64,000 bases of DNA from Ruegeria halocynthiae (GTDB lineage: Bacteria; Pseudomonadota; Alphaproteobacteria; Rhodobacterales; Rhodobacteraceae). The notes below the pieces were generated by a model. The model did no database searches, was not told the DNA's origin, and worked only from the letters and a program-made list of their open reading frames with translations. Below are positions 1-64,000 of the stretch, in pieces (within the stretch, counting starts at the first letter, position 1; each line of letters opens with the position of its first letter). Location: assembly GCF_000743705.1 (NCBI RefSeq), contig NZ_JQEZ01000002.1:41250-105249 (forward strand), given 5' to 3'. The translations under genes and the position numbers were made by a program.

Positions 1-298
1 TAAAATACCGCTTTTCGTCGGTGTATTGGACCGCCAGCTCCCGTGTCGTTAACACCTCATGTTCCAACGCAAACTCGATCAGATCATCCCGCCTAGCTTG
101 TGGAATGCGGTTCCAGACAGACTTTGGGCAAGGTGAGCGATCCGCCAGGGCATCAAAGCCGCCTTCGACATAGCGATCATACCAACGATAAAATGTCGTG
201 CGGGGGATGCCCAGCATGTCCAGGGTCTGCTTGGTGGGCAGATGGGACCCCTCAACGGTGCGGATGATCTCCAGTTTCTCAGAGGCAGGGTATCTCAT
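1..298 (-). CDS. IS3-family transposase OrfB, partial (3' end outside window)
   Basis: The frame opens with ATG at 298, whose bases overlap the OrfA stop (ATGA), and stays open to the window edge, giving 99 residues. It begins MRYPASEKLEIIRTVEG and contains a helix-turn-helix-like stretch (LGIPRTTFYRWYDRYVEGGF) followed by a second basic segment, which matches the N-terminal DNA-binding part of IS3-family OrfB proteins. The DDE integrase core would lie beyond the window. Many IS3 elements join OrfA and OrfB by a -1 frameshift; here the ATGA overlap also permits translational coupling. Whether the full gene is intact cannot be seen. Confidence 0.75.
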   Translation of the reverse strand, partial: MRYPASEKLEIIRTVEGSHLPTKQTLDMLGIPRTTFYRWYDRYVEGGFDALADRSPCPKSVWNRIPQARRDDLIEFALEHEVLTTRELAVQYTDEKRYF

Positions 299-669
299 TC
301 CTCGAACTCCCCAGCCCCTGTCATGCTTTTTTTGAGCAGGCGGTTTTCAAGGGTCAGATCGGCGACGCATTCCTTCAGTGCCGTCGCCTCGGATCGAAGC
401 TCCTTCACTTCAGGCGACGTCGCTTGCCGGGCTGTATCGCCAGACAGACGGCGTTTCCCGGCTTCGAGGAACTCCTTTGACCAGCTGTAATACAGGCTCT
501 CAGAAATGCCCTCGCGCCGACACAGTGCCGAGATGCTTTCCTCACCACGAAGACCCGCCAAAACAATGCGGATCTTCTCCTCCGCCGAATAGGTTTGCCG
601 CGTCTTGCGGCGGATGGTTTTGACCAACTTGGTAGCCGAAGCTTTGCTGGTTCCGGATTTCTTGTTCAT
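295..669 (-). CDS. IS3-family transposase OrfA (124 aa)
   Basis: This small basic protein is the DNA-binding subunit of an IS3-family transposase. It has the family signature: TYSAEEKIRIVLAGLRGEES, then SALCRREGISESLYYSW (helix-turn-helix, residues about 40-65), and a C-terminal leucine-rich coiled coil (ATALKECVADLTLENRLLKK) used for multimerisation. I chose ATG at 669 because AAGGAG lies just upstream; an in-frame extension to 717 has no ribosome site. The stop overlaps the OrfB start. The reading frame looks intact, so the element may still be or recently have been active. Confidence 0.85.
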   Translation of the reverse strand: MNKKSGTSKASATKLVKTIRRKTRQTYSAEEKIRIVLAGLRGEESISALCRREGISESLYYSWSKEFLEAGKRRLSGDTARQATSPEVKELRSEATALKECVADLTLENRLLKKSMTGAGEFEE

Positions 670-767
670 CTTCACTCCTTGACGGTTACGATGAACCAGA
701 AATCCTCCGTTGTTCAAATCCTCAAATCTGTCCCACAGGTGCTGACGTCAAACATGACAAGACTGGG

Positions 768-956
768 TTGTCCTCCCCAATTTCCGGTCTCGCCTACTTG
801 GGCGCGATCTTGGGCTATATGGATGGGTATCGAGAGGCTTCGGGCGTTCCGATGACCACAGAAGAGTTTAAAAACGATGTACTCCAGCGGTGTGTAAATT
901 TGCCCAACATACCGTTTAAAACGTCGATTGAATCGGCCGCTTCGGACCCGGCTTAA
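768..956 (+). pseudogene. C-terminal fragment of a small protein next to the IS end
   Basis: An open frame continues from inside the IS border to a TAA at 954-956 and has no convincing start codon or ribosome site; TTG 768 is only the first possible start. The readable part (GLAYLGAILGYMDGYREASG, later TTEEFKNDVLQRCVNLPN and a final SIESAAS) resembles the C-terminal half of small secreted proteins such as the HdeA/Rap1a type, where a DVL..C..NP pattern is common. That likeness is an impression only. It is probably a gene that lost its 5' part when the IS inserted. Confidence 0.3.
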
Positions 957-991
957 ACACTTTGCACCCATTGACCGAAGGCCCTGCAAGA

Positions 992-1282
992 ATGTCTGTC
1001 TGGCCCAACAGCATCCCTTACGATCTCGAATGCGAGATGTAAGCGCGTCCTGCGTCGGACTGGGAGTCCGCCCTACGTGCGTGGGCCAAAACCCACACAC
1101 TGCGCCTGAAGGTGCAATGGTTTGCGGAACTGAAAAAAACGATGGCAGAGCTGGATAGCTATCGTTTTACGGCTGCGCCGCAGGATCGTTGGCTGCCGAT
1201 CAAAGAATGGATGGAAGCCCAAGGCGTCCCTGCCCCGCCCAATCTGCCAACTCGCCCGGAGCTGGGCGGGCCGATGTACTAG
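992..1282 (+). pseudogene. Gene remnant with in-frame stop
   Basis: A frame starting at ATG 992 reads MSVWPNSIPYDLECEM, meets TAA at 1040-1042, then continues in the same frame without further stops to TAG 1280-1282. The downstream part has the composition of a real protein (WESALRAWAKTHTLRLK, then WFAELKKTMAEL and a proline-rich end LPTRPELGGPMY). It therefore looks like a short gene of about 96 codons broken by one nonsense change, or a fragment whose true start is lost. I do not recognise the family. The rest of 1283-1420 shows no coding signal. Confidence 0.35.
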
Positions 1283-1424
1283 TACTCAACCTTAAACCGG
1301 GTTGCTGCAAACATCCGCGTCAAAGTTTGAAAGAAATCGTGGCGCGCTACACGGAAGGTGCGCCCGTTCCGGGGCAAGGTCAACCGCTGCAATTTCGAAA
1401 TGTAAATCATTTTCACATTGACCT

Positions 1425-1453
1425 CTTGCATCCACCGAAAACCACCCCATCTA
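1425..1453 (+). promoter_or_regulatory. Heat-shock (sigma-32/RpoH)-type promoter
   Basis: CTTGCA at 1425-1430, a 14-base spacer, and CCCCATCTA at 1445-1453 match the RpoH promoter consensus (CTTGAA, 13-15 bases, CCCCATNTA) closely. Transcription would start near 1460, 34 bases before the ATG of the DUF2852 gene at 1494. Confidence 0.6.
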
Positions 1454-1493
1454 GACAATGTGAACACAATTTACATCAACCCGGAGAACCCAA

Positions 1494-1916
1494 ATGACCG
1501 CACTGTCCGACCACGCCGTCCCTGAAAATCCGGGATGGCTCTATCGTGCCGAAGCCTGGCTTGACGACAAGGGCAAAGGGGCCTGGATCGCCGCCATGAT
1601 CCTTGGCTTCATCTTTTTCTGGCCCGTCGGCCTGGCCTTTCTGGCCTATATGATCTGGAGCAAACGCATGTTCAGCAAATCCTGCAGCCGCCGCAAATCC
1701 TGGCACAGCCACATGAGCGCGATGAAGCCGTCAGGCAACAGCGCCTTTGATGCCTACAAATCCGATACCATTGCCCGGCTTGAACGCGAGCAACAGGATT
1801 TCGAGGCCTTTATGCGCCGTCTGCGCGACGCCAAGGACAAGGCCGAGTTTGACCAGTTCATGGACGAACGCGCCCGCGAAAACAACGATGATGCTGAAAA
1901 CGGCGACCGCGCCTGA
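1494..1916 (+). CDS. DUF2852 family protein (140 aa)
   Basis: This is a member of a small alphaproteobacterial family of unknown function. After about 25 soluble residues there is one strong membrane segment (AAMILGFIFFWPVGLAFLAYMIW, residues about 34-56), followed by a basic, serine-rich stretch and a charged C-terminal coiled coil (residues about 85-140, IARLEREQQDFEAFMRRLRDAKDKAEF). ATG 1494 has CGGAGAA upstream. The gene stands alone between an RpoH-type promoter and a strong hairpin terminator, so it is probably transcribed by itself and induced by heat or oxidative stress. The family call is firm; the stress role is inferred from the promoter. Confidence 0.8.
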   Translation: MTALSDHAVPENPGWLYRAEAWLDDKGKGAWIAAMILGFIFFWPVGLAFLAYMIWSKRMFSKSCSRRKSWHSHMSAMKPSGNSAFDAYKSDTIARLEREQQDFEAFMRRLRDAKDKAEFDQFMDERARENNDDAENGDRA

Positions 1917-1926
1917 TCCGAACTTG

Positions 1927-1951
1927 CCCTGTCCCGCCTGTTGGGACAGGG
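1927..1951 (+). terminator. Hairpin terminator after the DUF2852 gene
   Basis: A perfect 9-bp stem (CCCTGTCCC / GGGACAGGG) with a 7-base loop lies 10 bases after the stop codon at 1916. The following bases (TCATTCCCG) are only weakly T-rich. Confidence 0.7.
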
Positions 1952-1982
1952 TCATTCCCGTATATTACCCGGATTAAACCAC

Positions 1983-2414
1983 ATGACCCACCTGCCCGAT
2001 CCAAACAGCCAACCCGAATTTTACCAATCTGTTTCAATGAAACGGTTTATCGCCTGGCTTTTTGACATCGCCTTTATCTCTCTGCTGTGTACCGCGGCGC
2101 TCTTGCTGACCTTGGGCATGGGCTTTTTCATTCTGGCCCTGATCTATGCGGTCATCAGCTTCATTTACCGCGTTGTCACCATTTCAAACGGCTCTGCCAC
2201 TTTGGGCATGCGCTTTATGGGCATTGAACTGCGCGATGCGTTTGGGGCCAGAATGGATACCGGCAAGGCCGTGGCGCATACCGCCGGGTACTTTGTCAGC
2301 ATGGCTTTTCCGGTTTTGCAGATCATATCGGTCATCATGATGATGACCAGCGCACGCTGTCAGGGCCTGACCGACACATTCCTTGGGACTGTGATGATCA
2401 ATCGACGGGCCTGA
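1983..2414 (+). CDS. RDD family membrane protein (143 aa)
   Basis: The protein carries the RDD-domain pattern: an N-terminal FYQSVSMKRFIAWLFDIAF segment in which the conserved R..A...D is visible, two membrane helices at residues about 25-60, then GSATLGMRFMGIELRD, the typical loop before the third helix at about residues 95-120. RDD proteins are small inner-membrane proteins of uncertain, possibly transport-related, role. I chose ATG 1983 rather than the upstream in-frame TTG because the latter lies inside the terminator hairpin. The next gene starts 76 bases downstream on the same strand. Confidence 0.8.
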   Translation: MTHLPDPNSQPEFYQSVSMKRFIAWLFDIAFISLLCTAALLLTLGMGFFILALIYAVISFIYRVVTISNGSATLGMRFMGIELRDAFGARMDTGKAVAHTAGYFVSMAFPVLQIISVIMMMTSARCQGLTDTFLGTVMINRRA

Positions 2415-2490
2415 AAAATCAGCGGCGTGAATCACTTGGCGGCCCAAGGAACCATTGTTATCATCTGGTTTCAGGAAACACGGGACTTTC

Positions 2491-3315
2491 ATGCGACACA
2501 CGCTGCCAATTGCGCCACAATTCTATGTGACGGCCCCCCAACCCTGCCCTTACCTTGAGGGCAGGATGGAGCGTAAGTTGTTCACCGCCCTTCAGGGTGA
2601 AAGTGCGGATCAGCTGAATAACTCGTTGTCGCAACAGGGTTTTCGCCGGTCGCAGAACGTTCTGTATCGCCCATCTTGCACCGATTGCGCCGCCTGCCTG
2701 TCCGCGCGTATCAACGTGTCCGCCTTTAGCCCCAGCAAAAGCCAAAAGCGTACCGCAAAGCGCAACGCCTATCTGCAGCGCCGAGCCAATTCCCCCTGGG
2801 CAACCGACGAACAATACGACCTGTTCCGCCGCTATCTGGACACGCGCCACGCCGATGGTGGCATGGCCGACATGGATGTTTTCGAATTCGCCGCCATGAT
2901 CGAGGAAACCCCGATCCGAAGCCGCGTTGTGGAATACGCCGACCCGGAAACAGGCAACTTGATTGCCGTCAGCCTGACCGACGTTCTGGATGACGGGTTA
3001 AGCATGGTCTATTCCTTCTATGACCCGGAACAGCCGCAAAGCTCGTTGGGGACCTACATGATCCTCGATCATATCGACATCGCCCGCGAGGCGGGTCTGC
3101 CGTATATCTACTTGGGATATTGGGTGCCGGGCAGCCCCAAGATGGGCTACAAAGCCCGTTTTTCGGGGTTGGAGGCGTATATTCACGGGGAATGGACCCC
3201 GGTTGGCAACCCCTCTGACCTGTCGGATTCCAGCCACCACCCGCTGTCGACCGCCCCTATTGCCGAACAGGTCGCAAGCATCCAATTGCCAGACCGGCAC
3301 CCCACCAAAGGCTGA
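2491..3315 (+). CDS. bpt: Aspartate/glutamate leucyltransferase (aminoacyl-tRNA-protein transferase, 274 aa)
   Basis: This is an L/F- or R-transferase of the Bpt/ATE family, which adds leucine (or arginine) from charged tRNA to the N-terminus of proteins and marks them for ClpS/ClpAP degradation. Family hallmarks are the N-terminal CPYL motif (ATE_N domain, residues about 1-110), the [16 protein letters not shown] cysteine cluster, and the C-terminal GNAT-like half with [12 protein letters not shown] and [19 protein letters not shown]. Length fits the bacterial family. ATG 2491 gives the usual N-terminus; a TTG-type in-frame extension upstream is unlikely. It is followed six bases later by a VOC gene. 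Confidence 0.92.
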
Positions 3316-3321
3316 TACATC

Positions 3322-3711
3322 ATGCGGCAGACACTTCATGCGGTTACCCTTGTGGTGCCGGATTACGATGATGCGATCCGTTTCTATACCCAAAGCCTGA
3401 ACTTTTCCGTGGCGCAGGATATTGATCTTGGCGACGGGAAACGATGGGTGCGGATCATCCCGCCGGGATCAAATGCTGGATCGCTTTTGCTGGCCAAGGC
3501 CGATGGGGCCGCGCAGCAGACAGCAATTGGCAACCAGACAGGCGGGCGCGTCGGGTTCTTTCTGGAAACCGACAATTTCCAGCGCGACCACACGGCAATG
3601 CTGGCCTGCGGTGTCGAATTCGAGGAGGAGCCCCGCCACGAACCCTATGGAATCGTTGCCGTCTGGCGCGATCCCTTTGGCAACCGCTGGGATTTGATTG
3701 AATTCACCTGA
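3322..3711 (+). CDS. VOC (glyoxalase/dioxygenase fold) protein (129 aa)
   Basis: The protein has a single vicinal-oxygen-chelate fold made of two beta-alpha-beta-beta-beta modules. It starts LHAVTLVVPDYDDAIRFYTQSLNFSV, the usual first module with its potential metal-ligand histidine, and ends with the usual WRDPFGNRWDLIEF strand bearing a terminal glutamate. Such proteins include glyoxalase I, dioxygenases and drug-binding proteins; the substrate cannot be inferred. It lies six bases behind bpt and is probably cotranscribed with it. Confidence 0.85.
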   Translation: MRQTLHAVTLVVPDYDDAIRFYTQSLNFSVAQDIDLGDGKRWVRIIPPGSNAGSLLLAKADGAAQQTAIGNQTGGRVGFFLETDNFQRDHTAMLACGVEFEEEPRHEPYGIVAVWRDPFGNRWDLIEFT

Positions 3712-3959
3712 TCACCCAAAGCACTGATAACAAAAAATCTTTCCGGTTAAGACCGATCTACGATCCCGAAGAGTATCACCGACAGGCCATTGCATTGATT
3801 TTGAATCATGTCGGAATTTCGTGTGGGCCGACTTGCGTCGGCTATGCTGTTTTTCATCACAAGGAATACATTCTGGATGTGAAACGCCCGCTGTACGACC
3901 CTTTCATTTGGTTTGTTTCCAAGGAAGTCAGGCAGGCTTTGTCACGGCGTCGGCGCTGA
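3702..3959 (+). pseudogene. Open frame without start codon, possible gene fragment
   Basis: From the last bases of the VOC gene to TGA 3957-3959 there is an uninterrupted frame in a different phase. Its product reads like a real protein (RPIYDPEEYHRQAIALILNH, CGPTCVGYAVFHHKEYIL, RPLYDPFIWFVSKEVRQALS) and the DNA is visibly more AT-rich than its neighbours. There is no ATG or GTG near the start and no ribosome site, so it is most likely the 3' remnant of a gene whose beginning was deleted. I do not recognise the family. Confidence 0.35.
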
Positions 3960-3997
3960 CCCGGTTGACCCATTCAAAAGCCGATGACTGAATCGAA

Positions 3998-4023
3998 AAC
4001 CGGAGGCCAACTGGCCTCCGGTT
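3998..4023 (-). terminator. Terminator of the TRAP transporter operon
   Basis: A perfect 11-bp stem (AACCGGAGGCC / GGCCTCCGGTT) with a 4-base loop is followed on the minus strand by TTCGATT after the closing TT, just after the dctM stop. Confidence 0.85.
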
Positions 4024-4046
4024 AAGGTCTTTATTCCTGCGCCCGA

Positions 4047-6401
4047 TCAGTTGGGGATCAGATCCGGTACGATGGTAACGATCGAGGGGAAGAACCACAG
4101 GATCGCGATACCCGCCACCTGGATCAACACAAACGGAACAATCCCACGATAGATATGGCCGGTCGTCACCTCTTTGGGTGCAACCCCGCGCAGATAGAAC
4201 AGCGCGAACCCAAAGGGAGGTGTCAGGAACGAGGTCTGCAGGTTCACAGCCACCATGATTGTCACCCATTTCGGATCGAACGAGCCGCCATAGATCACCG
4301 GGCCGACGATGGGGATCACGATGTAGATGATCTCTAGGAAATCCAGCACGAACCCAAGGATGAACAACACCAGCATCACGATCAGAAAGACAGTGAACTC
4401 ATTGTCGAAACTCTTTAGGAACTGCTGGATGTAATGCTCTCCGCCAAACGAGATCACCACGAGGTTCAGCAACTGCGACCCGATCAGGATGGTAAACACC
4501 ATCGAGGTCACCTTGGCCGTTTCACGCACCACCGGGGTCAGCACGCCGCTTGAGAACAGAACCCAGCACCCGAACAGCAGGCCGAACAACGCATAAAGAT
4601 AGGCCGCATAAGCAAAGAAGAATGCGATCCAGCTTTCGGTCGTGACGCCGCTTTGATTGATGCGCAGGTCGAAGTTCACGCCAATCAACAGGCAGATGAT
4701 CACAGCAAAGGTCGACCAGATGATGATGTTACCTGATCTTTCCTGATCCTTCAGCTTGCGATACGCGGCCAGCATGATCGCCCCGCCCGCCCCCAACGCA
4801 GCCGCTGGTGTCGGGTTGGTCACGCCACCCAGGATCGAACCCAGAACCGCGATGATCAGAACCAGCGGCGGGAATACCACCCGGATCAGATCATTGGTCG
4901 CGCAGCGCGCCGCAGCTGCCTTGCAGCCATAAATGGACAGCGCAAAAGGCAGCGCCAGCAGCACAAAAGTCGCCCCCGAAGACGTCGTCGGCGAGATCAG
5001 CAAGACATCCACCAGCAACATCAGCAACAGCCCGATAGCGCCCAGTATCAACGGCTGAGATGGGCGCGACGGCGCAATACCCCGCCCCATGACCAGCGTC
5101 AGCCCCAGCAGCACGACAATCACCGCGACGCCATTGCCGATTGGTGCGGCAGCGGCAATCTTCGCCTGTTGCGCCGCAGCAAACTCGTCCTCGCTCAGGC
5201 GTTGCGCCTCAGATACTCCGCCCGCAGCGTTGATCGCGTCCTGCTCGACCACGGCCTGATCCCAGGCGGATTGCCCGTGCAGGGCGATCATCGACGCCTT
5301 GCATTCCTCGGACACATTGGTCCGCAGCGATGCCCCCTGACCGATGTCCGAGAACGCCGAAACCGTGACGTTCTGGCTGCCAATCACACCTGCGCTGGCC
5401 AGCAGGAAAACCCCTGCGATCAACGCAACCGGCGCGCCCAGCAACCAGATCAGACCTTCGGCACGCGTAATCGGCTCGCCACTGCCACCGGACATTGGCA
5501 CCGCAGGGGCCTTATCCGGGTTCAGCAGGGCATAACCAAAGGCATACAGCGCATACAGAAGCGCCAGCATGATCCCCGGCAGCAAGGCCGCCTGAAACAA
5601 CGTTCCGACCGAAACCACCGCGGGCTCACCCAGATAGGTCAGCGCGTCGGTACAGCCTGCCTCGACCGCGCGGGTTTCCTGTGCGGTCGAATACAGATCC
5701 CCCGCAAGCGTGCCCAACAGAACGATCACGATGGACGGCGGAATGATCTGCCCCAACGTGCCTGATGCCGCGATCACACCCGTCGCCAGTTCCGGCGAAT
5801 AATTGTGGCGCAACATGGTCGGCAGGGCCAGCAGCCCCATGGTCACCACGGTTGCCCCGACAATCCCGGTCGAGGCTGCAAGGAAGGCCCCCACCACAAC
5901 GATGGACACCGCCAGACCACCGGGCAGCGGGCCAAAGACACGCGCCATCGTGGTCAGCAGATCGTTCGCGATCTTGGACCGCTCCAGCGTGATACCCATC
6001 AGAACGAACATCAAAACCGCCAGCAGGGTTTCGATGGACTGCCCGGCCAGCACACGTTCGTTCATCCGGTTCACGATGAAGGACACGTTGCGGTCCAGCG
6101 CGGTTTCCCAGCCAGACGGGAAGACCGCCGTGCCGACCCTGGGCAAATCCGGGTATCGGAACACGGATATCACATCGGGTTTCACACCCGAATTCACCAC
6201 GTCACGGTAAGCTTGCGACCCGGTGTCAATCGCCTGGTGTATCAACAGCCCGGCGCTGTCCAGCGCGGCAATGATCCCGAATGAGATGATCCCGGCCCCA
6301 CCAATGGCAAAGGCCACCGGAAAGCCGGAAAGGATTCCGCCAAACAGGCAGAAGAATACGATAATGAGGCCTATCTCGACGCCATCAAGTCCGAATAGCA
6401 T
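4047..6401 (-). CDS. dctM: TRAP transporter large permease (DctM), long form (784 aa)
   Basis: This is the ion-coupled transport subunit of a TRAP transporter. Family signatures include SGFPVAFAIGGAGI near the N-terminus, ITLERSKIANDLL, GATVVTMGLLALPTMLRHNYSPELATGVIAASGTLGQIIPPSI and, at the end, FLDFLEIIYIVIPIVGPVI and NLQTSFLTPPFGFALFYLRG. The usual DctM is about 430 residues; this one carries extra soluble segments at about residues 50-115 and 335-420 plus additional membrane helices. Such long forms accompany TakP-type binding proteins. It starts 17 bases after dctQ and is the last gene of the operon. Confidence 0.9.
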   Translation of the reverse strand: MLFGLDGVEIGLIIVFFCLFGGILSGFPVAFAIGGAGIISFGIIAALDSAGLLIHQAIDTGSQAYRDVVNSGVKPDVISVFRYPDLPRVGTAVFPSGWETALDRNVSFIVNRMNERVLAGQSIETLLAVLMFVLMGITLERSKIANDLLTTMARVFGPLPGGLAVSIVVVGAFLAASTGIVGATVVTMGLLALPTMLRHNYSPELATGVIAASGTLGQIIPPSIVIVLLGTLAGDLYSTAQETRAVEAGCTDALTYLGEPAVVSVGTLFQAALLPGIMLALLYALYAFGYALLNPDKAPAVPMSGGSGEPITRAEGLIWLLGAPVALIAGVFLLASAGVIGSQNVTVSAFSDIGQGASLRTNVSEECKASMIALHGQSAWDQAVVEQDAINAAGGVSEAQRLSEDEFAAAQQAKIAAAAPIGNGVAVIVVLLGLTLVMGRGIAPSRPSQPLILGAIGLLLMLLVDVLLISPTTSSGATFVLLALPFALSIYGCKAAAARCATNDLIRVVFPPLVLIIAVLGSILGGVTNPTPAAALGAGGAIMLAAYRKLKDQERSGNIIIWSTFAVIICLLIGVNFDLRINQSGVTTESWIAFFFAYAAYLYALFGLLFGCWVLFSSGVLTPVVRETAKVTSMVFTILIGSQLLNLVVISFGGEHYIQQFLKSFDNEFTVFLIVMLVLFILGFVLDFLEIIYIVIPIVGPVIYGGSFDPKWVTIMVAVNLQTSFLTPPFGFALFYLRGVAPKEVTTGHIYRGIVPFVLIQVAGIAILWFFPSIVTIVPDLIPN

Positions 6402-6418
6402 TGTCTTGGTCTCCGTCC

Positions 6419-7345
6419 TTAATGTGCGCCTTCGTAGGCTTCTTCACCCTCGCCAAGGCTGTCCTTGTCGAGGTATTTTCCAATGCTGTCCGGTCCTTCC
6501 ACGTATTCAAGATACGAGCGGTACAGGAACGCGATTGCGTGCAGGAACACCATGGCGGCAAAGGCCACCAGCAGGATCTTGAACAGGAAGTACCCGTTGA
6601 ACCCATTGGGGCTGAACCCGATGGTTTCCACGTTCCAGCGCAATGCACGGGATTTCATCACCAGCCGGTCCAGCGTGTCACTGGCCGAAGGTTTCGGCAC
6701 GATCAGGTGCCGCCACATGAAGTACCAACCATACATCCAGGTCAGCACCGCCATCGGCATCATGAACAACAGCGCCCCCAGCATATCGACCACACGTTTG
6801 GCCCGGTGACTGATACCGGCATAGACCAGATCAACGCGGACATGCCCGCCCTGCACGAATGTGTAAGTACAGCACAGACAGACGACCATGGCGTTATAGA
6901 GTTTCAGTTCTTCGGCGTACCAGCTGATGTCCATCTGCACCGGGATACCAAAACCAAACGCCATGTCGGGACGCGCAAAGATACGCTGCATGAAAACGAT
7001 GACGATCTGCTGGATCACCATCAGCAGGCCCGCCCAGGCAAAGAAACGCCCGGTGGTGTTGGCAAACCCCTCAAGCCCGCGCACGATCCCCCACATGAAG
7101 TTCCGGTAATAAAGGCCAATGGCCGTCAGCACCAGAAACAGCGCGAAGATCACAAAGAAAAACTCGACCGACCCGCCATAATAGACAAAGCGCATGATCG
7201 CTTCTTTGTCCGACCAGTTCAGCCAGAGCTGCGGATGCGTGATGGCGTATCCGAAATTATAGAAGGCTTCGGCAATGTTCTGAATGAACCACACCAGTCC
7301 ATTCCACAGGGCGCCGAAAAACGAGATACCGTTATCGTCCTGCAT
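6419..7345 (-). CDS. dctQ: TRAP transporter small permease (DctQ), long form (308 aa)
   Basis: The small membrane subunit of the TRAP transporter partners DctM. It shows at least four hydrophobic segments, with the typical middle part (NAMVVCLCCTYTFVQGGHVRVDLVYAGISHRAKRVVDMLG), in which the R-V-D motif is characteristic of DctQ. At 308 residues it is about twice the ordinary DctQ length, with an extended soluble N-terminus (residues 1-60) and a C-terminal helix and charged tail. It sits between the binding-protein gene and dctM; a hairpin precedes it, which probably lowers its expression relative to the binding protein. Confidence 0.88.
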   Translation of the reverse strand: MQDDNGISFFGALWNGLVWFIQNIAEAFYNFGYAITHPQLWLNWSDKEAIMRFVYYGGSVEFFFVIFALFLVLTAIGLYYRNFMWGIVRGLEGFANTTGRFFAWAGLLMVIQQIVIVFMQRIFARPDMAFGFGIPVQMDISWYAEELKLYNAMVVCLCCTYTFVQGGHVRVDLVYAGISHRAKRVVDMLGALLFMMPMAVLTWMYGWYFMWRHLIVPKPSASDTLDRLVMKSRALRWNVETIGFSPNGFNGYFLFKILLVAFAAMVFLHAIAFLYRSYLEYVEGPDSIGKYLDKDSLGEGEEAYEGAH

Positions 7346-7422
7346 GTTGTCCCCAGGTCACATCAGTTGCTCTGCTGATTATAGCGGATTTGTCCGAACC
7401 GCGCATTTGCAACAAGAAAGGC

Positions 7423-7442
7423 TTCCCCGCGGATGCGGGGAA
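7423..7442 (-). terminator. Intercistronic hairpin between takP and dctQ
   Basis: A perfect 8-bp stem (TTCCCCGC / GCGGGGAA) with a 4-base loop lies in the 121-base gap between the binding-protein stop and dctQ. On the minus strand it is followed by GCCTTTCTTG. It probably acts as a partial terminator or RNA-stabilising 3' end so that the periplasmic binding protein is made in excess. Confidence 0.6.
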
Positions 7443-7466
7443 ACCGATTGATAGAAGACTTTTATG

Positions 7467-8549
7467 TTAGCCGCGAACGCGGTTGCGCTGCGTGGTGTAA
7501 ACACCCGACGACAGGTCCAGCCATCCTGCGGAAGACGCCGACGACGCCATTGCGCTGTCGTGAATCTTCTTGAACAGCTCGTCGCCCATGTTCTCGTCCA
7601 GAACTTCCTGGCTGGCCGCACCGAATGCGTCCCAGACACTGTCGGGGAATTCCATGACCTTGACGCCACCGGACTGCAGGCGCTGCAGGGCTGCGCCGTT
7701 GTTGGCCAGGAACTGCGCCAGGTTCCACTGGTGCGCTTCGCCGGCTGCGATCTCGATGATCTTCTGCTGACCCGGTGTCAGGCTATCGAACACGTCGCGG
7801 TTGGTGGCCAGCGACAGACCCGCATTTGGCTCGTGGAAACCGGCGGTATAGTAAACCTTGGTGATTTCCTGGAAACCGGCCTTTTCGTCAGCCCACGGAC
7901 CGATCCACTCGGTCCCGTCAATCGCGCCCGACGACAGCGCCTGATACACTTCCGAACCCGGGATGTTCTGTACGGATGCGCCCAGCTTACCCAGCGCCTT
8001 GCCGCCCAGACCCGGCATACGGAACTTGAGCCCGTTGAAATCCTCGGGGCTGTTGATCTCTTTCGAGTACCAGCCGCCTGCCTGCGCACCGGTGTTACCG
8101 GCCAGGAAGGATTTCAGGCCAAAGATCTGGCCCAATTCGTCATGCAGCTCCATGCCGCCGTCCTGATAGTACCAGTTCACCATTTCCTGCGCGGTCATGC
8201 CGAACGGAACGGCGGTGAAGAAAGCATAGCCCGGGTGCTGACCGACAAAGTAATAGTCCGCCGCGTGATACATGTCGGCCTGACCGGATGATACCGCGTC
8301 AAAAACCTCGAACGCGCCAACCAGCTCACCTGCGGCCTTGATCTCGACGGTCAGGTTACCGTCGGACATTGCGGTGATGCTGTCGGCGCAACGCTGTGCA
8401 CTGTCGAAAACGCCCGCCAGACCACGGCCCCACGACGTTACCATGGTCAGCGTGCGCTTACCCTGCGCATAAGCCGGTGCTGCCAGCGTGGTGGCCGCTG
8501 CGGCCGAGCCGCCAATTGCGGATGTTTTCAGAAATGAACGACGATCCAT
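7467..8549 (-). CDS. TRAP substrate-binding protein, TakP-type (360 aa)
   Basis: This is the periplasmic binding protein of the TRAP system. The N-terminus MDRRSFLKTSAIGGSAAA carries a twin-arginine (Tat) export signal, with probable cleavage after AYA near residue 28. Characteristic DctP/TakP stretches follow: PFGMTAQEMVNWYYQDGG, FLAGNTGAQAGGWYSKEI, LKFRMPGLGGKALGKLG and SGAIDGTEWIGPWADE. In Rhodobacter sphaeroides TakP binds 2-oxo acids such as pyruvate with a sodium ion; the same substrate class is inferred here from motif likeness. It is first in the operon and divergent from a sensor kinase gene. Confidence 0.88.
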   Translation of the reverse strand: MDRRSFLKTSAIGGSAAAATTLAAPAYAQGKRTLTMVTSWGRGLAGVFDSAQRCADSITAMSDGNLTVEIKAAGELVGAFEVFDAVSSGQADMYHAADYYFVGQHPGYAFFTAVPFGMTAQEMVNWYYQDGGMELHDELGQIFGLKSFLAGNTGAQAGGWYSKEINSPEDFNGLKFRMPGLGGKALGKLGASVQNIPGSEVYQALSSGAIDGTEWIGPWADEKAGFQEITKVYYTAGFHEPNAGLSLATNRDVFDSLTPGQQKIIEIAAGEAHQWNLAQFLANNGAALQRLQSGGVKVMEFPDSVWDAFGAASQEVLDENMGDELFKKIHDSAMASSASSAGWLDLSSGVYTTQRNRVRG

Positions 8550-8646
8550 ATGAGTGTTCCTCCCCTATATATTCAAAACCCGGATTCATGCCGGGCGTAG
8601 TCGTTTTCAGTGTGCGCCAGCCTAATGACCAAGATTTGAATGTGAA

Positions 8647-8662
8647 TACCTAGTACTGCGTA
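8647..8662. promoter_or_regulatory. Candidate response-regulator site (TAC-CTA-GTA, then CTGCGTA)
   Basis: In the 249-base gap between takP (minus) and the kinase gene (plus) there is the inverted pair TACCTAGTA followed by CTGCGTA, giving three TAC/GTA half-sites in 16 bases, about 100 bases upstream of takP. NarL/FixJ-type regulators bind such short inverted repeats, so this is the best candidate site for the adjacent response regulator. It is an inference from position and symmetry. Confidence 0.35.
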
Positions 8663-8798
8663 GACAGCCGGGTTTTTTGCATGCCGAAAATGTCAAAGTG
8701 ACAGATAAAGTCGCGATTTTCCTTAAAACCGGGTCTCGCCCACACATCCATGTCCAAAAATTTTGCATTTCCCGGCGAGCTTGCGTATCGATTCGACC

Positions 8799-10232
8799 AT
8801 GAGGGGAATCCGAAACCTGATCTCGCTGACCTATGGCCAGAAACTGTCACTTGTGGCGGCGATTCCCTTGGTTGTGGCCGTGGCCGCTATTGCCCTGTTT
8901 GTTGCCTATGAATCCCGCGCAACGGCGGAACGTGAAATTCAGGCGCTGGAGCGTCGGTTAATCGAAGCCAAAAAAGAAGAACTGCGGAACTATGTGACCC
9001 AGGCCCGGAACGGGTTTGCCTATATCTATGGGCGGGCCTCGACCGACGACAGGGTGGCGCAGAACCTGGTAACGCAAATACTGTCGGCGATGATCTACGG
9101 GAAAGACGGGTTCTTCTTTGTCTACGATTATGACGGCAACAACCTTGTCAGCCCGCGCCAGACGGAATTCATCAATCGCAACTGGGAGGGGCTGACAGAC
9201 AGCGACGGCACACCGGTCGTGGATGAATTCATAAGCCTCGCCAGGCAGGGCGGCGGTTGGCACAGTTTCATGTGGCAAAAACCATCCACCGGGGAAGAGG
9301 CCCAGATGATCGCCTATGTCGTCGGCCTGCAGGATTGGCAATGGGCGGTGGGCACCGGGGTGTTCATCGACGACATCGTGGCCACTGTCGCCAACGCCCG
9401 CGCCGAGGTCGAGGCCCGCGTGCAGCGGACATTCCTGTATATCGGCGGCATTGTTCTGGCGGCTGTTCTGATCGTCTTTGCTTCGGGCATGTTGCTGAAC
9501 TTTCGCGAACGGCGGCTGGCCGATGCCAAGCTCAAGGAACTGACCCAGCGGGTGTTCGACGCACAAGAGGATGAACGCGGTCGCGTCGCGCGCGAGCTGC
9601 ATGATGGCATCAGCCAGATTCTGGTCGGTGTGCGCTATGCGCTGGACAACGCCCGCCGCCGCCTGTCACGCGGCGACGACGACGGGGCCCGTGATCCTTT
9701 GGACAAAGGGATCGACCATCTTGGCACCGCCATCTCCGAGGTTCGCCGCATCAGCCGGGACTTGCGACCGGGCGTTCTGGACGATCTGGGGCTTGGACCT
9801 GCCCTTAAGGCGCTGACCGATGATTTCCGCGAACGCACCGGGATCGAGACCGAGTTTTCGACCGTCGTGTTCCGCAACCGTCTGGATCATGACAGCAAGA
9901 TCGCGCTGTACCGAATTGCCCAAGAGGCGCTGACCAATATCGAACGTCATTCCGGGGCAACCCGTGTTACAATCGACCTGCGCGGGCATAAAAAAGGCGC
10001 GACCATGCGGATCACCGACAATGGTCACGGATTACCCAGCGGTTCGGGGCAGGTCAGCGCCGGGATCGGGTTGCGCAACATGCAGGAACGGATTGAGCAG
10101 CTTGACGGATTGCTGCGCATTCTGTCATCACGCGGCCCGCGCGGTGGTACTGTGATCGAAGCCAGCCTGCCGCTCAGCCACCTGCTGCCGCCGCAGGAAG
10201 ATGCAACCCCGAACCGAAAGGCCGGTACATGA
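8799..10232 (+). CDS. Cache-domain sensor histidine kinase (477 aa)
   Basis: A membrane sensor kinase with two membrane helices (residues about 15-37 and 213-235) flanking a periplasmic single Cache domain, recognised by YGKDGFFFVYDYDGNNLVSP and WQWAVGTGVFIDD. The cytoplasmic part is a HisKA_3 domain with phospho-acceptor H268 (DERGRVARELHDGISQ) and an HATPase_c domain ending DNGHGLPSGSG and GIGLRNMQERI. I preferred ATG 8799 (MRGIRNLISL) over the upstream in-frame ATG 8763 because it places the first helix near the N-terminus. It overlaps the regulator gene by 4 bases. Divergence from the TRAP operon suggests it senses the transported substrate. Confidence 0.9.
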   Translation: MRGIRNLISLTYGQKLSLVAAIPLVVAVAAIALFVAYESRATAEREIQALERRLIEAKKEELRNYVTQARNGFAYIYGRASTDDRVAQNLVTQILSAMIYGKDGFFFVYDYDGNNLVSPRQTEFINRNWEGLTDSDGTPVVDEFISLARQGGGWHSFMWQKPSTGEEAQMIAYVVGLQDWQWAVGTGVFIDDIVATVANARAEVEARVQRTFLYIGGIVLAAVLIVFASGMLLNFRERRLADAKLKELTQRVFDAQEDERGRVARELHDGISQILVGVRYALDNARRRLSRGDDDGARDPLDKGIDHLGTAISEVRRISRDLRPGVLDDLGLGPALKALTDDFRERTGIETEFSTVVFRNRLDHDSKIALYRIAQEALTNIERHSGATRVTIDLRGHKKGATMRITDNGHGLPSGSGQVSAGIGLRNMQERIEQLDGLLRILSSRGPRGGTVIEASLPLSHLLPPQEDATPNRKAGT

Positions 10233-10876
10233 GCGTGACGACGATCAGGGTTCTTATCGTTGATGACCACCCCATGGTGGCCGAGGGCATCCAATCGATC
10301 CTTGAAAGCTATGCCGGGATTGAGGTGGTCGGAACGCTAAGCAGCGGGCAGGATGCCGTGGACCAAGCCGCGGGTTTGGCACCGGATGTCATCCTGATGG
10401 ACCTGAACATGCCCGGTCTGGGCGGGCTCAGCGCGACCGAGATCATTCTGGAACGCCTGCCCGATACCCGCATCCTGATCCTGTCCATGCATGACAGCCC
10501 GGAATATATCTCGACCGCCCTCAACCATGGTGCCAAAGGTTACATCCTCAAGGATGTCCCCACCGAAGAGATCAAACAGGCCATCGACGCGGTGATGCGC
10601 GGGGAACAATATCTGTGCACCGGCGCAAGCGGGTCCCTGCAACCCAAGGGGAAAAACACGCGTGAGGCGCTGACCGGACGCGAACAAACGATCCTGCTGG
10701 AACTGGCGCAGGGCAAATCCAACAAAGAGGTCGCCTCGGTGCTGGATATCTCGGTGCGTACCGTGGAAACCCACCGCAAGAACATCAAACGGAAACTCGG
10801 CATCTCTTCCACCGCCGGTCTGACGCGTTATGCGCTGGAACACGGTGTTCTGCAGGGCACCAGCCCCGGCTTCTGA
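10229..10876 (+). CDS. NarL/FixJ-family response regulator (215 aa)
   Basis: The receiver domain (residues about 5-120) contains the acidic pair D12-D13, phospho-acceptor D58 in VILMDLNMPG, and the conserved K in YILKD. The C-terminal LuxR-type helix-turn-helix (residues about 145-205) reads LTGREQTILLELAQGKSNKE and later RTVETHRKNIKRKL. The start codon overlaps the kinase stop (ATGA), so both are made from one message. It is the expected partner of the Cache kinase and probably activates the divergent TRAP operon. Confidence 0.92.
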   Translation: MSVTTIRVLIVDDHPMVAEGIQSILESYAGIEVVGTLSSGQDAVDQAAGLAPDVILMDLNMPGLGGLSATEIILERLPDTRILILSMHDSPEYISTALNHGAKGYILKDVPTEEIKQAIDAVMRGEQYLCTGASGSLQPKGKNTREALTGREQTILLELAQGKSNKEVASVLDISVRTVETHRKNIKRKLGISSTAGLTRYALEHGVLQGTSPGF

Positions 10877-10964
10877 TCCCCGCACACCCGCAGCGCGCAG
10901 CGCTGCCCGGCCCAACTGTTGGAGGTGCGCCAAAGGCGCGCTGACAGCGGGCGGGAGGTCCCGC

Positions 10965-11348
10965 TTATGGGCGTGGCCGGATGTCTTCGCCGAAAAACAC
11001 TAATGTTCCGTCTTCGTCGATGACGTGAAACTCGCGCTGCTGATAGGGCTGGTCGAAGGGCGGGCGCACGCGCCCTTCGGGCAGATCCGACAACCCCTCG
11101 CGCATACTTCCGTACAGATCGTCGATACCTTCGACATCAATATAAAACGACTGGTCGTCCCCCAGCTTTTTCCCGTCATCACGCGGCGGGCATTCCAGCA
11201 GCCGAATGGCCACAGGACTGCGTGACAAAAACGCATAGTTCTCTTGCTTGAACCCGCAGGAAAATCCCAGGCGGTTGCAATAGAAATCTATCTGCTTGTC
11301 CAAAGACGAACACAGCACAAATGGCGTAAGTTGCAGAACACGCGGCAT
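10965..11348 (-). CDS. VOC-fold bleomycin-resistance-like protein (127 aa)
   Basis: A short single-domain VOC protein: LQLTPFVLCSSLDKQIDFYCNRLGF forms the first beta-alpha unit and FHVIDEDGTLVFFGEDI the last strands, the layout of bleomycin-binding and glyoxalase-like proteins. A potential ligand glutamate in the last strand is retained as GED. I chose ATG 11348 because GGAGGG stands directly upstream; a TTG 15 bases further up would read through that site. It is the downstream gene of the dioxygenase at 11397-12242 and may be cotranscribed with it. Substrate unknown. Confidence 0.75.
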   Translation of the reverse strand: MPRVLQLTPFVLCSSLDKQIDFYCNRLGFSCGFKQENYAFLSRSPVAIRLLECPPRDDGKKLGDDQSFYIDVEGIDDLYGSMREGLSDLPEGRVRPPFDQPYQQREFHVIDEDGTLVFFGEDIRPRP

Positions 11349-11396
11349 CAGACCCTCCGGCAATCAGTCAACAGAATGGGATCAACCTATCACATT

Positions 11397-12242
11397 TCAA
11401 TCCAGCAACTCATCCTTTCGCAATCCTTCGCGCGCATGATGGTGCGGCAAGACCCGCCCATATAATTGACGCGTGCGTTCAACACCTCCGCACATCCCCG
11501 CGGCCTCGACAAAGGAAAAGATACCGACAAACCGGCTGCGCGCGCCTTTTACTGGTGCGACCCGGTGCAAAGAATAACGCCCTTTGAAAATTTGCAGATC
11601 GCCGGGTTGCAACTCTAACCGGTGAACATGGGCCCTGTCGCCGTCCAGAACTGCGGCGACAGATTTAAAGTTCTCGTCCTCGGCATTGCGCAGGTTCGGG
11701 ACATATTCGAACGCGCCGCCTTCTTCACCGTTTTGAATGGCCAAAGTCACCGTGTAATTGTTGGTATCAAAATGCCAGGGAAACCCCTGCCCTTCCTCAA
11801 CCACATTGAGGATGACATCGGCCAACGGATCGTCATAGCGAAAAAACCTGTCCTCGGACTCGTTCAAAGCCGTGCGGATGAAAGGCAAAAATCCCTCGAA
11901 CGCGTAAATTCGGCGCAATGGGCTGGATTTCGCAAAGTTGTCCGCCGGAACAAACGCGTTCGAGCGGTCGTAGAAACGGCGCACTGGATGGGCTGTACCA
12001 AAGCGCGGGTCATCTTTGGTGAAATAGGCGTTTGTCCGGCTAAAGGATCGGTGTGCTTTTGGCGCGACGGCCTTGGCCTCTTGCAGCAGATGCGCCACCC
12101 CGTCCGCGTGAACGAAACCGGGCAGAACCGCGCAACCGTCCCGATCCAATTCCCGCCTCAGGTCGCTTATCAACTGATCATATGCCCGCGAGCCCGGGCA
12201 ATCTATCGGATACCGTCCCAGATCAACCAGATCCTGCAACAT
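11397..12242 (-). CDS. 2-oxoglutarate/Fe(II) oxygenase, HalD/ArpA-like (281 aa)
   Basis: The protein has the double-stranded beta-helix iron site of 2OG oxygenases: WHFDTNNYTVTLAI carries the H-x-D facial ligands, DLQIFKGRYSLHRVAPV carries the distal histidine, and SRFVGIFSF supplies the 2OG-binding arginine. The N-terminal part (residues about 20-110) has the RELDRDGCAVLPGF helix-strand unit seen in ArpA/BesD-like enzymes. The aspartate of H-x-D is present, so it is a hydroxylase type rather than a halogenase, in which that residue is lost. ATG 12242 has GGAGG upstream; the TTG at 12290 is less likely. Substrate unknown. Confidence 0.8.
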   Translation of the reverse strand: MLQDLVDLGRYPIDCPGSRAYDQLISDLRRELDRDGCAVLPGFVHADGVAHLLQEAKAVAPKAHRSFSRTNAYFTKDDPRFGTAHPVRRFYDRSNAFVPADNFAKSSPLRRIYAFEGFLPFIRTALNESEDRFFRYDDPLADVILNVVEEGQGFPWHFDTNNYTVTLAIQNGEEGGAFEYVPNLRNAEDENFKSVAAVLDGDRAHVHRLELQPGDLQIFKGRYSLHRVAPVKGARSRFVGIFSFVEAAGMCGGVERTRQLYGRVLPHHHAREGLRKDELLD

Positions 12243-12465
12243 GGTCCGCCTCCATAGCCTGTAAGGTCGGGGCCAGCGTGACTCAGTCAATACCGTTCAT
12301 CATGCTTGTTTCGGACATTGCCTTGCCGCTTTCGTACAAGTCTGGTCGCCGCATCCGGGCGCATTTACAGGTTCAAATTCCCGAATATTCCCAACGTGCG
12401 TCAATCTGCGCAATAAAATGTCAAAAAAATTGCCCTTCGGGATAGAAAATTGGTGCAATTGCCTG

Positions 12466-12494
12466 TTGACGCCCCCATTCCCCGCCCATAATGT
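12466..12494 (+). promoter_or_regulatory. Sigma-70 promoter of the ilvIH operon
   Basis: TTGACG at 12466-12471 and TAATGT at 12489-12494 are separated by exactly 17 bases. The predicted start of transcription near 12501 puts the leader peptide ATG (12524) close to the 5' end of the message, as in classical attenuators. Confidence 0.75.
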
Positions 12495-12523
12495 CCCTTC
12501 CAAGCAAAAAGGAGCCTCTGGCA

Positions 12524-12571
12524 ATGAGAACGCTAGTCGTAATCGTAGGAACCACGCGCATGGGCCGGTAA
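12524..12571 (+). CDS. Leader peptide of the ilvIH attenuator (15 aa)
   Basis: The 15-residue peptide MRTLVVIVGTTRMGR is preceded by GGAG and contains the run L-V-V-I-V, that is, leucine, valine and isoleucine, the end products of the pathway encoded downstream. Slow decoding of this run when branched-chain aminoacyl-tRNAs are scarce would stall the ribosome and let the antiterminator form. Its last codons are part of the antiterminator stem, as expected of a working leader. Confidence 0.85.
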   Translation: MRTLVVIVGTTRMGR

Positions 12572-12624
12572 CGGTAAACCATAATCGAACCCATGCGCCT
12601 CCGAAAATCTCGGGGGCTTTTTTT
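12556..12624 (+). promoter_or_regulatory. ilvIH transcription attenuator (antiterminator and terminator)
   Basis: GCGCATGGG (12556-12564, inside the leader peptide gene) is exactly complementary to CCCATGCGC (12590-12598). The latter shares bases with the 5' arm of the terminator GCCTCCGA (12597-12604), which pairs with TCGGGGGC (12610-12617, one G-U) and is followed by seven T. The two structures are mutually exclusive, so ribosome position on the leader peptide decides whether transcription continues into ilvI. Confidence 0.85.
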
Positions 12625-12665
12625 ATGCGAAATGCAAGACACATGTCGCGAACGGAGCAAAGCAG

Positions 12666-14417
12666 ATGACACGTGAGATGACCGGCGCAAAGATGGTGGT
12701 TCAGGCCCTCAAGGATCAGGGTGTGGACACGGTATTCGGATACCCCGGTGGCGCCGTGCTACCGATCTATGATGAGATTTTTCTGCAAAACGACATTCGC
12801 CACATACTGGTGCGTCACGAACAGGGCGCGGTCCACGCAGCCGAAGGATATGCCCGTTCGACCGGCAAGCCCGGCGTTGCGCTGGTGACATCCGGCCCCG
12901 GCGCCACCAATGCTGTGACGGGTCTGACGGATGCACTGCTGGATTCGATTCCGATTGTGGTTCTGACCGGTCAGGTTCCGACCTTCATGATCGGCTCGGA
13001 CGCCTTTCAAGAGGCCGACACCGTGGGTATCACCCGCCCCTGCACCAAACATAACTGGCTGGTCAAGGACACAGACTCGTTGGCTGCGACGATGCACGAG
13101 GCGTTCCACGTTGCCACGTCGGGCCGCCCCGGTCCGGTACTGGTCGACATTCCCAAGGATGTTCAGTTCGCATCCGGCGAGTATGCCGCGCCGAAACCGT
13201 CGACCTCGCATTACCAACCCATTCTGAAAGGCGATCTGGAAGAGATCACAGAACTGGTTGCAGCGATCGAAACGGCCAAGAAACCTGTGTTCTATACCGG
13301 CGGCGGCGTCATCAACTCTGGCCCCGCGGCCAGCCAGTTGTTGCGTGAACTGGTGGAAGCAACGGGTTTCCCGATCACTTCGACCCTGATGGGTTTGGGT
13401 GCCTATCCGGCCTCGGGCAAGAACTGGCTGGGAATGCTGGGGATGCATGGTCTGTACGAGGCCAACCTGGCGATGCATGACTGCGATCTGATGATCAATA
13501 TCGGCGCGCGGTTCGATGACCGGATCACCGGCCGGATTGATGCGTTTTCGCCAAACTCGAAAAAAGCGCATATCGACATCGACCCGTCCTCGATCAACAA
13601 GGTGATCCGGGTGGATATCCCGATTGTCGGTGATGTGGCCCATGTGCTTGAGGACATCCTGAAGGTCTGGAAAGCACGCGGTCGCAAAACCGATGCGGCT
13701 GCCGTTGCCAAATGGCAGGATCAGATCACCGACTGGCGCAAAGTGAACTGCCTGGATTTCACCAACAGCGAAAAGACGATCAAGCCGCAACACGCGCTGC
13801 AACGTCTTGAGGAACTTACTAAAAAACACGACCGGTATATCACCACCGAGGTCGGCCAGCATCAAATGTGGGCCGCGCAGTATCTTGGGTTCGAAGATCC
13901 CAACCGTTGGATGACGTCCGGCGGGCTGGGCACGATGGGATATGGTTTCCCCGCCTCGATCGGTGTGCAGATGGCGCATCCGGATGCGCTGGTGATCAAC
14001 GTGGCGGGTGAGGCATCATGGTTGATGAACATGCAGGAAATGGGCACTGCCGCGCAATATCGCCTGCCGGTGAAACAGTTCATCCTGAACAATGAACGTC
14101 TTGGCATGGTGCGCCAGTGGCAGGAACTGCTGCATGGCGAGCGGTATTCGCATTCCTGGTCCGAGGCCCTGCCCGATTTCGTCAAACTTGCCGAGGCATT
14201 CGGTGCCAAGGGCATCCTGTGTTCCGACCCCGCCGATCTGGATGACGCGATCATGGAGATGATCAACTATGACGGTCCAGTGATCTTTGACTGTCTGGTC
14301 GAAAAGCATGAAAACTGTTTCCCGATGATCCCGTCGGGCAAAGCCCACAACGAGATGCTGCTGGGCGAAGCCGAAACGCAGGGCGTGATCGATTCCAAAG
14401 GCTCGGTTTTGGTATGA
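12666..14417 (+). CDS. ilvI: Acetolactate synthase large subunit (583 aa)
   Basis: This thiamine-diphosphate enzyme condenses two pyruvates to acetolactate, or pyruvate with 2-oxobutyrate, the first shared step of valine, leucine and isoleucine synthesis. The N-terminal TPP domain has FGYPGGAVLPIYDEI and the catalytic glutamate in RHEQGAVHAAEGYARSTG; the FAD-binding middle domain spans about residues 190-340; the C-terminal TPP domain has INVAGEASWLMNMQEMGTAAQ with ILNNERLGMVRQWQ. The usual GDG of the metal motif is AGE here. The first gene of the operon, it is controlled by the attenuator upstream and its stop overlaps the next start. Confidence 0.95.
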   Translation: MTREMTGAKMVVQALKDQGVDTVFGYPGGAVLPIYDEIFLQNDIRHILVRHEQGAVHAAEGYARSTGKPGVALVTSGPGATNAVTGLTDALLDSIPIVVLTGQVPTFMIGSDAFQEADTVGITRPCTKHNWLVKDTDSLAATMHEAFHVATSGRPGPVLVDIPKDVQFASGEYAAPKPSTSHYQPILKGDLEEITELVAAIETAKKPVFYTGGGVINSGPAASQLLRELVEATGFPITSTLMGLGAYPASGKNWLGMLGMHGLYEANLAMHDCDLMINIGARFDDRITGRIDAFSPNSKKAHIDIDPSSINKVIRVDIPIVGDVAHVLEDILKVWKARGRKTDAAAVAKWQDQITDWRKVNCLDFTNSEKTIKPQHALQRLEELTKKHDRYITTEVGQHQMWAAQYLGFEDPNRWMTSGGLGTMGYGFPASIGVQMAHPDALVINVAGEASWLMNMQEMGTAAQYRLPVKQFILNNERLGMVRQWQELLHGERYSHSWSEALPDFVKLAEAFGAKGILCSDPADLDDAIMEMINYDGPVIFDCLVEKHENCFPMIPSGKAHNEMLLGEAETQGVIDSKGSVLV

Positions 14418-14818
14418 CAACGCGGATGATCAGCTTTGATGCAACGCGCTTCCGGCCAACGCCGGACGAGTTGAACGAAGAAGCTGATGATTTCATCAAT
14501 CCGGATGTATTTGGCAAGGAACTCAGCACCTTCCTGAGCACAGAGCTTGCCGCATCCGGGTTTGATGTTTCTTTCGCCTGCGCCGAGGATTGGGGATGGT
14601 ACCACGAAGTTGAACATGACGAACCATTTGCCCTGGTTTTCGGATGCTCAAACTACGGCGACGGCCATCTGGTTCAGTTCTCACCAAAAACCGAGCATGT
14701 GAGGAAGATGTTCAGAAAATACCACGCGGCACCCAAAGTGGATGCGCTGCGTGGCGCAATTTGGAAAATTCTAGAGAATTCCGAAGGTGTCTCGAACCTT
14801 CGCTACGAAGAGGACTAG
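14414..14818 (+). CDS. Unknown protein inserted in the ilvIH operon (134 aa)
   Basis: I do not recognise this protein. It is acidic and soluble, without signal peptide or membrane segments; notable stretches are FRPTPDELNEEADDFINPDV, the tryptophan-rich CAEDWGWYHEVEHDEPFAL and VFGCSNYGDGHLVQF. Its ATG overlaps the ilvI stop (ATGA) and ilvH follows after only 6 bases, so it must be translated from the ilv message and is under the same attenuator. The DNA is more AT-rich than ilvI and ilvH, which suggests a later insertion. In most relatives ilvI and ilvH are adjacent. No function can be assigned. Confidence 0.8.
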   Translation: MTTRMISFDATRFRPTPDELNEEADDFINPDVFGKELSTFLSTELAASGFDVSFACAEDWGWYHEVEHDEPFALVFGCSNYGDGHLVQFSPKTEHVRKMFRKYHAAPKVDALRGAIWKILENSEGVSNLRYEED

Positions 14819-14824
14819 CTCAGC

Positions 14825-15385
14825 ATGTCTGCCCTACATATCAAAAAAGGCTCTACCCGCCATTCCGCATATAACCTACGGCCCACCTTCTCGGACGTGC
14901 AGGAACGCCACACGATCGCTGTTCTGGTCGAAAATGAACCCGGCGTGCTGGCCCGTGTCATCGGGTTGTTCTCGGGCCGTGGCTATAACATCGAAAGCCT
15001 GACGGTTGCCGAGGTTGACCACACAGGTCACCTCAGCCGCATCACCATCGTCACCACCGGCACACCGCAGGTAATTGAACAGATCAAGGCACAGCTGGGC
15101 CGGATCGTGCCGGTGCACGAGGTCCACGACCTGACCGTTGAAGGCCCCGCAGTTGAGCGCGAACTGGCCATCATCAAGGTTGTCGGTGAAGGCGAAAAAC
15201 GGGTCGAGGCGCTGCGCCTTGCCGATATCTTCCGCGCCAATGTGGTCGACAGCACCTTGAATTCGTTCATTTTCGAAATCACCGGCGCGCCCGACAAAAT
15301 TGACGCTTTCGCTGACCTGATGCGCCCTCTGGGCCACGTAGAAGTGGCCCGCACGGGCGTGGCCGCTTTGCTGCGCGGCGAATAA
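14825..15385 (+). CDS. ilvH: Acetolactate synthase regulatory small subunit (186 aa)
   Basis: IlvH binds the catalytic subunit, stimulates it and confers feedback inhibition by valine. The ACT domain (residues about 25-100) begins HTIAVLVENEPGVLARVIGLFSGRGYNIESLTVAEV, the nearly invariant IlvH sequence, and the C-terminal domain contains RELAIIKVVGEGEKRVEALRLADIFRANVVD. Compared with the shortest IlvH proteins it has an N-terminal extension of about 20 residues, common in this group. It is the third gene of the operon, followed by two strong hairpins. Confidence 0.95.
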   Translation: MSALHIKKGSTRHSAYNLRPTFSDVQERHTIAVLVENEPGVLARVIGLFSGRGYNIESLTVAEVDHTGHLSRITIVTTGTPQVIEQIKAQLGRIVPVHEVHDLTVEGPAVERELAIIKVVGEGEKRVEALRLADIFRANVVDSTLNSFIFEITGAPDKIDAFADLMRPLGHVEVARTGVAALLRGE

Positions 15386-15393
15386 CGTTTGCC

Positions 15394-15427
15394 CCCCACC
15401 CCGTCGCGGTTTTCGACAGGGGTGGGG
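15394..15427 (+). terminator. Hairpin after ilvH
   Basis: CCCCACCCC (15394-15402) pairs with GGGGTGGGG (15419-15427), and the loop contains a second GTCG/CGAC pair that extends the stem past a one-base bulge. It starts 8 bases after the ilvH stop. There is no T-run, so it may be a processed 3' end or factor-assisted terminator. Confidence 0.6.
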
Positions 15428-15441
15428 AAACGGGCCAGAAT

Positions 15442-15472
15442 GCTGTTGGGCGACAATGACTCGCCCAACAGC
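15442..15472. other. Perfect 12-bp hairpin in the ilvH-regulator gap
   Basis: GCTGTTGGGCGA (15442-15453) and TCGCCCAACAGC (15461-15472) form a perfect stem with a 7-base loop, directly behind the first hairpin. It is not followed by T on the plus strand. It may belong to the end of the ilv message or to an untranslated leader or small RNA. The remaining 190 bases to the next start show no coding signal. Confidence 0.5.
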
Positions 15473-15666
15473 GAAAAACCGCAAAAGATCACACAAAACA
15501 GAATAAAGCCTATTGCGTTTGTCATTTTGGGCGTTAGCCTCAGGCATAACGTGGCGTTGGGATGCGTCCGTTACTGTCATCTGTACGATTTTTAACGCAA
15601 ATTCGGCCGACCGGTCGGGGTCTGCGCGTTTTTTCTGGAAATGAGCTACAAGAACCTGGGACAAAA

Positions 15667-16419
15667 ATGACCAAAGACATCCGCAACCCGGCCGAATTGC
15701 GTAGGATGTTCGGCGCTAATCTCAGGCGTCTGGCGCAGCAATACTCATCAATTTCGGAACTTTGCCGACAGCTTGGGATCAACCGGACCCAATTCAACAG
15801 GTATCTGGGCGGCGAAAGCTTTCCCCGCCCCGACGTGCTGGACCGCATTTGCCGCTTTTTCGAGGTCGATGCCCGCATTCTGCTGCGCCCTCTGGACGAG
15901 ATCGAGTATCTGCCCACACATCCCGCAGCCTCGGCCCTGACCGATTTTTTGGGCTCTGGCCCGTCCACGTTGACCGAAAAGCTGTTTCCGGCCGGGTTCT
16001 ATTATGCAACTGAAACGGAACTGGACGAACCCCAGCCATCCCGGCACAGGCTGTTTCACGCGCGCAGATTGCCGCAATGTACCCTGGTGCGGGGCTATGA
16101 ACCCGGACACGGAATGCCCGGAGGATCACCGATGGACCGCGAGGTCCAGGGGATTGCCGCCTGCGCCGGTCGCCAGATCTATATCCTGATGTCCAGCCGG
16201 GCCTCACAAAACAGCCGGATCTATCTGGTGACACGTGGCATGGATGAGCATTCGGATCGCTGGCGCGGTGTTGCGATTTGCCTGTCCAAGACCACGGCCA
16301 GCGCCACCACGACACGGCGCATTCTGCTGCGCCATCTGGGCGAGGATCCCGCAGCAGTTCTGGCGGCGGCCCGTACCGCGCGGCGTTCGGAAAAACCTGC
16401 GGTACCCGCCCTGACCTGA
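15667..16419 (+). CDS. HTH transcriptional regulator, XRE-like (250 aa)
   Basis: The N-terminal 75 residues are a Cro/C1-type helix-turn-helix: LRRMFGANLRRLAQQYSSIS, ELCRQLGINRTQFNRYLGGE, then DRICRFFEVDARILL. The remaining 170 residues form an uncharacterised C-terminal region with a possible ligand role (TLVRGYEPGHGMPGG, ACAGRQIYILMSSRAS). ATG 15667 gives the natural N-terminus MTKDIRNPAELRRM, with GGGA nearby; the longer in-frame start at 15562 lies in non-coding-looking sequence. It stands alone between ilvH and the convergent DUF2189 gene. Regulated genes are unknown. Confidence 0.75.
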   Translation: MTKDIRNPAELRRMFGANLRRLAQQYSSISELCRQLGINRTQFNRYLGGESFPRPDVLDRICRFFEVDARILLRPLDEIEYLPTHPAASALTDFLGSGPSTLTEKLFPAGFYYATETELDEPQPSRHRLFHARRLPQCTLVRGYEPGHGMPGGSPMDREVQGIAACAGRQIYILMSSRASQNSRIYLVTRGMDEHSDRWRGVAICLSKTTASATTTRRILLRHLGEDPAAVLAAARTARRSEKPAVPALT

Positions 16420-16434
16420 CTGCGCCCCCCCGTG

Positions 16435-17217
16435 TCAGGCCGCGTCTGTGCCTTGTGTCTGCGTAATCAGCCGATACAGATGCCAGCTTGCATGCCCCAG
16501 CAAGGGCAGCACGATCAATAAGCCCAGAAACCACGGTATCATGGCCACAAACGTCAGAACCGCAATAAATACGCCCCATCCCAACATGGCCCCCAAATTG
16601 GCGCGGACATAGCTGAAGCTGGCGATCATTGCGGTCACAAAATCAATTTCGCGGTCCAACAACATCGGGATCGAAAGCACAGTGATCATATACATCACCG
16701 TGGCAAACACCGCCCCGACAAATGTTCCAACGGCCAGCATCGTCAACCCATTTGGCGTCAGAAACACCTCAAGCGATGAAGACACGTTGGTCATGGTCGA
16801 CAGCCCCATGAACAGGGCAAAGATCATGTGGCCCAGAAAAAACCAGAACAGAAACATGACCACCACGATGGCGCAGATTGACGGCAATTGACGGCGGCTT
16901 TGCTGGGCGACGACGCCAAGTATCGCGGCCATATTCAATGGCTCGCCAAGTTCCAGCCGGTGCGACACCTCATACAACCCGACGGCTGCGAAAGGCCCCA
17001 GCAACGGAAACCCGATTGTCGCAAGAACCAGCCAAAAGGTTGTCCCTGTCTGCACCGTGACCCAGGCCATCGCCCATCCCGCCAGCACGTAAAAGCCAGC
17101 GAACATCAGGCCAAAGATCGGGGCTCTGCGAAAATCAGCCCAAGCCCGTCCCAGGGCAAGGCGCAACATTTCAATCGTCACCGGGCGCATTTCCGGCACG
17201 CCAAACGGTTTTTCCAT
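16435..17217 (-). CDS. DUF2189 integral membrane protein (260 aa)
   Basis: The protein has about six hydrophobic segments, beginning at residue 35 ([21 protein letters not shown]) and continuing with [74 protein letters not shown] and [35 protein letters not shown]. This matches DUF2189, a family next to cytochrome oxidase or membrane-homeostasis genes in alphaproteobacteria, with no proven function. ATG 17217 ([10 protein letters not shown]) has GGAGGGACAGGA upstream, so the longer frame is rejected. It lies 29 bases behind the amidase gene and is probably cotranscribed. Confidence 0.8.
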
Positions 17218-17246
17218 GTCCTGTCCCTCCTCCCTCGTGTGCCTTG

Positions 17247-18644
17247 TTACCCGACCGGTCGTCTTTGAGGCCATCCAGTCGCCGCATGATATGCCGCCCC
17301 CATCGACAGGATGCGCTCATCAGAGCCACGCGGCCCAAAGACCTGCATCCCCATGGGCAACCCTTCGACCCCAAATCCAACGGGCACCGAAAGGCAAGGC
17401 AAACCGATCAGGCTGACCGGAACAACAACCTCCATCCACCGATGATAGGTATCCATCCTTTTCCCCGCGATCTCTGTCGGATACGGCGTTTCGATTTCAA
17501 ACGGCCAAACCTGTGCGGATGGCAGGACCAGAGCGTCATAATCCTGAAAAACCTCAGTTGCGCGGCGAAACCAATCCGATCTGATAACGCTGGCGCGGTG
17601 CACCTGCATCGCGGTTAAAGCCAAGCCCTGATCCAACTCCCATTGCGCTGTATCTTTCAGCGACGCGCGATGCTCGGTCAGCGGCACAAAGCCTGCCGCT
17701 ACGTTCCAGGCCCGCAAGGTAACCCAGCTGTCCCAGATACGCTCAGCCTCGAACGGCGGCGCGACAGGAACGACCTCGGCACCGAGATCCACAAAAACCG
17801 ACAGGGCATCCCGGCACAAGTCGCGAATGCCGTCTTCGAACGGAAAGGCACCACCCCAATCATCCAGCCAGCCAATCCGCATACCCTTCATATCCGCAAC
17901 GCCAAGGGGCGAAACCGCAGGGCTTTCGACCCCCAGCGGGTGACGCGGATCAGGCCCGGCAATCACATCCAGCAGCACGCTCAGATCTTCGGGGCTGCGC
18001 GCCATGGGGCCAAGTGTCGAAAGCTGATGCAGAAAGCCGTCACCCTCGGGTTCGGACGGGACACGCCCCCAACTTGGGCGGAACCCATAGACATTGTTCC
18101 AGGCCGCCGGATTGCGCAGGCTACCCATCATGTCCGATCCATCTGCCAGCGCCACCATCCCCGTCGCCAGCGCAACCGCCGCACCGCCGGACGACCCACC
18201 ACAAGTCCGGGTCGGATCGTAAGGGTTGGGTGTGGCCCCATAGACCGGATTAAAGGTATGAGAGCCCAACCCGAATTCCGGCGTATTGGTCTTGCCAATC
18301 AGGATCGCCCCCGCCGCACGCATCCGCGCGGCAATCAGATCGTCCTTTTGCGGAATATGGTCCTGAAAAATCGGCGACCCCTGCGAAGATACGATGCCCT
18401 CGACCTCGACCAGATCCTTGACCGCGATCGGCAACCCATGCAGCGGGCCCCGGTTTGGCCCGGCATCCAATGCGCGCGCCTCGGCCATCAACGTATCTGC
18501 ATCGCGCAAGGCCACAATGGCATTCGCTGATTGATTGACCGATGCAATCCGGTTCAGCGTTTCCTGCATCAAATCGACCGCCGTCAATTGCCCTGCAGCA
18601 ATCGCGTTCAACAATTCTGTTGCAGTTGTCTGGCTCAAATCCAT
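17247..18644 (-). CDS. Amidase (465 aa)
   Basis: A member of the amidase-signature family, which hydrolyses amide bonds with a Ser-cis-Ser-Lys triad. The lysine lies in [12 protein letters not shown], the cis-serine in [15 protein letters not shown] and the nucleophile in [23 protein letters not shown]. The usual D-x-GGS is D-M-MGS here, which retains the serine. Length and order match cytosolic amidases rather than GatA; no GatB or GatC is nearby. The substrate is unknown. It precedes DUF2189 and is followed upstream by the repeat at 18751. Confidence 0.88.
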
Positions 18645-18750
18645 CCCAGGTTCTCCCCTCTGTCGGGATCAGCCTAGCCGGGGCACATCGCCATTTAAAC
18701 CCACTGTTTAGATGTATCTTTTTCGGTCCAGCATCCGATGCGGAACCGGC

Positions 18751-18812
18751 TTCATCTGGCCAAAAATATCCCGGGGGAGTCTCCGCCTGCGGAGACGGGG
18801 GCAGAGCCCCCT
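18751..18812. repeat. Roseobacter-type palindromic intergenic repeat, copy 1
   Basis: The unit has three parts: a conserved block TTCATCTGGCCAAAAATATC plus CCGGGGGAGT, a short stem with variable sequence (GTCTCCGC-CT-GCGGAGAC), and the hairpin GGGGGCAGAGCCCCC. The same three-part unit occurs at 34722-34783 with a different middle stem. It lies just beyond the prfB stop and probably helps end that transcript. Confidence 0.75.
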
Positions 18813-18819
18813 GCCTGAC

Positions 18820-19944
18820 TTAATCGCCCTGCGCCTCGGACCGGCTTTTGCCCGCCACATTCAACGCCAGCGTGGCCGCCATGAACCCGTCCAGATCGCC
18901 GTCCAGAACACCTTTGGTATCCGATGTCTCAAAGTTGGTCCGCAGGTCCTTGACCATCTGATAGGGCTGCAAAACATAAGACCGGATCTGGTTGCCCCAC
19001 CCGGCATCGCCCTTGGCCTCATGCGCTGCGTTGATATCAGCATTACGGCGGTCCAGTTCTTGTTGGTACAGCCGCGATTTCAGTGCCTTCATGGCGATAT
19101 CGCGGTTCTGGTGCTGCGACTTTTCAGAGCTGGTCACAACGATACCCGTCGGAATATGCGTGATCCGCACCGCCGAGTCGGTGGTGTTGACATGCTGACC
19201 ACCCGCGCCCGAGGACCGATAGGTGTCGATACGGATATCCGAAGGGTTGACTTCAATCTCGATATTGTCGTCCACCACCGGATACACCCAGATCGAACTG
19301 AACGAGGTGTGCCGCTTGGCCGCCGAGTCATAGGGTGAAATCCGCACCAGACGGTGTACGCCGCTTTCCGATTTCAGCCAGCCATAGGCGTTGTGGCCGG
19401 AAATCTTGTACGCAGCGGATTTAATCCCCGCCTCTTCACCAGAGGTCTCGGATTGCAGCTCGACGGTATAGCCTTTCTTCTCGGCCCAACGCACATACAT
19501 CCGCGCCAGCATCGACGCCCAGTCACAGCTTTCAGTACCACCTGCGCCCGAGTTGATCTCGAGGAATGTGTCATTGCCATCGGCCTCACCATCCAATAGC
19601 GCCTCAAGCTCTTTCTTGGCCGCTTTGGATTTCAGCTTTTTGATCGCGCCTTCAGCATCCTGGATAACCTCTTCATCCTCTTCCATCTCGCCCAGTTCGA
19701 TCAATTCGATATTGTCGCTCAGATCGGTTTTGATGGTTTCATAGGTCTCAATCGCGTCCACCAGCATCTGCCGGTCGCGCATCAGTTTCTGCGCTTTTTC
19801 GGGGCTGTCCCACAGGTTCGGATCCTCAACCCGCGCGTTGAATTCCTCAAGCCGGTACGGAGCGGTCTCATAGTCCATACGCTGCGCCAGCAGCTCTAGC
19901 GACTTTTCGATTTCCGCAACGATGTTCTGGGTTTCGGCGCGCAT
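18820..19944 (-). CDS. prfB: Peptide chain release factor 2 (374 aa)
   Basis: RF2 recognises UGA and UAA stop codons and triggers peptide release. The catalytic GGQ lies in [18 protein letters not shown] and the codon-recognition region is [16 protein letters not shown]; the SPF tripeptide of enteric RF2 is SPY here, which is the normal alphaproteobacterial form as far as I recall. The frame is continuous, with no programmed UGA frameshift near codon 25. I chose ATG 19944 (MRAETQNIV), the usual start in relatives, over an ATG 21 bases upstream. It is convergent with nothing; a kinase-like gene starts 78 bases away on the other strand. Confidence 0.95.
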
Positions 19945-20022
19945 GGTTTGTCCCAACTTGCTCAATCAGGCCTGCGTGATAGCAAGAGGCGCGGGCCACC
20001 ACAAGACAAGTGAGTGAGACGA

Positions 20023-20856
20023 ATGAAAGACGCACCAAACGAGATTTTGCAGAGATGGGGCCTGAGCATCCTCACCTTGGTCGCAGATACGGGTCAAGCT
20101 AAGGTTTACAAAGTCGTATCAGGTAGCGGTCGCGTTTTTGCGCTTAAAATTTACCGGCATGCTGATCGCGGGAACGAAGCAGCCGGAATCAAGCTAATGG
20201 TCCGCTGGCGCGAGCGCGGCGCGGTGCATATCGTCCATGAAACCGCAAATGCGATTCTGATGGAATGGCTGGATGGGCCGACACTGGGCGCTTTGGCCAG
20301 AGATGGCAAAGTGGGCGTGGTATTGGCTATGCTTGCGGACACCGCACGTCGTCTGCATCAAGATCCAGTTGCTACGACCAGCGGCCTGAAGTCGCTGAAC
20401 GACGTATTCGCACCTTTGTTTGCGTGTCAATTTTCTGCGGACTGCCCTGGGTCTCTGGCTCAGAATATTAAACAAGCAGCCGGTTTAGCCCATACCCTGT
20501 TGTACAGTCAGCAGAGAATAGTCCCATTGCACGGCGACCTGCATCCCGACAACGTCATTCTCACCGATACCGGACCACGGATCATCGACGCCAAAGGCTA
20601 CTTTGGTGATCCTGCGTTCGAATTGGCAAACGCATTTCGTCATCCCAAGGGCATGCCAGACGTTATTCGTCAGCTCTCACAGGTCCGGCAATGCAGGCAG
20701 CTCTACTCTCAAGCTCTGAACGTTTCGCCAACACGTCTGATGCAGTGGGCAGCTGCCAAATGCGCGCTGTCAATCTGTTGGCGATCCAACGGAACAATCA
20801 CATCCGATTCCCAGGCCGACCTTTTATCCCTGCTTTTGAACGCGGCGGATCAGTAA
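20023..20856 (+). CDS. Aminoglycoside/hydroxyurea phosphotransferase-like kinase (277 aa)
   Basis: The protein has the phosphotransferase fold of the APH(6)/hydroxyurea kinase family. The ATP lysine lies in RVFALKIYRH, the catalytic loop is HGDLHPDN (H170, D172) and the magnesium aspartate is D189 in IIDAKGYFGDPAFELAN, the family form of DFG. Both key aspartates are present, so it is probably active. Substrates of relatives are streptomycin and hydroxyurea; resistance here is unproven. ATG 20023 was preferred to the GTG 9 bases earlier. Its stop overlaps the end of mrcA on the other strand. Codon use is less GC-rich than its neighbours, which suggests acquisition. Confidence 0.8.
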   Translation: MKDAPNEILQRWGLSILTLVADTGQAKVYKVVSGSGRVFALKIYRHADRGNEAAGIKLMVRWRERGAVHIVHETANAILMEWLDGPTLGALARDGKVGVVLAMLADTARRLHQDPVATTSGLKSLNDVFAPLFACQFSADCPGSLAQNIKQAAGLAHTLLYSQQRIVPLHGDLHPDNVILTDTGPRIIDAKGYFGDPAFELANAFRHPKGMPDVIRQLSQVRQCRQLYSQALNVSPTRLMQWAAAKCALSICWRSNGTITSDSQADLLSLLLNAADQ

Positions 20857-23339
20857 AGCCCGCCCCCCTGCAAATCGCCCTGGCTGGCGTTGGGTCCAAC
20901 GGTGACAGTGTTACCGGTCGAGGTCGTGACCTGCCGGCCCGAGCTGTTGACCTCTTCGAACAGCGGCAAATCCGAACCCATGGCAAAGCCACCGTCATAG
21001 ACGCGGTCGATAAAGCCGTCGACGCCATCGCGGAAGTATTCGGCAACGACATAATCACCGGTCGCATCCGCAGGCAGGCGCGCGCCGCTAAAGCGGTCGA
21101 TCTTGATGAAATGACCACCCTCGGGCACTTCAAACGGGCCGCCGCCGTATTTCTCGACGGCCTTTTCCATAAAGCTCTGGAATACTGGCCCGCACAGGGT
21201 ACCACCATAAGCCCCCCGGCCCATCGGGCGTGGACGGTCGTAGCCGATATAACATCCCGCTACGATGTTCGAGGTGAAGCCGATGAACCACGCATCCTTG
21301 GACTCGTTGGTCGTACCGGTCTTGCCCGCCGTCGGCACCGGCAGGTTGACAACGCGGGACGCCGTTCCGCGATCCACAACCCCGGTCATCATCGAGGTCA
21401 ACTGATACGCGGTGATCGCGTCCATGACCTGAGAGCGGTTGGTTTCAATGGTCGGGGATTCATCCGGTTCCAGCCACGTTGAATTGCAGTCCAGGCACTG
21501 ACGGTCATCATGGCGATAAATCGTTTCGCCGAACCGGTCCTGAATGCGGTCAACCAAAGTTGGCTCGACCCGTTCACCGCCATTGGCGAACATCGCATAG
21601 GCGGCAACCATCTTGTACAGCGTCGTTTCCTCGGACCCCAGCGAGTTGGCAAGAAACGCGCCCATCCGGTCGTACACACCAAACCGTTCCGCGTATCCAG
21701 CCACAACAGGCATTGTGACCTCTTGCGCCAAACGAATGGTCATCAGGTTCCGCGATTGCTCGATCCCGGTGCGCAGCGGCGTGGGGCCATAGAATTTATT
21801 GGACGAGTTCTTGGGTCGCCATAGACCCTGCGGTGTGTCCACCTCGATCGGGGCGTCGACCACGATGGTCGCGGGGCTGTATCCGCTATCCAGCGCGGCG
21901 GCATAGACAAAGGGCTTAAAGCTGGACCCCGGCTGGCGCTGCGCTTGCGTGGCGCGGTTAAACACCGAATCCTGATACGAGAACCCGCCCTGCATCGCCA
22001 GAACCCGGCCCGAGTTCACGTCCATCGCAACGAAACCGCCCTGCACTTCGGGCACCTGACGGGCGGTCCATTGACCTTCTTCGCCAGCCATCACCAGAAT
22101 AACGTCGCCACGTTTGAAATTGGCTGTGAAATCGCCCTGCATCCATTTGATGTCAGACCGTGGAACGACGCCGTCTGCGGGGCCATCTTCGATACCAACA
22201 GTCAGCTGTTGTTCACCTACATTCATCACAACAGCGGGGAACCACTGTGTCGGGAGCACCACGTCGCGCGGGATTTCAATGATGGACAGCGCATCACGCC
22301 ACTGGGTCTCATCCGCCAGCTTCTCTTCGGGGATCACCTCACCAGTCCCGCGCCATTTCCCGCGCGAGCGGTCGTATTTCTGCAACGCCTCGCGCAGCGC
22401 GCGGGCCGCTTCGACCTGCATTTCCTCATCCACCGAGGCGCGCACGGCGAAACCTCCGGTAAAGAATTCGCCCTCGCCGAAATCGTCGCTCAGCTGACGG
22501 CGGATTTCGTCAGTGAAATAGTCGCGTGGTGGCAGGGCTGTGCGGAAGCTTTCAAAATCACCATTCTGTACCGAGCGCAGCGGCTGGTCGACTTCAACCT
22601 CATAGGTCGCCTGGTCGATAAAACCGTTCTGCTGCATTTCACGCAGCACATAATTGCGGCGGGCCAACAGACGGTCCCGCTCATAAACCGGGTGGTATTT
22701 CGAAGGCGCTTTGGGCATCGCAGCCAACGTCGCAGCCTCATGCGGGGCCAGGTCCTGTAGGGTTTTGTTGAAATAGGTCTGCGCGGCAGCTGTCACACCA
22801 TAAGAGTTCTGGCCCAGAAAGATCTCGTTCATATAAAGTTCGAGGATCTGTTCCTTGTCCAGCGTGTCCTCAAGCCTTGTGGCGAGGATGATTTCCTTGA
22901 TCTTCCGTTCTGCTTTACGGTCACCCGACAGCAGAAAGTTCTTCATCACCTGCTGCGTGATCGTTGAGGCCCCACGAACATTCTCACCTTTGGACTTTAT
23001 CGCCTCAAACCCGGCGGCGATGATGCCGCGCGGATCATATCCCTGATGCGAATAGAAGTTCTTGTCTTCCGCCGAGATAAAGGCCTGTTTCACCAGATCG
23101 GGGATTTCCTCGGACGGGGTGAAAAGGCGGCGTTCCTGTGCGAATTCGTCGATCAACTGACCCTCGCCGGAATAAATCCGGCTGATTGTCGGCGGCTTGT
23201 ATTGCGCCAGCGACTCATGGCTGGGCAGGTCGCGGCCATACATCCAGAACACCGCGCCCATCACCAGCGCAGCCATAAAAACACCAAGGGTTACGAGGCT
23301 GAAAATCGCCCCGAAAAACGAAAGAATGAACCGGATCAC
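20850..23339 (-). CDS. mrcA: Penicillin-binding protein 1A (829 aa)
   Basis: This bifunctional peptidoglycan synthase polymerises glycan and cross-links peptides. After one membrane anchor (residues about 7-30) the glycosyltransferase domain has ISAEDKNFYSHQGYDPRGI with the catalytic glutamate and RGASTITQQVMKNFLL. An OB-like domain follows. The transpeptidase domain has S472-S-F-K475 (QPGSSFKPFVYAAAL), SRN in IEQSRNLMTIRLA, and KTGTTNESKDAWFIGF. It lies 95 bases downstream of amiC with its own promoter in between. Its stop overlaps that of the kinase-like gene. Confidence 0.95.
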   Translation of the reverse strand: MIRFILSFFGAIFSLVTLGVFMAALVMGAVFWMYGRDLPSHESLAQYKPPTISRIYSGEGQLIDEFAQERRLFTPSEEIPDLVKQAFISAEDKNFYSHQGYDPRGIIAAGFEAIKSKGENVRGASTITQQVMKNFLLSGDRKAERKIKEIILATRLEDTLDKEQILELYMNEIFLGQNSYGVTAAAQTYFNKTLQDLAPHEAATLAAMPKAPSKYHPVYERDRLLARRNYVLREMQQNGFIDQATYEVEVDQPLRSVQNGDFESFRTALPPRDYFTDEIRRQLSDDFGEGEFFTGGFAVRASVDEEMQVEAARALREALQKYDRSRGKWRGTGEVIPEEKLADETQWRDALSIIEIPRDVVLPTQWFPAVVMNVGEQQLTVGIEDGPADGVVPRSDIKWMQGDFTANFKRGDVILVMAGEEGQWTARQVPEVQGGFVAMDVNSGRVLAMQGGFSYQDSVFNRATQAQRQPGSSFKPFVYAAALDSGYSPATIVVDAPIEVDTPQGLWRPKNSSNKFYGPTPLRTGIEQSRNLMTIRLAQEVTMPVVAGYAERFGVYDRMGAFLANSLGSEETTLYKMVAAYAMFANGGERVEPTLVDRIQDRFGETIYRHDDRQCLDCNSTWLEPDESPTIETNRSQVMDAITAYQLTSMMTGVVDRGTASRVVNLPVPTAGKTGTTNESKDAWFIGFTSNIVAGCYIGYDRPRPMGRGAYGGTLCGPVFQSFMEKAVEKYGGGPFEVPEGGHFIKIDRFSGARLPADATGDYVVAEYFRDGVDGFIDRVYDGGFAMGSDLPLFEEVNSSGRQVTTSTGNTVTVGPNASQGDLQGGGLY

Positions 23340-23367
23340 GTTACTGCCTTTTACTCGCGCTGCCGCC

Positions 23368-23396
23368 TATATAGTGGTGCCCCGGCGCAGGGTCAA
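23368..23396 (-). promoter_or_regulatory. Sigma-70 promoter of mrcA
   Basis: On the minus strand TTGACC (23396-23391), a 17-base spacer and TATATA (23373-23368) lie in the amiC-mrcA gap, with the mrcA ATG about 29 bases after the -10 box. mrcA can thus be transcribed apart from amiC. Confidence 0.75.
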
Positions 23397-23434
23397 AACA
23401 CGATGGCCAATAATAGCCGGTTTGCAACGTCGGG

Positions 23435-24655
23435 TCACTGACCAATCAGGGATCTTTTGACCAGATCATCCTGTCGCCACCGATCCAACCCCTTGACGAT
23501 GCCGCGTGCCATATCCTGTCGCCAGTCGGGATTTTGTATGTTTTTCAGGTCTCTGGGGCTGGACAGAAATCCAAGCTCTACCAATACGGACGGTATATCC
23601 GCCGCCTTGAGCACCGAAAAGGATGCCGTACGGATCGGTCGGCTGTTCATCGGCCCGCCCTGCTGTGTCATCCCCTGCGCCAGGGACCGCGCCAACGAGT
23701 CGGTGCGCGGCCGCGTCTCTTGCCGGGCGATGTCCAACAACACATCGGCCACTTGATCGTCTGCCCCGCTCAGGTCAACGCCCGAAATCAGGTCGCCCCG
23801 ATCATGACGTTCAGCCAGCTTGTGGCTGGCCACGTCCGAGGCATCATCAGAAAGGGTGTAAACCGCCGCGCCGTGGGCCTGCCCCTCGGACAGGGAATCC
23901 GCGTGAAGCGAGATGAACACATCCGCCCCGGCCCGATGCGCCAAGGCGATACGACGTTCCAGCGAAACAAACTGATCGTCGACCCGCGTCATCACAACCT
24001 GATACCCGCCCGCGCGCAGCAGCAATTCGCGCAGCTCGCGTGCGAAGGTCAGCATCAGGGCTTTTTCATTCGTATCATCCGTTTCGGCCCCCGGGTCGAT
24101 GCCGCCATGACCGGGGTCCAGCATAACCCGCAACGGGCGCGACCCGTCTGCGCCGGGAACCGCAGACGTTACCGCCGGTTCCGGCAAATCCCAACCGGGC
24201 TGTCGGGGGGCACCGGCGCTGGCGGCAAACCTGTCAAAATCCGTACCCATCAGGTTCAGGGACAGCCGCGCCGCCCCTGTCACCGGATCAATGCGCATAT
24301 CGGCGGTATCCACGGCCAATGGCGCACCAAGATCCAACACCATCCGCGACCATCCCGGCACATAAGCGCCGAACTGAACACCGCTGATACGGTTGGTTTG
24401 CAAAAAGGCGTCGCGGTTCAGGCCGGTCCAATCGACCTCCTGAAAGTCCAGGATCATACGATAGGGATCGCGCAGCGTGAACACGCGGTACGGCACCCCC
24501 TGACTAAGACCAAGCTCGATCCGGACACCGGACCGGCCGTCATCGACGATGCGGCTCTGCGCGGGCAGAACGCGCGCAAGCGCGCTAAAATCCTGCGCGG
24601 CTGCAGCACCGGTCAGCGCCCAGATCAGCGCGATAGCATAGATAATCCTGCTCAT
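23435..24655 (-). CDS. amiC: N-acetylmuramoyl-L-alanine amidase, AmiC type (406 aa)
   Basis: This periplasmic zinc amidase splits peptidoglycan stem peptides from the glycan during cell separation. A signal peptide (MSRIIYAIALIWALTGAAAA) is followed by an AMIN domain (residues about 40-130) and an Amidase_3 domain (about 175-395) with zinc ligands in VMLDPGHGGIDPGAE, the glutamate shortly after it, the histidine in VFISLHADSLSEG and the catalytic glutamate in SVLVELGFLSSPRDLK. It sits immediately upstream of mrcA, a usual pairing in this group. Confidence 0.93.
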   Translation of the reverse strand: MSRIIYAIALIWALTGAAAAQDFSALARVLPAQSRIVDDGRSGVRIELGLSQGVPYRVFTLRDPYRMILDFQEVDWTGLNRDAFLQTNRISGVQFGAYVPGWSRMVLDLGAPLAVDTADMRIDPVTGAARLSLNLMGTDFDRFAASAGAPRQPGWDLPEPAVTSAVPGADGSRPLRVMLDPGHGGIDPGAETDDTNEKALMLTFARELRELLLRAGGYQVVMTRVDDQFVSLERRIALAHRAGADVFISLHADSLSEGQAHGAAVYTLSDDASDVASHKLAERHDRGDLISGVDLSGADDQVADVLLDIARQETRPRTDSLARSLAQGMTQQGGPMNSRPIRTASFSVLKAADIPSVLVELGFLSSPRDLKNIQNPDWRQDMARGIVKGLDRWRQDDLVKRSLIGQ

Positions 24656-24721
24656 GGCCTCAAGTTTTCCCGAGATCGTTTGGCCGCCAGCCTATCTTAT
24701 CCCGGCGGTCTTGTGAACGGT

Positions 24722-25885
24722 TTAGGCTGGCGCGGCGATCGCCCCACGGTCAGCCATGAAGCGACGCAGCCTGAGCAACCCCTCTTCGATATCCGCCGAG
24801 GACCGCGCATAGGAAAACCGCAAGGTCGTGTGACCACGCAGCGGGTCGAAATCCAGCCCCGGCGTGACGGCTACCCCGGCCTTTTCCAGTATCTCAGCCG
24901 CAAAGGCGCGGCTGTCATCGGTCAGGTCGGACACATCCGCATACACATAAAACGCCCCGTCCGGTGGCGCGATATTGGTGAACCCGGCCTTGGGCAACCC
25001 CTCTAGCATCAGACTACGGTTGCGGCGGTAGACATCCAGATTGGCCTGCAATTCATCGTCGCAATCCATCGCCGCCAACGCGGCCAACTGGCTGGCGTGG
25101 GGGGCGCAGATGAACATGTTCTGGGCAATGCGTTCGACCACGCGCACCTGATCCTCGGGCACCACCATCCAGCCAACGCGCCAACCCGTCATCGAGAAGT
25201 ATTTCGAGAACGAGTTGATCACATAGCATTCATCCGTCAACTCTAACGCGGTGACGGCCTTGGCCTCATATTCCAGCCCGTGATAAATTTCGTCACTGAT
25301 GAACGAAGCCCCCTGCCCGTGCGCAGCCTCAATCAGCGCGCCCATGGCGGCGTGGTTCAGCATCGTGCCGGTTGGGTTGGCGGGCGACGCGACCATCAGA
25401 CCCTGCAGGTCCAACCCCGCGAAATCCTGCGCGACCGGTTGCAACCGGTTTTCCGGCGCAGTCGGCAGGTCAACCGGCACCAGTCCCAAAGCCTTTAGAA
25501 TCTGCCGATAAGACGGATAGCCCGGTGCGCCGATACCCACGCGATCGCCGCTGTCGAACAGGGCGGTGAAGGCCAGCAAGAACCCGCCCGACGAACCGGG
25601 CGTGATCACCACCCGTTCGGGGTTCAGATCGACATTGTACCATTCGCCATAAAGCCGCGCGATCCGCTGCCGCAACGCAGGCAGGCCCAAGGCCACCGTA
25701 TAGCCCAGTGGGGCGTCCTCCATCGCCGCTGCCAATGCCTGAATGGCACCTTTGGGCGCGCCTGTTCCGGGTTGGCCTACCTCCATGTGGATGATGTGGC
25801 GCCCGGCTTCTTCGGCGCGGCGCGCGGCCTCCATCACGTCCATCACGATGAAGGGATCGACCCCGGACCGGGTTGAGTTTCGCAT
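24722..25885 (-). CDS. Class I/II aminotransferase (387 aa)
   Basis: A fold-type I PLP enzyme of the aspartate/aromatic aminotransferase group. The PLP lysine lies in YVINSFSKYFSMTGWRVGW; other hallmarks are VITPGSSGGFLLAF, VASPANPTGTML, FISDEIYHGLEY and the substrate-binding arginine in TTLRFSYARS. The amino acid acted on cannot be fixed from sequence alone. I preferred ATG 25885 (MRNSTRSGVDPF), with GGGAG upstream; the longer frame starts at 25909 in the CCATGG shared with the divergent M48 gene. It precedes amiC by 66 bases. Confidence 0.88.
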   Translation of the reverse strand: MRNSTRSGVDPFIVMDVMEAARRAEEAGRHIIHMEVGQPGTGAPKGAIQALAAAMEDAPLGYTVALGLPALRQRIARLYGEWYNVDLNPERVVITPGSSGGFLLAFTALFDSGDRVGIGAPGYPSYRQILKALGLVPVDLPTAPENRLQPVAQDFAGLDLQGLMVASPANPTGTMLNHAAMGALIEAAHGQGASFISDEIYHGLEYEAKAVTALELTDECYVINSFSKYFSMTGWRVGWMVVPEDQVRVVERIAQNMFICAPHASQLAALAAMDCDDELQANLDVYRRNRSLMLEGLPKAGFTNIAPPDGAFYVYADVSDLTDDSRAFAAEILEKAGVAVTPGLDFDPLRGHTTLRFSYARSSADIEEGLLRLRRFMADRGAIAAPA

Positions 25886-25907
25886 GCCCATCTCCCATGT
25901 TGCAGCC

Positions 25908-27266
25908 ATGGCTTTTGAACGCGTATCAAGGCTGGCGTCAATCCCGGCCCTGTTGCTGATTGCAGTGACATGGATGGCAAGCGCCGTTCAGTCGGGCGCG
26001 CAAAGTCTGATCCGGGACCCCGACATTGAACACGGCCTGCGCGAGCTGGCCTTTCCGGTTCTGCGCGCCGCTGGACTGAACACTAACCGGGTACAAATAC
26101 TGGTGGTCAATGACAGCACGTTCAACGCCTTTGTCATCGACTATAACGCGATCTACGTGAATTACGGGCTGATCCTGACCGTCGAATCCCCCGAGATGTT
26201 GCAGGCGGTTATCGCCCATGAGGCCGCCCACATCGCCAACGGTCATCTCGCCCGGCGGGTGGAAAACCTGCGGGCCGCGCAGCGAAAGGCCGGTCTTGGC
26301 ACCGCCCTTGCCCTGATTGTCGCCGCAGCGGGCGGCGGTGAGGCCGCAGCGGGCATCGCCGCGGGCACCCAAAGTGCCTCTCTGCGCAGCTTTCTGGCAC
26401 ATACACGCGCCGAAGAATCTTCGGCCGACCGAAGTGCGGCCAGCTATTTACGATGGGCCGGCATCTCACCCAGCGGAATAGTCGCCCTTCACCAGAAATT
26501 CGCGGGGCAAGAGCTGCTGAACACCGTCAATCAAGACCCATACATGCGGTCCCACCCCACCAGCCGCGAACGGTTGCGCGCAGCCAAAGCGATTATGGAT
26601 GAGTACGGGGATCAGGCAAAAGCAGACCAGAACGCCGATTACTGGTTTGCCCGGGTCAAAGGCAAGTTGTCGGCTTTCCTGCGATCACCAGTCTGGACCA
26701 TGCGGCGCGCGCAGGAAGAAAGCGCAAAGGACATACGCCTGATGCGCGAGGCGGCGGCACATCACCAGAACCGCAACCTCTCAAAGGCGCGGGCCGCAAT
26801 TGACGGTGCCCTCGCCATTCGTCCGGACGATCCGTATTACTATGAGCTCAAGGGGCAGATCCTTTTGGAAAACCGCCAGCCGCAAGAGGCGATTGCCGCC
26901 TATGGTCAGGCGGTGGAAATGGCCCCCAATGACGCGCTGATCTTGGCGGGCTATGGTCGGGCGCTTTTGGCGCAGGGTAACACAAAGTTTGCACTGCAAG
27001 CGCTTGAAAAAGCACGCGCACGGGATTATCGAAATGCCCGATTGATGCAGGATCTTGGGGTGGCTTACGCCAAGGTCGGAAATACCGGCATGGCCTCGGT
27101 CGTGACCGCAGAACGATTTGCGTTGCAGGGCCGTTTGGCCGATGCGGGAATTCATGCAAAACGTGCCGTCGGGCAGCTGCCCGAGGGTTCACCAGGTTGG
27201 CAACGGGCACAGGATGTGCTGATTGCCTCGGAACGATTGAAGAAAAAGAAAAGGAAACGGAAATGA
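25908..27266 (+). CDS. M48 metalloprotease with TPR repeats, BepA/YfgC-like (452 aa)
   Basis: A signal peptide (residues about 1-32) is followed by an M48 zinc protease domain with HEAAH (H104, E105, H108) in VIAHEAAHIANGHLA and the third ligand region in TRAEESSADRSAASYLRWAG. Residues from about 290 form TPR helices (SKARAAIDGALAIRPDDPYY, PQEAIAAYGQAVEMAPNDAL). This layout is that of BepA, a periplasmic protease and chaperone that controls outer-membrane protein assembly. The stop overlaps the dsbA-like start (ATGA), so the two form an operon for envelope protein quality control. Confidence 0.9.
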   Translation: MAFERVSRLASIPALLLIAVTWMASAVQSGAQSLIRDPDIEHGLRELAFPVLRAAGLNTNRVQILVVNDSTFNAFVIDYNAIYVNYGLILTVESPEMLQAVIAHEAAHIANGHLARRVENLRAAQRKAGLGTALALIVAAAGGGEAAAGIAAGTQSASLRSFLAHTRAEESSADRSAASYLRWAGISPSGIVALHQKFAGQELLNTVNQDPYMRSHPTSRERLRAAKAIMDEYGDQAKADQNADYWFARVKGKLSAFLRSPVWTMRRAQEESAKDIRLMREAAAHHQNRNLSKARAAIDGALAIRPDDPYYYELKGQILLENRQPQEAIAAYGQAVEMAPNDALILAGYGRALLAQGNTKFALQALEKARARDYRNARLMQDLGVAYAKVGNTGMASVVTAERFALQGRLADAGIHAKRAVGQLPEGSPGWQRAQDVLIASERLKKKKRKRK

Positions 27267-28021
27267 TCCTCAGACATGCTGCACCGGCCCTTCTGGGGCT
27301 TTCCCTGTTAACCGGTCCTGCGCAGGCATTGGACCTGACCACCATGAGCGATGCCGAAAAAGAACAATTCGGCGCTCAGGTTCGGGAATACCTTCTGGAA
27401 AACCCCGAAGTGATCATCGAAGCGATCAACATTCTGGAACAACGCAACGCAGAAGTCGAAGCGCTGGCGGACAAGGAACTGGTCGCGGCCAATTCCGATG
27501 AGCTGTTCAACGACGGCTACAGCTGGGTTGGCGGCAACCCCGATGGCGATATCACTCTGGTCGAATTCATGGACTATCGCTGTGGCTACTGCCGCCGCGC
27601 GGTGCCCGAAGTGGCCAGCCTGCTGTCTCAGGATGGCAATATCCGGCTGGTGATCAAGGAACTGCCGATCCTTGGGGACGCATCGGTGCTGTCGTCGCGG
27701 TTCGCGGTGGCGACCAAGCACGTCGCGGGCGACGATTCCTATAAACAAGTGCATGACGCGCTGCTGGAAATTGGTGGCGACGTGACCGACGTCACCCTGC
27801 GCCGTATTTCCGACGGTCTGGGGTTGGACAGTGAGGCGATCTTTGCCGCGATGGACAGCGATCAGGTGACCGACGAGATCAACCAGACCCGCGAACTGGC
27901 GCGACGTATGCAGATTTCGGGCACGCCCTCCTTCGTTCTGGGCACCGAAATGCTGCGCGGATATCTGACGGCGGACCGGATGTTGCAGATCGCAAACGGC
28001 GTGCGTGCCGAACAGGGCTGA
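27263..28021 (+). CDS. DsbA-family thiol-disulfide protein (252 aa)
   Basis: A secreted thioredoxin-fold oxidoreductase of the DsbA/DsbG group (BdbD/Com1 type). A signal peptide (MILRHAAPALLGLSLLTGPAQA) is followed by a helical N-terminal region (residues about 25-85) and the thioredoxin domain with active site C107-G-Y-C110 in FMDYRCGYCRRAVPE and a cis-proline in ISGTPSFVLG. It forms or shuffles disulfides in the periplasm. It is translationally coupled to the M48 protease. No DsbB is present in the window. Confidence 0.92.
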   Translation: MILRHAAPALLGLSLLTGPAQALDLTTMSDAEKEQFGAQVREYLLENPEVIIEAINILEQRNAEVEALADKELVAANSDELFNDGYSWVGGNPDGDITLVEFMDYRCGYCRRAVPEVASLLSQDGNIRLVIKELPILGDASVLSSRFAVATKHVAGDDSYKQVHDALLEIGGDVTDVTLRRISDGLGLDSEAIFAAMDSDQVTDEINQTRELARRMQISGTPSFVLGTEMLRGYLTADRMLQIANGVRAEQG

Positions 28022-28087
28022 GGCATAGCGGGCACCCCGGTCGCAGGGGTGCCTGCAACCACCGCCAACCACGTAGGAAACTTCGCT

Positions 28088-29158
28088 ATGAAACGAAGGG
28101 AATTACTGGTTGCCGGAGGGGCGATAGGGATCATGGGGATTACGAAACAGTCCTTCGCCGCGCCCGCGTCGGGTTATTACGTTCCTGCAGAGGAATCCCG
28201 GCATCATCGCACATTCATGCAATGGCCGAACAACCGGGATGTATACCCCGAGTCAGCTTTCCTGAACATCGTGCAGGACACGATTTCCGATATCGCCAAC
28301 ACGATTTCCGCGTTTGAACCTGTGGTGATGCTGGCCGCCGCCGACCATCACAAGCAAGCGCGCCGTAAGCTGTCTTCTAAGGTCGAGCTTTGGGATATTC
28401 CCACCGAAGATCTGTGGTGTCGCGATTCCGGACCGATTTTCGTAGTCAACAACGACGGCCAATTGGCGATCAGCCACATCCAGTTCAATGGCTGGGGGCA
28501 AAAACAGGTTCATACCAATGATGCGCTCATTGCCCCTCGGGTGGCTGATCGTCTTGGCCTGCAATTGCTGCCGACCGGCCTGAAGGGCGAAGCGGGCGGG
28601 GTTGAACAGGATGGCCATGGTCTGATCATCGCGCATGAAAGCTCCTGGGTGAACGACAACCGCAATCCCGGGCTGTCGCGCGATCAGGTCGAAGCCCGAC
28701 TGCTGGCGGCCTACGGGGCGGATCGCATGATCTGGTCCGAGGGGGTTTGGGGTGAGGATATCACCGATTACCACATAGACAGTCTGGCCCGCTTCACCGG
28801 GCCGGGCCGCATTCTGATGAACCTGCCCGATGCGCCTGACATGAATGATCCCTTCCATGTTGCCGCGCTGGATACGCATGATCGGCTGAAAGCTCAGGGG
28901 ATGCAGATTGAGGTCATACCCGAACCGCACACCCGCCGTGTCCGGGATTTGGATTTCGTCGCCTCATATGCGAATTACTACGTCTGCAACGGGGCCGTCA
29001 TCGCCGCCCAGTTCGGAGACCGCGAGACAGACCAAATCGCCAGCGATGCATTGGCGCGCCACTTTCCGGGGCGCGAAATCGTGTCATTGAAAGTGGACGC
29101 ATTGGGAGAGTTGGGGGGCGGCATTCATTGCGCCACACAACAGATGCCCGCCGTCTGA
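28088..29158 (+). CDS. Agmatine deiminase-family protein, Tat-exported (356 aa)
   Basis: A guanidino-group hydrolase of the PPAD/AguA family. Catalytic elements are all present: LWCRDSGPIFVV, the HxD pair in ITDYHIDSLARF, and the nucleophile C348 in LGGGIHCATQQMP. The family turns agmatine into N-carbamoylputrescine or deiminates peptidyl arginine. Unlike cytoplasmic AguA, this one starts MKRRELLVAGGAIGIMG, a twin-arginine signal, so it should act in the periplasm. ATG 28088 is chosen since it makes the signal N-terminal. It is a single gene between dsbA-like and the convergent ispG. Exact substrate uncertain. Confidence 0.85.
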   Translation: MKRRELLVAGGAIGIMGITKQSFAAPASGYYVPAEESRHHRTFMQWPNNRDVYPESAFLNIVQDTISDIANTISAFEPVVMLAAADHHKQARRKLSSKVELWDIPTEDLWCRDSGPIFVVNNDGQLAISHIQFNGWGQKQVHTNDALIAPRVADRLGLQLLPTGLKGEAGGVEQDGHGLIIAHESSWVNDNRNPGLSRDQVEARLLAAYGADRMIWSEGVWGEDITDYHIDSLARFTGPGRILMNLPDAPDMNDPFHVAALDTHDRLKAQGMQIEVIPEPHTRRVRDLDFVASYANYYVCNGAVIAAQFGDRETDQIASDALARHFPGREIVSLKVDALGELGGGIHCATQQMPAV

Positions 29159-29178
29159 CGGCTGCCTTGCTGCCAGGT

Positions 29179-30300
29179 TTACTCGGCCGCCTCAGCAGCT
29201 GCGTCCAGTTCGGCCGCCTTTTTCTCGACCTCTTCCACGATGTGCTCGATCATCTGATCGTTGGACATTTTGTGGCTGGCCTTGCCCGCCAGATACACCA
29301 TGCCAGCCCCGGCCCCACCGCCGGTAAAGCCCACATCGGTCATCAACGCCTCACCCGGACCATTCACGACGCAGCCGATGATGGACAGGGACATCGGGGT
29401 CTTGATGTGCTCCAGCCGGTGTTCCAGCGCCTCGACTGTCTTGATCACGTCGAACCCCTGCCGCGCGCAGGACGGGCATGAGATGATGTTCACGCCGCGA
29501 TGGCGCAGGCCCAGAGATTTCAGGATTTCAAAGCCAACCTTGACCTCTTCCACCGGATCGGCGGACAGGCTGACGCGGATCGTGTCGCCGATACCCATCC
29601 ACAGCAGGTTGCCCAGACCGATAGCCGATTTGATGGTGCCGGACACCAGCCCTCCAGCCTCGGTAATACCCAGATGGATCGGGGCGTCCGTGGCCTCGGC
29701 AATACCCTGATAGGCGGCGGCGGACAGGAAGACGTCGCTGGCCTTCACACTGATCTTGAAATTGTGAAAGTCGTTGTCCTGCAGAATGCGGATATGTTCC
29801 AACCCGCTTTCGACCATCGCCTCGGGGCAAGGCTCGCCGTATTTCTCAAGCAGGTGCTTTTCCAGACTGCCCGCGTTCACACCGATCCGGATTGAACAAT
29901 TGTGGTCACGCGCGGCATTAATGACCTCTTTGACGCGTTTCTCATCCCCGATATTGCCCGGGTTGATCCGCAAACAGGCGGCACCGGCCTCGGCGGCCTC
30001 AATCCCACGGCGGTAATGAAAGTGGATATCGGCCACAATGGGCACCGGGCTTTCGCGCACGATCTCTTTCAGGGCTTTTGACGATGCCTCATCCGGGACC
30101 GATACCCGCACGATATCCGCGCCAGCGTCGGCTGCGGCCTGCACCTGCGCAACGGTTCCCGCCACATCGGTTGTCAGCGTGTTGGTCATCGTCTGAACGG
30201 CAATCGGTGCATCGCCACCGACGGCAACATCCCCGACCATGATCTGACGGGATTTGCGGCGGTAGATATTGCGCCACGGGCGGACGTGATTGAGCGACAT
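29179..30300 (-). CDS. ispG: 4-hydroxy-3-methylbut-2-enyl diphosphate synthase (373 aa)
   Basis: IspG (GcpE) performs the penultimate step of the non-mevalonate isoprenoid pathway, reducing MEcPP to HMBPP with a [4Fe-4S] cluster. The cluster cysteines are seen in [13 protein letters not shown] (C-x-x-C) and [13 protein letters not shown]. The TIM-barrel N-terminal part has [16 protein letters not shown] and [17 protein letters not shown]. The protein has the length of bacterial IspG without the plant-type insertion. It follows rodZ on the same strand, with 70 bases between, an arrangement common to many proteobacteria. Confidence 0.96.
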
Positions 30301-30370
30301 GAGGACGGGTCCAAGGCAGCCAGAGTTGGTCTTTAGATAGTCCGCCTATCGGGGCGCCGCAATGGCTAGA

Positions 30371-31582
30371 TCACTCGGCGGGGTCTTCGGACACCTGCGC
30401 CTGAAGTTCGGCCACCAACTGTTTGAGGGCACTGTTCTGTTCAGCCTCAAGATCGGCGACGTCATAGCGTTCGGCGACGGCATCCTTGGAAAGGACAACA
30501 CCCTTGGCAACGGTGCCCGGATTGCCGACCGGGCCGAAATGTTCGCCGTTCATCGAGAAGTACACCGATCCCGATGCACCGGCACGCAGTTGCGGCGGCT
30601 CTTCGGTCAGCGGCACCTCGAATGTGCTGCCCTGTTCGACAGTGCCCAGCGTGCCCTCAAAGATGATGCTGCCATCCGCTGCCGTGACCCGCATCCAGGC
30701 CGGGTCGACCGCGACGATTTTCAGTGTGCTGTCGATCTGTTCGACCACCTGCGGCAAGGTCGGGCGCTCGACAGTGTGAACCTCGGCCACCTCAACCCTG
30801 GGCAGCTCTGGCGGAAGGAAAGTTCCAACCGTGCGCGGGTCCAGTGTCGAAATCGGGGCGTCACGTGCGACCAGAACCGGCACGTCCAGCGCCTGCGGAC
30901 GATACAGCCTGTCCAGCGCCTCGGCACTTGGCGTTATGGCGGTTGCCACATCCTCGGTCACAACGGCGCGGGCGGCATCCAGCGGATCAAGATCCGACAG
31001 GACAACGGGCGCTTGTTCCACCGGACTGACCTGCACCTGCTGAATTTTGTTCAGAACCGACCAGCCGCCGTATCCAATGCCGCCAATGACCGCCAACAAC
31101 ACCAGCGAAGAGCCAATGGCGCGCGGCTCAATCTGGCTGACCAGGGATTCCTTGCCCGGGATATAGGGGGTGTTCGGCGAAATGAAGGGGTCGCGCCCCA
31201 TCGGGCCGCGCGCGGGCAAACCACCAGCGGGCTTGCGTACGACCGAAGCCTCAGCCGACATGCCGTGCGCAACCTCGAACCCGCTTTCCTTGCAGAAGAC
31301 GGCAAAGGTTTCGTCCGGGTTCATTCCCAGATAGCGCGCGTAAGAACGCACATACCCGGCGATAAAGCCGGGTGTGTCGAACGCATCTGGATCAGCGTTT
31401 TCAATGGCTGCGATGTAGTTGGCTTTGATACGAAGCTCTCGTTGGACATCCAGAAGGGACTTGCCCATGGTTGCGCGTTCGCCGCGCATCATGTCGCCAA
31501 GCTGCACCTCGTAGTCGTCAAAGCCCTTTGGCCTGACATCTACGTCGCTTTCGGATTCGCGCTGTGATCTGCGCCCAATCAT
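30371..31582 (-). CDS. rodZ: RodZ-like HTH membrane protein (403 aa)
   Basis: RodZ links the MreB cytoskeleton to the membrane and controls rod shape. The N-terminal helix-turn-helix (residues about 28-100: RATMGKSLLDVQRELRIKA, YVRSYARYLGMNP) is of the HTH_25 type. A single membrane helix follows at about residue 150 (ALRAIGSSLVLLAVIGGIGYGG region), then a linker and a C-terminal DUF4115 domain (WMRVTAADGSIIFEGTLGTVEQGSTFEVPL). The gene precedes ispG, typical of rodZ. Upstream lies a TTAG-N7-TTAAC element, one mismatch from the CtrA consensus. Confidence 0.85.
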   Translation of the reverse strand: MIGRRSQRESESDVDVRPKGFDDYEVQLGDMMRGERATMGKSLLDVQRELRIKANYIAAIENADPDAFDTPGFIAGYVRSYARYLGMNPDETFAVFCKESGFEVAHGMSAEASVVRKPAGGLPARGPMGRDPFISPNTPYIPGKESLVSQIEPRAIGSSLVLLAVIGGIGYGGWSVLNKIQQVQVSPVEQAPVVLSDLDPLDAARAVVTEDVATAITPSAEALDRLYRPQALDVPVLVARDAPISTLDPRTVGTFLPPELPRVEVAEVHTVERPTLPQVVEQIDSTLKIVAVDPAWMRVTAADGSIIFEGTLGTVEQGSTFEVPLTEEPPQLRAGASGSVYFSMNGEHFGPVGNPGTVAKGVVLSKDAVAERYDVADLEAEQNSALKQLVAELQAQVSEDPAE

Positions 31583-31710
31583 CCCTGCTGCCCCATTCTG
31601 CCTGCGCGTGTTTCACGCTAACGGCGAATCATTCCCTTAACGATTCGTCCGATACTTTTGTTAGCGTAAGCTTAACACGCGGAAAACGCGTTGCACACTT
31701 TGGCGTGAGG

Positions 31711-32934
31711 TTATCCGGCAAGTTCGGCGCGATTTAGCGCACAATGTGACCAAAGTTCGTCCATGGCCTGTACCAACCGGTTCATTTCGTCGGGCCCATG
31801 CACGGGTGACGGGGTGAACCGCAGACGCTCGGTGCCACGGGGCACCGTTGGAAAATTGATCGGTTGAACATAGATGCCATAGTCATCCAGCAGCATGTCG
31901 CTCAGCTTTTTGGTGTGCACGGGGTTGCCGACGATCACAGGCACGATGTGGCTGCCATGGTCGATCAGCGGCATACCCAGACCTTTAAGCCGCAGCTTGA
32001 GGATGCTGGCCTGGGTCTGATGCTGCTCGCGCAATTCCGGCGCACGTTTGAGATAAGCAACCGAGGCCGCCGCCCCTGCTGCAACCGCCGGCGGCAGCGA
32101 GGTGGTAAAGATGAAGCCCGGCGCATAAGAGCGCACAGCGTCGCACATTTTCTCGCTGGCGGCGATATAGCCGCCCATGACGCCAAAGGCCTTGGCAAGG
32201 GTGCCGTTGATGATGTCGATGCGATGCGCCAGCCGGTCGCGTTCGGTCACGCCGCCACCGCGCGGGCCGTACATGCCAACGGCGTGGACTTCGTCAATAT
32301 AGGTCAGCGCGCCGAATTCATCGGCCAGATCACAGATCTCTTCAATCGGGCCAAAATCGCCATCCATCGAATAGACCGATTCAAAGGCGATCAGTTTGGG
32401 GGCTTTCGGATCATCTGCCTCAAGCAGCTCACGCAGATGGGCCACATCGTTGTGACGGAAAATACGCTTGGCACCGCCATTGCGGCGCACGCCTTCGATC
32501 ATCGAAGCGTGGTTCAGCGCATCGGAATAAATGATCAGGCCGGGGAACAGTTTCGGCAGGGTCGAAAGCGTTGCATCATTGGCGATATAGGCGCTTGTAA
32601 ACAACAGCGCGGCCTCTTTGCCGTGCAGATCGGCCAGCTCGCCCTCAAGCTGTTTGTGGTACACTGTGGTGCCCGAGATATTGCGTGTCCCACCCGATCC
32701 GGCACCAGCGGCCTCAACCGCTTCGTGCATCGCGTTCAGAACAACCGGGTGCTGCCCCATGCCCAGATAGTCGTTTCCGCACCAGACGGTGATGTTCTGT
32801 TGCGACCCGTCCGGGCGCGTGCGCACCGCGTGCGGGAAGTGACCATTACGGCGTTCGATATCGATGAAGGTCCGGTAGCGTCCTTCGTCGTGCAGCCTGG
32901 CAATCGCTGAATCGAGCTGAGCAGTATAGTCCAC
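31711..32934 (-). CDS. hemA: 5-aminolevulinate synthase (407 aa)
   Basis: The PLP enzyme condenses succinyl-CoA with glycine to 5-aminolevulinate, the first step of heme (and bacteriochlorophyll) synthesis in alphaproteobacteria. The PLP lysine lies in [18 protein letters not shown]; other hallmarks are [34 protein letters not shown] and [18 protein letters not shown]. The start is GTG 32934 preceded by AAGGAG. A perfect Fnr box lies 137 bases upstream, so oxygen-responsive control is likely, as known for Rhodobacter hemA. No photosynthesis genes are present in the window, so heme is the assured product. Confidence 0.96.
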
Positions 32935-33041
32935 CGGTTTCTCCTTACAGGCCCGGCTGCATTCGCGCCAACCGGACGTCTTCCCTGGTACCGCTTACGG
33001 ATAACTCCGAAATGATACCGACGCGTTCCCCTAATTCCCGC

Positions 33042-33084
33042 AACATATAGACAATATGGGAAACGCTGAATTGATTTGCATCAA
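33042..33084 (-). promoter_or_regulatory. Fnr-dependent promoter of hemA
   Basis: TTGAT-GCAA-ATCAA on the minus strand (33084-33071) is a perfect match to the Fnr/FnrL consensus TTGAT-N4-ATCAA. About 21 bases further downstream stands TATATG, a good -10 box at the spacing of a class II Fnr-activated promoter. The predicted RNA would have a leader of roughly 100 bases before hemA. Confidence 0.75.
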
Positions 33085-33267
33085 ATATCCGCTCGGATCG
33101 GTGTCGACAAGTAAAGTTACGGCCATCAGACGCGAGGAAACGACGCAGGCGTTCCCCTGCCCGCCTAAAGGTTTCCGATAATATACCACATTTAGGGCAA
33201 TGCGCACTGGACGAGGGCGATGGCGCTGATAGGGTTCGGGCAAATCTCATCCAAGCAGGAGCCCGCA

Positions 33268-34653
33268 ATGTCGCTGGACGCCGTTCTGAACCGCATCGAC
33301 GCTGATCTGCAAACCTCGATCGACCGCCTGATGGAACTGCTGCGCATTCCGTCCATTTCCACGGACCCGGCCTTTGACGCACAGGTCAGCCAGGCCGCCG
33401 ACTGGCTGGTGGCCGACCTGCAAAGCATTGGCATTACGGCTGAAAAACGCGAAACCACCGGGCACCCCATGGTTGTTGGTCACGTCGGCGAAGACGGTGG
33501 CGCGCCACATGTCCTGTTCTATGGGCACTATGATGTTCAACCCGTCGACCCCCTGAACCTGTGGAATCGCGACCCGTTCGACCCGGCAATCGAAGAAACC
33601 GCCAATGGCCCGGTGATCCGTGGCCGCGGATCATCGGATGACAAAGGCCAGTTGATGACCTTTGTCGAGGCCTGCCGGGCGTGGAAAGCCGTACATGGCA
33701 CCCTGCCCTGCCGCATCACCTTTTTCTTCGAAGGCGAAGAGGAATCGGGCTCACCCTCGCTGGTGCCGTTTCTGCGCGAAAACGCGGCCGAACTGAAAGC
33801 GGATCTGGCGCTGGTCTGCGACACATCGATGGTGTCGCGCGGTGTACCTTCGATCGCCTCGCAGCTGCGCGGAATGCTCAAGGACGAATTCACCATCATC
33901 GGCCCCCGCATCGACCTGCACTCTGGCCACTATGGCGGACCCGGCCTGAACCCGTTGCGCGAATTGTCGAAAATCGTAGCTTCGTTCTATGAGAACGAAA
34001 CCGGCCGCGTGGCGGTTGAAGGGTTCTATGACGGCGTCCATGAAGTGCCAGCCGAGCAATTGCGCCAGTGGCAGGACTGTGGATTTGACGAGGCGGATTA
34101 TCTGAATTCGGTCGGATACACGCAGCCCCACGGCGAAAAGGAATACTCGACCCTGGAACAGCAATGGGCGCGCCCAACACTCGAGGTCAACGGACTGTGG
34201 GGCGGCTACAATGGTGCGGGGTCAAAAACAGTGATCCCGTCGCAGGCGCACTGCAAGATCACCTGCCGTCTGGTTGGCGACATGGACCCCGACGCCCTGC
34301 GTGACAAAATCCGCAAACATGTAGAAGATCGCCTGTCGCCCGACGCCAAGATCGAATGGGACAATGACCTTGAGGGTTCCCCGGCTTCGGTCATGAACCT
34401 AAACCGCCCGGAATTTGAAGCCGCCCGTGGGGCGTTGTCCGACGAATGGGACCGCGAGGCGGTATTCACCGGTATGGGCGGCTCAATTCCCGTTGTCGGC
34501 TATTTCAATACCGAGCTTGGACTGGATTCAATGCTGGTCGGCTTTGCCAATGACGATGACGCTATCCATTCACCAAACGAGAAGTACGACGTAAAAAGCT
34601 TTCACAAAGGCATCCGGTCCTGGGCTCGCATTCTGGATGCGCTTAGCCGTTAA
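33268..34653 (+). CDS. M20 family dipeptidase (461 aa)
   Basis: A di-zinc peptidase of the M20 family, cytoplasmic carboxypeptidase/dipeptidase branch. Metal ligands lie in VLFYGHYDVQPVDP (H, D), GRGSSDDKGQLMTF (bridging D), FFFEGEEESGSPSL (catalytic and metal glutamates), VCDTSMVSRGVPS and the final histidine in DDDAIHSPNEKYD. The dimerisation domain starts at about residue 200. ATG 33268 with AGGAG upstream was chosen over an in-frame ATG 48 bases earlier. The natural peptide substrate is unknown. It is divergent from hemA and convergent with lpdA. Confidence 0.9.
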   Translation: MSLDAVLNRIDADLQTSIDRLMELLRIPSISTDPAFDAQVSQAADWLVADLQSIGITAEKRETTGHPMVVGHVGEDGGAPHVLFYGHYDVQPVDPLNLWNRDPFDPAIEETANGPVIRGRGSSDDKGQLMTFVEACRAWKAVHGTLPCRITFFFEGEEESGSPSLVPFLRENAAELKADLALVCDTSMVSRGVPSIASQLRGMLKDEFTIIGPRIDLHSGHYGGPGLNPLRELSKIVASFYENETGRVAVEGFYDGVHEVPAEQLRQWQDCGFDEADYLNSVGYTQPHGEKEYSTLEQQWARPTLEVNGLWGGYNGAGSKTVIPSQAHCKITCRLVGDMDPDALRDKIRKHVEDRLSPDAKIEWDNDLEGSPASVMNLNRPEFEAARGALSDEWDREAVFTGMGGSIPVVGYFNTELGLDSMLVGFANDDDAIHSPNEKYDVKSFHKGIRSWARILDALSR

Positions 34654-34676
34654 CTTCCTTTTGCGAGGCTCTGCCT

Positions 34677-34783
34677 CGCGCTCCGGGATATTTTTGGCCA
34701 GATGAAGCAAGGAGTCCCCTATTCATCTGGCTGTAAATATCCCGGGGGAGTCGCGCGGCACGCGCGGCGGGGGCAGAGCCCCC
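34677..34783. repeat. Palindromic intergenic repeat, copy 2 plus inverted half
   Basis: 34722-34783 repeats the unit of 18751: TTCATCTGGC, AAATATCCCGGGGGAGTC, a short GCGCG/CGCGC stem, and GGGGGCAGAGCCCCC. In front of it, 34681-34708 carries the first block in inverted orientation (CTCCGGGATATTTTTGGCCA then GATGAAG), preceded by GCGAGGC-TCT-GCCTCGC. The two halves can fold into one long hairpin, a bidirectional terminator between the convergent M20 peptidase and lpdA genes. Confidence 0.75.
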
Positions 34784-34796
34784 TTTCGGGCGCTGA

Positions 34797-36191
34797 TCAC
34801 ATGTGAATGACCTTGCCATAAGCGTCCAACACGCTTTCGTGCATCATCTCTGACAGAGTTGGATGCGGGAAAACCGTGTTCATCAGGTCTTCTTCCGTCG
34901 TTTCCAACTGGCGGCCGACCACATAGCCCTGAATCAGTTCGGTTACTTCCGCGCCGATCATATGCGCGCCCAGCAATTCGCCGGTCTTGGCATCAAACAC
35001 CGTTTTGATCATCCCCTCAGGCTCACCCAGTGCGATGGCCTTACCGTTACCAATAAAGGGGAAGCGCCCGACTTTGATGTCGTAACCCAGTTCCTTGGCT
35101 TTTGCTTCGGTGTAGCCAACCGATGCCACCTGCGGCTGGCAATAGGTGCAGCCTGCGATGCTTTCGGGTTTCACCGGATGTGTATGTTTACCGGCGATCA
35201 ACTCTGCGACCATAACGCCCTCGTGGCTGGCCTTATGCGCCAACCACGGCGCGCCCGCGATATCGCCAATTGCATAGAGGCCATCGACACCCGTGCGACA
35301 GAATTCGTCCGTCACAACATGGGTCCGGTCGAGCTTTACGCCCAAAGCCTCAAGCCCCAAGTTTTCGACATTGCCAACGATCCCAACGGCCGAGATCACG
35401 GTGTCAAAGTCGTGCTTTTCGACCTTTCCCTTGACCTCGATATGCGCGGTCACCTTCCCTTTGGTGCGATCCAATTGCTTGACCATCGCCTTTTCCATGA
35501 TGGTCATGCCCTGCTTGGTGAACGCCTTTTTGGCCAAGGCACTGATCTCGGCGTCTTCGACCGGCAGCACGCGGTCCATCACCTCGACCACAGTCGTATC
35601 CGCGCCCAACGTGTTATAGAAGCTGGCGAATTCGATACCGATCGCGCCTGACCCGATTACCAACAGTTTTTTCGGCATCCGAGGCGGTTGCAACGCGTGC
35701 TTGTAGGTCCAGACCAGATCACCATCGGCCTCTAACCCCGGCAGCTCTCGCGCCCGGGCGCCCGTTGCCAGAACGATGTTCTTGGCGGTCAGCTCCTCAG
35801 AGTCCTTGTCGGTTTTGACAGTAACCTTACCCTTGGACGGGATTGTCGCCTCACCCATCACCACAGTTACTTTGTTTTTCTTCAGCAGGTGGCCAATGCC
35901 GCCCGAAAGCTGGCCGGCCACCCCGCGTGAGCGTTTTACAACCGCGTCCAGATCATAGCTGACCTTGTCGGCCTTCAGGCCGAAATCCTTGGCGCGCTCC
36001 ATCAGGTGGAACACTTCGGACGAACGCAACAAAGCCTTGGTCGGGATACAGCCCCAGTTCAGGCAGATACCGCCCAGATGCTCACGCTCGACAACGGCGG
36101 CTTTCAGGCCCAGTTGTGCAGCGCGAATGGCCGCTACATACCCGCCAGGACCGGCGCCGATTACGATCAGATCAAAAGATTGTGCAGCCAT
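34797..36191 (-). CDS. lpdA: Dihydrolipoyl dehydrogenase, E3 (464 aa)
   Basis: This FAD flavoprotein reoxidises dihydrolipoyl groups of 2-oxoacid dehydrogenase complexes and makes NADH. It has the FAD motif VIGAGPGGYVAAIRAAQLG, the redox disulfide C-LNWG-C in GGICLNWGCIPTKALL, the NAD motif VIGSGAIGIEFASFYNTLG, and the C-terminal histidine-glutamate pair in VFPHPTLSEMMHE. It stands apart from the pdhABC genes at 52466-56154 but shares their palindromic operator just upstream, so it is probably the E3 of the pyruvate dehydrogenase complex. Confidence 0.96.
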   Translation of the reverse strand: MAAQSFDLIVIGAGPGGYVAAIRAAQLGLKAAVVEREHLGGICLNWGCIPTKALLRSSEVFHLMERAKDFGLKADKVSYDLDAVVKRSRGVAGQLSGGIGHLLKKNKVTVVMGEATIPSKGKVTVKTDKDSEELTAKNIVLATGARARELPGLEADGDLVWTYKHALQPPRMPKKLLVIGSGAIGIEFASFYNTLGADTTVVEVMDRVLPVEDAEISALAKKAFTKQGMTIMEKAMVKQLDRTKGKVTAHIEVKGKVEKHDFDTVISAVGIVGNVENLGLEALGVKLDRTHVVTDEFCRTGVDGLYAIGDIAGAPWLAHKASHEGVMVAELIAGKHTHPVKPESIAGCTYCQPQVASVGYTEAKAKELGYDIKVGRFPFIGNGKAIALGEPEGMIKTVFDAKTGELLGAHMIGAEVTELIQGYVVGRQLETTEEDLMNTVFPHPTLSEMMHESVLDAYGKVIHM

Positions 36192-36218
36192 GTTTCCCTC
36201 TCGGCGTCGGTCGATTGA

Positions 36219-36246
36219 AAAATTAGTTTACCGTTAAACTAATTTT
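36219..36246. promoter_or_regulatory. Palindromic operator of lpdA (shared with pdhA)
   Basis: A perfect inverted repeat with 12-base arms, AAAATTAGTTTA and TAAACTAATTTT, flanks a 4-base centre (CCGT; ACGG on the minus strand). It ends 27 bases before the lpdA ATG. The core TAGTTTA-ACGG-TAAACTA on the minus strand differs in only one central base from the palindrome before pdhA (52419-52440). This is a probable repressor or activator site. Confidence 0.7.
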
Positions 36247-36407
36247 CGCAATGCATCAATATCCTCGCTCCGCGACAAAAGCGACGCGGGGTCAACAGGA
36301 ATGTATTGTGCGGTTTTCAGCCTATACCGGGCTTGTCCCAAACGCTAGAACAGAGAGGCCGGAAAAGACCGGTCATTGGGAAACTCATGTCATTCGAAAG
36401 GCTTACC

Positions 36408-36842
36408 ATGGCCAGAACGCTCAGGAATTTGTTGCTCGCATTATTGAACGCCACCCTTATTCTGGTCGCATTATGTCTGTTTCTGGGGTGGAAACTGGCG
36501 TCAACTGTCGAGGGCATCTCGTTGGCGCTTGCCGATGCTGTACAGGTCGCAGCCCCCCTGCGCGACGATGTTCTGGGCATTCACGAAGAACTGATCGCAT
36601 TGCGCAGCGATCTGGCGTCGATCCAGATCGGCGATGTCATCCAGAACACCGAAGCCGCCCAAGAAGTATCAGCCGCGCTGAACAGGTTAGAGCAGCTGGA
36701 GCAAAACCTGCTGGGCAGTCAAATTCAACTGGCGGAATTTACAGATTCGCCTGATGACCTGATCGATCAGGCCATTCAGGTCGCGGCCGACGCAATCGCC
36801 GACCGGATCATTGCAATTCGGGGCTGCGTACCGCCGGGTTAA
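36408..36842 (+). CDS. Small membrane-anchored protein of unknown function (144 aa)
   Basis: I do not recognise this protein. It has one N-terminal hydrophobic helix (residues about 5-30, RNLLLALLNATLILVALCLFLGW) and an acidic, helical remainder rich in leucine and glutamate (LRDDVLGIHEELIALRSDLA, NRLEQLEQNLLGSQIQLAE), likely a periplasmic coiled coil. ATG 36408 follows GAAAGG; ATG 36387 in frame is also possible. The final bases overlap by 4 with the end of the DUF924 gene on the opposite strand. Confidence 0.65.
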   Translation: MARTLRNLLLALLNATLILVALCLFLGWKLASTVEGISLALADAVQVAAPLRDDVLGIHEELIALRSDLASIQIGDVIQNTEAAQEVSAALNRLEQLEQNLLGSQIQLAEFTDSPDDLIDQAIQVAADAIADRIIAIRGCVPPG

Positions 36843-37417
36843 CCGGCGGCCTGCAACTCTCGGACTGTTGTGCCATATCCGCCCATATCGACATAGGCGG
36901 CTTCATGTTCGGTCGTTGGGCGCGCAAGCGCCTCATTCCGATAGGGAAAGCGTCCGAATTTGCGGATCACTTCGCGATGCGCCCGTGCGTGCAGCAGATT
37001 GCCGGACTCACTGTCACCCAGATTCTGACACATGAGACGCACACAGCGTTCCTGGTCACACAGGTTTTCCGAGTGCATCATCGGAAGATAAAAGAATTGC
37101 CGGGCGGGTTCATCAATCTTTAAATCCCAGCCTTTATCCACGGCACATTTCGCCGCGGTCAGCGCCGCGCGGTCGGACGCGAACGCGTTGGCGCTGCCCC
37201 GGAACATGTTGCGTGGAAATTGATCCATCAGGATGATGTATGCCAAAGCGCCGCTGGGATACGTCAACCACAGGGAAAACCTGCCATGATGTGCCGCTTC
37301 CCAGGTGGTCAAAAACCGTTCGCGGATTTCCGCGTCCAACGCGTCATCCTGCAGATACCAACCCTTGGGACCGACATTATCCAACCAAAAACTCAGTACT
37401 TCTTCAGGCCCTGCCAT
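36839..37417 (-). CDS. DUF924 family protein (192 aa)
   Basis: A helical-repeat protein of the DUF924 family, widespread in proteobacteria and with no established function. The family pattern is clear: PEEVLSFWLDNVGPKGWYLQDDALDAEIRERF at the N-terminus, ALAYIILMDQFPRNMFRGSANAFASDRAAL in the middle and FFYLPMMHSENLCDQERCVRL later. The length is normal for the family. It is a single gene, convergent with the small membrane protein and followed by 108 bases of spacer before the MFS gene end. Confidence 0.85.
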   Translation of the reverse strand: MAGPEEVLSFWLDNVGPKGWYLQDDALDAEIRERFLTTWEAAHHGRFSLWLTYPSGALAYIILMDQFPRNMFRGSANAFASDRAALTAAKCAVDKGWDLKIDEPARQFFYLPMMHSENLCDQERCVRLMCQNLGDSESGNLLHARAHREVIRKFGRFPYRNEALARPTTEHEAAYVDMGGYGTTVRELQAAG

Positions 37418-37525
37418 TGCCCTAACTCCGTGTGTTGCCCTCCCCAGGGACGTAACGTCATTTAAGGCCGTTTTACAGATTTGTTACAGTAAAAAATTGC
37501 AACACTTGCGACATAAATTCGTGTC

Positions 37526-38797
37526 CTATGCCACATCCTGCGCTTCCTGCTCGGCTTCGGCGGCTTCGATGGCGACTTCTTGCGCCACTTCCAGTGCAAC
37601 CGGAGAGGCAGTTGGGTACAGCGGTGACATCGAGCCCGTTTCGTCGATTGGGATCGCCGCACGCTGCGTCATGCGGAACAGCGCATAACATGCCATAATC
37701 GCCAGTAGTATGGCGATGAACAGGAAGAAGCCCGAAGGCCCGAACACCGCATCGCCCATCAGCCAACCGGTGATCAGCGGCCCTGCAATGGCGCCCATGC
37801 CGTTCATGAACAGCAAACCACCTGACGCGGCGGCCATGTCTTCATGTTCAAGATAGTCATTCGTGTGCGCAATCAGAAGGGAATACAACGGGTTGGACAT
37901 GCCGCCGATGGCAAACGCCGAGAGCAGCAGGATCGGAAACGTCACCCCAAACACAAGCCCTGCAAACGCGCCGCAAGATCCCATCATGGCAACCAGCATG
38001 ACCAAAAAGCGACGGTCCATCCGGTCAGAAAACCAGCCCAACGGGTATTGCAAAACCACAGCACCGACATAGAACGCCGCCACAAAGGTGGAAATTTCGA
38101 CCAACGACAGGCCCGCGCGCGCGCCGTAAACCGAGGCCATGCCGAATTGCGCCGAGAATACCCCGCCCAGCAGGAACATGCCCACACAACCCAACGGCGA
38201 TTTATCCATCAAGTCCCGCAGGGTCATCGGCTTGGTGGTTTCGAACGCGGGCGTTGGTGAAATGGACAGCAAAATTGGCGCGAAAGACACAGAAACCAAG
38301 ATCGATGCGATCACGAACGTCTCATACCCAGTTGGGTCACCCAGCAGCATCAAGGCTTGCGCGCTGATGATCCCTGTCATTTGAAAGATCATGTACAGCG
38401 ACAACGCCTGACCCCGGTTTTCGTTGCTGGCGGCATTGTTCAGCCAGCTTTCAGCGGTGACATACACGCCGGAAAAGCAGAAGCCGATCACGACGCGGCC
38501 CAATATCCACGCGACCGGTTCGGTCAACATCGGATACATGATCATCACGGCGGAAATGAACGAGGCCAGCGCCGCGAACACCCGCACATGCCCGACGCGG
38601 CGGATCATCTCGGGCGCAACACGCGATCCACCCAGAAAGCCCATGAAGTACGCGGACATCACAAAGGACATTTGCAGGGTCGAAAAACCCTCGATCTCAC
38701 CCCGGACACCCAGGATCGTTCCCTGCAGGCCGTTTCCGACCATCAACAGGCCCATGCCAAGAAGAAGCGCCCACGCGCTGGATAAGACCTGAATCAT
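37526..38797 (-). CDS. MFS transporter, YcaD-like (423 aa)
   Basis: A twelve-helix major facilitator. The first helices read SAWALLLGMGLLMVGNGLQGTILGVRGE and MSFVMSAYFMGFLGGSRVAPEMIRRVGHVRVFA, the latter with the conserved loop 2-3 motif of the YcaD group, and the second half begins near residue 205 (FLLGGVFSAQFGMASVYGARAGLS). The C-terminal tail after residue 385 is long, acidic and alanine-rich (EVAIEAAEAEQEAQDVA), which is unusual for the family. Substrate unknown. It follows queA's stop at a distance on the same strand and has its own 112-base upstream spacer. Confidence 0.85.
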   Translation of the reverse strand: MIQVLSSAWALLLGMGLLMVGNGLQGTILGVRGEIEGFSTLQMSFVMSAYFMGFLGGSRVAPEMIRRVGHVRVFAALASFISAVMIMYPMLTEPVAWILGRVVIGFCFSGVYVTAESWLNNAASNENRGQALSLYMIFQMTGIISAQALMLLGDPTGYETFVIASILVSVSFAPILLSISPTPAFETTKPMTLRDLMDKSPLGCVGMFLLGGVFSAQFGMASVYGARAGLSLVEISTFVAAFYVGAVVLQYPLGWFSDRMDRRFLVMLVAMMGSCGAFAGLVFGVTFPILLLSAFAIGGMSNPLYSLLIAHTNDYLEHEDMAAASGGLLFMNGMGAIAGPLITGWLMGDAVFGPSGFFLFIAILLAIMACYALFRMTQRAAIPIDETGSMSPLYPTASPVALEVAQEVAIEAAEAEQEAQDVA

Positions 38798-38909
38798 TGG
38801 GGCCTCCGAATACTGCCGACCTGATCTACAAGCACGTTTTGCTATGAAAAACGGCTTTGATCATGCTTGTCTACGACATTGAAAGTATTCGATCCCGACA
38901 ACGCGCGCC

Positions 38910-39956
38910 CTAAGGGATCAAAAGCGACGCATCCCCGTACGAGAAAAAGCGGTAGTTCTGTTCAATCGCATGTGCATACACATCCCGCATCCGATCCTGC
39001 CCCATCAACGCCGAAACCAGCATCAGCAATGTGGACTTTGGCAGGTGGAAATTGGTCATCAGCGCGTCGGTGACGTGAAACTGAAAGCCGGGATAGATAA
39101 AGATATCGGTGTCGCCTTCCCATGGCGCGATCTCACCGGATCGGGCCGCGCTTTCGATCAGGCGCAGGGCAGTTGTACCAACGGGGATAACGCGCCCTCC
39201 TGCCGCTTTGGTGGCACGGATTTCTTCAACGGCCTGGGCGCTGACCCGGCCCCATTCAGCGTGCATCTTATGGGTTGTCACATCTTCGACCTTGACCGGC
39301 AGGAAGGTGCCCGCGCCCACGTGCAGGGTGACATGGCTGAAGGTAATTCCCCGGGCGCCCAGCGCCTGCATCAAAGGATCATCAAAATGCAGCGAAGCTG
39401 TGGGGGCCGCAACCGCACCGGAATGCGACGCCCAGATCGTCTGATAGTCTGTCTTGTCCTGCTCGTCCGCGGGGCGTTTGGCCGCGATGTAGGGCGGCAG
39501 CGGCATCGCGCCCGCCTGTTCCAGCGCGGTGTCGAAATCCTCGCCCGTCAGGTTGAACCGCAGATAGGCTTGCCCGTCTTCGACGCGGTCCAAACTGGCG
39601 CTGAGGTCATCTGAAAACCGGACTTCTTCGCCTGGTTTGACCTTTTTCAGCGGCTTGATCAGCGCGGCCCATGTGCCGTCGGCCTGCGGGTCCAGCAGTG
39701 TCGCCTCGATCGCGGCTGAAACCGGGCCTTGCGCGCTGTCGCGATGACGGCGGCCATTCAGGCGCGCCGGGATCACACGCGTATCGTTCAGCACCAGCCG
39801 GTCGCCGGGCTGCAGCCAATCGGGCAGATCAAAGACATGCGCGTCCGTCACCGCATCCCCGTTGGCCACCAGCATACGCGCGGATGAGCGTGGGCTGGCC
39901 GGTCGCGTGGCAATCAGGTCTTCGGGCAGGTGGAAATCAAAATCGCTGAGTTTCAT
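38910..39956 (-). CDS. queA: tRNA preQ1(34) S-adenosylmethionine ribosyltransferase-isomerase (348 aa)
   Basis: QueA transfers and isomerises the ribose of S-adenosylmethionine onto preQ1-modified tRNA to give epoxyqueuosine. The sequence is typical throughout: [88 protein letters not shown] and [18 protein letters not shown] chose ATG 39956, the usual start, rather than the frame beginning at 40004, which would overlap the upstream gene. It lies 44 bases behind the AsmA-like gene, probably in one transcript. Confidence 0.95.
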
Positions 39957-40000
39957 GCGCGCGCCATACAGGGCCGCATCAGATTCGGCCACATCCCAGT

Positions 40001-43000
40001 TCAATGGTCCTTAGGAGGAGACCCAAAAGTCCGTTTAGGTTTATCCGGTTTGATCCGCTGTGCATTTGGCCCATCCTTCACCACGGGCGCGGGTTTCCGC
40101 AACAAATTGCGCAAAAACAGCGGGGCCAATCCCGACAGCGGGTTCACGGACACTTTCGGCGTCTTCAACGGCCCGGTGAGCGTATAGTTAAAGCCGATCA
40201 CCCCCTCGCCCTTCTTGGTGAATACGCTTCCGATGGCGTTCACCAGATAGATCGGAGAGATCGCACCGCTGATGTTCAGCATCCCGGCTACGGTGTCCAC
40301 GGTTCCGTCAAAGGACAGCCCCATCGACGGCCCCACAGCGCTGCCGCTGAGCACTTTGACATCTGTCGGAGTGATCCGCATCCGGCTTTCGATGGTCGAG
40401 AAAAAGATGCCCTGCCCCGCCATTTCATTCACTAGGCCAACAAGGCTGATGGCGTTGAGCAGCGCCGCCATAGCTGGCGCATCCTTGATGCGGGTATTCG
40501 CAATCTTTAGAATGACGTCATAATTTCCGGGCGCGCCCACGGGTTCCAGCTGTAGATCCAACGACCCGCCCCGCGCCTGCGTGATCAGACCGGCGGATCG
40601 CAAAACGCCGCCTGCATCACCCGAGGTCAAAGTCACCGCACTGCGCCCACTGCGCGGGATAACCTGACCGCGCACCGCCGTGCCGCTGTTTATGTTGGCC
40701 GAAAACGCGCCATTCACCCCGCCGGTCGTTTGAAACGCCCCCCTGAAGCCAGTCAGAGCGATCTTTTCCGTGATCTGCAATCTATCCAACACGACATCAA
40801 GCTTGGGTCCGGGTCCGGACGACCCCGAACTGGCACTGCTTGTCCCAAATCCAGCCTTCCGAAGATCCATGACACCGCCCAAAACGCGGATATCGGGCAC
40901 AGCCCCGCCTCGGCTTACCAATTCCGCCGGAACCGCCAACCAGTTCCCAAGGTCGAACGAACTGAACTGGACGCGATCAAACGCCCCCCCCTCGCGGAAC
41001 GAGATTGTGGCAGCCGTGCGCAGCCCAGCCGTATCCAGCTTCAGCGAGTCGACACGCAATTGTTTGCCCAGCGTCGCCTCGACTGCCATTGTACCGGCGG
41101 TGCCCGATGCCTTGCGCCATCCCAGTTCCGGAATAGACAGTACAACGCCGGTCAGATCGGACGATGCGGTCAGCTTAGGCGGCTCACCAGCGCCAATGCC
41201 CAGGGTGATATCTGCCGTCCCTTTTCCGGTCAGCATACCCTTTGGCAAACCAGCCTTGATTTCGTTCATTAACCGGGGCGACAGCTCGACCTGACCAGTC
41301 AGCTCACTACGTTGCGGCGCGGTGCCTCCGATCGGTTGTTTCCACGTGGCTTGCAGGGGGACATCCCCGAACAACCCATTACCGCCGATTTCAATCGCAG
41401 TCTGATCACCGGTCAGCGCCAGCCGGGCGGCGCTGACGGAAAAGCCTGGAACCAGCCGGTCACTTTGCACGTTTTCGATTTCGCCGGTGAAATGAAACTC
41501 GGTTTCCCTGAACTTCAGCCCTTTTTTCATCGGCAGGGACAACGTTCCGGACAGGCTCACTTCGCCCTCGGCCAGATCAACCGGCAACCCCGCCTTGGTC
41601 AGCAACTGCAACGGAGGCCGATCCAGCAGAGACAAAGCAGCCGTCGGGCTGCCCTTGGCCCTGATGCGTGTGATCGCCGGGGACAGTTTCTTGATGCCGG
41701 TATCGGGAATGATGAACGACGTCCCCGAGGCATCAATGGCACCCCCTTCGTCGGCAATGACAATCCCGGCCTCGGCAGTGGCAGTAAACCGGCGATTGAT
41801 CAAACTGGCCTGCCCCTGCGCATTCTCAAGCGGGGGCAAGGTCTTGGCAAATCTGATCTTGGCGTCTTCGAAACCGAAATCCAGATATATATCCGGCTTG
41901 GTGTCAGGCTTTACCCGAACCGCAAAATCCACGTCGGAAAACTGACCTTCGTACAAGTTCTTGGCCACCCAAAGCCGTGGCTTCGGCGCCAGCAGCTCGG
42001 GCCAGTAATTCAACAGTTGATCCGAACCCAATCTGTCAAGATGCGCGTCCAGTTCAGCCACCCACCCTTCGGGGTCACCAATCAGATTGCCCGATGCCAG
42101 CAATCTGTGACTGGCATCTTCAACCGACATCTGCCCAAGGCGCAATTCGAAGGGGGCCAGCTTCATCTGAAAATCCAGATCCGCGCGCGCCAGATTCAGC
42201 GAATCCGGAAACAGACCCGCCGGGTTGATGTTGATCTTGCTCAGCCTCAGCTGCGAGGTCAGGCTTTCCAGCTGTCCGGTTTCAATACCCTGCAAATAGG
42301 CCTTGCCTTCGGCCTGAACCGACCCCCAGGCTGACACAATGGAAATTTCGTTGAAATCCAGAGCGTTCTGACTGGGTTCGAATGTGAAATACGTCCGGGC
42401 AGAATCGAATGGGATAGGTTGCGTCTCTTGTCTGGGCTGTACTGCGCCTGCCCCCAGGTTCAAGGTCGCGAACAAAGGCCCCAAGGCCCCGTTTCCGTCA
42501 ACGCTGCCGCGCAAAGCCCCCGAAATCGGTGCCCTGAGAATCTGAAGCCACGCCAAGGCAAGACTTTGGCTGGCGATATCTTCCGAAGGCAGATCGGTGA
42601 TCGAAACACCAAAACTCGCCCTTGGTGACCCCAGGAAACTGGTATAGTTCGCCTCGATCGAGCTGGCATAGTCGCGCCCTGTCAAAACGGAAAATCCGGT
42701 GGCAAGTTGCAATTCGTCACCATTGCGATTGATGGTAATGCGACCGCCATCAAACACCCAAGCGCGGCCAAGGCTAAGGTCCTGATAATCCAACGTCAGG
42801 GACTCCAGCTCTACCGTCCTGAGCCCCGACAGGAATGGCGACATGAAAACATCGTCGGATTCCTCGATCAACTGCACCAATGTTGGTGCCTTCTGAACCG
42901 GCGCGCTTCCGCTGCCGACGGTCAGCGACAAGGCTCCATCCGTCCCGCGGGTCAGCGCGATCTGGGCTCCTCGCAAAATGATACGGCGCGGCCGGATTTG

Positions 43001-43396
43001 CCCGCGCAGCAAACCGCGCATGGATAGGCGGGTCCGCAAGTCCGCCACCTGGGCAATCTGTTGCCCCGCCGCATCGCTGATGGTCACATCCGTCAGTTTC
43101 AGTCGCGGGCGCCATTCGTCATTGATGATGAAACTGACATCACCAAAGCGAAATTTCAGCCCCCCGAGGCTTTGTTCAAGGCGATGCTCGACCTTCGCGC
43201 GTACCCATTCAGGCGCATGCAAACGCTTACCGATCAGAAAGAACCAGCCTGCAAATGCGAGCAGCGCAAGAAAGACAATACTGATAGCTGTCAAACGCAA
43301 GGCGGCACGACGACGGGACCGGCGGCGCAGAGGTTTCTCTGGCCGCTTGGCACTTTTGTCTTCGTGCTGCACCAATTCGCTATCCACGTCTTTCAA
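40001..43396 (-). CDS. AsmA/YhdP-like protein with DUF3971 (1131 aa)
   Basis: A very large envelope protein with one N-terminal membrane helix (residues about 33-52, [22 protein letters not shown]) preceded by a strongly basic cytoplasmic tail ([11 protein letters not shown]), and a long periplasmic part. The segment at about residues 90-400 corresponds to DUF3971 and the end ([46 protein letters not shown]) to the AsmA-like C-terminal domain. Members of this class (AsmA, TamB, YhdP) form lipid-conducting bridges between inner and outer membrane in enteric bacteria; this role is inferred here. It is followed by queA. Confidence 0.85.
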
Positions 43397-43455
43397 CCCG
43401 CCCGCGCTGCCCTATGATATCCGGCAGCACTTAAAAACCTTTAGCGGAGTTTCCA

Positions 43456-43917
43456 ATGCCTGAAGTTTCAGACATCGCCCCTGATTTCACTTTGCCCCGC
43501 GACGGAGGCGGCGAGGTCACCTTGTCAGCCCTGCGCGGCGGCACCGTGGTTCTGTTTTTCTATCCTCGTGATGATACGCCGGGCTGCACCAAGGAATCCA
43601 TCGGTTTCTCGGAACAACTTCAGGCCCTTGCCGATGCCGGCGCTCAAGTTTTCGGCATCTCGCGGGACAGCGTCGCCAAGCACGACAAATTTGTCGCCAA
43701 ACATGATCTGACCACGCCCTTGCTGTCGGACGAGGGCTCGACCACCTGCGAGGATTACGGCGTGTGGGTCGAAAAGAACATGTACGGGCGCAAATCGATG
43801 GGGATCGAACGCGCGACCTATATCATCGACGCCGACGGCAAGATCGCCCGCGTCTGGCGCAAGGTCAAAGTGCCCGGTCACGTGGATGAGGTGCTGGAGA
43901 CCGTGCGCGCCCTGTGA
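43456..43917 (+). CDS. bcp: Thioredoxin-dependent thiol peroxidase, Bcp/PrxQ (153 aa)
   Basis: A peroxiredoxin that reduces hydroperoxides. The peroxidatic cysteine is C44 in LFFYPRDDTPGCTKES, within the conserved P-x-x-x-T-x-x-C motif. The resolving cysteine found five residues later in E. coli Bcp (C50) is replaced by isoleucine here; another cysteine, C98 in STTCEDYGVW, could take over that role, as in some PrxQ subgroups, or the enzyme may work as a 1-Cys form. It is divergent from the AsmA-like gene and followed by the DUF455 gene. Confidence 0.93.
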   Translation: MPEVSDIAPDFTLPRDGGGEVTLSALRGGTVVLFFYPRDDTPGCTKESIGFSEQLQALADAGAQVFGISRDSVAKHDKFVAKHDLTTPLLSDEGSTTCEDYGVWVEKNMYGRKSMGIERATYIIDADGKIARVWRKVKVPGHVDEVLETVRAL

Positions 43918-43980
43918 CCCTCTCGACCAGGGTCGCCATCCGGTTTAAGACCCGCGCAACAACCTAAGCGGAGAAACCCG

Positions 43981-44817
43981 GTGTCGAAAACACTGACCCA
44001 GATGGCGACCGAAGTTCTGACCACGGCAGACGGGCGGGAAAAGACCGCCCTGTCCAAACGCCATGCCGCCGCATGGGTTGCATCGCGAAACGGCGATGCG
44101 CCCGCGATTGAGATCGGCACCGCCGCGCCCCCGCTGCAACCCGCCCGACCCGACCGACCGGAACTGTTGTCACCACGCGAGGTTCCCAAACGCAAACCCG
44201 GAACCGAGGCGGGCCGCATCGCCTTGTTACATGCGGTGGCACATATCGAACTGAACGCAGTCGATTTGCATTGGGACATCATCGCCCGCTTTGGACATGT
44301 GCCGATGCCGATCGGTTTTTATGACGACTGGGTCAAATGCGCCGAAGAAGAATCGCGTCATTTCGAGATGGTCTGCGATTGTCTGGGGGACATGGGCAGC
44401 CATTATGGTGCCCTGCCCGCCCATGCCGGAATGTGGCGTGCCGCCGAGGATACCGCCGAGGACCTGATGGGTCGTTTGGCCGTGGTTCCCATGGTGCTTG
44501 AGGCCCGAGGGCTGGACGTGACGCCCGGCATGATCGACATCTTCCGCAAGGCTAAGGCTGAACAGGCGATTGCCGCGCTGGAGGTGATCTACGCCGAAGA
44601 GGTTGGCCATGTCGCCTATGGCTCAAAATGGTTCCATTTCCTGTGCGGGCGCGAGAATGCCGACCCCAAGGACGTGTTTCACACCTTGGTGCGCCGCTAT
44701 TTCCACGGGGTGCTGAAACCGCCCTTCAACGAGGAAAAACGTGCCGAGGCGGGTCTGCCACCCGATTTCTACTGGCCGCTGACCGAAGACCTGCCACCGC
44801 CCGGCACGGGTCGATAG
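43981..44817 (+). CDS. DUF455 ferritin-like protein (278 aa)
   Basis: A predicted ferritin-like four-helix di-iron protein of the DUF455 family. Metal-type ligands are visible in LLHAVAHIELNAVDLHWD (E and H), KCAEEESRHFEMVCDCLG (E-x-x-H) and VIYAEEVGHVAYG (E-x-x-H). Length and layout are normal for the family; the reaction is unknown, although some relatives act in tRNA hydroxylation. The start is GTG 43981 with GGAG upstream. It lies 63 bases behind bcp, so both may belong to one transcript, and is followed by a 9-bp hairpin. Confidence 0.85.
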   Translation: MSKTLTQMATEVLTTADGREKTALSKRHAAAWVASRNGDAPAIEIGTAAPPLQPARPDRPELLSPREVPKRKPGTEAGRIALLHAVAHIELNAVDLHWDIIARFGHVPMPIGFYDDWVKCAEEESRHFEMVCDCLGDMGSHYGALPAHAGMWRAAEDTAEDLMGRLAVVPMVLEARGLDVTPGMIDIFRKAKAEQAIAALEVIYAEEVGHVAYGSKWFHFLCGRENADPKDVFHTLVRRYFHGVLKPPFNEEKRAEAGLPPDFYWPLTEDLPPPGTGR

Positions 44818-44844
44818 GCACCCTCAACTTGGCGTTATCGGCAA

Positions 44845-44869
44845 TTTCCCGCCGAGAATTGGCGGGAAA
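44845..44869 (+). terminator. Hairpin after the DUF455 gene
   Basis: TTTCCCGCC and GGCGGGAAA form a perfect 9-bp stem with a 7-base loop, 27 bases after the stop. The following AAAGATGCTT has no T-run, so termination strength is uncertain. Confidence 0.5.
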
Positions 44870-44996
44870 AAGATGCTTTCATGTGTGAACTAGTTAACAA
44901 ACTTGCCCAAAGCACACGCGCCCTTTATGCAATGCGCCCAAGGGACGGCGATCGCTCATGACCGGTCCCGATCATGGGGATGAGAGGTGAAGACGC

Positions 44997-46322
44997 GTGC
45001 GAACACGTCTGGCAATTAAATTACACTCACTGCTCGAGCGGCACTTTCCGGAACGCCGGGTATTTCTGAAATCCGACACCGATACGCGATTTATCCGTCT
45101 CAGTTCTGAGACGCAGGTTGTTGCCGTTGCGGGTGTTGCCGTGATTGTCGGCTGGACTGCGGTCGCCACGGCCATCCTGCTGATGGACAGCATCGGATCG
45201 GGTAACTTCCGGGAACAGGCAAAACGCGATCAGGCGACGTATCAGGAACGCCTGAACATCCTGTCGGCGGAACGTGATTCCCGCGCTCAAGAAGCTTTGG
45301 CGGCACAGGACCGGTTCAACGCGGCTTTGCAGCAGATTTCGGCGATGCAATCGGAATTGCTGGCGTCGGAAAACCAGCGACGCGAGCTGGAAACCGGAAT
45401 CGAAGTGATCCAGACCACCCTGCGCGCGACCATGAAACAGCGCGAAGAGGCCCGCGGCGAACTGACCCAGATGCGGCAGGACGCCAACGGGGATGACGTC
45501 TATATGGCGGCCATTTCCGACCCCGAGCAGATGAACTTTATGACCGAGGCGCTGTTCCGCACCGCACAAGAGCGCGACCAGATCGCTGCGGATGCCAAAC
45601 ACGCCTTGGACCAGCGCGACGAGCTTGAGCTGGAAATCCGGCTGATGCAGGAACGCAGTGACGAGATTTTCCGCCAGTTGGAAGAGGCCATGATCATCTC
45701 GGTCGAACCTCTGGACAAAATGTTCCGTCAGGCCGGTATGCCCACGGACCGCATCATCGAAGAAGTCCGCCGTGGATACAGCGGCATGGGCGGCCCCCTG
45801 ACCCCCATCACTTTTAGTACGCGCGGTGAGGACCTGACCCCCGACGAGATCCGCGCGAACACCCTGTTGCAGCAGATGGACCAGTTGAACCTGTACCGGA
45901 TCGCCGCAGAAAAAGCCCCGTTTGCCAGCCCCGTCAATTCGGTCGTCCGCTTTACCAGCGGATTTGGCAGCCGCCGCGACCCGAAAACAGGCGGTCGGCG
46001 CATGCACAACGGCGCAGATTTTGCAGGCGCACATGGCACAGACATTCTGGCAACTGCGGATGGGGTCGTTACACACGCGGGCTGGCAGTCCGGCTTTGGA
46101 CGGCTGGTCAAGATCAAGCACGCATTCGGGATTGAGACACTTTATGCCCATAACACCAAGATCCGCGTCAAGGTTGGCCAAAGGGTCTCGCGCGGGGATC
46201 ACATAGCTGATATGGGTAGCACCGGACGGTCTACCGGCACGCATCTGCACTATGAGGTGCGCGCAAACGGAAAACCTGTAAACCCAATGACATACATCAA
46301 GGCTGCGAGAAATGTTTTCTAA
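44997..46322 (+). CDS. M23 family peptidoglycan endopeptidase with coiled coil (441 aa)
   Basis: A membrane-anchored LytM-type protein. One membrane helix (residues about 40-63, VVAVAGVAVIVGWTAVATAILLMD) is followed by a long coiled coil (about 75-245) and a C-terminal M23 domain (about 320-435) with zinc ligands in RMHNGADFAGAHGTD (H-x-x-x-D) and THLHYEVRANG (H-x-H). All catalytic positions are present, so it should cleave peptidoglycan cross-links. The start is GTG 44997. Its last 11 bases overlap the bactofilin gene, the usual partner in shape control. Confidence 0.92.
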   Translation: MRTRLAIKLHSLLERHFPERRVFLKSDTDTRFIRLSSETQVVAVAGVAVIVGWTAVATAILLMDSIGSGNFREQAKRDQATYQERLNILSAERDSRAQEALAAQDRFNAALQQISAMQSELLASENQRRELETGIEVIQTTLRATMKQREEARGELTQMRQDANGDDVYMAAISDPEQMNFMTEALFRTAQERDQIAADAKHALDQRDELELEIRLMQERSDEIFRQLEEAMIISVEPLDKMFRQAGMPTDRIIEEVRRGYSGMGGPLTPITFSTRGEDLTPDEIRANTLLQQMDQLNLYRIAAEKAPFASPVNSVVRFTSGFGSRRDPKTGGRRMHNGADFAGAHGTDILATADGVVTHAGWQSGFGRLVKIKHAFGIETLYAHNTKIRVKVGQRVSRGDHIADMGSTGRSTGTHLHYEVRANGKPVNPMTYIKAARNVF

Positions 46323-46812
46323 GAGCAAAATCAACGAGCCCGGAACCAGCGCCCCTGAAGCGGCCAAACCTGCCGCTCCGGCAACTCCGGCGACACCCGC
46401 CCCGTCGGAAACCAAGGCCAGCACCGCGCCCAAGCCGAAACCCCCGGCATCCGTTCTGTCCTCGGACCTGCACATCACCGGCAACCTGAAGACTTCGGGC
46501 GACATTCAGGTCGAAGGCACGGTCGAAGGCGACATCCGCGCGCATCTGCTGACCATCGGCGAGACCGCCACCATCAAAGGCGAAGTCACCGCTGATGACG
46601 TTGTGATCAACGGCCGCATCGTGGGCCGCGTGCGCGGCCTGAAGGTGCGCCTGACCTCGACCGCGCGTGTCGAAGGCGACATCATCCACAAGACCATCGC
46701 CATCGAAAGCGGCGCGCATTTCGAAGGATCCGTGCAGCGTCAGGACGATCCGCTGAACCCGGGCCGCAGCGGCAAGTCGGGCGCGAACCCGGCCGCCGAG
46801 GTCAAACAGTAA
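46312..46812 (+). CDS. Bactofilin, polymer-forming cytoskeletal protein (166 aa)
   Basis: Bactofilins polymerise without nucleotide into membrane-bound filaments that recruit peptidoglycan enzymes. The central right-handed beta-helix (residues about 45-140) shows the periodic pattern SSDLHITGNLKTSGDIQVEG, VEGDIRAHLLTIGETATIKG, DDVVINGRIVGRVRG and LTSTARVEGDIIHKTIAIESG. The flanks are disordered, with an alanine-proline-rich N-terminus. The start lies inside the end of the M23 gene (11-base overlap), so the two are coupled. A strong terminator follows. Confidence 0.95.
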   Translation: MFSKSKINEPGTSAPEAAKPAAPATPATPAPSETKASTAPKPKPPASVLSSDLHITGNLKTSGDIQVEGTVEGDIRAHLLTIGETATIKGEVTADDVVINGRIVGRVRGLKVRLTSTARVEGDIIHKTIAIESGAHFEGSVQRQDDPLNPGRSGKSGANPAAEVKQ

Positions 46813-46836
46813 GACGCAAACGCGTTCTGATTGAAC

Positions 46837-46870
46837 AAACGCCGCGGGGAAACCTGCGGCGTTTTTCTTT
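46837..46870 (+). terminator. Terminator of the M23-bactofilin operon
   Basis: AAACGCCGC (46837-46845) pairs with GCGGCGTTT (46856-46864), followed by TTCTTTT: a classical rho-independent terminator 24 bases after the stop. Confidence 0.88.
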
Positions 46871-46909
46871 TGCCCTTGCCGCCGGGTGTGGTCGGTATAG
46901 GGTTTTGCC

Positions 46910-47722
46910 ATGTTGATCTTTTTCTCTGTTCTGCTGCTGATCGCGGGCTTTTTCCTGTATCGTCACTGGTCCAAGACCCAATCGCGCAAACGGCTTCTGG
47001 CGACCCCGCTTTCGGATCGTGAACGCACCATCATCGAACAGCAGGTGCCCCTGATCCGCCGCCTTCCGACGAACCTGCGGACCGGGCTGGATGGCAAGGT
47101 GAACCTTTTTCTGGAGCAAGTCAGTTTCTACGGCTGCGACGGGCTGGAGGTCACCGAGGAAATGCAACTGGCCATTGCCGCGCAGGCTTGTCTACTGATC
47201 GTCAACAGCGATCTTTGGTACGACCATCTGACAACGATCCTGATCTATCCCTCCGCGTTCAAATCCCGTCAACGGCGGCAAGAAGGATTTGTCGTGAGCG
47301 AAAAGGAAATCGTTCGTACCGGTGAAAGCTGGGATCGCGGTCCGGTCATTCTGTCGTGGACACACAGCCGGCAAGGCGCGTTGAATGACAGGGATGGGCA
47401 GAATGTGGTTCTGCACGAGTTTGCGCATCAGATCGACGATCTGTCCGGCGGCACCAACGGTGTCCCGATCCTGAGTGACGGGCAGAGCTTTGCGGAATGG
47501 GAACACGTTTTTCTGACCGCGTATGACGCCCATGTCCGTGCCGTGGAAAGTGGACAGCACACAGTCATTGATGCCTATGGCGCGGTCGGCCACGAAGAGT
47601 TCTTTGCCGTCGCGGTCGAAGTCTTCTTTGAAAGACCAAGGGATTTGAAGGCCGACGTCCCCGAAGTGTACGACCAACTGGCCAAGCTGTTCCGGCTGGA
47701 CCCTGCCAAATGGGACCAATAA
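46910..47722 (+). CDS. mtfA: Zinc-dependent peptidase, MtfA family (270 aa)
   Basis: The protein starts with a membrane segment (LIFFSVLLLIAGFFLYRHW, residues about 2-20), then the MtfA domain with the zinc motif HEFAH in NVVLHEFAHQIDDLSGG, the usual third-ligand region (GHEEFFAVAVEVFFERP), and LWYDHLTTILIYPSAF earlier. E. coli MtfA is an aminopeptidase that binds the glucose repressor Mlc; this connection is not shown here, and the gene symbol rests on family resemblance only. The preceding terminator and an 89-base gap to aqpZ mark it as a single gene or first of a short unit. Confidence 0.85.
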   Translation: MLIFFSVLLLIAGFFLYRHWSKTQSRKRLLATPLSDRERTIIEQQVPLIRRLPTNLRTGLDGKVNLFLEQVSFYGCDGLEVTEEMQLAIAAQACLLIVNSDLWYDHLTTILIYPSAFKSRQRRQEGFVVSEKEIVRTGESWDRGPVILSWTHSRQGALNDRDGQNVVLHEFAHQIDDLSGGTNGVPILSDGQSFAEWEHVFLTAYDAHVRAVESGQHTVIDAYGAVGHEEFFAVAVEVFFERPRDLKADVPEVYDQLAKLFRLDPAKWDQ

Positions 47723-47812
47723 GGCGCATCTTCTCGGGCTCTCCCAACGTCAGTTTCACAAACAGAAATTTTTGAATTACACTGAAACCCATTGTTTTCA
47801 GGAGGGCTTTTC

Positions 47813-48502
47813 ATGTCATCAAAACTTATGGCCGAATTCTTCGGCACGTTCTGGCTGGTATTGGGCGGGTGTGGCAGCGCCGTATTGGCCGCAGGCGTCG
47901 CCGATGTGGGCATCGGCTGGCTGGGTGTTTCCTTTGCCTTCGGCCTGACGGTTCTGACCATGGCTTACGCGGTCGGTCACATCTCGGGCGGGCATTTCAA
48001 CCCGGCGGTCAGTCTTGGCCTTATGATTGGCGGAAGGTTCCCTGCCAAAGACCTGATCCCCTATTGGATCGCGCAGGTGATCGGCGCGATTGCGGCGGCG
48101 GCTGTGCTGTATCTGATCGTCAGCGGCGCACCCGGGTTTGAGGGCGTCGGTGGGTTTGCCTCGAACGGGTATGGCGAGGCTTCGCCCGAAGGGTATTCGC
48201 TGATGTCCGCGCTGGTGATCGAGATTGTGATGACGGCCTTTTTCATCGTGATCATTCTGGGCGCGACCTCCAGCGGGGCCCCTGCAGGGTTCGCACCAAT
48301 CGCCATCGGTCTGGGTCTGACGCTGATCCACCTGATCTCGATCCCGGTGACCAACACCTCGGTCAACCCGGCCCGGTCCACAGGGGTTGCCCTGTTTGCA
48401 GACGGCCCGGCGCTGGCGCAGCTTTGGCTGTTCTGGGTCGCGCCTTTGATCGGTGGTGCCATTGGTGCCGTGATCTGGAATGCGATGACAACAGACGACT
48501 GA
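47813..48502 (+). CDS. aqpZ: Aquaporin Z (229 aa)
   Basis: A six-helix water channel of the MIP family. Both pore motifs are intact: [15 protein letters not shown] (first NPA) and [11 protein letters not shown] (second NPA followed by the selectivity arginine). The opening [27 protein letters not shown] is characteristic of AqpZ rather than glycerol facilitators. ATG 47813 is preceded by AGGAGGG and is chosen over the in-frame ATG 21 bases upstream. A GC-rich hairpin follows. Confidence 0.95.
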
Positions 48503-48509
48503 CATCAAA

Positions 48510-48528
48510 GCGGGGGATTTTCCCCCGC
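48510..48528 (+). terminator. Hairpin after aqpZ
   Basis: GCGGGGGA and TCCCCCGC form an 8-bp stem with a 3-base loop, 7 bases after the stop; no T-run follows. Confidence 0.55.
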
Positions 48529-48593
48529 ACCCCAAATTCCTGCGTTATCATCCCTGACATACTGCGCCCGATTGGCGCAAAAGGGAGACGCAT

Positions 48594-49436
48594 ATGATCC
48601 GATTTCTAATAGCCACAGCCGTAGCGCTGACAGCAACAGCAGCAATGGCGCAGGACGCGTGGCTGACAATTCCCGAACCACCAGCGATGCCCGAGGCCGC
48701 GAGCAGCGGAACCGCCACCGTCAACGGCATCGACATGTATTACGCCACCTATGGCTCGGCCGAGGGCACGCCGGTGCTGCTGATCCATGGGGGGCTGGCG
48801 CATGGCGATATTTGGGCCGCCCAAGTGACGGATCTGTCCAGTGACCACAGCGTGATCGTGGCTGACACCCGGGGGCATGGGCGATCAACCAATGATGGCA
48901 GCACCTATGGGTACGAGCTGTTGGCGCAGGATTACCTGGCCCTGCTGGATCATCTGAAGGTGGACAAGGTGCATCTGGTCGGATGGTCGGACGGGGCCAA
49001 CATCGGCTACACGATTTCAAGTACAGCGCCGGATCGTCTGGCCAGCCATTTCGCCCATGCGGGCAATGTTTCGTTGGACGGCATTGATCCATCCGTGGAA
49101 TCCAACGAAGTCTTTGGCGCGTATGTCGGAATGATGGCCGGGGATTACGCCCGGATGTCCCCGACCCCGGACGGGTTCGAGCCGTTTCTGGGCGGTGTCG
49201 CGGCCATGTGGGGTACTGAAAAACCCGGCGGTCTTGAAGGATTGCAATCCGTAAGCGTCCCCACCCTTGTCGTGCAAAGCGCGCATGACGAGGCCGTTTT
49301 GACCGAACATGCGCAAGCGATTTCTCAGGCGATCCCCGGTGCCGATCTGCTGATTTTGGAAGACGTCAGCCATTTCGCGTCATTTCAGGCGCCCGATGCG
49401 TATACGCAGGCGATCCGGAATTTCATCGATCAATAG
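48594..49436 (+). CDS. Secreted alpha/beta-hydrolase (280 aa)
   Basis: A signal peptide (MIRFLIATAVALTATAAMAQ, cleaved after AMA) is followed by an alpha/beta-hydrolase fold: oxyanion loop LLIHGGLAHGDIW, ADTRGHGRS, nucleophile elbow VGWSDGANIGY (serine between G-W and D-G), the acid in VVQSAHDEAV and the histidine in LEDVSHFASFQAP. Related sequences include esterases and haloperoxidase-like enzymes; the substrate is unknown. A 91-base gap with a GC-rich hairpin separates it from aqpZ, and a bidirectional terminator from the cyclophilins. Confidence 0.87.
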   Translation: MIRFLIATAVALTATAAMAQDAWLTIPEPPAMPEAASSGTATVNGIDMYYATYGSAEGTPVLLIHGGLAHGDIWAAQVTDLSSDHSVIVADTRGHGRSTNDGSTYGYELLAQDYLALLDHLKVDKVHLVGWSDGANIGYTISSTAPDRLASHFAHAGNVSLDGIDPSVESNEVFGAYVGMMAGDYARMSPTPDGFEPFLGGVAAMWGTEKPGGLEGLQSVSVPTLVVQSAHDEAVLTEHAQAISQAIPGADLLILEDVSHFASFQAPDAYTQAIRNFIDQ

Positions 49437-49444
49437 CTGCAGCG

Positions 49445-49472
49445 AACCCGGCGCCGTTCCCAGCGCCGGGTT
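49445..49472. terminator. Bidirectional terminator between hydrolase and cyclophilin genes
   Basis: AACCCGGCGC (49445-49454) and GCGCCGGGTT (49463-49472) form a perfect 10-bp stem between two convergent genes, followed by TCTT on the plus strand and preceded by TTCGCT on the minus side. Confidence 0.82.
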
Positions 49473-49479
49473 TCTTGGA

Positions 49480-50037
49480 TCACTCTGTGACGGTGACTTT
49501 TTTCATCACGTCCGGCTCGCCGATCACAGCCCCGTTCTGGCCCTCGCCACGCTTGATCGCGTCGACCACATCCATTCCATCGGTAACCTGACCGACAACG
49601 GTGTACTGACCGTTCAGGAATGGCCCCGGCTCAAACATGATGAAGAACTGCGAGTTTGCGCTGTTCGGGTTCTGCGAGCGTGCCATGCCAACAACGCCAC
49701 GCTCGAAACTCCGGTCCGAGAACTCGGCCGGAAGATCGGGACGGTCAGAGCCGCCGCGCCCGGCGGACCCAACATTGAACTTGTCGCTGGTTTTGTTGCC
49801 GAACTCTACATCTCCGGTCTGGGCCATAAAGCCGTCGATGACGCGGTGGAACACGACGCCATCATACTGACCAGACGACGCCAGGGCGCTGATCTGCTCG
49901 ACATGTTTGGGGGCGATATCCTCGAACAGGTCGACGGTGACGGTGCCGTTGGCCCCTTCACCCTCGATCTCGATCTCAAGGCCCGTGGCCAGCGCCGGGC
50001 TGGCCAGCAGGGCAAATGCGGCGGCCAGCTTATACAT
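49480..50037 (-). CDS. Periplasmic cyclophilin-type peptidyl-prolyl isomerase (185 aa)
   Basis: A cyclophilin with a signal peptide (MYKLAAAFALLASPALA). Core motifs are present: GTVTVDLFEDIAPKHVEQISALA, YDGVVFHRVIDGFMAQTGDV (catalytic arginine in FHRV), NSANSQFFIMFE and YTVVGQVTDGMDVVD. It speeds proline isomerisation of exported proteins. The start overlaps the end of the cytoplasmic paralogue by 8 bases; the pair arose by duplication and is cotranscribed. Confidence 0.94.
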   Translation of the reverse strand: MYKLAAAFALLASPALATGLEIEIEGEGANGTVTVDLFEDIAPKHVEQISALASSGQYDGVVFHRVIDGFMAQTGDVEFGNKTSDKFNVGSAGRGGSDRPDLPAEFSDRSFERGVVGMARSQNPNSANSQFFIMFEPGPFLNGQYTVVGQVTDGMDVVDAIKRGEGQNGAVIGEPDVMKKVTVTE

Positions 50038-50536
50038 CGGCGGCCACCTTGACGCTGATCATGCGATCGGGGGCCGCAGGCGGCTCGCCACGAACGATGG
50101 CGTCCACATGTTCCATCCCGTCGATGACGCGGCCATATACGGTGTACTGGCCGTTCAGGAAGTGGTTGTCGCTGAAGTTGATGAAGAACTGCGAATTGGC
50201 CGAATCCGGGTTCTGCGAACGGGCTGCACCCAACGTGCCCCGGTCATGCGGCAGCTTCGAGAACTCGGCCGGAACGTTCGGCAGCGACGAGCCACCGGTG
50301 CCCGCCATGCGCAGGTTGAACCCGTCTTCCATATCACCGTGCTGCACGTCGCCGGTTTGCGCCATGAAGCCGTCGATCACACGGTGAAAGGCCACATTGT
50401 CATATTCACCGCTGCGCGCCAGTTCCTTCATCCGGGCACTGTGCTGCGGGGCCACGTCGGGCAACAGCTCGATAGTGACATTACCGCCGGTCAGTTCGAC
50501 GATGATTGTGTTTTCGGGATCCTTGATCTCGGCCAT
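50030..50536 (-). CDS. ppiB: Cytoplasmic cyclophilin-type peptidyl-prolyl isomerase (168 aa)
   Basis: A cyclophilin without signal peptide, starting MAEIKDPENTIIVEL at ATG 50536, directly behind AGGAGG; the longer frame to 50605 is rejected. Motifs: NVTIELLPDVAPQHSARMKELA, YDNVAFHRVIDGFMAQTGDV, NSANSQFFINFSDN, and GRVIDGMEHVD. It is the first gene of a two-cyclophilin operon (cytoplasmic, then periplasmic form). The divergent pgk gene starts 135 bases away; an ATGCGC-CAT-GCGCAT inverted repeat lies between them. Confidence 0.94.
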   Translation of the reverse strand: MAEIKDPENTIIVELTGGNVTIELLPDVAPQHSARMKELARSGEYDNVAFHRVIDGFMAQTGDVQHGDMEDGFNLRMAGTGGSSLPNVPAEFSKLPHDRGTLGAARSQNPDSANSQFFINFSDNHFLNGQYTVYGRVIDGMEHVDAIVRGEPPAAPDRMISVKVAADV

Positions 50537-50572
50537 GTGGCCCTCCTGTCGTTTTGTCTTGCGCAAATACCT

Positions 50573-50587
50573 ATGCGCCATGCGCAT
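50573..50587. other. Inverted repeat between ppiB and pgk
   Basis: ATGCGC-CAT-GCGCAT is a perfect 6-3-6 inverted repeat in the 134-base gap between the divergent cyclophilin and pgk genes. It may be an operator; no further support is visible. Confidence 0.3.
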
Positions 50588-50670
50588 GAATGCCAAGTGA
50601 CGCATTGACCTGAGCGCAAAATGCAGGAAAAGAACCGCCTAAACCGGTTTCAACACACGAGGATTGCGCG

Positions 50671-51861
50671 ATGGCTTGGAAAACGCTGGACGACATGGAA
50701 CTGAAAGGCAAACGCGTGCTGGTGCGCGTCGACATCAACGTGCCGGTCGTTGACGGTGTTGTGACCGACGCAACCCGAATTCAACGCATCGTGCCGACAG
50801 TTCGCGATATCCTGGCCGCCGGGGGCAAGCCCATCCTGCTGGCCCATTTCGGACGCCCGGGCGGTGAGCGCCGCGAGAACCTGTCGTTGAAACAGCTGAT
50901 CCCGACCCTTGAAGCAGCCTTTGGCGCAACAGTTCTGTTTGCCGCAGATTGCGTCGGGGCTGAGGCCGACATGGCCGCCGAAGCCTTGCAACCGGGTCAG
51001 GTTCTGCTGTTGGAGAATACCCGCTTTCACGCCGCCGAAACCAAGAACGATCCGGACCTTGCCGCAGGCATGGCCAAACTGGGCGATGCCTATTGCAACG
51101 ACGCCTTTTCCGCCGCTCACCGCGCCCACAGCTCGACCGAGGCCATAGCGCGTCTGCTTCCGTCCTGTGCTGGCCGCCTGATGCAGGCCGAGCTGGAAGC
51201 GCTGGAAGGCGCGCTTGGCGCACCTAAACGCCCGGTGACCGCTGTGGTCGGTGGCGCAAAGGTGTCCACCAAACTGGAACTGTTGGGCAACCTGGTCGAT
51301 AAGGTCGATTATCTGGTGATCGGCGGTGGCATGGCCAACACGTTCCTCGTCGCGCAAGGGCGCAACGTCGGAAAATCGCTGGCCGAGACAGCGATGAAAG
51401 ACACTGCCGCTGAAATCCTGTCCAAGGCCGAAACATCCGGCTGCCAGATCGTCCTGCCCTGCGATATCGTCGTCGCCGAGAAATTCGAAGCCCACGCTGC
51501 CAATCAGGTGCTGCCCGCGGATCAATGCCCGGATGAGAGCATGATCCTTGATGCAGGTCCGGACAGCGTTGCGGTCATCACGGACATCTTCGCCAAAAGC
51601 CATACAGTGATCTGGAACGGCCCCTTGGGCGCGTTCGAGCTGGAGCCGTTCGATGCCGCGACCAACGCTGCCGCCCTGAAAGCAGCGGCGCTGACGCGGT
51701 CCGGACAACTGATCTCGGTCGCGGGTGGAGGGGACACGGTCGCCGCCCTGAATGCCTCAGGCGCGGCCAAGGATTTCTCGTACATCTCGACGGCCGGTGG
51801 CGCGTTTTTGGAGTGGATGGAAGGCAAAACCCTGCCCGGCGTCGCCGCGTTGGAACAATAA
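50671..51861 (+). CDS. pgk: Phosphoglycerate kinase (396 aa)
   Basis: This glycolytic and gluconeogenic enzyme interconverts 1,3-bisphosphoglycerate + ADP and 3-phosphoglycerate + ATP. Substrate-binding motifs are [48 protein letters not shown] and the nucleotide-binding [15 protein letters not shown] and [15 protein letters not shown]. Length is that of bacterial Pgk. It has its own upstream region and is followed 126 bases later by the ftsB-like gene. Confidence 0.96.
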
Positions 51862-51987
51862 AACTTACTGCCTTGATACGTTTTTTCGAATCAGGGGATT
51901 CACAAGCCGAATCACCTGTGACATAGTACGAACAGATGCCCGGAAAGGGCACGTTTTTGAGGCAGACTTCATACGGCGGTAAACAGA

Positions 51988-52287
51988 GTGTCCCGTTCCC
52001 ATCGGCCCGGTTTGGGCGCAGTCGTTTTCTTCATGGTGGCGTTTATGCTGGGTGTGTATTTCACCTTTGCCGCCGTGCAGGGTGACTATGGCCTGTTCAG
52101 ACGGGTCGAGATTGCAGCGGAACGGGACGCCCTGTCGCGCGACCTTGCCAAGCTTGAAGCTGAAACTGCCCGGATGGAAAATCTGACACGCCGACTGTCT
52201 GACACCTATCTGGATCTGGATCTGCTGGATCAGCAGGCACGTTCCGTTCTGGGGATGATCCGTTCAGACGAAATCGTCATCCGCTGA
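51988..52287 (+). CDS. ftsB: FtsB/DivIC-like septum formation initiator (99 aa)
   Basis: A bitopic cell-division protein. One membrane helix (residues about 9-30, GAVVFFMVAFMLGVYFTFAAVQ) is preceded by a short basic tail and followed by a GDYGLFRRVEIAAERDALSRDL coiled coil, with a C-terminal YLDLDLLDQQARSVLGMIRSDEIVI, the family signature. FtsB joins FtsL and FtsQ to activate septal peptidoglycan synthesis. The start is GTG 51988. A position between a glycolytic gene and pdhA is common for alphaproteobacterial ftsB. Confidence 0.88.
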   Translation: MSRSHRPGLGAVVFFMVAFMLGVYFTFAAVQGDYGLFRRVEIAAERDALSRDLAKLEAETARMENLTRRLSDTYLDLDLLDQQARSVLGMIRSDEIVIR

Positions 52288-52297
52288 ACACGGACCA

Positions 52298-52318
52298 AGA
52301 TTTTTCGTCGAAAAATCT
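52298..52318. other. AT-rich perfect palindrome after ftsB
   Basis: AGATTTTTCG and CGAAAAATCT are exact inverted copies around one central T, 11 bases after the ftsB stop. As RNA it can form an 8-bp stem with a CGTCG loop; as DNA it could be a protein site. It ends 100 bases before the pdh operator. Confidence 0.4.
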
Positions 52319-52418
52319 ACCCTCCTCAACGACTTTTCTGTGCCGCACCGGCCAGACCCGGCGTGATCCGACGTCGCGTCACATTTCCCCTCGCCAGAAA
52401 GCTGGAAATGCTTTATGA

Positions 52419-52440
52419 GATAGTTTAACGCTAAACTATC
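52419..52440. promoter_or_regulatory. Palindromic operator of pdhABC (shared with lpdA)
   Basis: GATAGTTTA and TAAACTATC form perfect 9-base arms around ACGC, ending 25 bases before the pdhA ATG. The site matches the lpdA palindrome at 36219-36246 in its core, spacing and distance to the start codon, which points to a common regulator for E1, E2 and E3 of pyruvate dehydrogenase. Confidence 0.7.
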
Positions 52441-52465
52441 TTGCCGAGAGGGGGAGATCGCCAAC

Positions 52466-53455
52466 ATGGCTGCGCGAAAAACCACAAAGAAACCAAATGT
52501 TTCTGCGGAAGAACTGACCACATTTTACCGAGAAATGCTGCTGATCCGCCGATTCGAGGAAAAGGCCGGCCAGCTTTACGGGATGGGCCTGATCGGCGGG
52601 TTCTGTCACCTGTATATCGGTCAGGAAGCTGTGGTTGTGGGCCTTGAGGCCGCAGCCAAAGAAGGTGACAAACGCATCACCTCATACCGCGATCACGGCC
52701 ACATGCTGGCTTGTGGCATGGAACCCGGCGGCGTCATGGCTGAACTGACCGGGCGCGAGGGCGGTCTGTCCAAGGGTAAGGGCGGCTCGATGCACATGTT
52801 CTCGAAAGAGAAACATTTCTATGGCGGCCACGGCATCGTCGGTGCGCAGGTGCCACTGGGGGCCGGTCTGGCATTTGCCGACAAGTACAAGGAAAACGGC
52901 GGCGTCACCTTTACGTATTTCGGTGATGGCGCAGCAAACCAGGGTCAGGTTTACGAGACCTTCAACATGGCCGCCCTGTGGGACTTGCCGGTTGTTTTCG
53001 TGATCGAGAATAACCAATACGCCATGGGCACCTCTCAGGCCCGTTCAACGTCAACCAAAGACATTTACCACCGTGGCGAAGCCTTCGGTATCCCAGGTGA
53101 AATCGTCAACGGCATGGACGTTCTGGCGGTGAAAGAGGCAGGTGAAAAGGCCGTCGCCCACTGCCGCGCAGGCAAAGGTCCCTACATTCTGGAAATCAAG
53201 ACCTACCGCTATCGCGGCCACTCGATGTCTGACCCGGCCAAGTACCGCACCCGCGAAGAGGTCCAGAAAGTTCGTGAGCAAAGCGACCCGATCGAACATG
53301 TGCGTGAACTGCTGTTGACCGGAAAACACGCGACCGAGGACGACCTGAAGGCGATCGACAAAGAGATCAAAGAGATCGTCAACAAGGCCGCCGAATTCTC
53401 GAAAGAAAGCCCCGAGCCGTCGCTGGACGAGCTTTGGACCGACATCTACGCCTGA
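52466..53455 (+). CDS. pdhA: Pyruvate dehydrogenase E1 alpha subunit (329 aa)
   Basis: The E1 alpha chain binds thiamine diphosphate and, with E1 beta, decarboxylates pyruvate. Hallmarks: RRFEEKAGQLYGMGLIGGFCHLYIGQEAV, SYRDHGHMLACG, the metal/TPP motif GDGAANQGQVYETFNMAALW with IENNQYAMGT, and the phosphorylation-loop region YRGHSMSDPAKYRTREE. The basic N-terminus (MAARKTTKKPNVS) is usual in this group. It is the first gene of pdhABC, 15 bases before pdhB. Confidence 0.96.
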   Translation: MAARKTTKKPNVSAEELTTFYREMLLIRRFEEKAGQLYGMGLIGGFCHLYIGQEAVVVGLEAAAKEGDKRITSYRDHGHMLACGMEPGGVMAELTGREGGLSKGKGGSMHMFSKEKHFYGGHGIVGAQVPLGAGLAFADKYKENGGVTFTYFGDGAANQGQVYETFNMAALWDLPVVFVIENNQYAMGTSQARSTSTKDIYHRGEAFGIPGEIVNGMDVLAVKEAGEKAVAHCRAGKGPYILEIKTYRYRGHSMSDPAKYRTREEVQKVREQSDPIEHVRELLLTGKHATEDDLKAIDKEIKEIVNKAAEFSKESPEPSLDELWTDIYA

Positions 53456-53470
53456 GAGGACGAATAAGAC

Positions 53471-54841
53471 ATGGCAACAGAAATTCTCATGCCCGCGCTC
53501 TCACCCACAATGGAAGAGGGCACTTTGGCCAAATGGCTGGTCAAGGAAGGCGACACCGTATCCTCAGGCGATATCATGGCCGAGATTGAAACCGACAAAG
53601 CCACGATGGAGTTCGAGGCCGTCGATGAAGGCATCGTCGGCAAGATCCTGATCGCCGAAGGCACTGAAGGGGTCAAGGTCAACACGCCCATCGCCGTTCT
53701 GGTCGAGGAAGGCGAAGACGCCTCGGCCCTGCCCGCGGCTGCGCCCGCAGCCGCAGCGGTGGCCGAAGCCGCCCCTGCGGCGGTCGAGGCCCCCGCTCCT
53801 GCCTCTGCCCCCGCAGCGCCGGTGGTCGATCACTCTCCCGACTGGCCCGCAGATGCCGAGATGAAATCCGAAACCGTACGCGAAGCTTTGCGTGACGCCA
53901 TGGCCGAAGAAATGCGCGCGGACGAAGATGTCTACCTGATGGGCGAAGAAGTCGCCGAATATCAGGGCGCTTACAAAATCTCTCAGGGATTGCTGGACGA
54001 GTTCGGCGGCAAGCGCGTGATCGACACACCGATCACCGAACATGGGTTTGCTGGTATCGCCGTGGGTTCCGCCATGGCCGGACTAAAGCCGATTGTCGAG
54101 TTCATGACCTTCAACTTCGCGATGCAGGCGATTGACCAGATCATCAACTCGGCTGCCAAGACGCTCTATATGTCAGGCGGTCAGATGGGTTGTCCGATTG
54201 TGTTCCGTGGTCCCAATGGTGCCGCTGCGCGCGTGGGGGCTCAACACTCTCAGGACTATGCCGCATGGTACATGCAGGTTCCTGGCCTCAAAGTGGTGAT
54301 GCCCTATTCCGCTGCTGACGCCAAAGGTCTGCTGAAATCTGCGATCCGTGACCCCAATCCGGTTGTGTTTCTGGAAAACGAAATCCTCTACGGTCGCTCG
54401 TTCGACATGCCGCAGGTGGATGATCTGACCATCCCGCTGGGCAAGGCGCGTATCTGGCGTGAAGGTTCGGATGTGACCATCGTCAGCTTTGGCATCGGCA
54501 TGCAATTCGCGCTGGAAGCCGCCGACAAACTGGCCGAGGACGGCATCAACGCCGAGGTGATCGACCTGCGCACCATCCGCCCGATGGACACCGGTGCCAT
54601 CATCAATTCGGTGATGAAAACCAACCGTCTGGTGACCGTCGAAGAAGGTTGGCCGCAAGGCTCGGTCGGTAGCTACATCTCGTCCGTGGTGATGCAAGAG
54701 GCGTTCGACTACCTTGATGCGCCTGTCATCACCCTGACAGGCAAGGATGTTCCGATGCCCTACGCCGCAAACCTGGAAAAACTGGCGCTTGTGACCACCG
54801 ATGAGGTGATCGCAGCCGTCAAACAAGTGACCTACCGGTAA
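53471..54841 (+). CDS. pdhB: Pyruvate dehydrogenase E1 beta subunit with N-terminal lipoyl domain (456 aa)
   Basis: Residues 1-80 are a lipoyl domain with the lipoyl-lysine in [15 protein letters not shown]. An alanine-proline linker (about 85-125) leads to the E1 beta TPP domain (about 130-456: [74 protein letters not shown]). A lipoyl domain on E1 beta is a known alphaproteobacterial variation. Its first 82 residues differ from those of PdhC at only 7 positions, pointing to domain duplication or gene conversion. It lies between pdhA and pdhC with gaps of 15 and 14 bases. Confidence 0.96.
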
Positions 54842-54855
54842 GGAGCGACAAACAG

Positions 54856-56154
54856 ATGCCCACCGAAATTCTGATGCCCGCCCTTTCACCGACGATGGAG
54901 GAAGGCACGCTTGCCAAATGGCTGGTCAAAGAAGGCGACACCGTCTCCTCTGGTGACCTACTGGCCGAGATTGAAACCGACAAGGCCACGATGGAGTTCG
55001 AGGCCGTTGACGAAGGCACCATCGGTAAGATCCTGATCGCTGAGGGCACCGAAGGGGTCAAGGTCAACACTGCCATCGCGGTTCTGTTGGAAGAAGGCGA
55101 AAGCGCCGATGATATCTCGGCCACGCCTGCCAAGACACCCGAGGCGGCACCAGCCGCCGCGGGCAACGAGGCTGCCGCGCCAGCGGCACCCGAGGCGCCC
55201 GCCCCTGCCCCGGCAGCACCGGCCAAGGCAGATGGCGGTCGTATCTTTGCCTCGCCCCTTGCCCGCCGGATCGCGTCGCAAAAGGGTTTGGACCTGACGC
55301 AGATCAGTGGCTCTGGCCCGCATGGTCGTATCGTCAAAGCCGATGTCGAAGGTGCAACGGCGATCGCTCCGGCGGCAGCCCCTGCACCCGCTGCTGCGGC
55401 CCAAGCGGCGGCGGCTCCGGCTGGCCCATCTGCCGACGCTGTCGCGCGGATGTACGAAGGGCGCGAGTATGAGGAAATCAAACTCGACGGGATGCGCAAA
55501 ATTATCGCCGCCCGCCTTACCGAAGCCAAACAGACCATCCCGCATTTCTACCTGCGTCGGGACATCAAGCTGGACGCGCTGCTGAAGTTCCGCAGCCAGT
55601 TGAACAAACAGCTTGAAGCGCGCGGTATAAAGCTGAGCGTGAATGACTTTATCATCAAGGCGGTCGCCAACGCGCTGCAACAGGTGCCCGAATGTAACGC
55701 CGTCTGGGCGGGCGACCGGGTGCTGCAACTGAAACCTTCAGATGTGGCTGTGGCTGTGGCTATCGAAGGCGGTTTATTCACCCCTGTCCTTCAGGACGCC
55801 GACACCAAATCGCTGTCGGCCCTGTCGACCGAGATGAAAGACCTGGCAGGCCGTGCCCGTGAGCGCAAACTGGCCCCGCATGAATATCAGGGCGGTACGT
55901 TTGCGGTTTCCAACCTTGGCATGTTTGGCATCGACAATTTCGACGCCATCGTGAACCCGCCCCATGCAGGTATCCTGGCCGTTGGCACAGGTGCCAAGAA
56001 ACCCGTTGTTGGGGATGATGGCGAACTGACTGTAGCAACGGTGATGTCGGTGACAATGTCTGTCGATCACCGCGTCATTGATGGCGCACTTGGGGCGCAA
56101 TTGCTGCAAGCCATTGTCGAAAACCTGGAAAACCCGATGGTCATGCTGGCCTGA
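54856..56154 (+). CDS. pdhC: Pyruvate dehydrogenase E2, dihydrolipoyl acetyltransferase (432 aa)
   Basis: The E2 core transfers the acetyl group to CoA. In order: lipoyl domain (residues 1-80, lysine in ETDKATMEF), Ala/Pro linker, peripheral-subunit-binding domain (about 130-170, [23 protein letters not shown]), second linker, and the catalytic domain (about 205-432) with [21 protein letters not shown] and the active-site motif [14 protein letters not shown]. It is the last gene of pdhABC. The E3 subunit gene lpdA lies elsewhere (34797-36191). Confidence 0.96.
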
Positions 56155-56171
56155 GGAACGACAAACCAACG

Positions 56172-56196
56172 GCCCTGCTGTGTCAATCAGCGGGGC
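56172..56196 (+). terminator. Possible hairpin after pdhC
   Basis: GCCCTGCTG pairs with CAGCGGGGC (one G-U) across a 7-base loop, 17 bases after the stop. It is not followed by a T-run, so the assignment is tentative. Confidence 0.4.
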
Positions 56197-56308
56197 TGAT
56201 TGGCGCCCTGACATGTTGTGAGCAGACGTGATCGCCGATGCGGTTGCCCGATCCGCCCATGCACACCAGATTTATTTGCACACGGTTTCCTTTCGCAGAA
56301 GGTGTGCA

Positions 56309-56551
56309 ATGACCCTTTCAGATTTAGCCAAAGCCCTGATGTTGCTTTCACTGTTGGCAATCGCGGCCCCTACGGCTGCTGTCGCAAAACCCAACAGCTA
56401 TCCGGGCGAGAACTCTAAGTTCAAAACAACCGACCCGGTGGAAATCGCCAAGCAAAAGGCGGAACGTGCAAAACGTATTGAGCTGAGAAAAGAGCGGCGC
56501 AAGCAGAGACGGCTCGAGCGGTTGAAGAGAAAAAACAACCGCTCGAATTAA
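56309..56551 (+). CDS. Small secreted basic protein (80 aa)
   Basis: I do not recognise this small protein. It has a signal peptide (MTLSDLAKALMLLSLLAIAAPTAAVA, cleavage near residue 26) and a mature part of about 54 residues that ends in a strongly basic helix (KAERAKRIELRKERRKQRRL, then ERLKRKNNR). Such a tail could bind nucleic acid, lipopolysaccharide or peptidoglycan. ATG 56309 has AGAAGG upstream and makes the signal N-terminal; the longer frame from 56228 is rejected. It lies between pdhC and the convergent cysE. Confidence 0.65.
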   Translation: MTLSDLAKALMLLSLLAIAAPTAAVAKPNSYPGENSKFKTTDPVEIAKQKAERAKRIELRKERRKQRRLERLKRKNNRSN

Positions 56552-56569
56552 AATCGGACTTGGCAGAAT

Positions 56570-57379
56570 TTACTGGTTTTTACCCAGCATGTGATCCATC
56601 GAGATCGACGGCTGATCACAACCGGCCTCACCCACGATCTTGGCGGGAATACCAGCTACGGTTTTGCAGGCCGGAACTTCCTGCAACACCACGGACCCTG
56701 CCGCGATGCGGCTGCAATGGCCCACTTCGATATTGCCCAGAACCTTGGCCCCGGCTCCGATCAGAACACCGTCACCGATCGTTGGATGGCGCTGTTCTTC
56801 TTCTTTTCCGGTCCCCCCAAGGGTCACGGAATGCAGCATCGACACATTATCGCCCACCACAGCGGTTTCGCCGATAACGATGGAATGCGCGTGGTCGATC
56901 ATGATGCCTTTGCCGATTTTCGCGGCCGGGTGAATGTCGATCCCGAAAATCTCGGACGAGCGCATCTGGAAGAAATACGCCAGATCGTACCGCCCCTTAC
57001 GCCACAGCCAATGGGCAACGCGGTAAGCCTGCATGGCTTGGTACCCTTTGAAGTACAGGATCGGCTGCAACAGGCGATGGCAGGCCGGATCACGTTCGTA
57101 AACGGCCATCAGGTCGGCGCGCGCGGCCTCAAGCAAAGTGGGATCGTTGGCATAAGCCTCGTCCACGATTTCGCGCAGAACCATCATCGACATCTCGTTC
57201 GAGCATAGTTTGGCCGACACCCGATACGACAACGCCCGTTCCAGGCTGCGGTGGTGCAGGATACAGGCGTGGACCAGCCCACCCATCAACGGCTCATTCT
57301 CGACCGCAGCCTGAGCTTCGGTCGCGATACGATTCCAAACCGGGTCGACGGGGGTCACGTGACTGCGCTTTTCCAACAT
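56570..57379 (-). CDS. cysE: Serine O-acetyltransferase (269 aa)
   Basis: CysE makes O-acetylserine from serine and acetyl-CoA, the first step of cysteine synthesis. The N-terminal helical domain (DPVWNRIATEAQAAVENEPLMGGLVHACILHHRSLERAL) precedes a left-handed beta-helix of hexapeptide repeats: FGIDIHPAAKIGKGIMIDHAHSIVIGETAVVGDNV, LHSVTLGGTGKEEEQRHP, VLIGAGAKVLGNIEVGHCSRIAAGSVVLQEVP. The catalytic H and D of the DIHPAA and MIDHAH regions are intact. It is divergent from the DksA-like gene. Confidence 0.95.
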   Translation of the reverse strand: MLEKRSHVTPVDPVWNRIATEAQAAVENEPLMGGLVHACILHHRSLERALSYRVSAKLCSNEMSMMVLREIVDEAYANDPTLLEAARADLMAVYERDPACHRLLQPILYFKGYQAMQAYRVAHWLWRKGRYDLAYFFQMRSSEIFGIDIHPAAKIGKGIMIDHAHSIVIGETAVVGDNVSMLHSVTLGGTGKEEEQRHPTIGDGVLIGAGAKVLGNIEVGHCSRIAAGSVVLQEVPACKTVAGIPAKIVGEAGCDQPSISMDHMLGKNQ

Positions 57380-57464
57380 GGCTTTTGATCCTTTGCTGCG
57401 CCTAGAATGCCATTTAGTTGTAAAATTACCAAACGCAAACCCGTGATCCGCAGGGTAACAAAAA

Positions 57465-57803
57465 ATGAACGAAAAGAAGTTGAATGAATTCGCCGCTCGG
57501 ATAAGGGCAAGAATGGCTGAGCTTGCGGATTTATCAGCCTCTGGAAAAGACGCGCAGGCCGTTGTTGAACTGGATCAACAGGCGGTTGGGCGGCTCAGTA
57601 GAATGGATGCTTTGCAAAATCAGGCCATGGCCAAGGCACAGCAAGCCAATCGCGATTTGGAAACACGAAGACTTGAGGCTGCCCTGATCCGGGTGAAAGA
57701 AGAAGAATTCGGATATTGCGAGGATTGCGGCGAGGAGATTCCCGTCAAACGCCTGAACCTGGACCCTGCCGCCAGCAAATGCGTCAGCTGCGCGTCTGGG
57801 TAA
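57465..57803 (+). CDS. DksA/TraR C4-type zinc-finger protein (112 aa)
   Basis: A short DksA-like protein with an N-terminal coiled coil (residues about 1-75, EFAARIRARMAELADLSASG, RRLEAALIRVKEEEFG) and a C4 zinc finger: C85-x2-C88 (YCEDCGEEIPVKRL) and C106-x2-C109 (SKCVSCA). DksA-type proteins enter the secondary channel of RNA polymerase and adjust transcription with ppGpp; the short form may act likewise or be TraR-like. Its 3' end overlaps by 20 bases the end of the gene trailing the GTA cluster on the opposite strand. Confidence 0.87.
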   Translation: MNEKKLNEFAARIRARMAELADLSASGKDAQAVVELDQQAVGRLSRMDALQNQAMAKAQQANRDLETRRLEAALIRVKEEEFGYCEDCGEEIPVKRLNLDPAASKCVSCASG

Positions 57804-58080
57804 GGTGGAAACGGATCAGGTGGCGAAGAACCAGCTCGAAACATTGGCAATATTGCAGGTTGTCAAAGCCGGGTTCATCCGCCAGCCGCCTGTTGCGCGC
57901 GGCGGCCATCAAAGATCCGTTGCCCCAAAAGGGATGCATCCGACCCGTCTGACCGACGTAATCGTCGGCCAGTTCAGCTTCGCGGATCATCCTTGCGCAA
58001 AGGCGATCACGGTCTGCCAGCGGCGCGGTCAACAAGACCCGCGCCGCGGCGCTGACATCTCCGTGCAAAACGGGACGCAT
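57784..58080 (-). CDS. Small protein trailing the GTA cluster (98 aa)
   Basis: The 98-residue frame starts at ATG 58080, 8 bases behind the GTA megatron stop, and is almost surely cotranscribed with the tail genes. It reads like a genuine conserved soluble protein (SAAARVLLTAPLADRDRLCARMIREAELADDY, GRMHPFWGNGSLMAAARN, FDNLQYCQCFELVLRHLI). From memory a protein of this kind (DUF7742 type) follows the GTA genes in many Rhodobacterales; its role is unknown. Its end overlaps the DksA-like gene by 20 bases. Confidence 0.7.
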   Translation of the reverse strand: MRPVLHGDVSAAARVLLTAPLADRDRLCARMIREAELADDYVGQTGRMHPFWGNGSLMAAARNRRLADEPGFDNLQYCQCFELVLRHLIRFHLTQTRS

Positions 58081-58088
58081 GTAACCGC

Positions 58089-61000
58089 CTATCCTACTGT
58101 CAGCCGGGCGAACAAGCCTGGCCCATAACTGCCCGAGACCTGCGCAACCTGCACCTCGTAGGGGCCACTGACCCCATCCGACAGCTTCATCGCTGTCGGG
58201 TAGGTCCAGGATGGTTCTGTAACGACAACCTCGCGCACCGGCCCGCTGTTGGACCGTATCTGGACAAGATAGGATTCGCTTTCCTCGCCAAGCGGTACGT
58301 CCAGGCCTGACCAGTCGTCGCCGTCCAACCGGGTACGGCGAACCCACGAAAGCGTGTCGCCTGTTGTCGAAGCAACGGCCCTGAGGTGCACCGGCGCGTA
58401 AGGTCGCAAACCATTCCCGTCAAACGCTTGGACAAGATGAACAAAGGATGGGTCGTCATACCCGCGTGCCGCAGGACCGATGCGGTAATGTTTGGCCACG
58501 CGCCGTTCGGACCGTAACAGGCCAGTCTGAAAGACCCGTTGATCCAGCAAGACAAACATCGACCCTTCGGGCCAGACATCGGGCATATTGGCATCCGTAC
58601 CCAATTGGCCACGCAGCCTGCTGGACAGAGCGTAGATACCCGGCTCTTGCAGGTTCGCATCCGCGAATTGGAACATTTCCCAGGTGCCCGGCGTCCCATC
58701 CCCGATTGCGGCCAGATTGGCCCCGTTCAGCAATGCCTGTCGCGGGCGCGATTCAAGCAGGCCATCAACCAGGTTGACCCGCAAAGCCCCCCCTTCGTCC
58801 CAGACGCCGGCGCCAGCACGGAACAGCGGTGTTTCCGTAAACCCGATGACTGCCTGACCCGAGACCACCTCTTGCAGCGCATAATCCTCATCACTTGCCG
58901 AGGAATATACCGCGACACTTCCGGGCCACGGGTTTGCCGACACCGCAAGATAAGGCGCGTGCGGTCGTTCGGAACCGGTGATCAATGGCAGATCAAGGAA
59001 CACTGGCAAAGCAGGCACTGGCGCGATGAAGGGCTTCGCGGTCACCCCGTCATCCGGCAGGTCGGATGGCACGTATACGCCAGACTCGATCCGAACCGCA
59101 TCCACAAGCTGCAATTCCGCCTGTTCCAGCCGGTCAATGCGATAGCGCGCGCCAGTGCGATCTTCGGTCAGACGCACGACATCGCCCGCACCTACGTTCA
59201 GCAGTGATGGAGGCAAAGCGAAGCGCACGGTTTCGCGTGATACCCTTGCCTCACTTAGCCAACGTTCGGCGGTTTGGCGGCCTTCTGCGCGCGTCATCGA
59301 CAGGGGCATCTCGTTTAACGACACCGCATGGGTGCGCGCGTCAGGCAGAACGGCCTCTTCTGATACGATATCGTGATCCGAGTCCGACTGTACGAAACGC
59401 AGGCGCACGCGGCCCGTCAACTCAGCCTCAGCTTCTCGGCGATGTTCAATGTCGCCTTCGATGTCGGAACTCATCGCAAGATGATCGGCTTTAAGGTCAA
59501 TCACCCCATGACCATCGCGCATTCGAAACTGCAATACGCCATCCCGCTCGATGGCATCGAAGCCATAGCGCAGCATCAGCGGTTGCAAAGCTGCACGCCC
59601 GCTGGATACATCTTCGACAATGTACCCCCGAACCACGCCATAAAGGCGGGATACGTCGATATCCGTCACCCCGGCCCCATGGCAGATTTCGGTGACAACA
59701 GACGCCAGAGTTCGCGCCCCTGACCGCCCGTTCAGCCAATGACCCCGCGCATAGTTTGCCCCATCGCTCCACTGGCTGCGCAGGTTTGGAAAGGTCGGAA
59801 ATGGGCGCGCGTCCCAGGCCCAGACATAGGCATGTGCCATATCCACCATCGGTTCGCCGTAGACATTCGAAACCGGATTGATTTCAGGGTCGGACCAATA
59901 CCCCAATGTCGCCTTGAGGTACTGAACCTGAATAAAGTCATCGCGCAGACCATTGGAATAACGCGGCAAACTGGATTCCGAGGATTTGGGATCAAGGAAT
60001 TTATTCGGCTGATTGGTGCCCTTGTCGATCGCAGCACAACCCAGCTCTGTGAACCAGATCGGCTTTGATCCAGGCACCCAACCCGTTGGATTCGCTTGCC
60101 GGATGCCGCCGATGCGTTCGTGATGCGGCTGCGACCACCAATTGCGCAAATCCTTGTAACGCCAGACCCACGGCTCATTGTGCTCGGTGTCTTCGATAGG
60201 TGTCCGTATCTGGGCTTCGGCCTCTTCGGGTGAGGCATAGTACCAGTCATACCCTTCACCGCCTTCGATGTTGCTTCGAAGATAGTCGAGGTCATAGATC
60301 GCGTCAGCCCCCGCCCGCGCGTCCAGATGGTCGGCACCATCACGCCAATCGGACAGAGGCATGTAATTGTCGATACCGACAAAGTCGATGTTGTCGTCTG
60401 CCCAAAGCGGATCGAGGTGGAAAAAGCGATCCCCCGTTCCGTCATTGGGCTGATAGCCGAAGTATTCGCTCCAGTCCGCCGCATAGCCGATCTTTGTGCC
60501 CGGCCCCAAAATCTTGCGAACCTCGGCTGCAAGCAGACGCAGTTGGGCCACTGCCGGAAATCCGGACAAGCCCCGGATCTGGGTCAACCCTCTCATCTCG
60601 GACGCGATGCAGAACGACTCGACCCCACCGGCAGCTTTGCACAGGGCGGCATAGTGCAGAATAAACCTGCGCAACCCCCACTCCTGCGGGCCGTGGTAAG
60701 ATACAGCCCCGTTACCGATAGCAAAATCACTTGCCCGCGCGCGACCAAAGAACGAGGCGACATGCGCATCTGCCGTTGCGGTTTGGTCGGGTGATCCCAC
60801 CCGCCCCGGCGCGGCGTCCAGGGTGATCCGCCCGCGCCAAGGCAGGTGTGGCTGGTCGTGCGCGTCAGACCATGGATCAGGCAGGCCATTCCCGCGCAAT
60901 TGGTCCATCAGGATGAACGGATAGAACATCACGCGTTTACCGGTCTGTTTCAGATGCCGGATTGCCTGCACGACAGAATCGTCCGCCGGCGTCGCACCAT

Positions 61001-62051
61001 AGACCGGTTGATCTGCATCGTGGCGAACAACCTGTGCTGTCTGGCGCTGTTGCCCCGCAACGCGCCAGGGCATGTTGTGACCTTCAATGTGCTTGTGCAA
61101 TACCTTTGGCTGGATTTGGCAGTGCCCACATCGCAGGTCATTACCGAACCAGGACACGACCAACGAGGCCGCGTCACATGCCGGTAATTCTGCACGCAGC
61201 GCCTGCGTCGAGGTCACGAGATCAGGCCGACCGGATGCGGAATTGACGTTCGCGGCCCAATTCTGACCGTGGCCTTTGGTATAGTTTACCTGGGTACTGG
61301 CCAGCGCGTATTCGCCCGTACCCGGCATCAGCGCAACGCCCCGAATGGTTCTGGACAAGGCGTTCGCCCGGTCCGGCATCCCGATTTGTTCCTGACGCAC
61401 GACTTCGAATGAAAACTGCGGAACCCTGTTTCCGAACGTGCCCAGCTGCAGGTTTTCAATCACCACATAGGCCGTGCCGCGATAGGCCGGGACATTGCCC
61501 GCCCCTTCGATGGCTTCGATCAAGGGATCAGGAAGCTGGTTGTCGGACCCGTGATAGACACGCATATTTAACCCGGCGCGGTCCAGCTCCTCACCGTCGG
61601 CCCACACGCGCGAAACATCCGCAATCTGCCCCGCGCCCACGGCGATGGCCAAAGAGATCGAATAGCTGTAACTGTGCGTTGTCGTAGTGACTTCCGGCGG
61701 TTTGGGAGAGCCCTTGCCCCCACCACTGGACTGTGTCGTCGTGCTTGTGCTTTGGGTTTCCAGAAAGTCCGAGGCCCAGATAACCTGCCCCCCAAGCCGC
61801 ATTCGGCCAAAGATCGTGGCAACCGGGGCACCCTCTCCGGATTCAGTCAGACGAAACCGGTCCAAACGACCTGTTTCGACAACTTCGCTACCACCGCCCA
61901 TGACCGATTGGCTCATCAGCCGCTGGTCGATAATCCGCCCCAAGGTCGCGCCAACCGCGCGACCGATGACCGCCGTCGAAAGGCCCGCCACAGTTCCGCC
62001 GACGGCCCCACCAAGCGCTGCCCCGGCCGCGGAAAGTACAATTGTAGCCAT
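58089..62051 (-). CDS. GTA baseplate megatron protein, g15 (1320 aa)
   Basis: The largest GTA tail protein, at the tip of the particle, involved in contact with the recipient envelope. A glycine/alanine-rich N-terminus (ALGGAVGGTVAGLSTAVIGRA) is followed by tail-protein sequence, then a TIM-barrel (GTA_TIM, residues about 430-740: GPQEWGLRRFILHYAALCKAAGGVESFCIASEMRGL, IDFVGIDNYMPLSDWRDG), a phage-tail_3 type domain (about 790-960) and a C-terminal receptor-binding-like region. It corresponds to R. capsulatus rcc01698. No frameshift or stop is visible, so the gene seems functional. It abuts g14 with no gap. Confidence 0.93.
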   Translation of the reverse strand: MATIVLSAAGAALGGAVGGTVAGLSTAVIGRAVGATLGRIIDQRLMSQSVMGGGSEVVETGRLDRFRLTESGEGAPVATIFGRMRLGGQVIWASDFLETQSTSTTTQSSGGGKGSPKPPEVTTTTHSYSYSISLAIAVGAGQIADVSRVWADGEELDRAGLNMRVYHGSDNQLPDPLIEAIEGAGNVPAYRGTAYVVIENLQLGTFGNRVPQFSFEVVRQEQIGMPDRANALSRTIRGVALMPGTGEYALASTQVNYTKGHGQNWAANVNSASGRPDLVTSTQALRAELPACDAASLVVSWFGNDLRCGHCQIQPKVLHKHIEGHNMPWRVAGQQRQTAQVVRHDADQPVYGATPADDSVVQAIRHLKQTGKRVMFYPFILMDQLRGNGLPDPWSDAHDQPHLPWRGRITLDAAPGRVGSPDQTATADAHVASFFGRARASDFAIGNGAVSYHGPQEWGLRRFILHYAALCKAAGGVESFCIASEMRGLTQIRGLSGFPAVAQLRLLAAEVRKILGPGTKIGYAADWSEYFGYQPNDGTGDRFFHLDPLWADDNIDFVGIDNYMPLSDWRDGADHLDARAGADAIYDLDYLRSNIEGGEGYDWYYASPEEAEAQIRTPIEDTEHNEPWVWRYKDLRNWWSQPHHERIGGIRQANPTGWVPGSKPIWFTELGCAAIDKGTNQPNKFLDPKSSESSLPRYSNGLRDDFIQVQYLKATLGYWSDPEINPVSNVYGEPMVDMAHAYVWAWDARPFPTFPNLRSQWSDGANYARGHWLNGRSGARTLASVVTEICHGAGVTDIDVSRLYGVVRGYIVEDVSSGRAALQPLMLRYGFDAIERDGVLQFRMRDGHGVIDLKADHLAMSSDIEGDIEHRREAEAELTGRVRLRFVQSDSDHDIVSEEAVLPDARTHAVSLNEMPLSMTRAEGRQTAERWLSEARVSRETVRFALPPSLLNVGAGDVVRLTEDRTGARYRIDRLEQAELQLVDAVRIESGVYVPSDLPDDGVTAKPFIAPVPALPVFLDLPLITGSERPHAPYLAVSANPWPGSVAVYSSASDEDYALQEVVSGQAVIGFTETPLFRAGAGVWDEGGALRVNLVDGLLESRPRQALLNGANLAAIGDGTPGTWEMFQFADANLQEPGIYALSSRLRGQLGTDANMPDVWPEGSMFVLLDQRVFQTGLLRSERRVAKHYRIGPAARGYDDPSFVHLVQAFDGNGLRPYAPVHLRAVASTTGDTLSWVRRTRLDGDDWSGLDVPLGEESESYLVQIRSNSGPVREVVVTEPSWTYPTAMKLSDGVSGPYEVQVAQVSGSYGPGLFARLTVG

Positions 62052-62498
62052 TCACTTATCCTCCAGCGGAAACTCAAAACAGGCGACAACCCGGCGACGC
62101 CAGGGTTCGCTCAGCGTGTTTTCGACAACGCCATGCCCGGAATAGGCATGAATGAATCGCGGCACGGCCCCAACTTGGCTGATGATCCCCACATGTTTGG
62201 CGACACGCCCATCCAGCATTCGAAAAAGTAGGACATCACCGATGGCAAAGGCATCGGGGCTCTTATCGATCAGGTGACGGTGCGCGGCGGCCCACATGCG
62301 TTCTTCACCCTGTGGTTCAGACCAATCCATGCTGTAGGTTGGAACGGCCTCGGGCTCGGCCCCGACCAACTCGCGCCAAACACCGCGCAACAAGCCCAGG
62401 CAATCTGCGCCGGCGCCCTTGACCGAAGCCTGATGCACATAAGGGGTTCCCAACCAGGTCCGCGCCTCTTTCACTATGTCGTGTCGGTGCACGCTCAT
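62052..62498 (-). CDS. GTA NlpC/P60 cell-wall peptidase, g14 (148 aa)
   Basis: A papain-like cell-wall peptidase of the particle baseplate, used to pass peptidoglycan during DNA delivery. The catalytic cysteine is C33 in GAGADCLGLLRGVWRELVG, and the histidine H102 lies in RVAKHVGIISQ. The family length is normal. It equals R. capsulatus rcc01697. The start overlaps the g13 stop (ATGA), and g15 starts directly after its own stop. Confidence 0.93.
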   Translation of the reverse strand: MSVHRHDIVKEARTWLGTPYVHQASVKGAGADCLGLLRGVWRELVGAEPEAVPTYSMDWSEPQGEERMWAAAHRHLIDKSPDAFAIGDVLLFRMLDGRVAKHVGIISQVGAVPRFIHAYSGHGVVENTLSEPWRRRVVACFEFPLEDK

Positions 62499-63382
62499 CT
62501 TCTGCTGCCCCCATTATTCGGATTGCTTTTCTTTGGAACGGCCATCACCCAATCTTCGTTCGGAAGGTCAGGAAACCCCTGAAAGTTTATGAGATTATTG
62601 AATTTCTTCCGGCAGACACCCATGCTTTTGTCACATCCCGCAGTCAGCCGAACCCGATCGCCAACGGCTAGCCCGCCATCAATTCCAGACCACAGGGTAA
62701 TGCGCCGCCCACCGTTGACGCGCTCATCTTGCTTGATGGATGCCCACAACCCGACTGCCGTGCCCGTCACGACATCCATCCGACCGCGTTCGAACCACGC
62801 GCTGTCATGGGCCTGGGCACCGCGCAGTTGCACAATGCCGCCATCGGCCAGACTTGCGACCTCGGCTTCCACCCAATACCCCGGCGCATTCAGGTTGAAC
62901 TTGCAACTGCCGTCCCCGAGCACTGCGGTACAAGGTTTTTGATAGATCCTGCCCAGAGGCCGGTTCAACAAATCCGTCAGGCCCCGCAATTCGGCATGGA
63001 ATGCGCCGCCCGCCCGGCGAAGCTCACCAATCGAGCCCCGGAATTGCAGCTTGCGCTGCGCTGTATCCTTCCAGTTGACCAGCCAGGCACGCACCTCGGC
63101 ACCGTCAAACCGCCCCGCCTCGATATCCTCTTCTTTCACGGCAGCGTCGGACAAGCCGCCCATCGCCTCAGAGTTGTCGATGGACAGCCCCGTCGCCTGC
63201 TCTATCGCCGTTGCGGTCAGGCCAGTGCTGGCTTTGAACGTCAGCCCGTCAAAGCCAAGCTCCATGTCGTGGTCGGTGAAGCCGTACGTTTGCCCGTCCT
63301 GGCGTTTGATCAACCAACAACGGCATGTCGTGGTCAGGCCGCTCTGCAAGTGGGACTGGAGCCCTTGGGTATCGCCACTCAT
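62495..63382 (-). CDS. GTA tail hub protein, DUF2163, g13 (295 aa)
   Basis: A structural hub of the GTA tail tip (R. capsulatus rcc01696). It has DUF2163 (residues about 1-165: CRCWLIKRQDGQTYGFTDHD, LSDAAVKEEDIEAGRFDGAEVRAWLVNW, LLNRPLGRIYQKPC) and the C-terminal BR0599-type domain (about 195-280, LTAGCDKSMGVCRKKFNN, FQGFPDLPNEDWVM). The four cysteines C151, C160, C250 and C257 are placed like the iron-sulfur ligands of lambda gpL-type hub proteins; that a cluster is bound is an inference. It overlaps g12 by one base and g14 by four. Confidence 0.92.
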   Translation of the reverse strand: MSGDTQGLQSHLQSGLTTTCRCWLIKRQDGQTYGFTDHDMELGFDGLTFKASTGLTATAIEQATGLSIDNSEAMGGLSDAAVKEEDIEAGRFDGAEVRAWLVNWKDTAQRKLQFRGSIGELRRAGGAFHAELRGLTDLLNRPLGRIYQKPCTAVLGDGSCKFNLNAPGYWVEAEVASLADGGIVQLRGAQAHDSAWFERGRMDVVTGTAVGLWASIKQDERVNGGRRITLWSGIDGGLAVGDRVRLTAGCDKSMGVCRKKFNNLINFQGFPDLPNEDWVMAVPKKSNPNNGGSRR

Positions 63383-64000
63383 CAGACGCGCACCTCAACC
63401 ACAGGAACATTTGGAACATCGCCCGCCTGAAAGCTGGCTACACTGGTTTGAATCCTGTCGGTATCGAACCGCACCGGAACGTCGAATTCGAATCCTGCGG
63501 TGATTTCCACCTGCTCGGGCGGGGGATCCGCAAAGGTGACCAGACCGCGCGCCAGATCGACATCAAAATCGACCCCCTCGCGCATTTCGTCTTGGTCGAG
63601 GCCCAGTTTAACGGTCCCCAACACCGGTTTAATGATCGGCCGGACGTAACTAAAGCCACCCGAGCTGTATGTTTTCACCAATTGAAACCGGGTCTGAACG
63701 CCATCGCCCAACGCAATAAGCTGGTCGCTTTTGTCTACTTTGGCATTGGCTGTGCCTGATTTGAAATCAGACCAATCTTTCCACAGAAATCCGAACATCT
63801 GCCCTTGCCGGGCTTCGAAGAACGAAATCAGCATCTCGATATCGTCCAAGGACCGCATTCCCAGACCTGCATCATAGCGACGGCGCGAATGGGCCCAGGG
63901 CGTGTTGCGTTCTTCGAACCCGTTGGCCAGCGTCACGATATCCGTGCGCCGTTCCGGACCACCGACCGAACCAAAGCTCAAGCTGGCGGGAAATCTTACC
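63382..64000 (-). CDS. GTA distal tail protein, DUF2460, g12 (5' end outside window)
   Basis: The protein contains the DUF2460 (TIGR02217) signature GSVGGPERRTDIVTLANGFEERN, then TPWAHSRRRYDAGLGMRSLDDIEMLISFFEARQGQMFGFLWKDW; it forms the distal tail ring (R. capsulatus rcc01695). A TTG at 63981 could be read as a start, but the frame stays open to the window edge with VRFPASLSFG, which belongs to the conserved N-terminus of this family, so about 3-8 residues and the true ATG lie beyond 64000. The remainder of the GTA cluster (g11 and earlier) should follow beyond the window. Confidence 0.9.
   Translation of the reverse strand, partial: VRFPASLSFGSVGGPERRTDIVTLANGFEERNTPWAHSRRRYDAGLGMRSLDDIEMLISFFEARQGQMFGFLWKDWSDFKSGTANAKVDKSDQLIALGDGVQTRFQLVKTYSSGGFSYVRPIIKPVLGTVKLGLDQDEMREGVDFDVDLARGLVTFADPPPEQVEITAGFEFDVPVRFDTDRIQTSVASFQAGDVPNVPVVEVRV

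Follow-up and report, generated by a model that had tools for sequence, protein, structure and literature searches.

The window analysed here, a stretch of 64,000 nt from the genome of Ruegeria halocynthiae, contains the pyruvate dehydrogenase genes pdhABC and, 16 kb from them, the E3 gene lpdA, each with its own putative palindromic operator. Judged by PdhA, the closest named relative is Ruegeria atlantica (98%). The features discussed are listed below, with positions counted within the window and the Pfam families of the gene products in brackets.

34797..36191, minus strand: lpdA, dihydrolipoyl dehydrogenase E3 (PF07992 Pyr_redox_2, PF02852 Pyr_redox_dim)
36224..36241, minus strand: putative lpdA operator, TAGTTTAACGGTAAACTA on the gene strand, perfect arms spanning 36219-36246, read directly
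52391..52415, plus strand: promoter-like elements just ahead of the operator (TCGC, 52391-52394; TA, 52414-52415), in conserved columns
52421..52438, plus strand: putative pdhABC operator, TAGTTTAACGCTAAACTA, TAGTTTA-ACGC-TAAACTA, perfect arms spanning 52419-52440, read directly
52466..53455, plus strand: pdhA, pyruvate dehydrogenase E1 alpha (PF00676 E1_dh, E 5.2e-107)
53471..54841, plus strand: pdhB, E1 beta with an N-terminal lipoyl domain (PF02779 Transket_pyr, PF02780 Transketolase_C, PF00364)
54856..56154, plus strand: pdhC, dihydrolipoyl acetyltransferase E2 (PF00198 2-oxoacid_dh, PF02817 E3-binding, PF00364 lipoyl)
G000:C3:413489-413929, same genome, outside the window: candidate marR gene, 146 aa (L412/L453)

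According to the preliminary description, perfect inverted repeats lie 25 bases before pdhA and 27 bases before lpdA, and both the coordinates and the arms were confirmed. Upstream of pdhA (start at 52466) the palindrome reads GATAGTTTA-ACGC-TAAACTATC at 52419-52440; upstream of lpdA (start at 36191) the plus strand reads AAAATTAGTTTA-CCGT-TAAACTAATTTT at 36219-36246, with the core TAGTTTA-CCGT-TAAACTA at 36224-36241. Reading both 18-mers on the gene strand bore out the further claim that the cores differ at one base. The approximately 600 bases (36247-36838) that separate the lpdA operator from a DUF924 gene contain no tRNA, no Rfam match at gathering score and no assignable gene; two unverified open reading frames are present. 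Around pdh and lpdA, a Pfam scan of 20 window proteins found no GntR protein, and inspection of the neighbours in 80 loci revealed no regularly occurring regulator gene beside pdhA.

The palindrome is rare. Searching the window for TAGTTTANNNNTAAACTA with up to three mismatches returned exactly two matches, both perfect, while shuffled windows gave a mean of 0.19 and reached two matches in 2 of 100 cases. Genome-wide (4.31 Mb, 19 contigs) the core GTTTANCGNTAAAC is matched exactly at the pdhA and lpdA sites only, and the three one-mismatch matches all lie within genes or at a gene end. A loose pattern with two mismatches showed no enrichment in this genome (67 matches vs. 171 for the reversed pattern), and since the reversed control exceeded the real matches, weak sites were left out of the analysis. 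A weight matrix derived from the sites that precede pdhA in relatives gives the two sites 34.1 and 29.9, the next best position in the window being at -0.9; for 100 windows simulated with a Markov model, the best score of the same matrix averages 2.5 and is 18.9 at maximum.

Conservation was followed in 80 pdhA loci from named records, at least four of which (L099-L102) come from outside Rhodobacterales. Within 300 bases upstream of pdhA, the best match to TAGTTTANNNNTAAACTA had no more than three mismatches out of 14 in 71 of the 80 loci; the reversed pattern reached three mismatches upstream in a single locus, and inside the pdhA gene the pattern was found in none of the 80, the best match never having fewer than five mismatches. 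In 69 of the 80 loci the core GTTYANYRNTRAAC lies no more than 200 bases upstream of pdhA; it is found within the gene in none, and in none of the far-upstream stretches of the loci that were of sufficient length. The 71 sites share an invariant TT (positions 4-5), A7, T12 and AAC (14-16); 70 of them have G3, and 68 have a pyrimidine-purine step at the centre (CG 43, CA 11, TA 7, TG 7). Weaker-matching palindromes of the GTTYA type are visible at the usual place before pdhA in L035, L048, L057 and L073, an altered palindrome precedes pdhA in Pseudoroseicyclus (L093), and no palindrome is visible upstream of the gene in L085, L090 and L099-L102.

The surroundings of the palindrome are also conserved. 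In the alignment of the 71 pdhA loci, positions -30 to -27 from the operator's first base are occupied by T (54), C (34), G (45) and C (41), and positions -7 and -6 by T (54) and A (51); these TCGC and TA columns are among the most conserved upstream of the operator. A simple scan for a sigma-70 consensus gave no promoter at the pdhA or lpdA site. Nevertheless, a promoter presumably lies upstream of the operator, and with TCGC and TA conserved just upstream the operator probably overlaps the transcript start, which fits repression by blocking. The distance from the 3' end of the operator to the start codon is usually 20-40 bp.

In 25 named Rhodobacterales genomes, the pattern TAGTTYANYRNTRAACTA with at most one mismatch gave 60 matches, one to three per genome, and the reversed pattern five, three of them in G132. 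By target, these strict matches divide into pdhA (23), lpdA (22), maeB (13) and other (2); 41 of the matched stretches were read individually, and 19 matches were assigned to pdhA by their coordinates within known pdhA loci. The maeB copy L146 has malic enzyme domains and a phosphotransacetylase-like (PTA) domain according to Pfam, whereas the other maeB assignments rest on similarity to L146 and take in L297, L298 and L317, whose starts had automatically been called too far upstream. Among the matches listed, the maeB site is also present in the Ruegeria genomes G002, G008, G012 and G017, and no maeB site was listed for R. halocynthiae itself at up to one mismatch. In G009 a site AAGTTTAACGTTAAACTA (L150:4040-4057) lies approximately 110 bp before a short-chain dehydrogenase gene read as phaB-like, which is a possible extra member of the regulon. 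In Primorskyibacter (G158) a perfect palindrome (L313:3041-3058) precedes an ArsR-type gene with a CCGGRPELC tail; it may be there by chance or as a borrowed operator.

Since 58 of the 60 matches are found at pdhA, lpdA and maeB, the palindrome appears to be the operator of a small pyruvate-node regulon, and the target set is metabolically coherent because malic enzyme together with E1/E2 and E3 leads from malate to acetyl-CoA. This supports the initial suggestion of one regulator acting on E1/E2, on E3 and possibly on further carbon genes. The suggestion could have been undermined by loss of the palindrome before pdhA or lpdA in relatives, or by a similar frequency at random positions inside genes. 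Instead, the palindrome is kept at the great majority of pdhA loci as given above and, at the strict threshold, before lpdA in 22 of the 25 genomes, and a single match of the 60 (L328) lies inside an unrelated gene, a leuS-like leucyl-tRNA synthetase. Judged from sequence comparison, the palindrome is a conserved operator, kept at orthologous promoters and rare elsewhere.

Three regulator families, LacI, ArsR and MarR, were compared with the occurrence of the site. MarR was first suggested by G021 and G027, two alphaproteobacteria not belonging to the family, where the palindrome stands as a tandem pair before an oxidoreductase-marR operon encoding an Acg-type FMN oxidoreductase with a Tat signal and a MarR protein (NF047509 is above its cut-off for G027). 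The candidate of R. halocynthiae, 146 aa in length, carries the domains PF12802 MarR_2 (37.1 bits, cut-off 27) and PF01047 (26.0 bits, cut-off 24.6) and matches solved MarR-type structures with a best E value of 1.6e-7. It contains no cysteine, so a thiol switch within the protein is unlikely here. The gene lies downstream of glutaredoxin and carbon-nitrogen hydrolase genes and is faced by a ubiG-like methyltransferase gene. Pfam supports the glutaredoxin, hydrolase, methyltransferase and MarR domains of this cluster, ubiG being a name given by reading, and the hydrolase resembles the NCBIfam deaminated glutathione amidase below cut-off (222.6 vs. 500 bits). Around marR in 30 loci with short flanks, glutaredoxin was found in 28, carbon-nitrogen hydrolase in 27 and the ubiG-like methyltransferase in 26.

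A MarR relative (E<=1e-6) is encoded in 31 of 34 genomes, namely the 29 with a clear pdhA site, Pseudoroseicyclus G143 and Hyphomonas G145, and each of the 29 as well as G143 has a copy of the cluster type. At the same threshold no relative was detected in Rubellimicrobium G141 and G142 (the latter a metagenome assembly, perhaps incomplete) or in Maricaulis G144, all three being without a site as judged at the pdhA promoter only. Hyphomonas G145 has a MarR relative but no pdhA site; a site is present on its own Acg-marR operon. The correspondence between MarR presence and site occurrence is partly confounded by descent. At the Rhodobacterales loci there is no operator before the marR gene itself and marR does not adjoin its targets, and the link between MarR and the site therefore rests on comparative evidence. 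In the complete genome of Paracoccus mutanolyticus (G135) both MarR (L452) and the LacI-family protein CceR (L199, L211) read as broken frames, which suggests sequence errors.

Comparative evidence of this kind is provided by the Acg-marR operons. Of 385 genomes searched across the class, 33 encode a MarR relative (E<=1e-20), five of these in the family of R. halocynthiae; one locus from each of the 28 other genomes, together with that of G145, makes up a set of 29 outside loci. The matrix, trained only on pdhA sites, scores at least 13, a threshold chosen after the scores were seen, at 19 of these 29 loci, 16 of them with an operator pair 20-24 bp apart:

L423-L428, L431-L433, L436-L440, L442, L445, L446, L448, L396: Acg-marR loci with the palindrome, several alphaproteobacterial families, mostly in tandem, in the promoter (gene starts of L431, L432, L446 and L448 misread by the script, making their operator distances unreliable)

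An Acg-like gene stands beside marR in all 19 operator-bearing loci, the resemblance being weak in L445 (26% identity); overall, 27 of the 29 loci have such a gene there. Ten outside loci fall below 13, with G202, G250 and G313 scoring at most 2.7. As a control, 100 LacI and ArsR loci (362,601 bases) were scored; none reached 13, the best being 9.7.

The recognition helix and the operator vary together. Over 30 loci (the 29 outside loci and a paralogue, L395), an operator-type site accompanies the helix GA[MI]TN in 17 of 18 cases and other helices in two of 12 (Fisher p 2e-5, with related loci treated as independent). In the two exceptions, L396 and L440 (helix VTRGTMTSTL), the sites are of the TAGTTTGRYATCAAACTA type; weaker palindromes such as TAATTTGATATTGAATTA are found at the f121 loci (helix VSRATMTNTL), and no palindrome at a notable score was found in L443, L451, G202, G313 and G250. 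L435 (G391) has the canonical helix, no site and no adjacent Acg gene. In Pseudoroseicyclus G143 the altered helix LSRSAMTNTL coincides with the altered palindrome TGGTTCGAAGCTGAACCA / GATGGTTCGAAGCTGAACCATC at the usual place before pdhA. In most MarR relatives with an altered recognition helix the operator is altered or absent. The paralogue L395 (L395:1489-1941, also L456) is a second MarR of the Rhodobacterales genome G133, located beside an Acg-like oxidoreductase gene, with the changed helix VPKNSMTNTL and only low-scoring palindromes upstream. In a tree of 60 MarR proteins it groups with the oxidoreductase-linked MarRs, and 33 Rhodobacterales proteins form one group (support 100/100) apart from these. 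The MarR-family protein is most likely the binding partner of the operator.

The preliminary description knew of no named regulator for this site. In fact, a 2015 network paper had, in the text accessible to us, placed PdhAB and malic enzyme of R. sphaeroides under the predicted control of RSP_1663, the LacI-family CceR (also GapR) (PMC4344238). The co-occurrence data given here do not support CceR and point to the MarR-family protein instead. We consider it unlikely that CceR binds the site as a longer-spacer form of its own motif. The motif given in the accessible text, [A/G/T]GTT-N6-8-AAC[A/C/T] with two spacer clusters, would take in the present site as its N8 form (PMC4344238), and the even palindrome with a pyrimidine-purine centre (68/71) fits LacI proteins as described in the part of PMC4052901 at hand. 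However, the CceR/GapR target list in that same text includes neither pdh nor malic enzyme. A lower level of MaeB in a cceR deletion of P. denitrificans, reported in the available portion of PMC11323563, connects CceR with the target set, but deletion of a repressor acting at these operators should raise MaeB. The occurrence of CceR (L017) does not follow the site: in a comparison that leaves out L036, an orthologue (at least 60% identity) is found in nine of 11 site-bearing genomes and not in G132 or Halovulum G140, and it is present at 72-73% in the site-less Rubellimicrobium G141 (73%) and also in G143 with its altered site. Among the seven LacI-type genes of R. halocynthiae, L016 was rejected as well because of its patchy distribution, roughly one in four of 100 family genomes giving strong matches. 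Clustering of the fetched LacI proteins, some weak LacI matches being left out, gave no group represented in all site-bearing genomes. No CceR motif could be defined in R. halocynthiae, since the pattern TGTTANCGNTAACA with up to one mismatch has nine matches and its control also nine.

An ArsR-family or some other order-wide regulator could bind the site, the association with MarR being coincidental in Rhodobacterales, and this we regard as improbable. A 111-aa ArsR-family protein (G000:C2:665275-665607; L347, L363) is encoded order-wide, with 58-90% identity in 28 other site-bearing genomes, so that it is present in all 29, and the palindrome of Primorskyibacter stands before another ArsR-type gene (L313). 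As the comparison covered LacI, ArsR and MarR proteins, another order-wide regulator would be of a family beyond these, such as GntR, TetR, XRE, IclR, LysR or CRP/FNR. However, the ArsR protein is also found in the site-less Rubellimicrobium G141 (75% identity), where no MarR was detected, and likewise in G143. ArsR-type HTH_5 loci are without such an operator (best score 8.1 in 30 loci), and an ArsR protein leaves the operators on the Acg-marR promoters of other families unexplained. That the palindrome acts as an RNA, general promoter or terminator element is hardly credible: it does stand close to where transcription of its targets is expected to begin, but its arm bases are invariant beyond mere complementarity (GTTYA...TRAAC), neither palindrome has a terminator-like site, the window has no Rfam match at gathering scores, only one to three strict copies occur per genome in the 25 genomes, and identical sequence marks marR operon promoters in other families.

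In Escherichia coli the pyruvate dehydrogenase genes are regulated by PdhR, a protein of the GntR/FadR family with the site AATTGGTnnnACCAATT. The present system resembles it in having a local regulator of pyruvate dehydrogenase genes that would act at a palindrome near the promoter. It differs in protein family and site, the operator being unlike AATTGGTnnnACCAATT with no GntR gene near pdh, and the regulator gene is not beside pdh; further, E3 lies 16 kb off with a second operator, and malic enzyme belongs to the predicted regulon of many genomes. An oxidoreductase-marR operon with operators in its promoter is the usual layout of an autoregulated MarR. The candidate shares with such repressors the MarR domain, and its relatives are found in an Acg-type operon with promoter operators, whereas the Rhodobacterales MarR is outside such an operon, its own gene shows no preceding operator, and operons of central metabolism are the predicted targets. 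With CceR/GapR the system shares the order, an overlapping pathway and an even palindrome often with a central CG, but the site here is AGTT-N8-AACT and CceR occurrence mismatches that of the site. In Sinorhizobium meliloti, PhaR/AniA affects the levels of Pdh, Lpd and malic enzyme according to the part of PMC12542648 available to us. PhaR, which is PHB-responsive, was rejected as a candidate, as its published sites there are CTGCNNNGCAG-like and unlike the present palindrome (PMC12542648).

Taken together, we propose with a probability of about 0.83 that across Rhodobacterales a MarR-family repressor uses the palindrome as its operator to control pdhABC, lpdA and, in many genomes, maeB. From the genome comparisons we infer physical binding of MarR, repression and a ligand or other effector. 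MarR-family proteins bind palindromes of roughly 16-20 bp as dimers; here a MarR dimer would occupy the palindromes before these operons, and the bound dimer should stop their transcription, as the operator directly follows the promoter-like elements and usually leaves 20-40 bp to the start codon. MarR should come off the DNA on binding a ligand, which is probably a pyruvate/C4-node metabolite. The enzymes of the regulon together take malate via pyruvate to acetyl-CoA.

How the protein came to this role can be outlined tentatively, at somewhat less than even odds. A MarR that elsewhere in Alphaproteobacteria represses its own Acg-type operon may have been recruited early in Rhodobacterales as the dedicated regulator of the route through MaeB, PDH and E3, may have lost autoregulation while becoming co-encoded with glutaredoxin and the hydrolase, and may sense a 2-oxo acid or a redox/electrophile signal. 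As the root of the tree is arbitrary, we infer the direction of this recruitment.

A search of one open library found no MarR regulator of pyruvate dehydrogenase in Rhodobacterales, nor did it yield an experimental account of how these bacteria control the entry of pyruvate into the TCA cycle. The outcome of this study is an operator, a target set of three operons and a specific candidate regulator gene, all in testable form, and it calls into question the literature prediction that places pdh and malic enzyme under CceR. A local repressor seems in this case to have been drawn into central metabolism. In surface oceans Rhodobacterales, a large and mainly marine group, count among the abundant bacteria of the carbon cycle, and if the recruitment reading is true, entry into the TCA cycle would in these organisms be set by a MarR protein.
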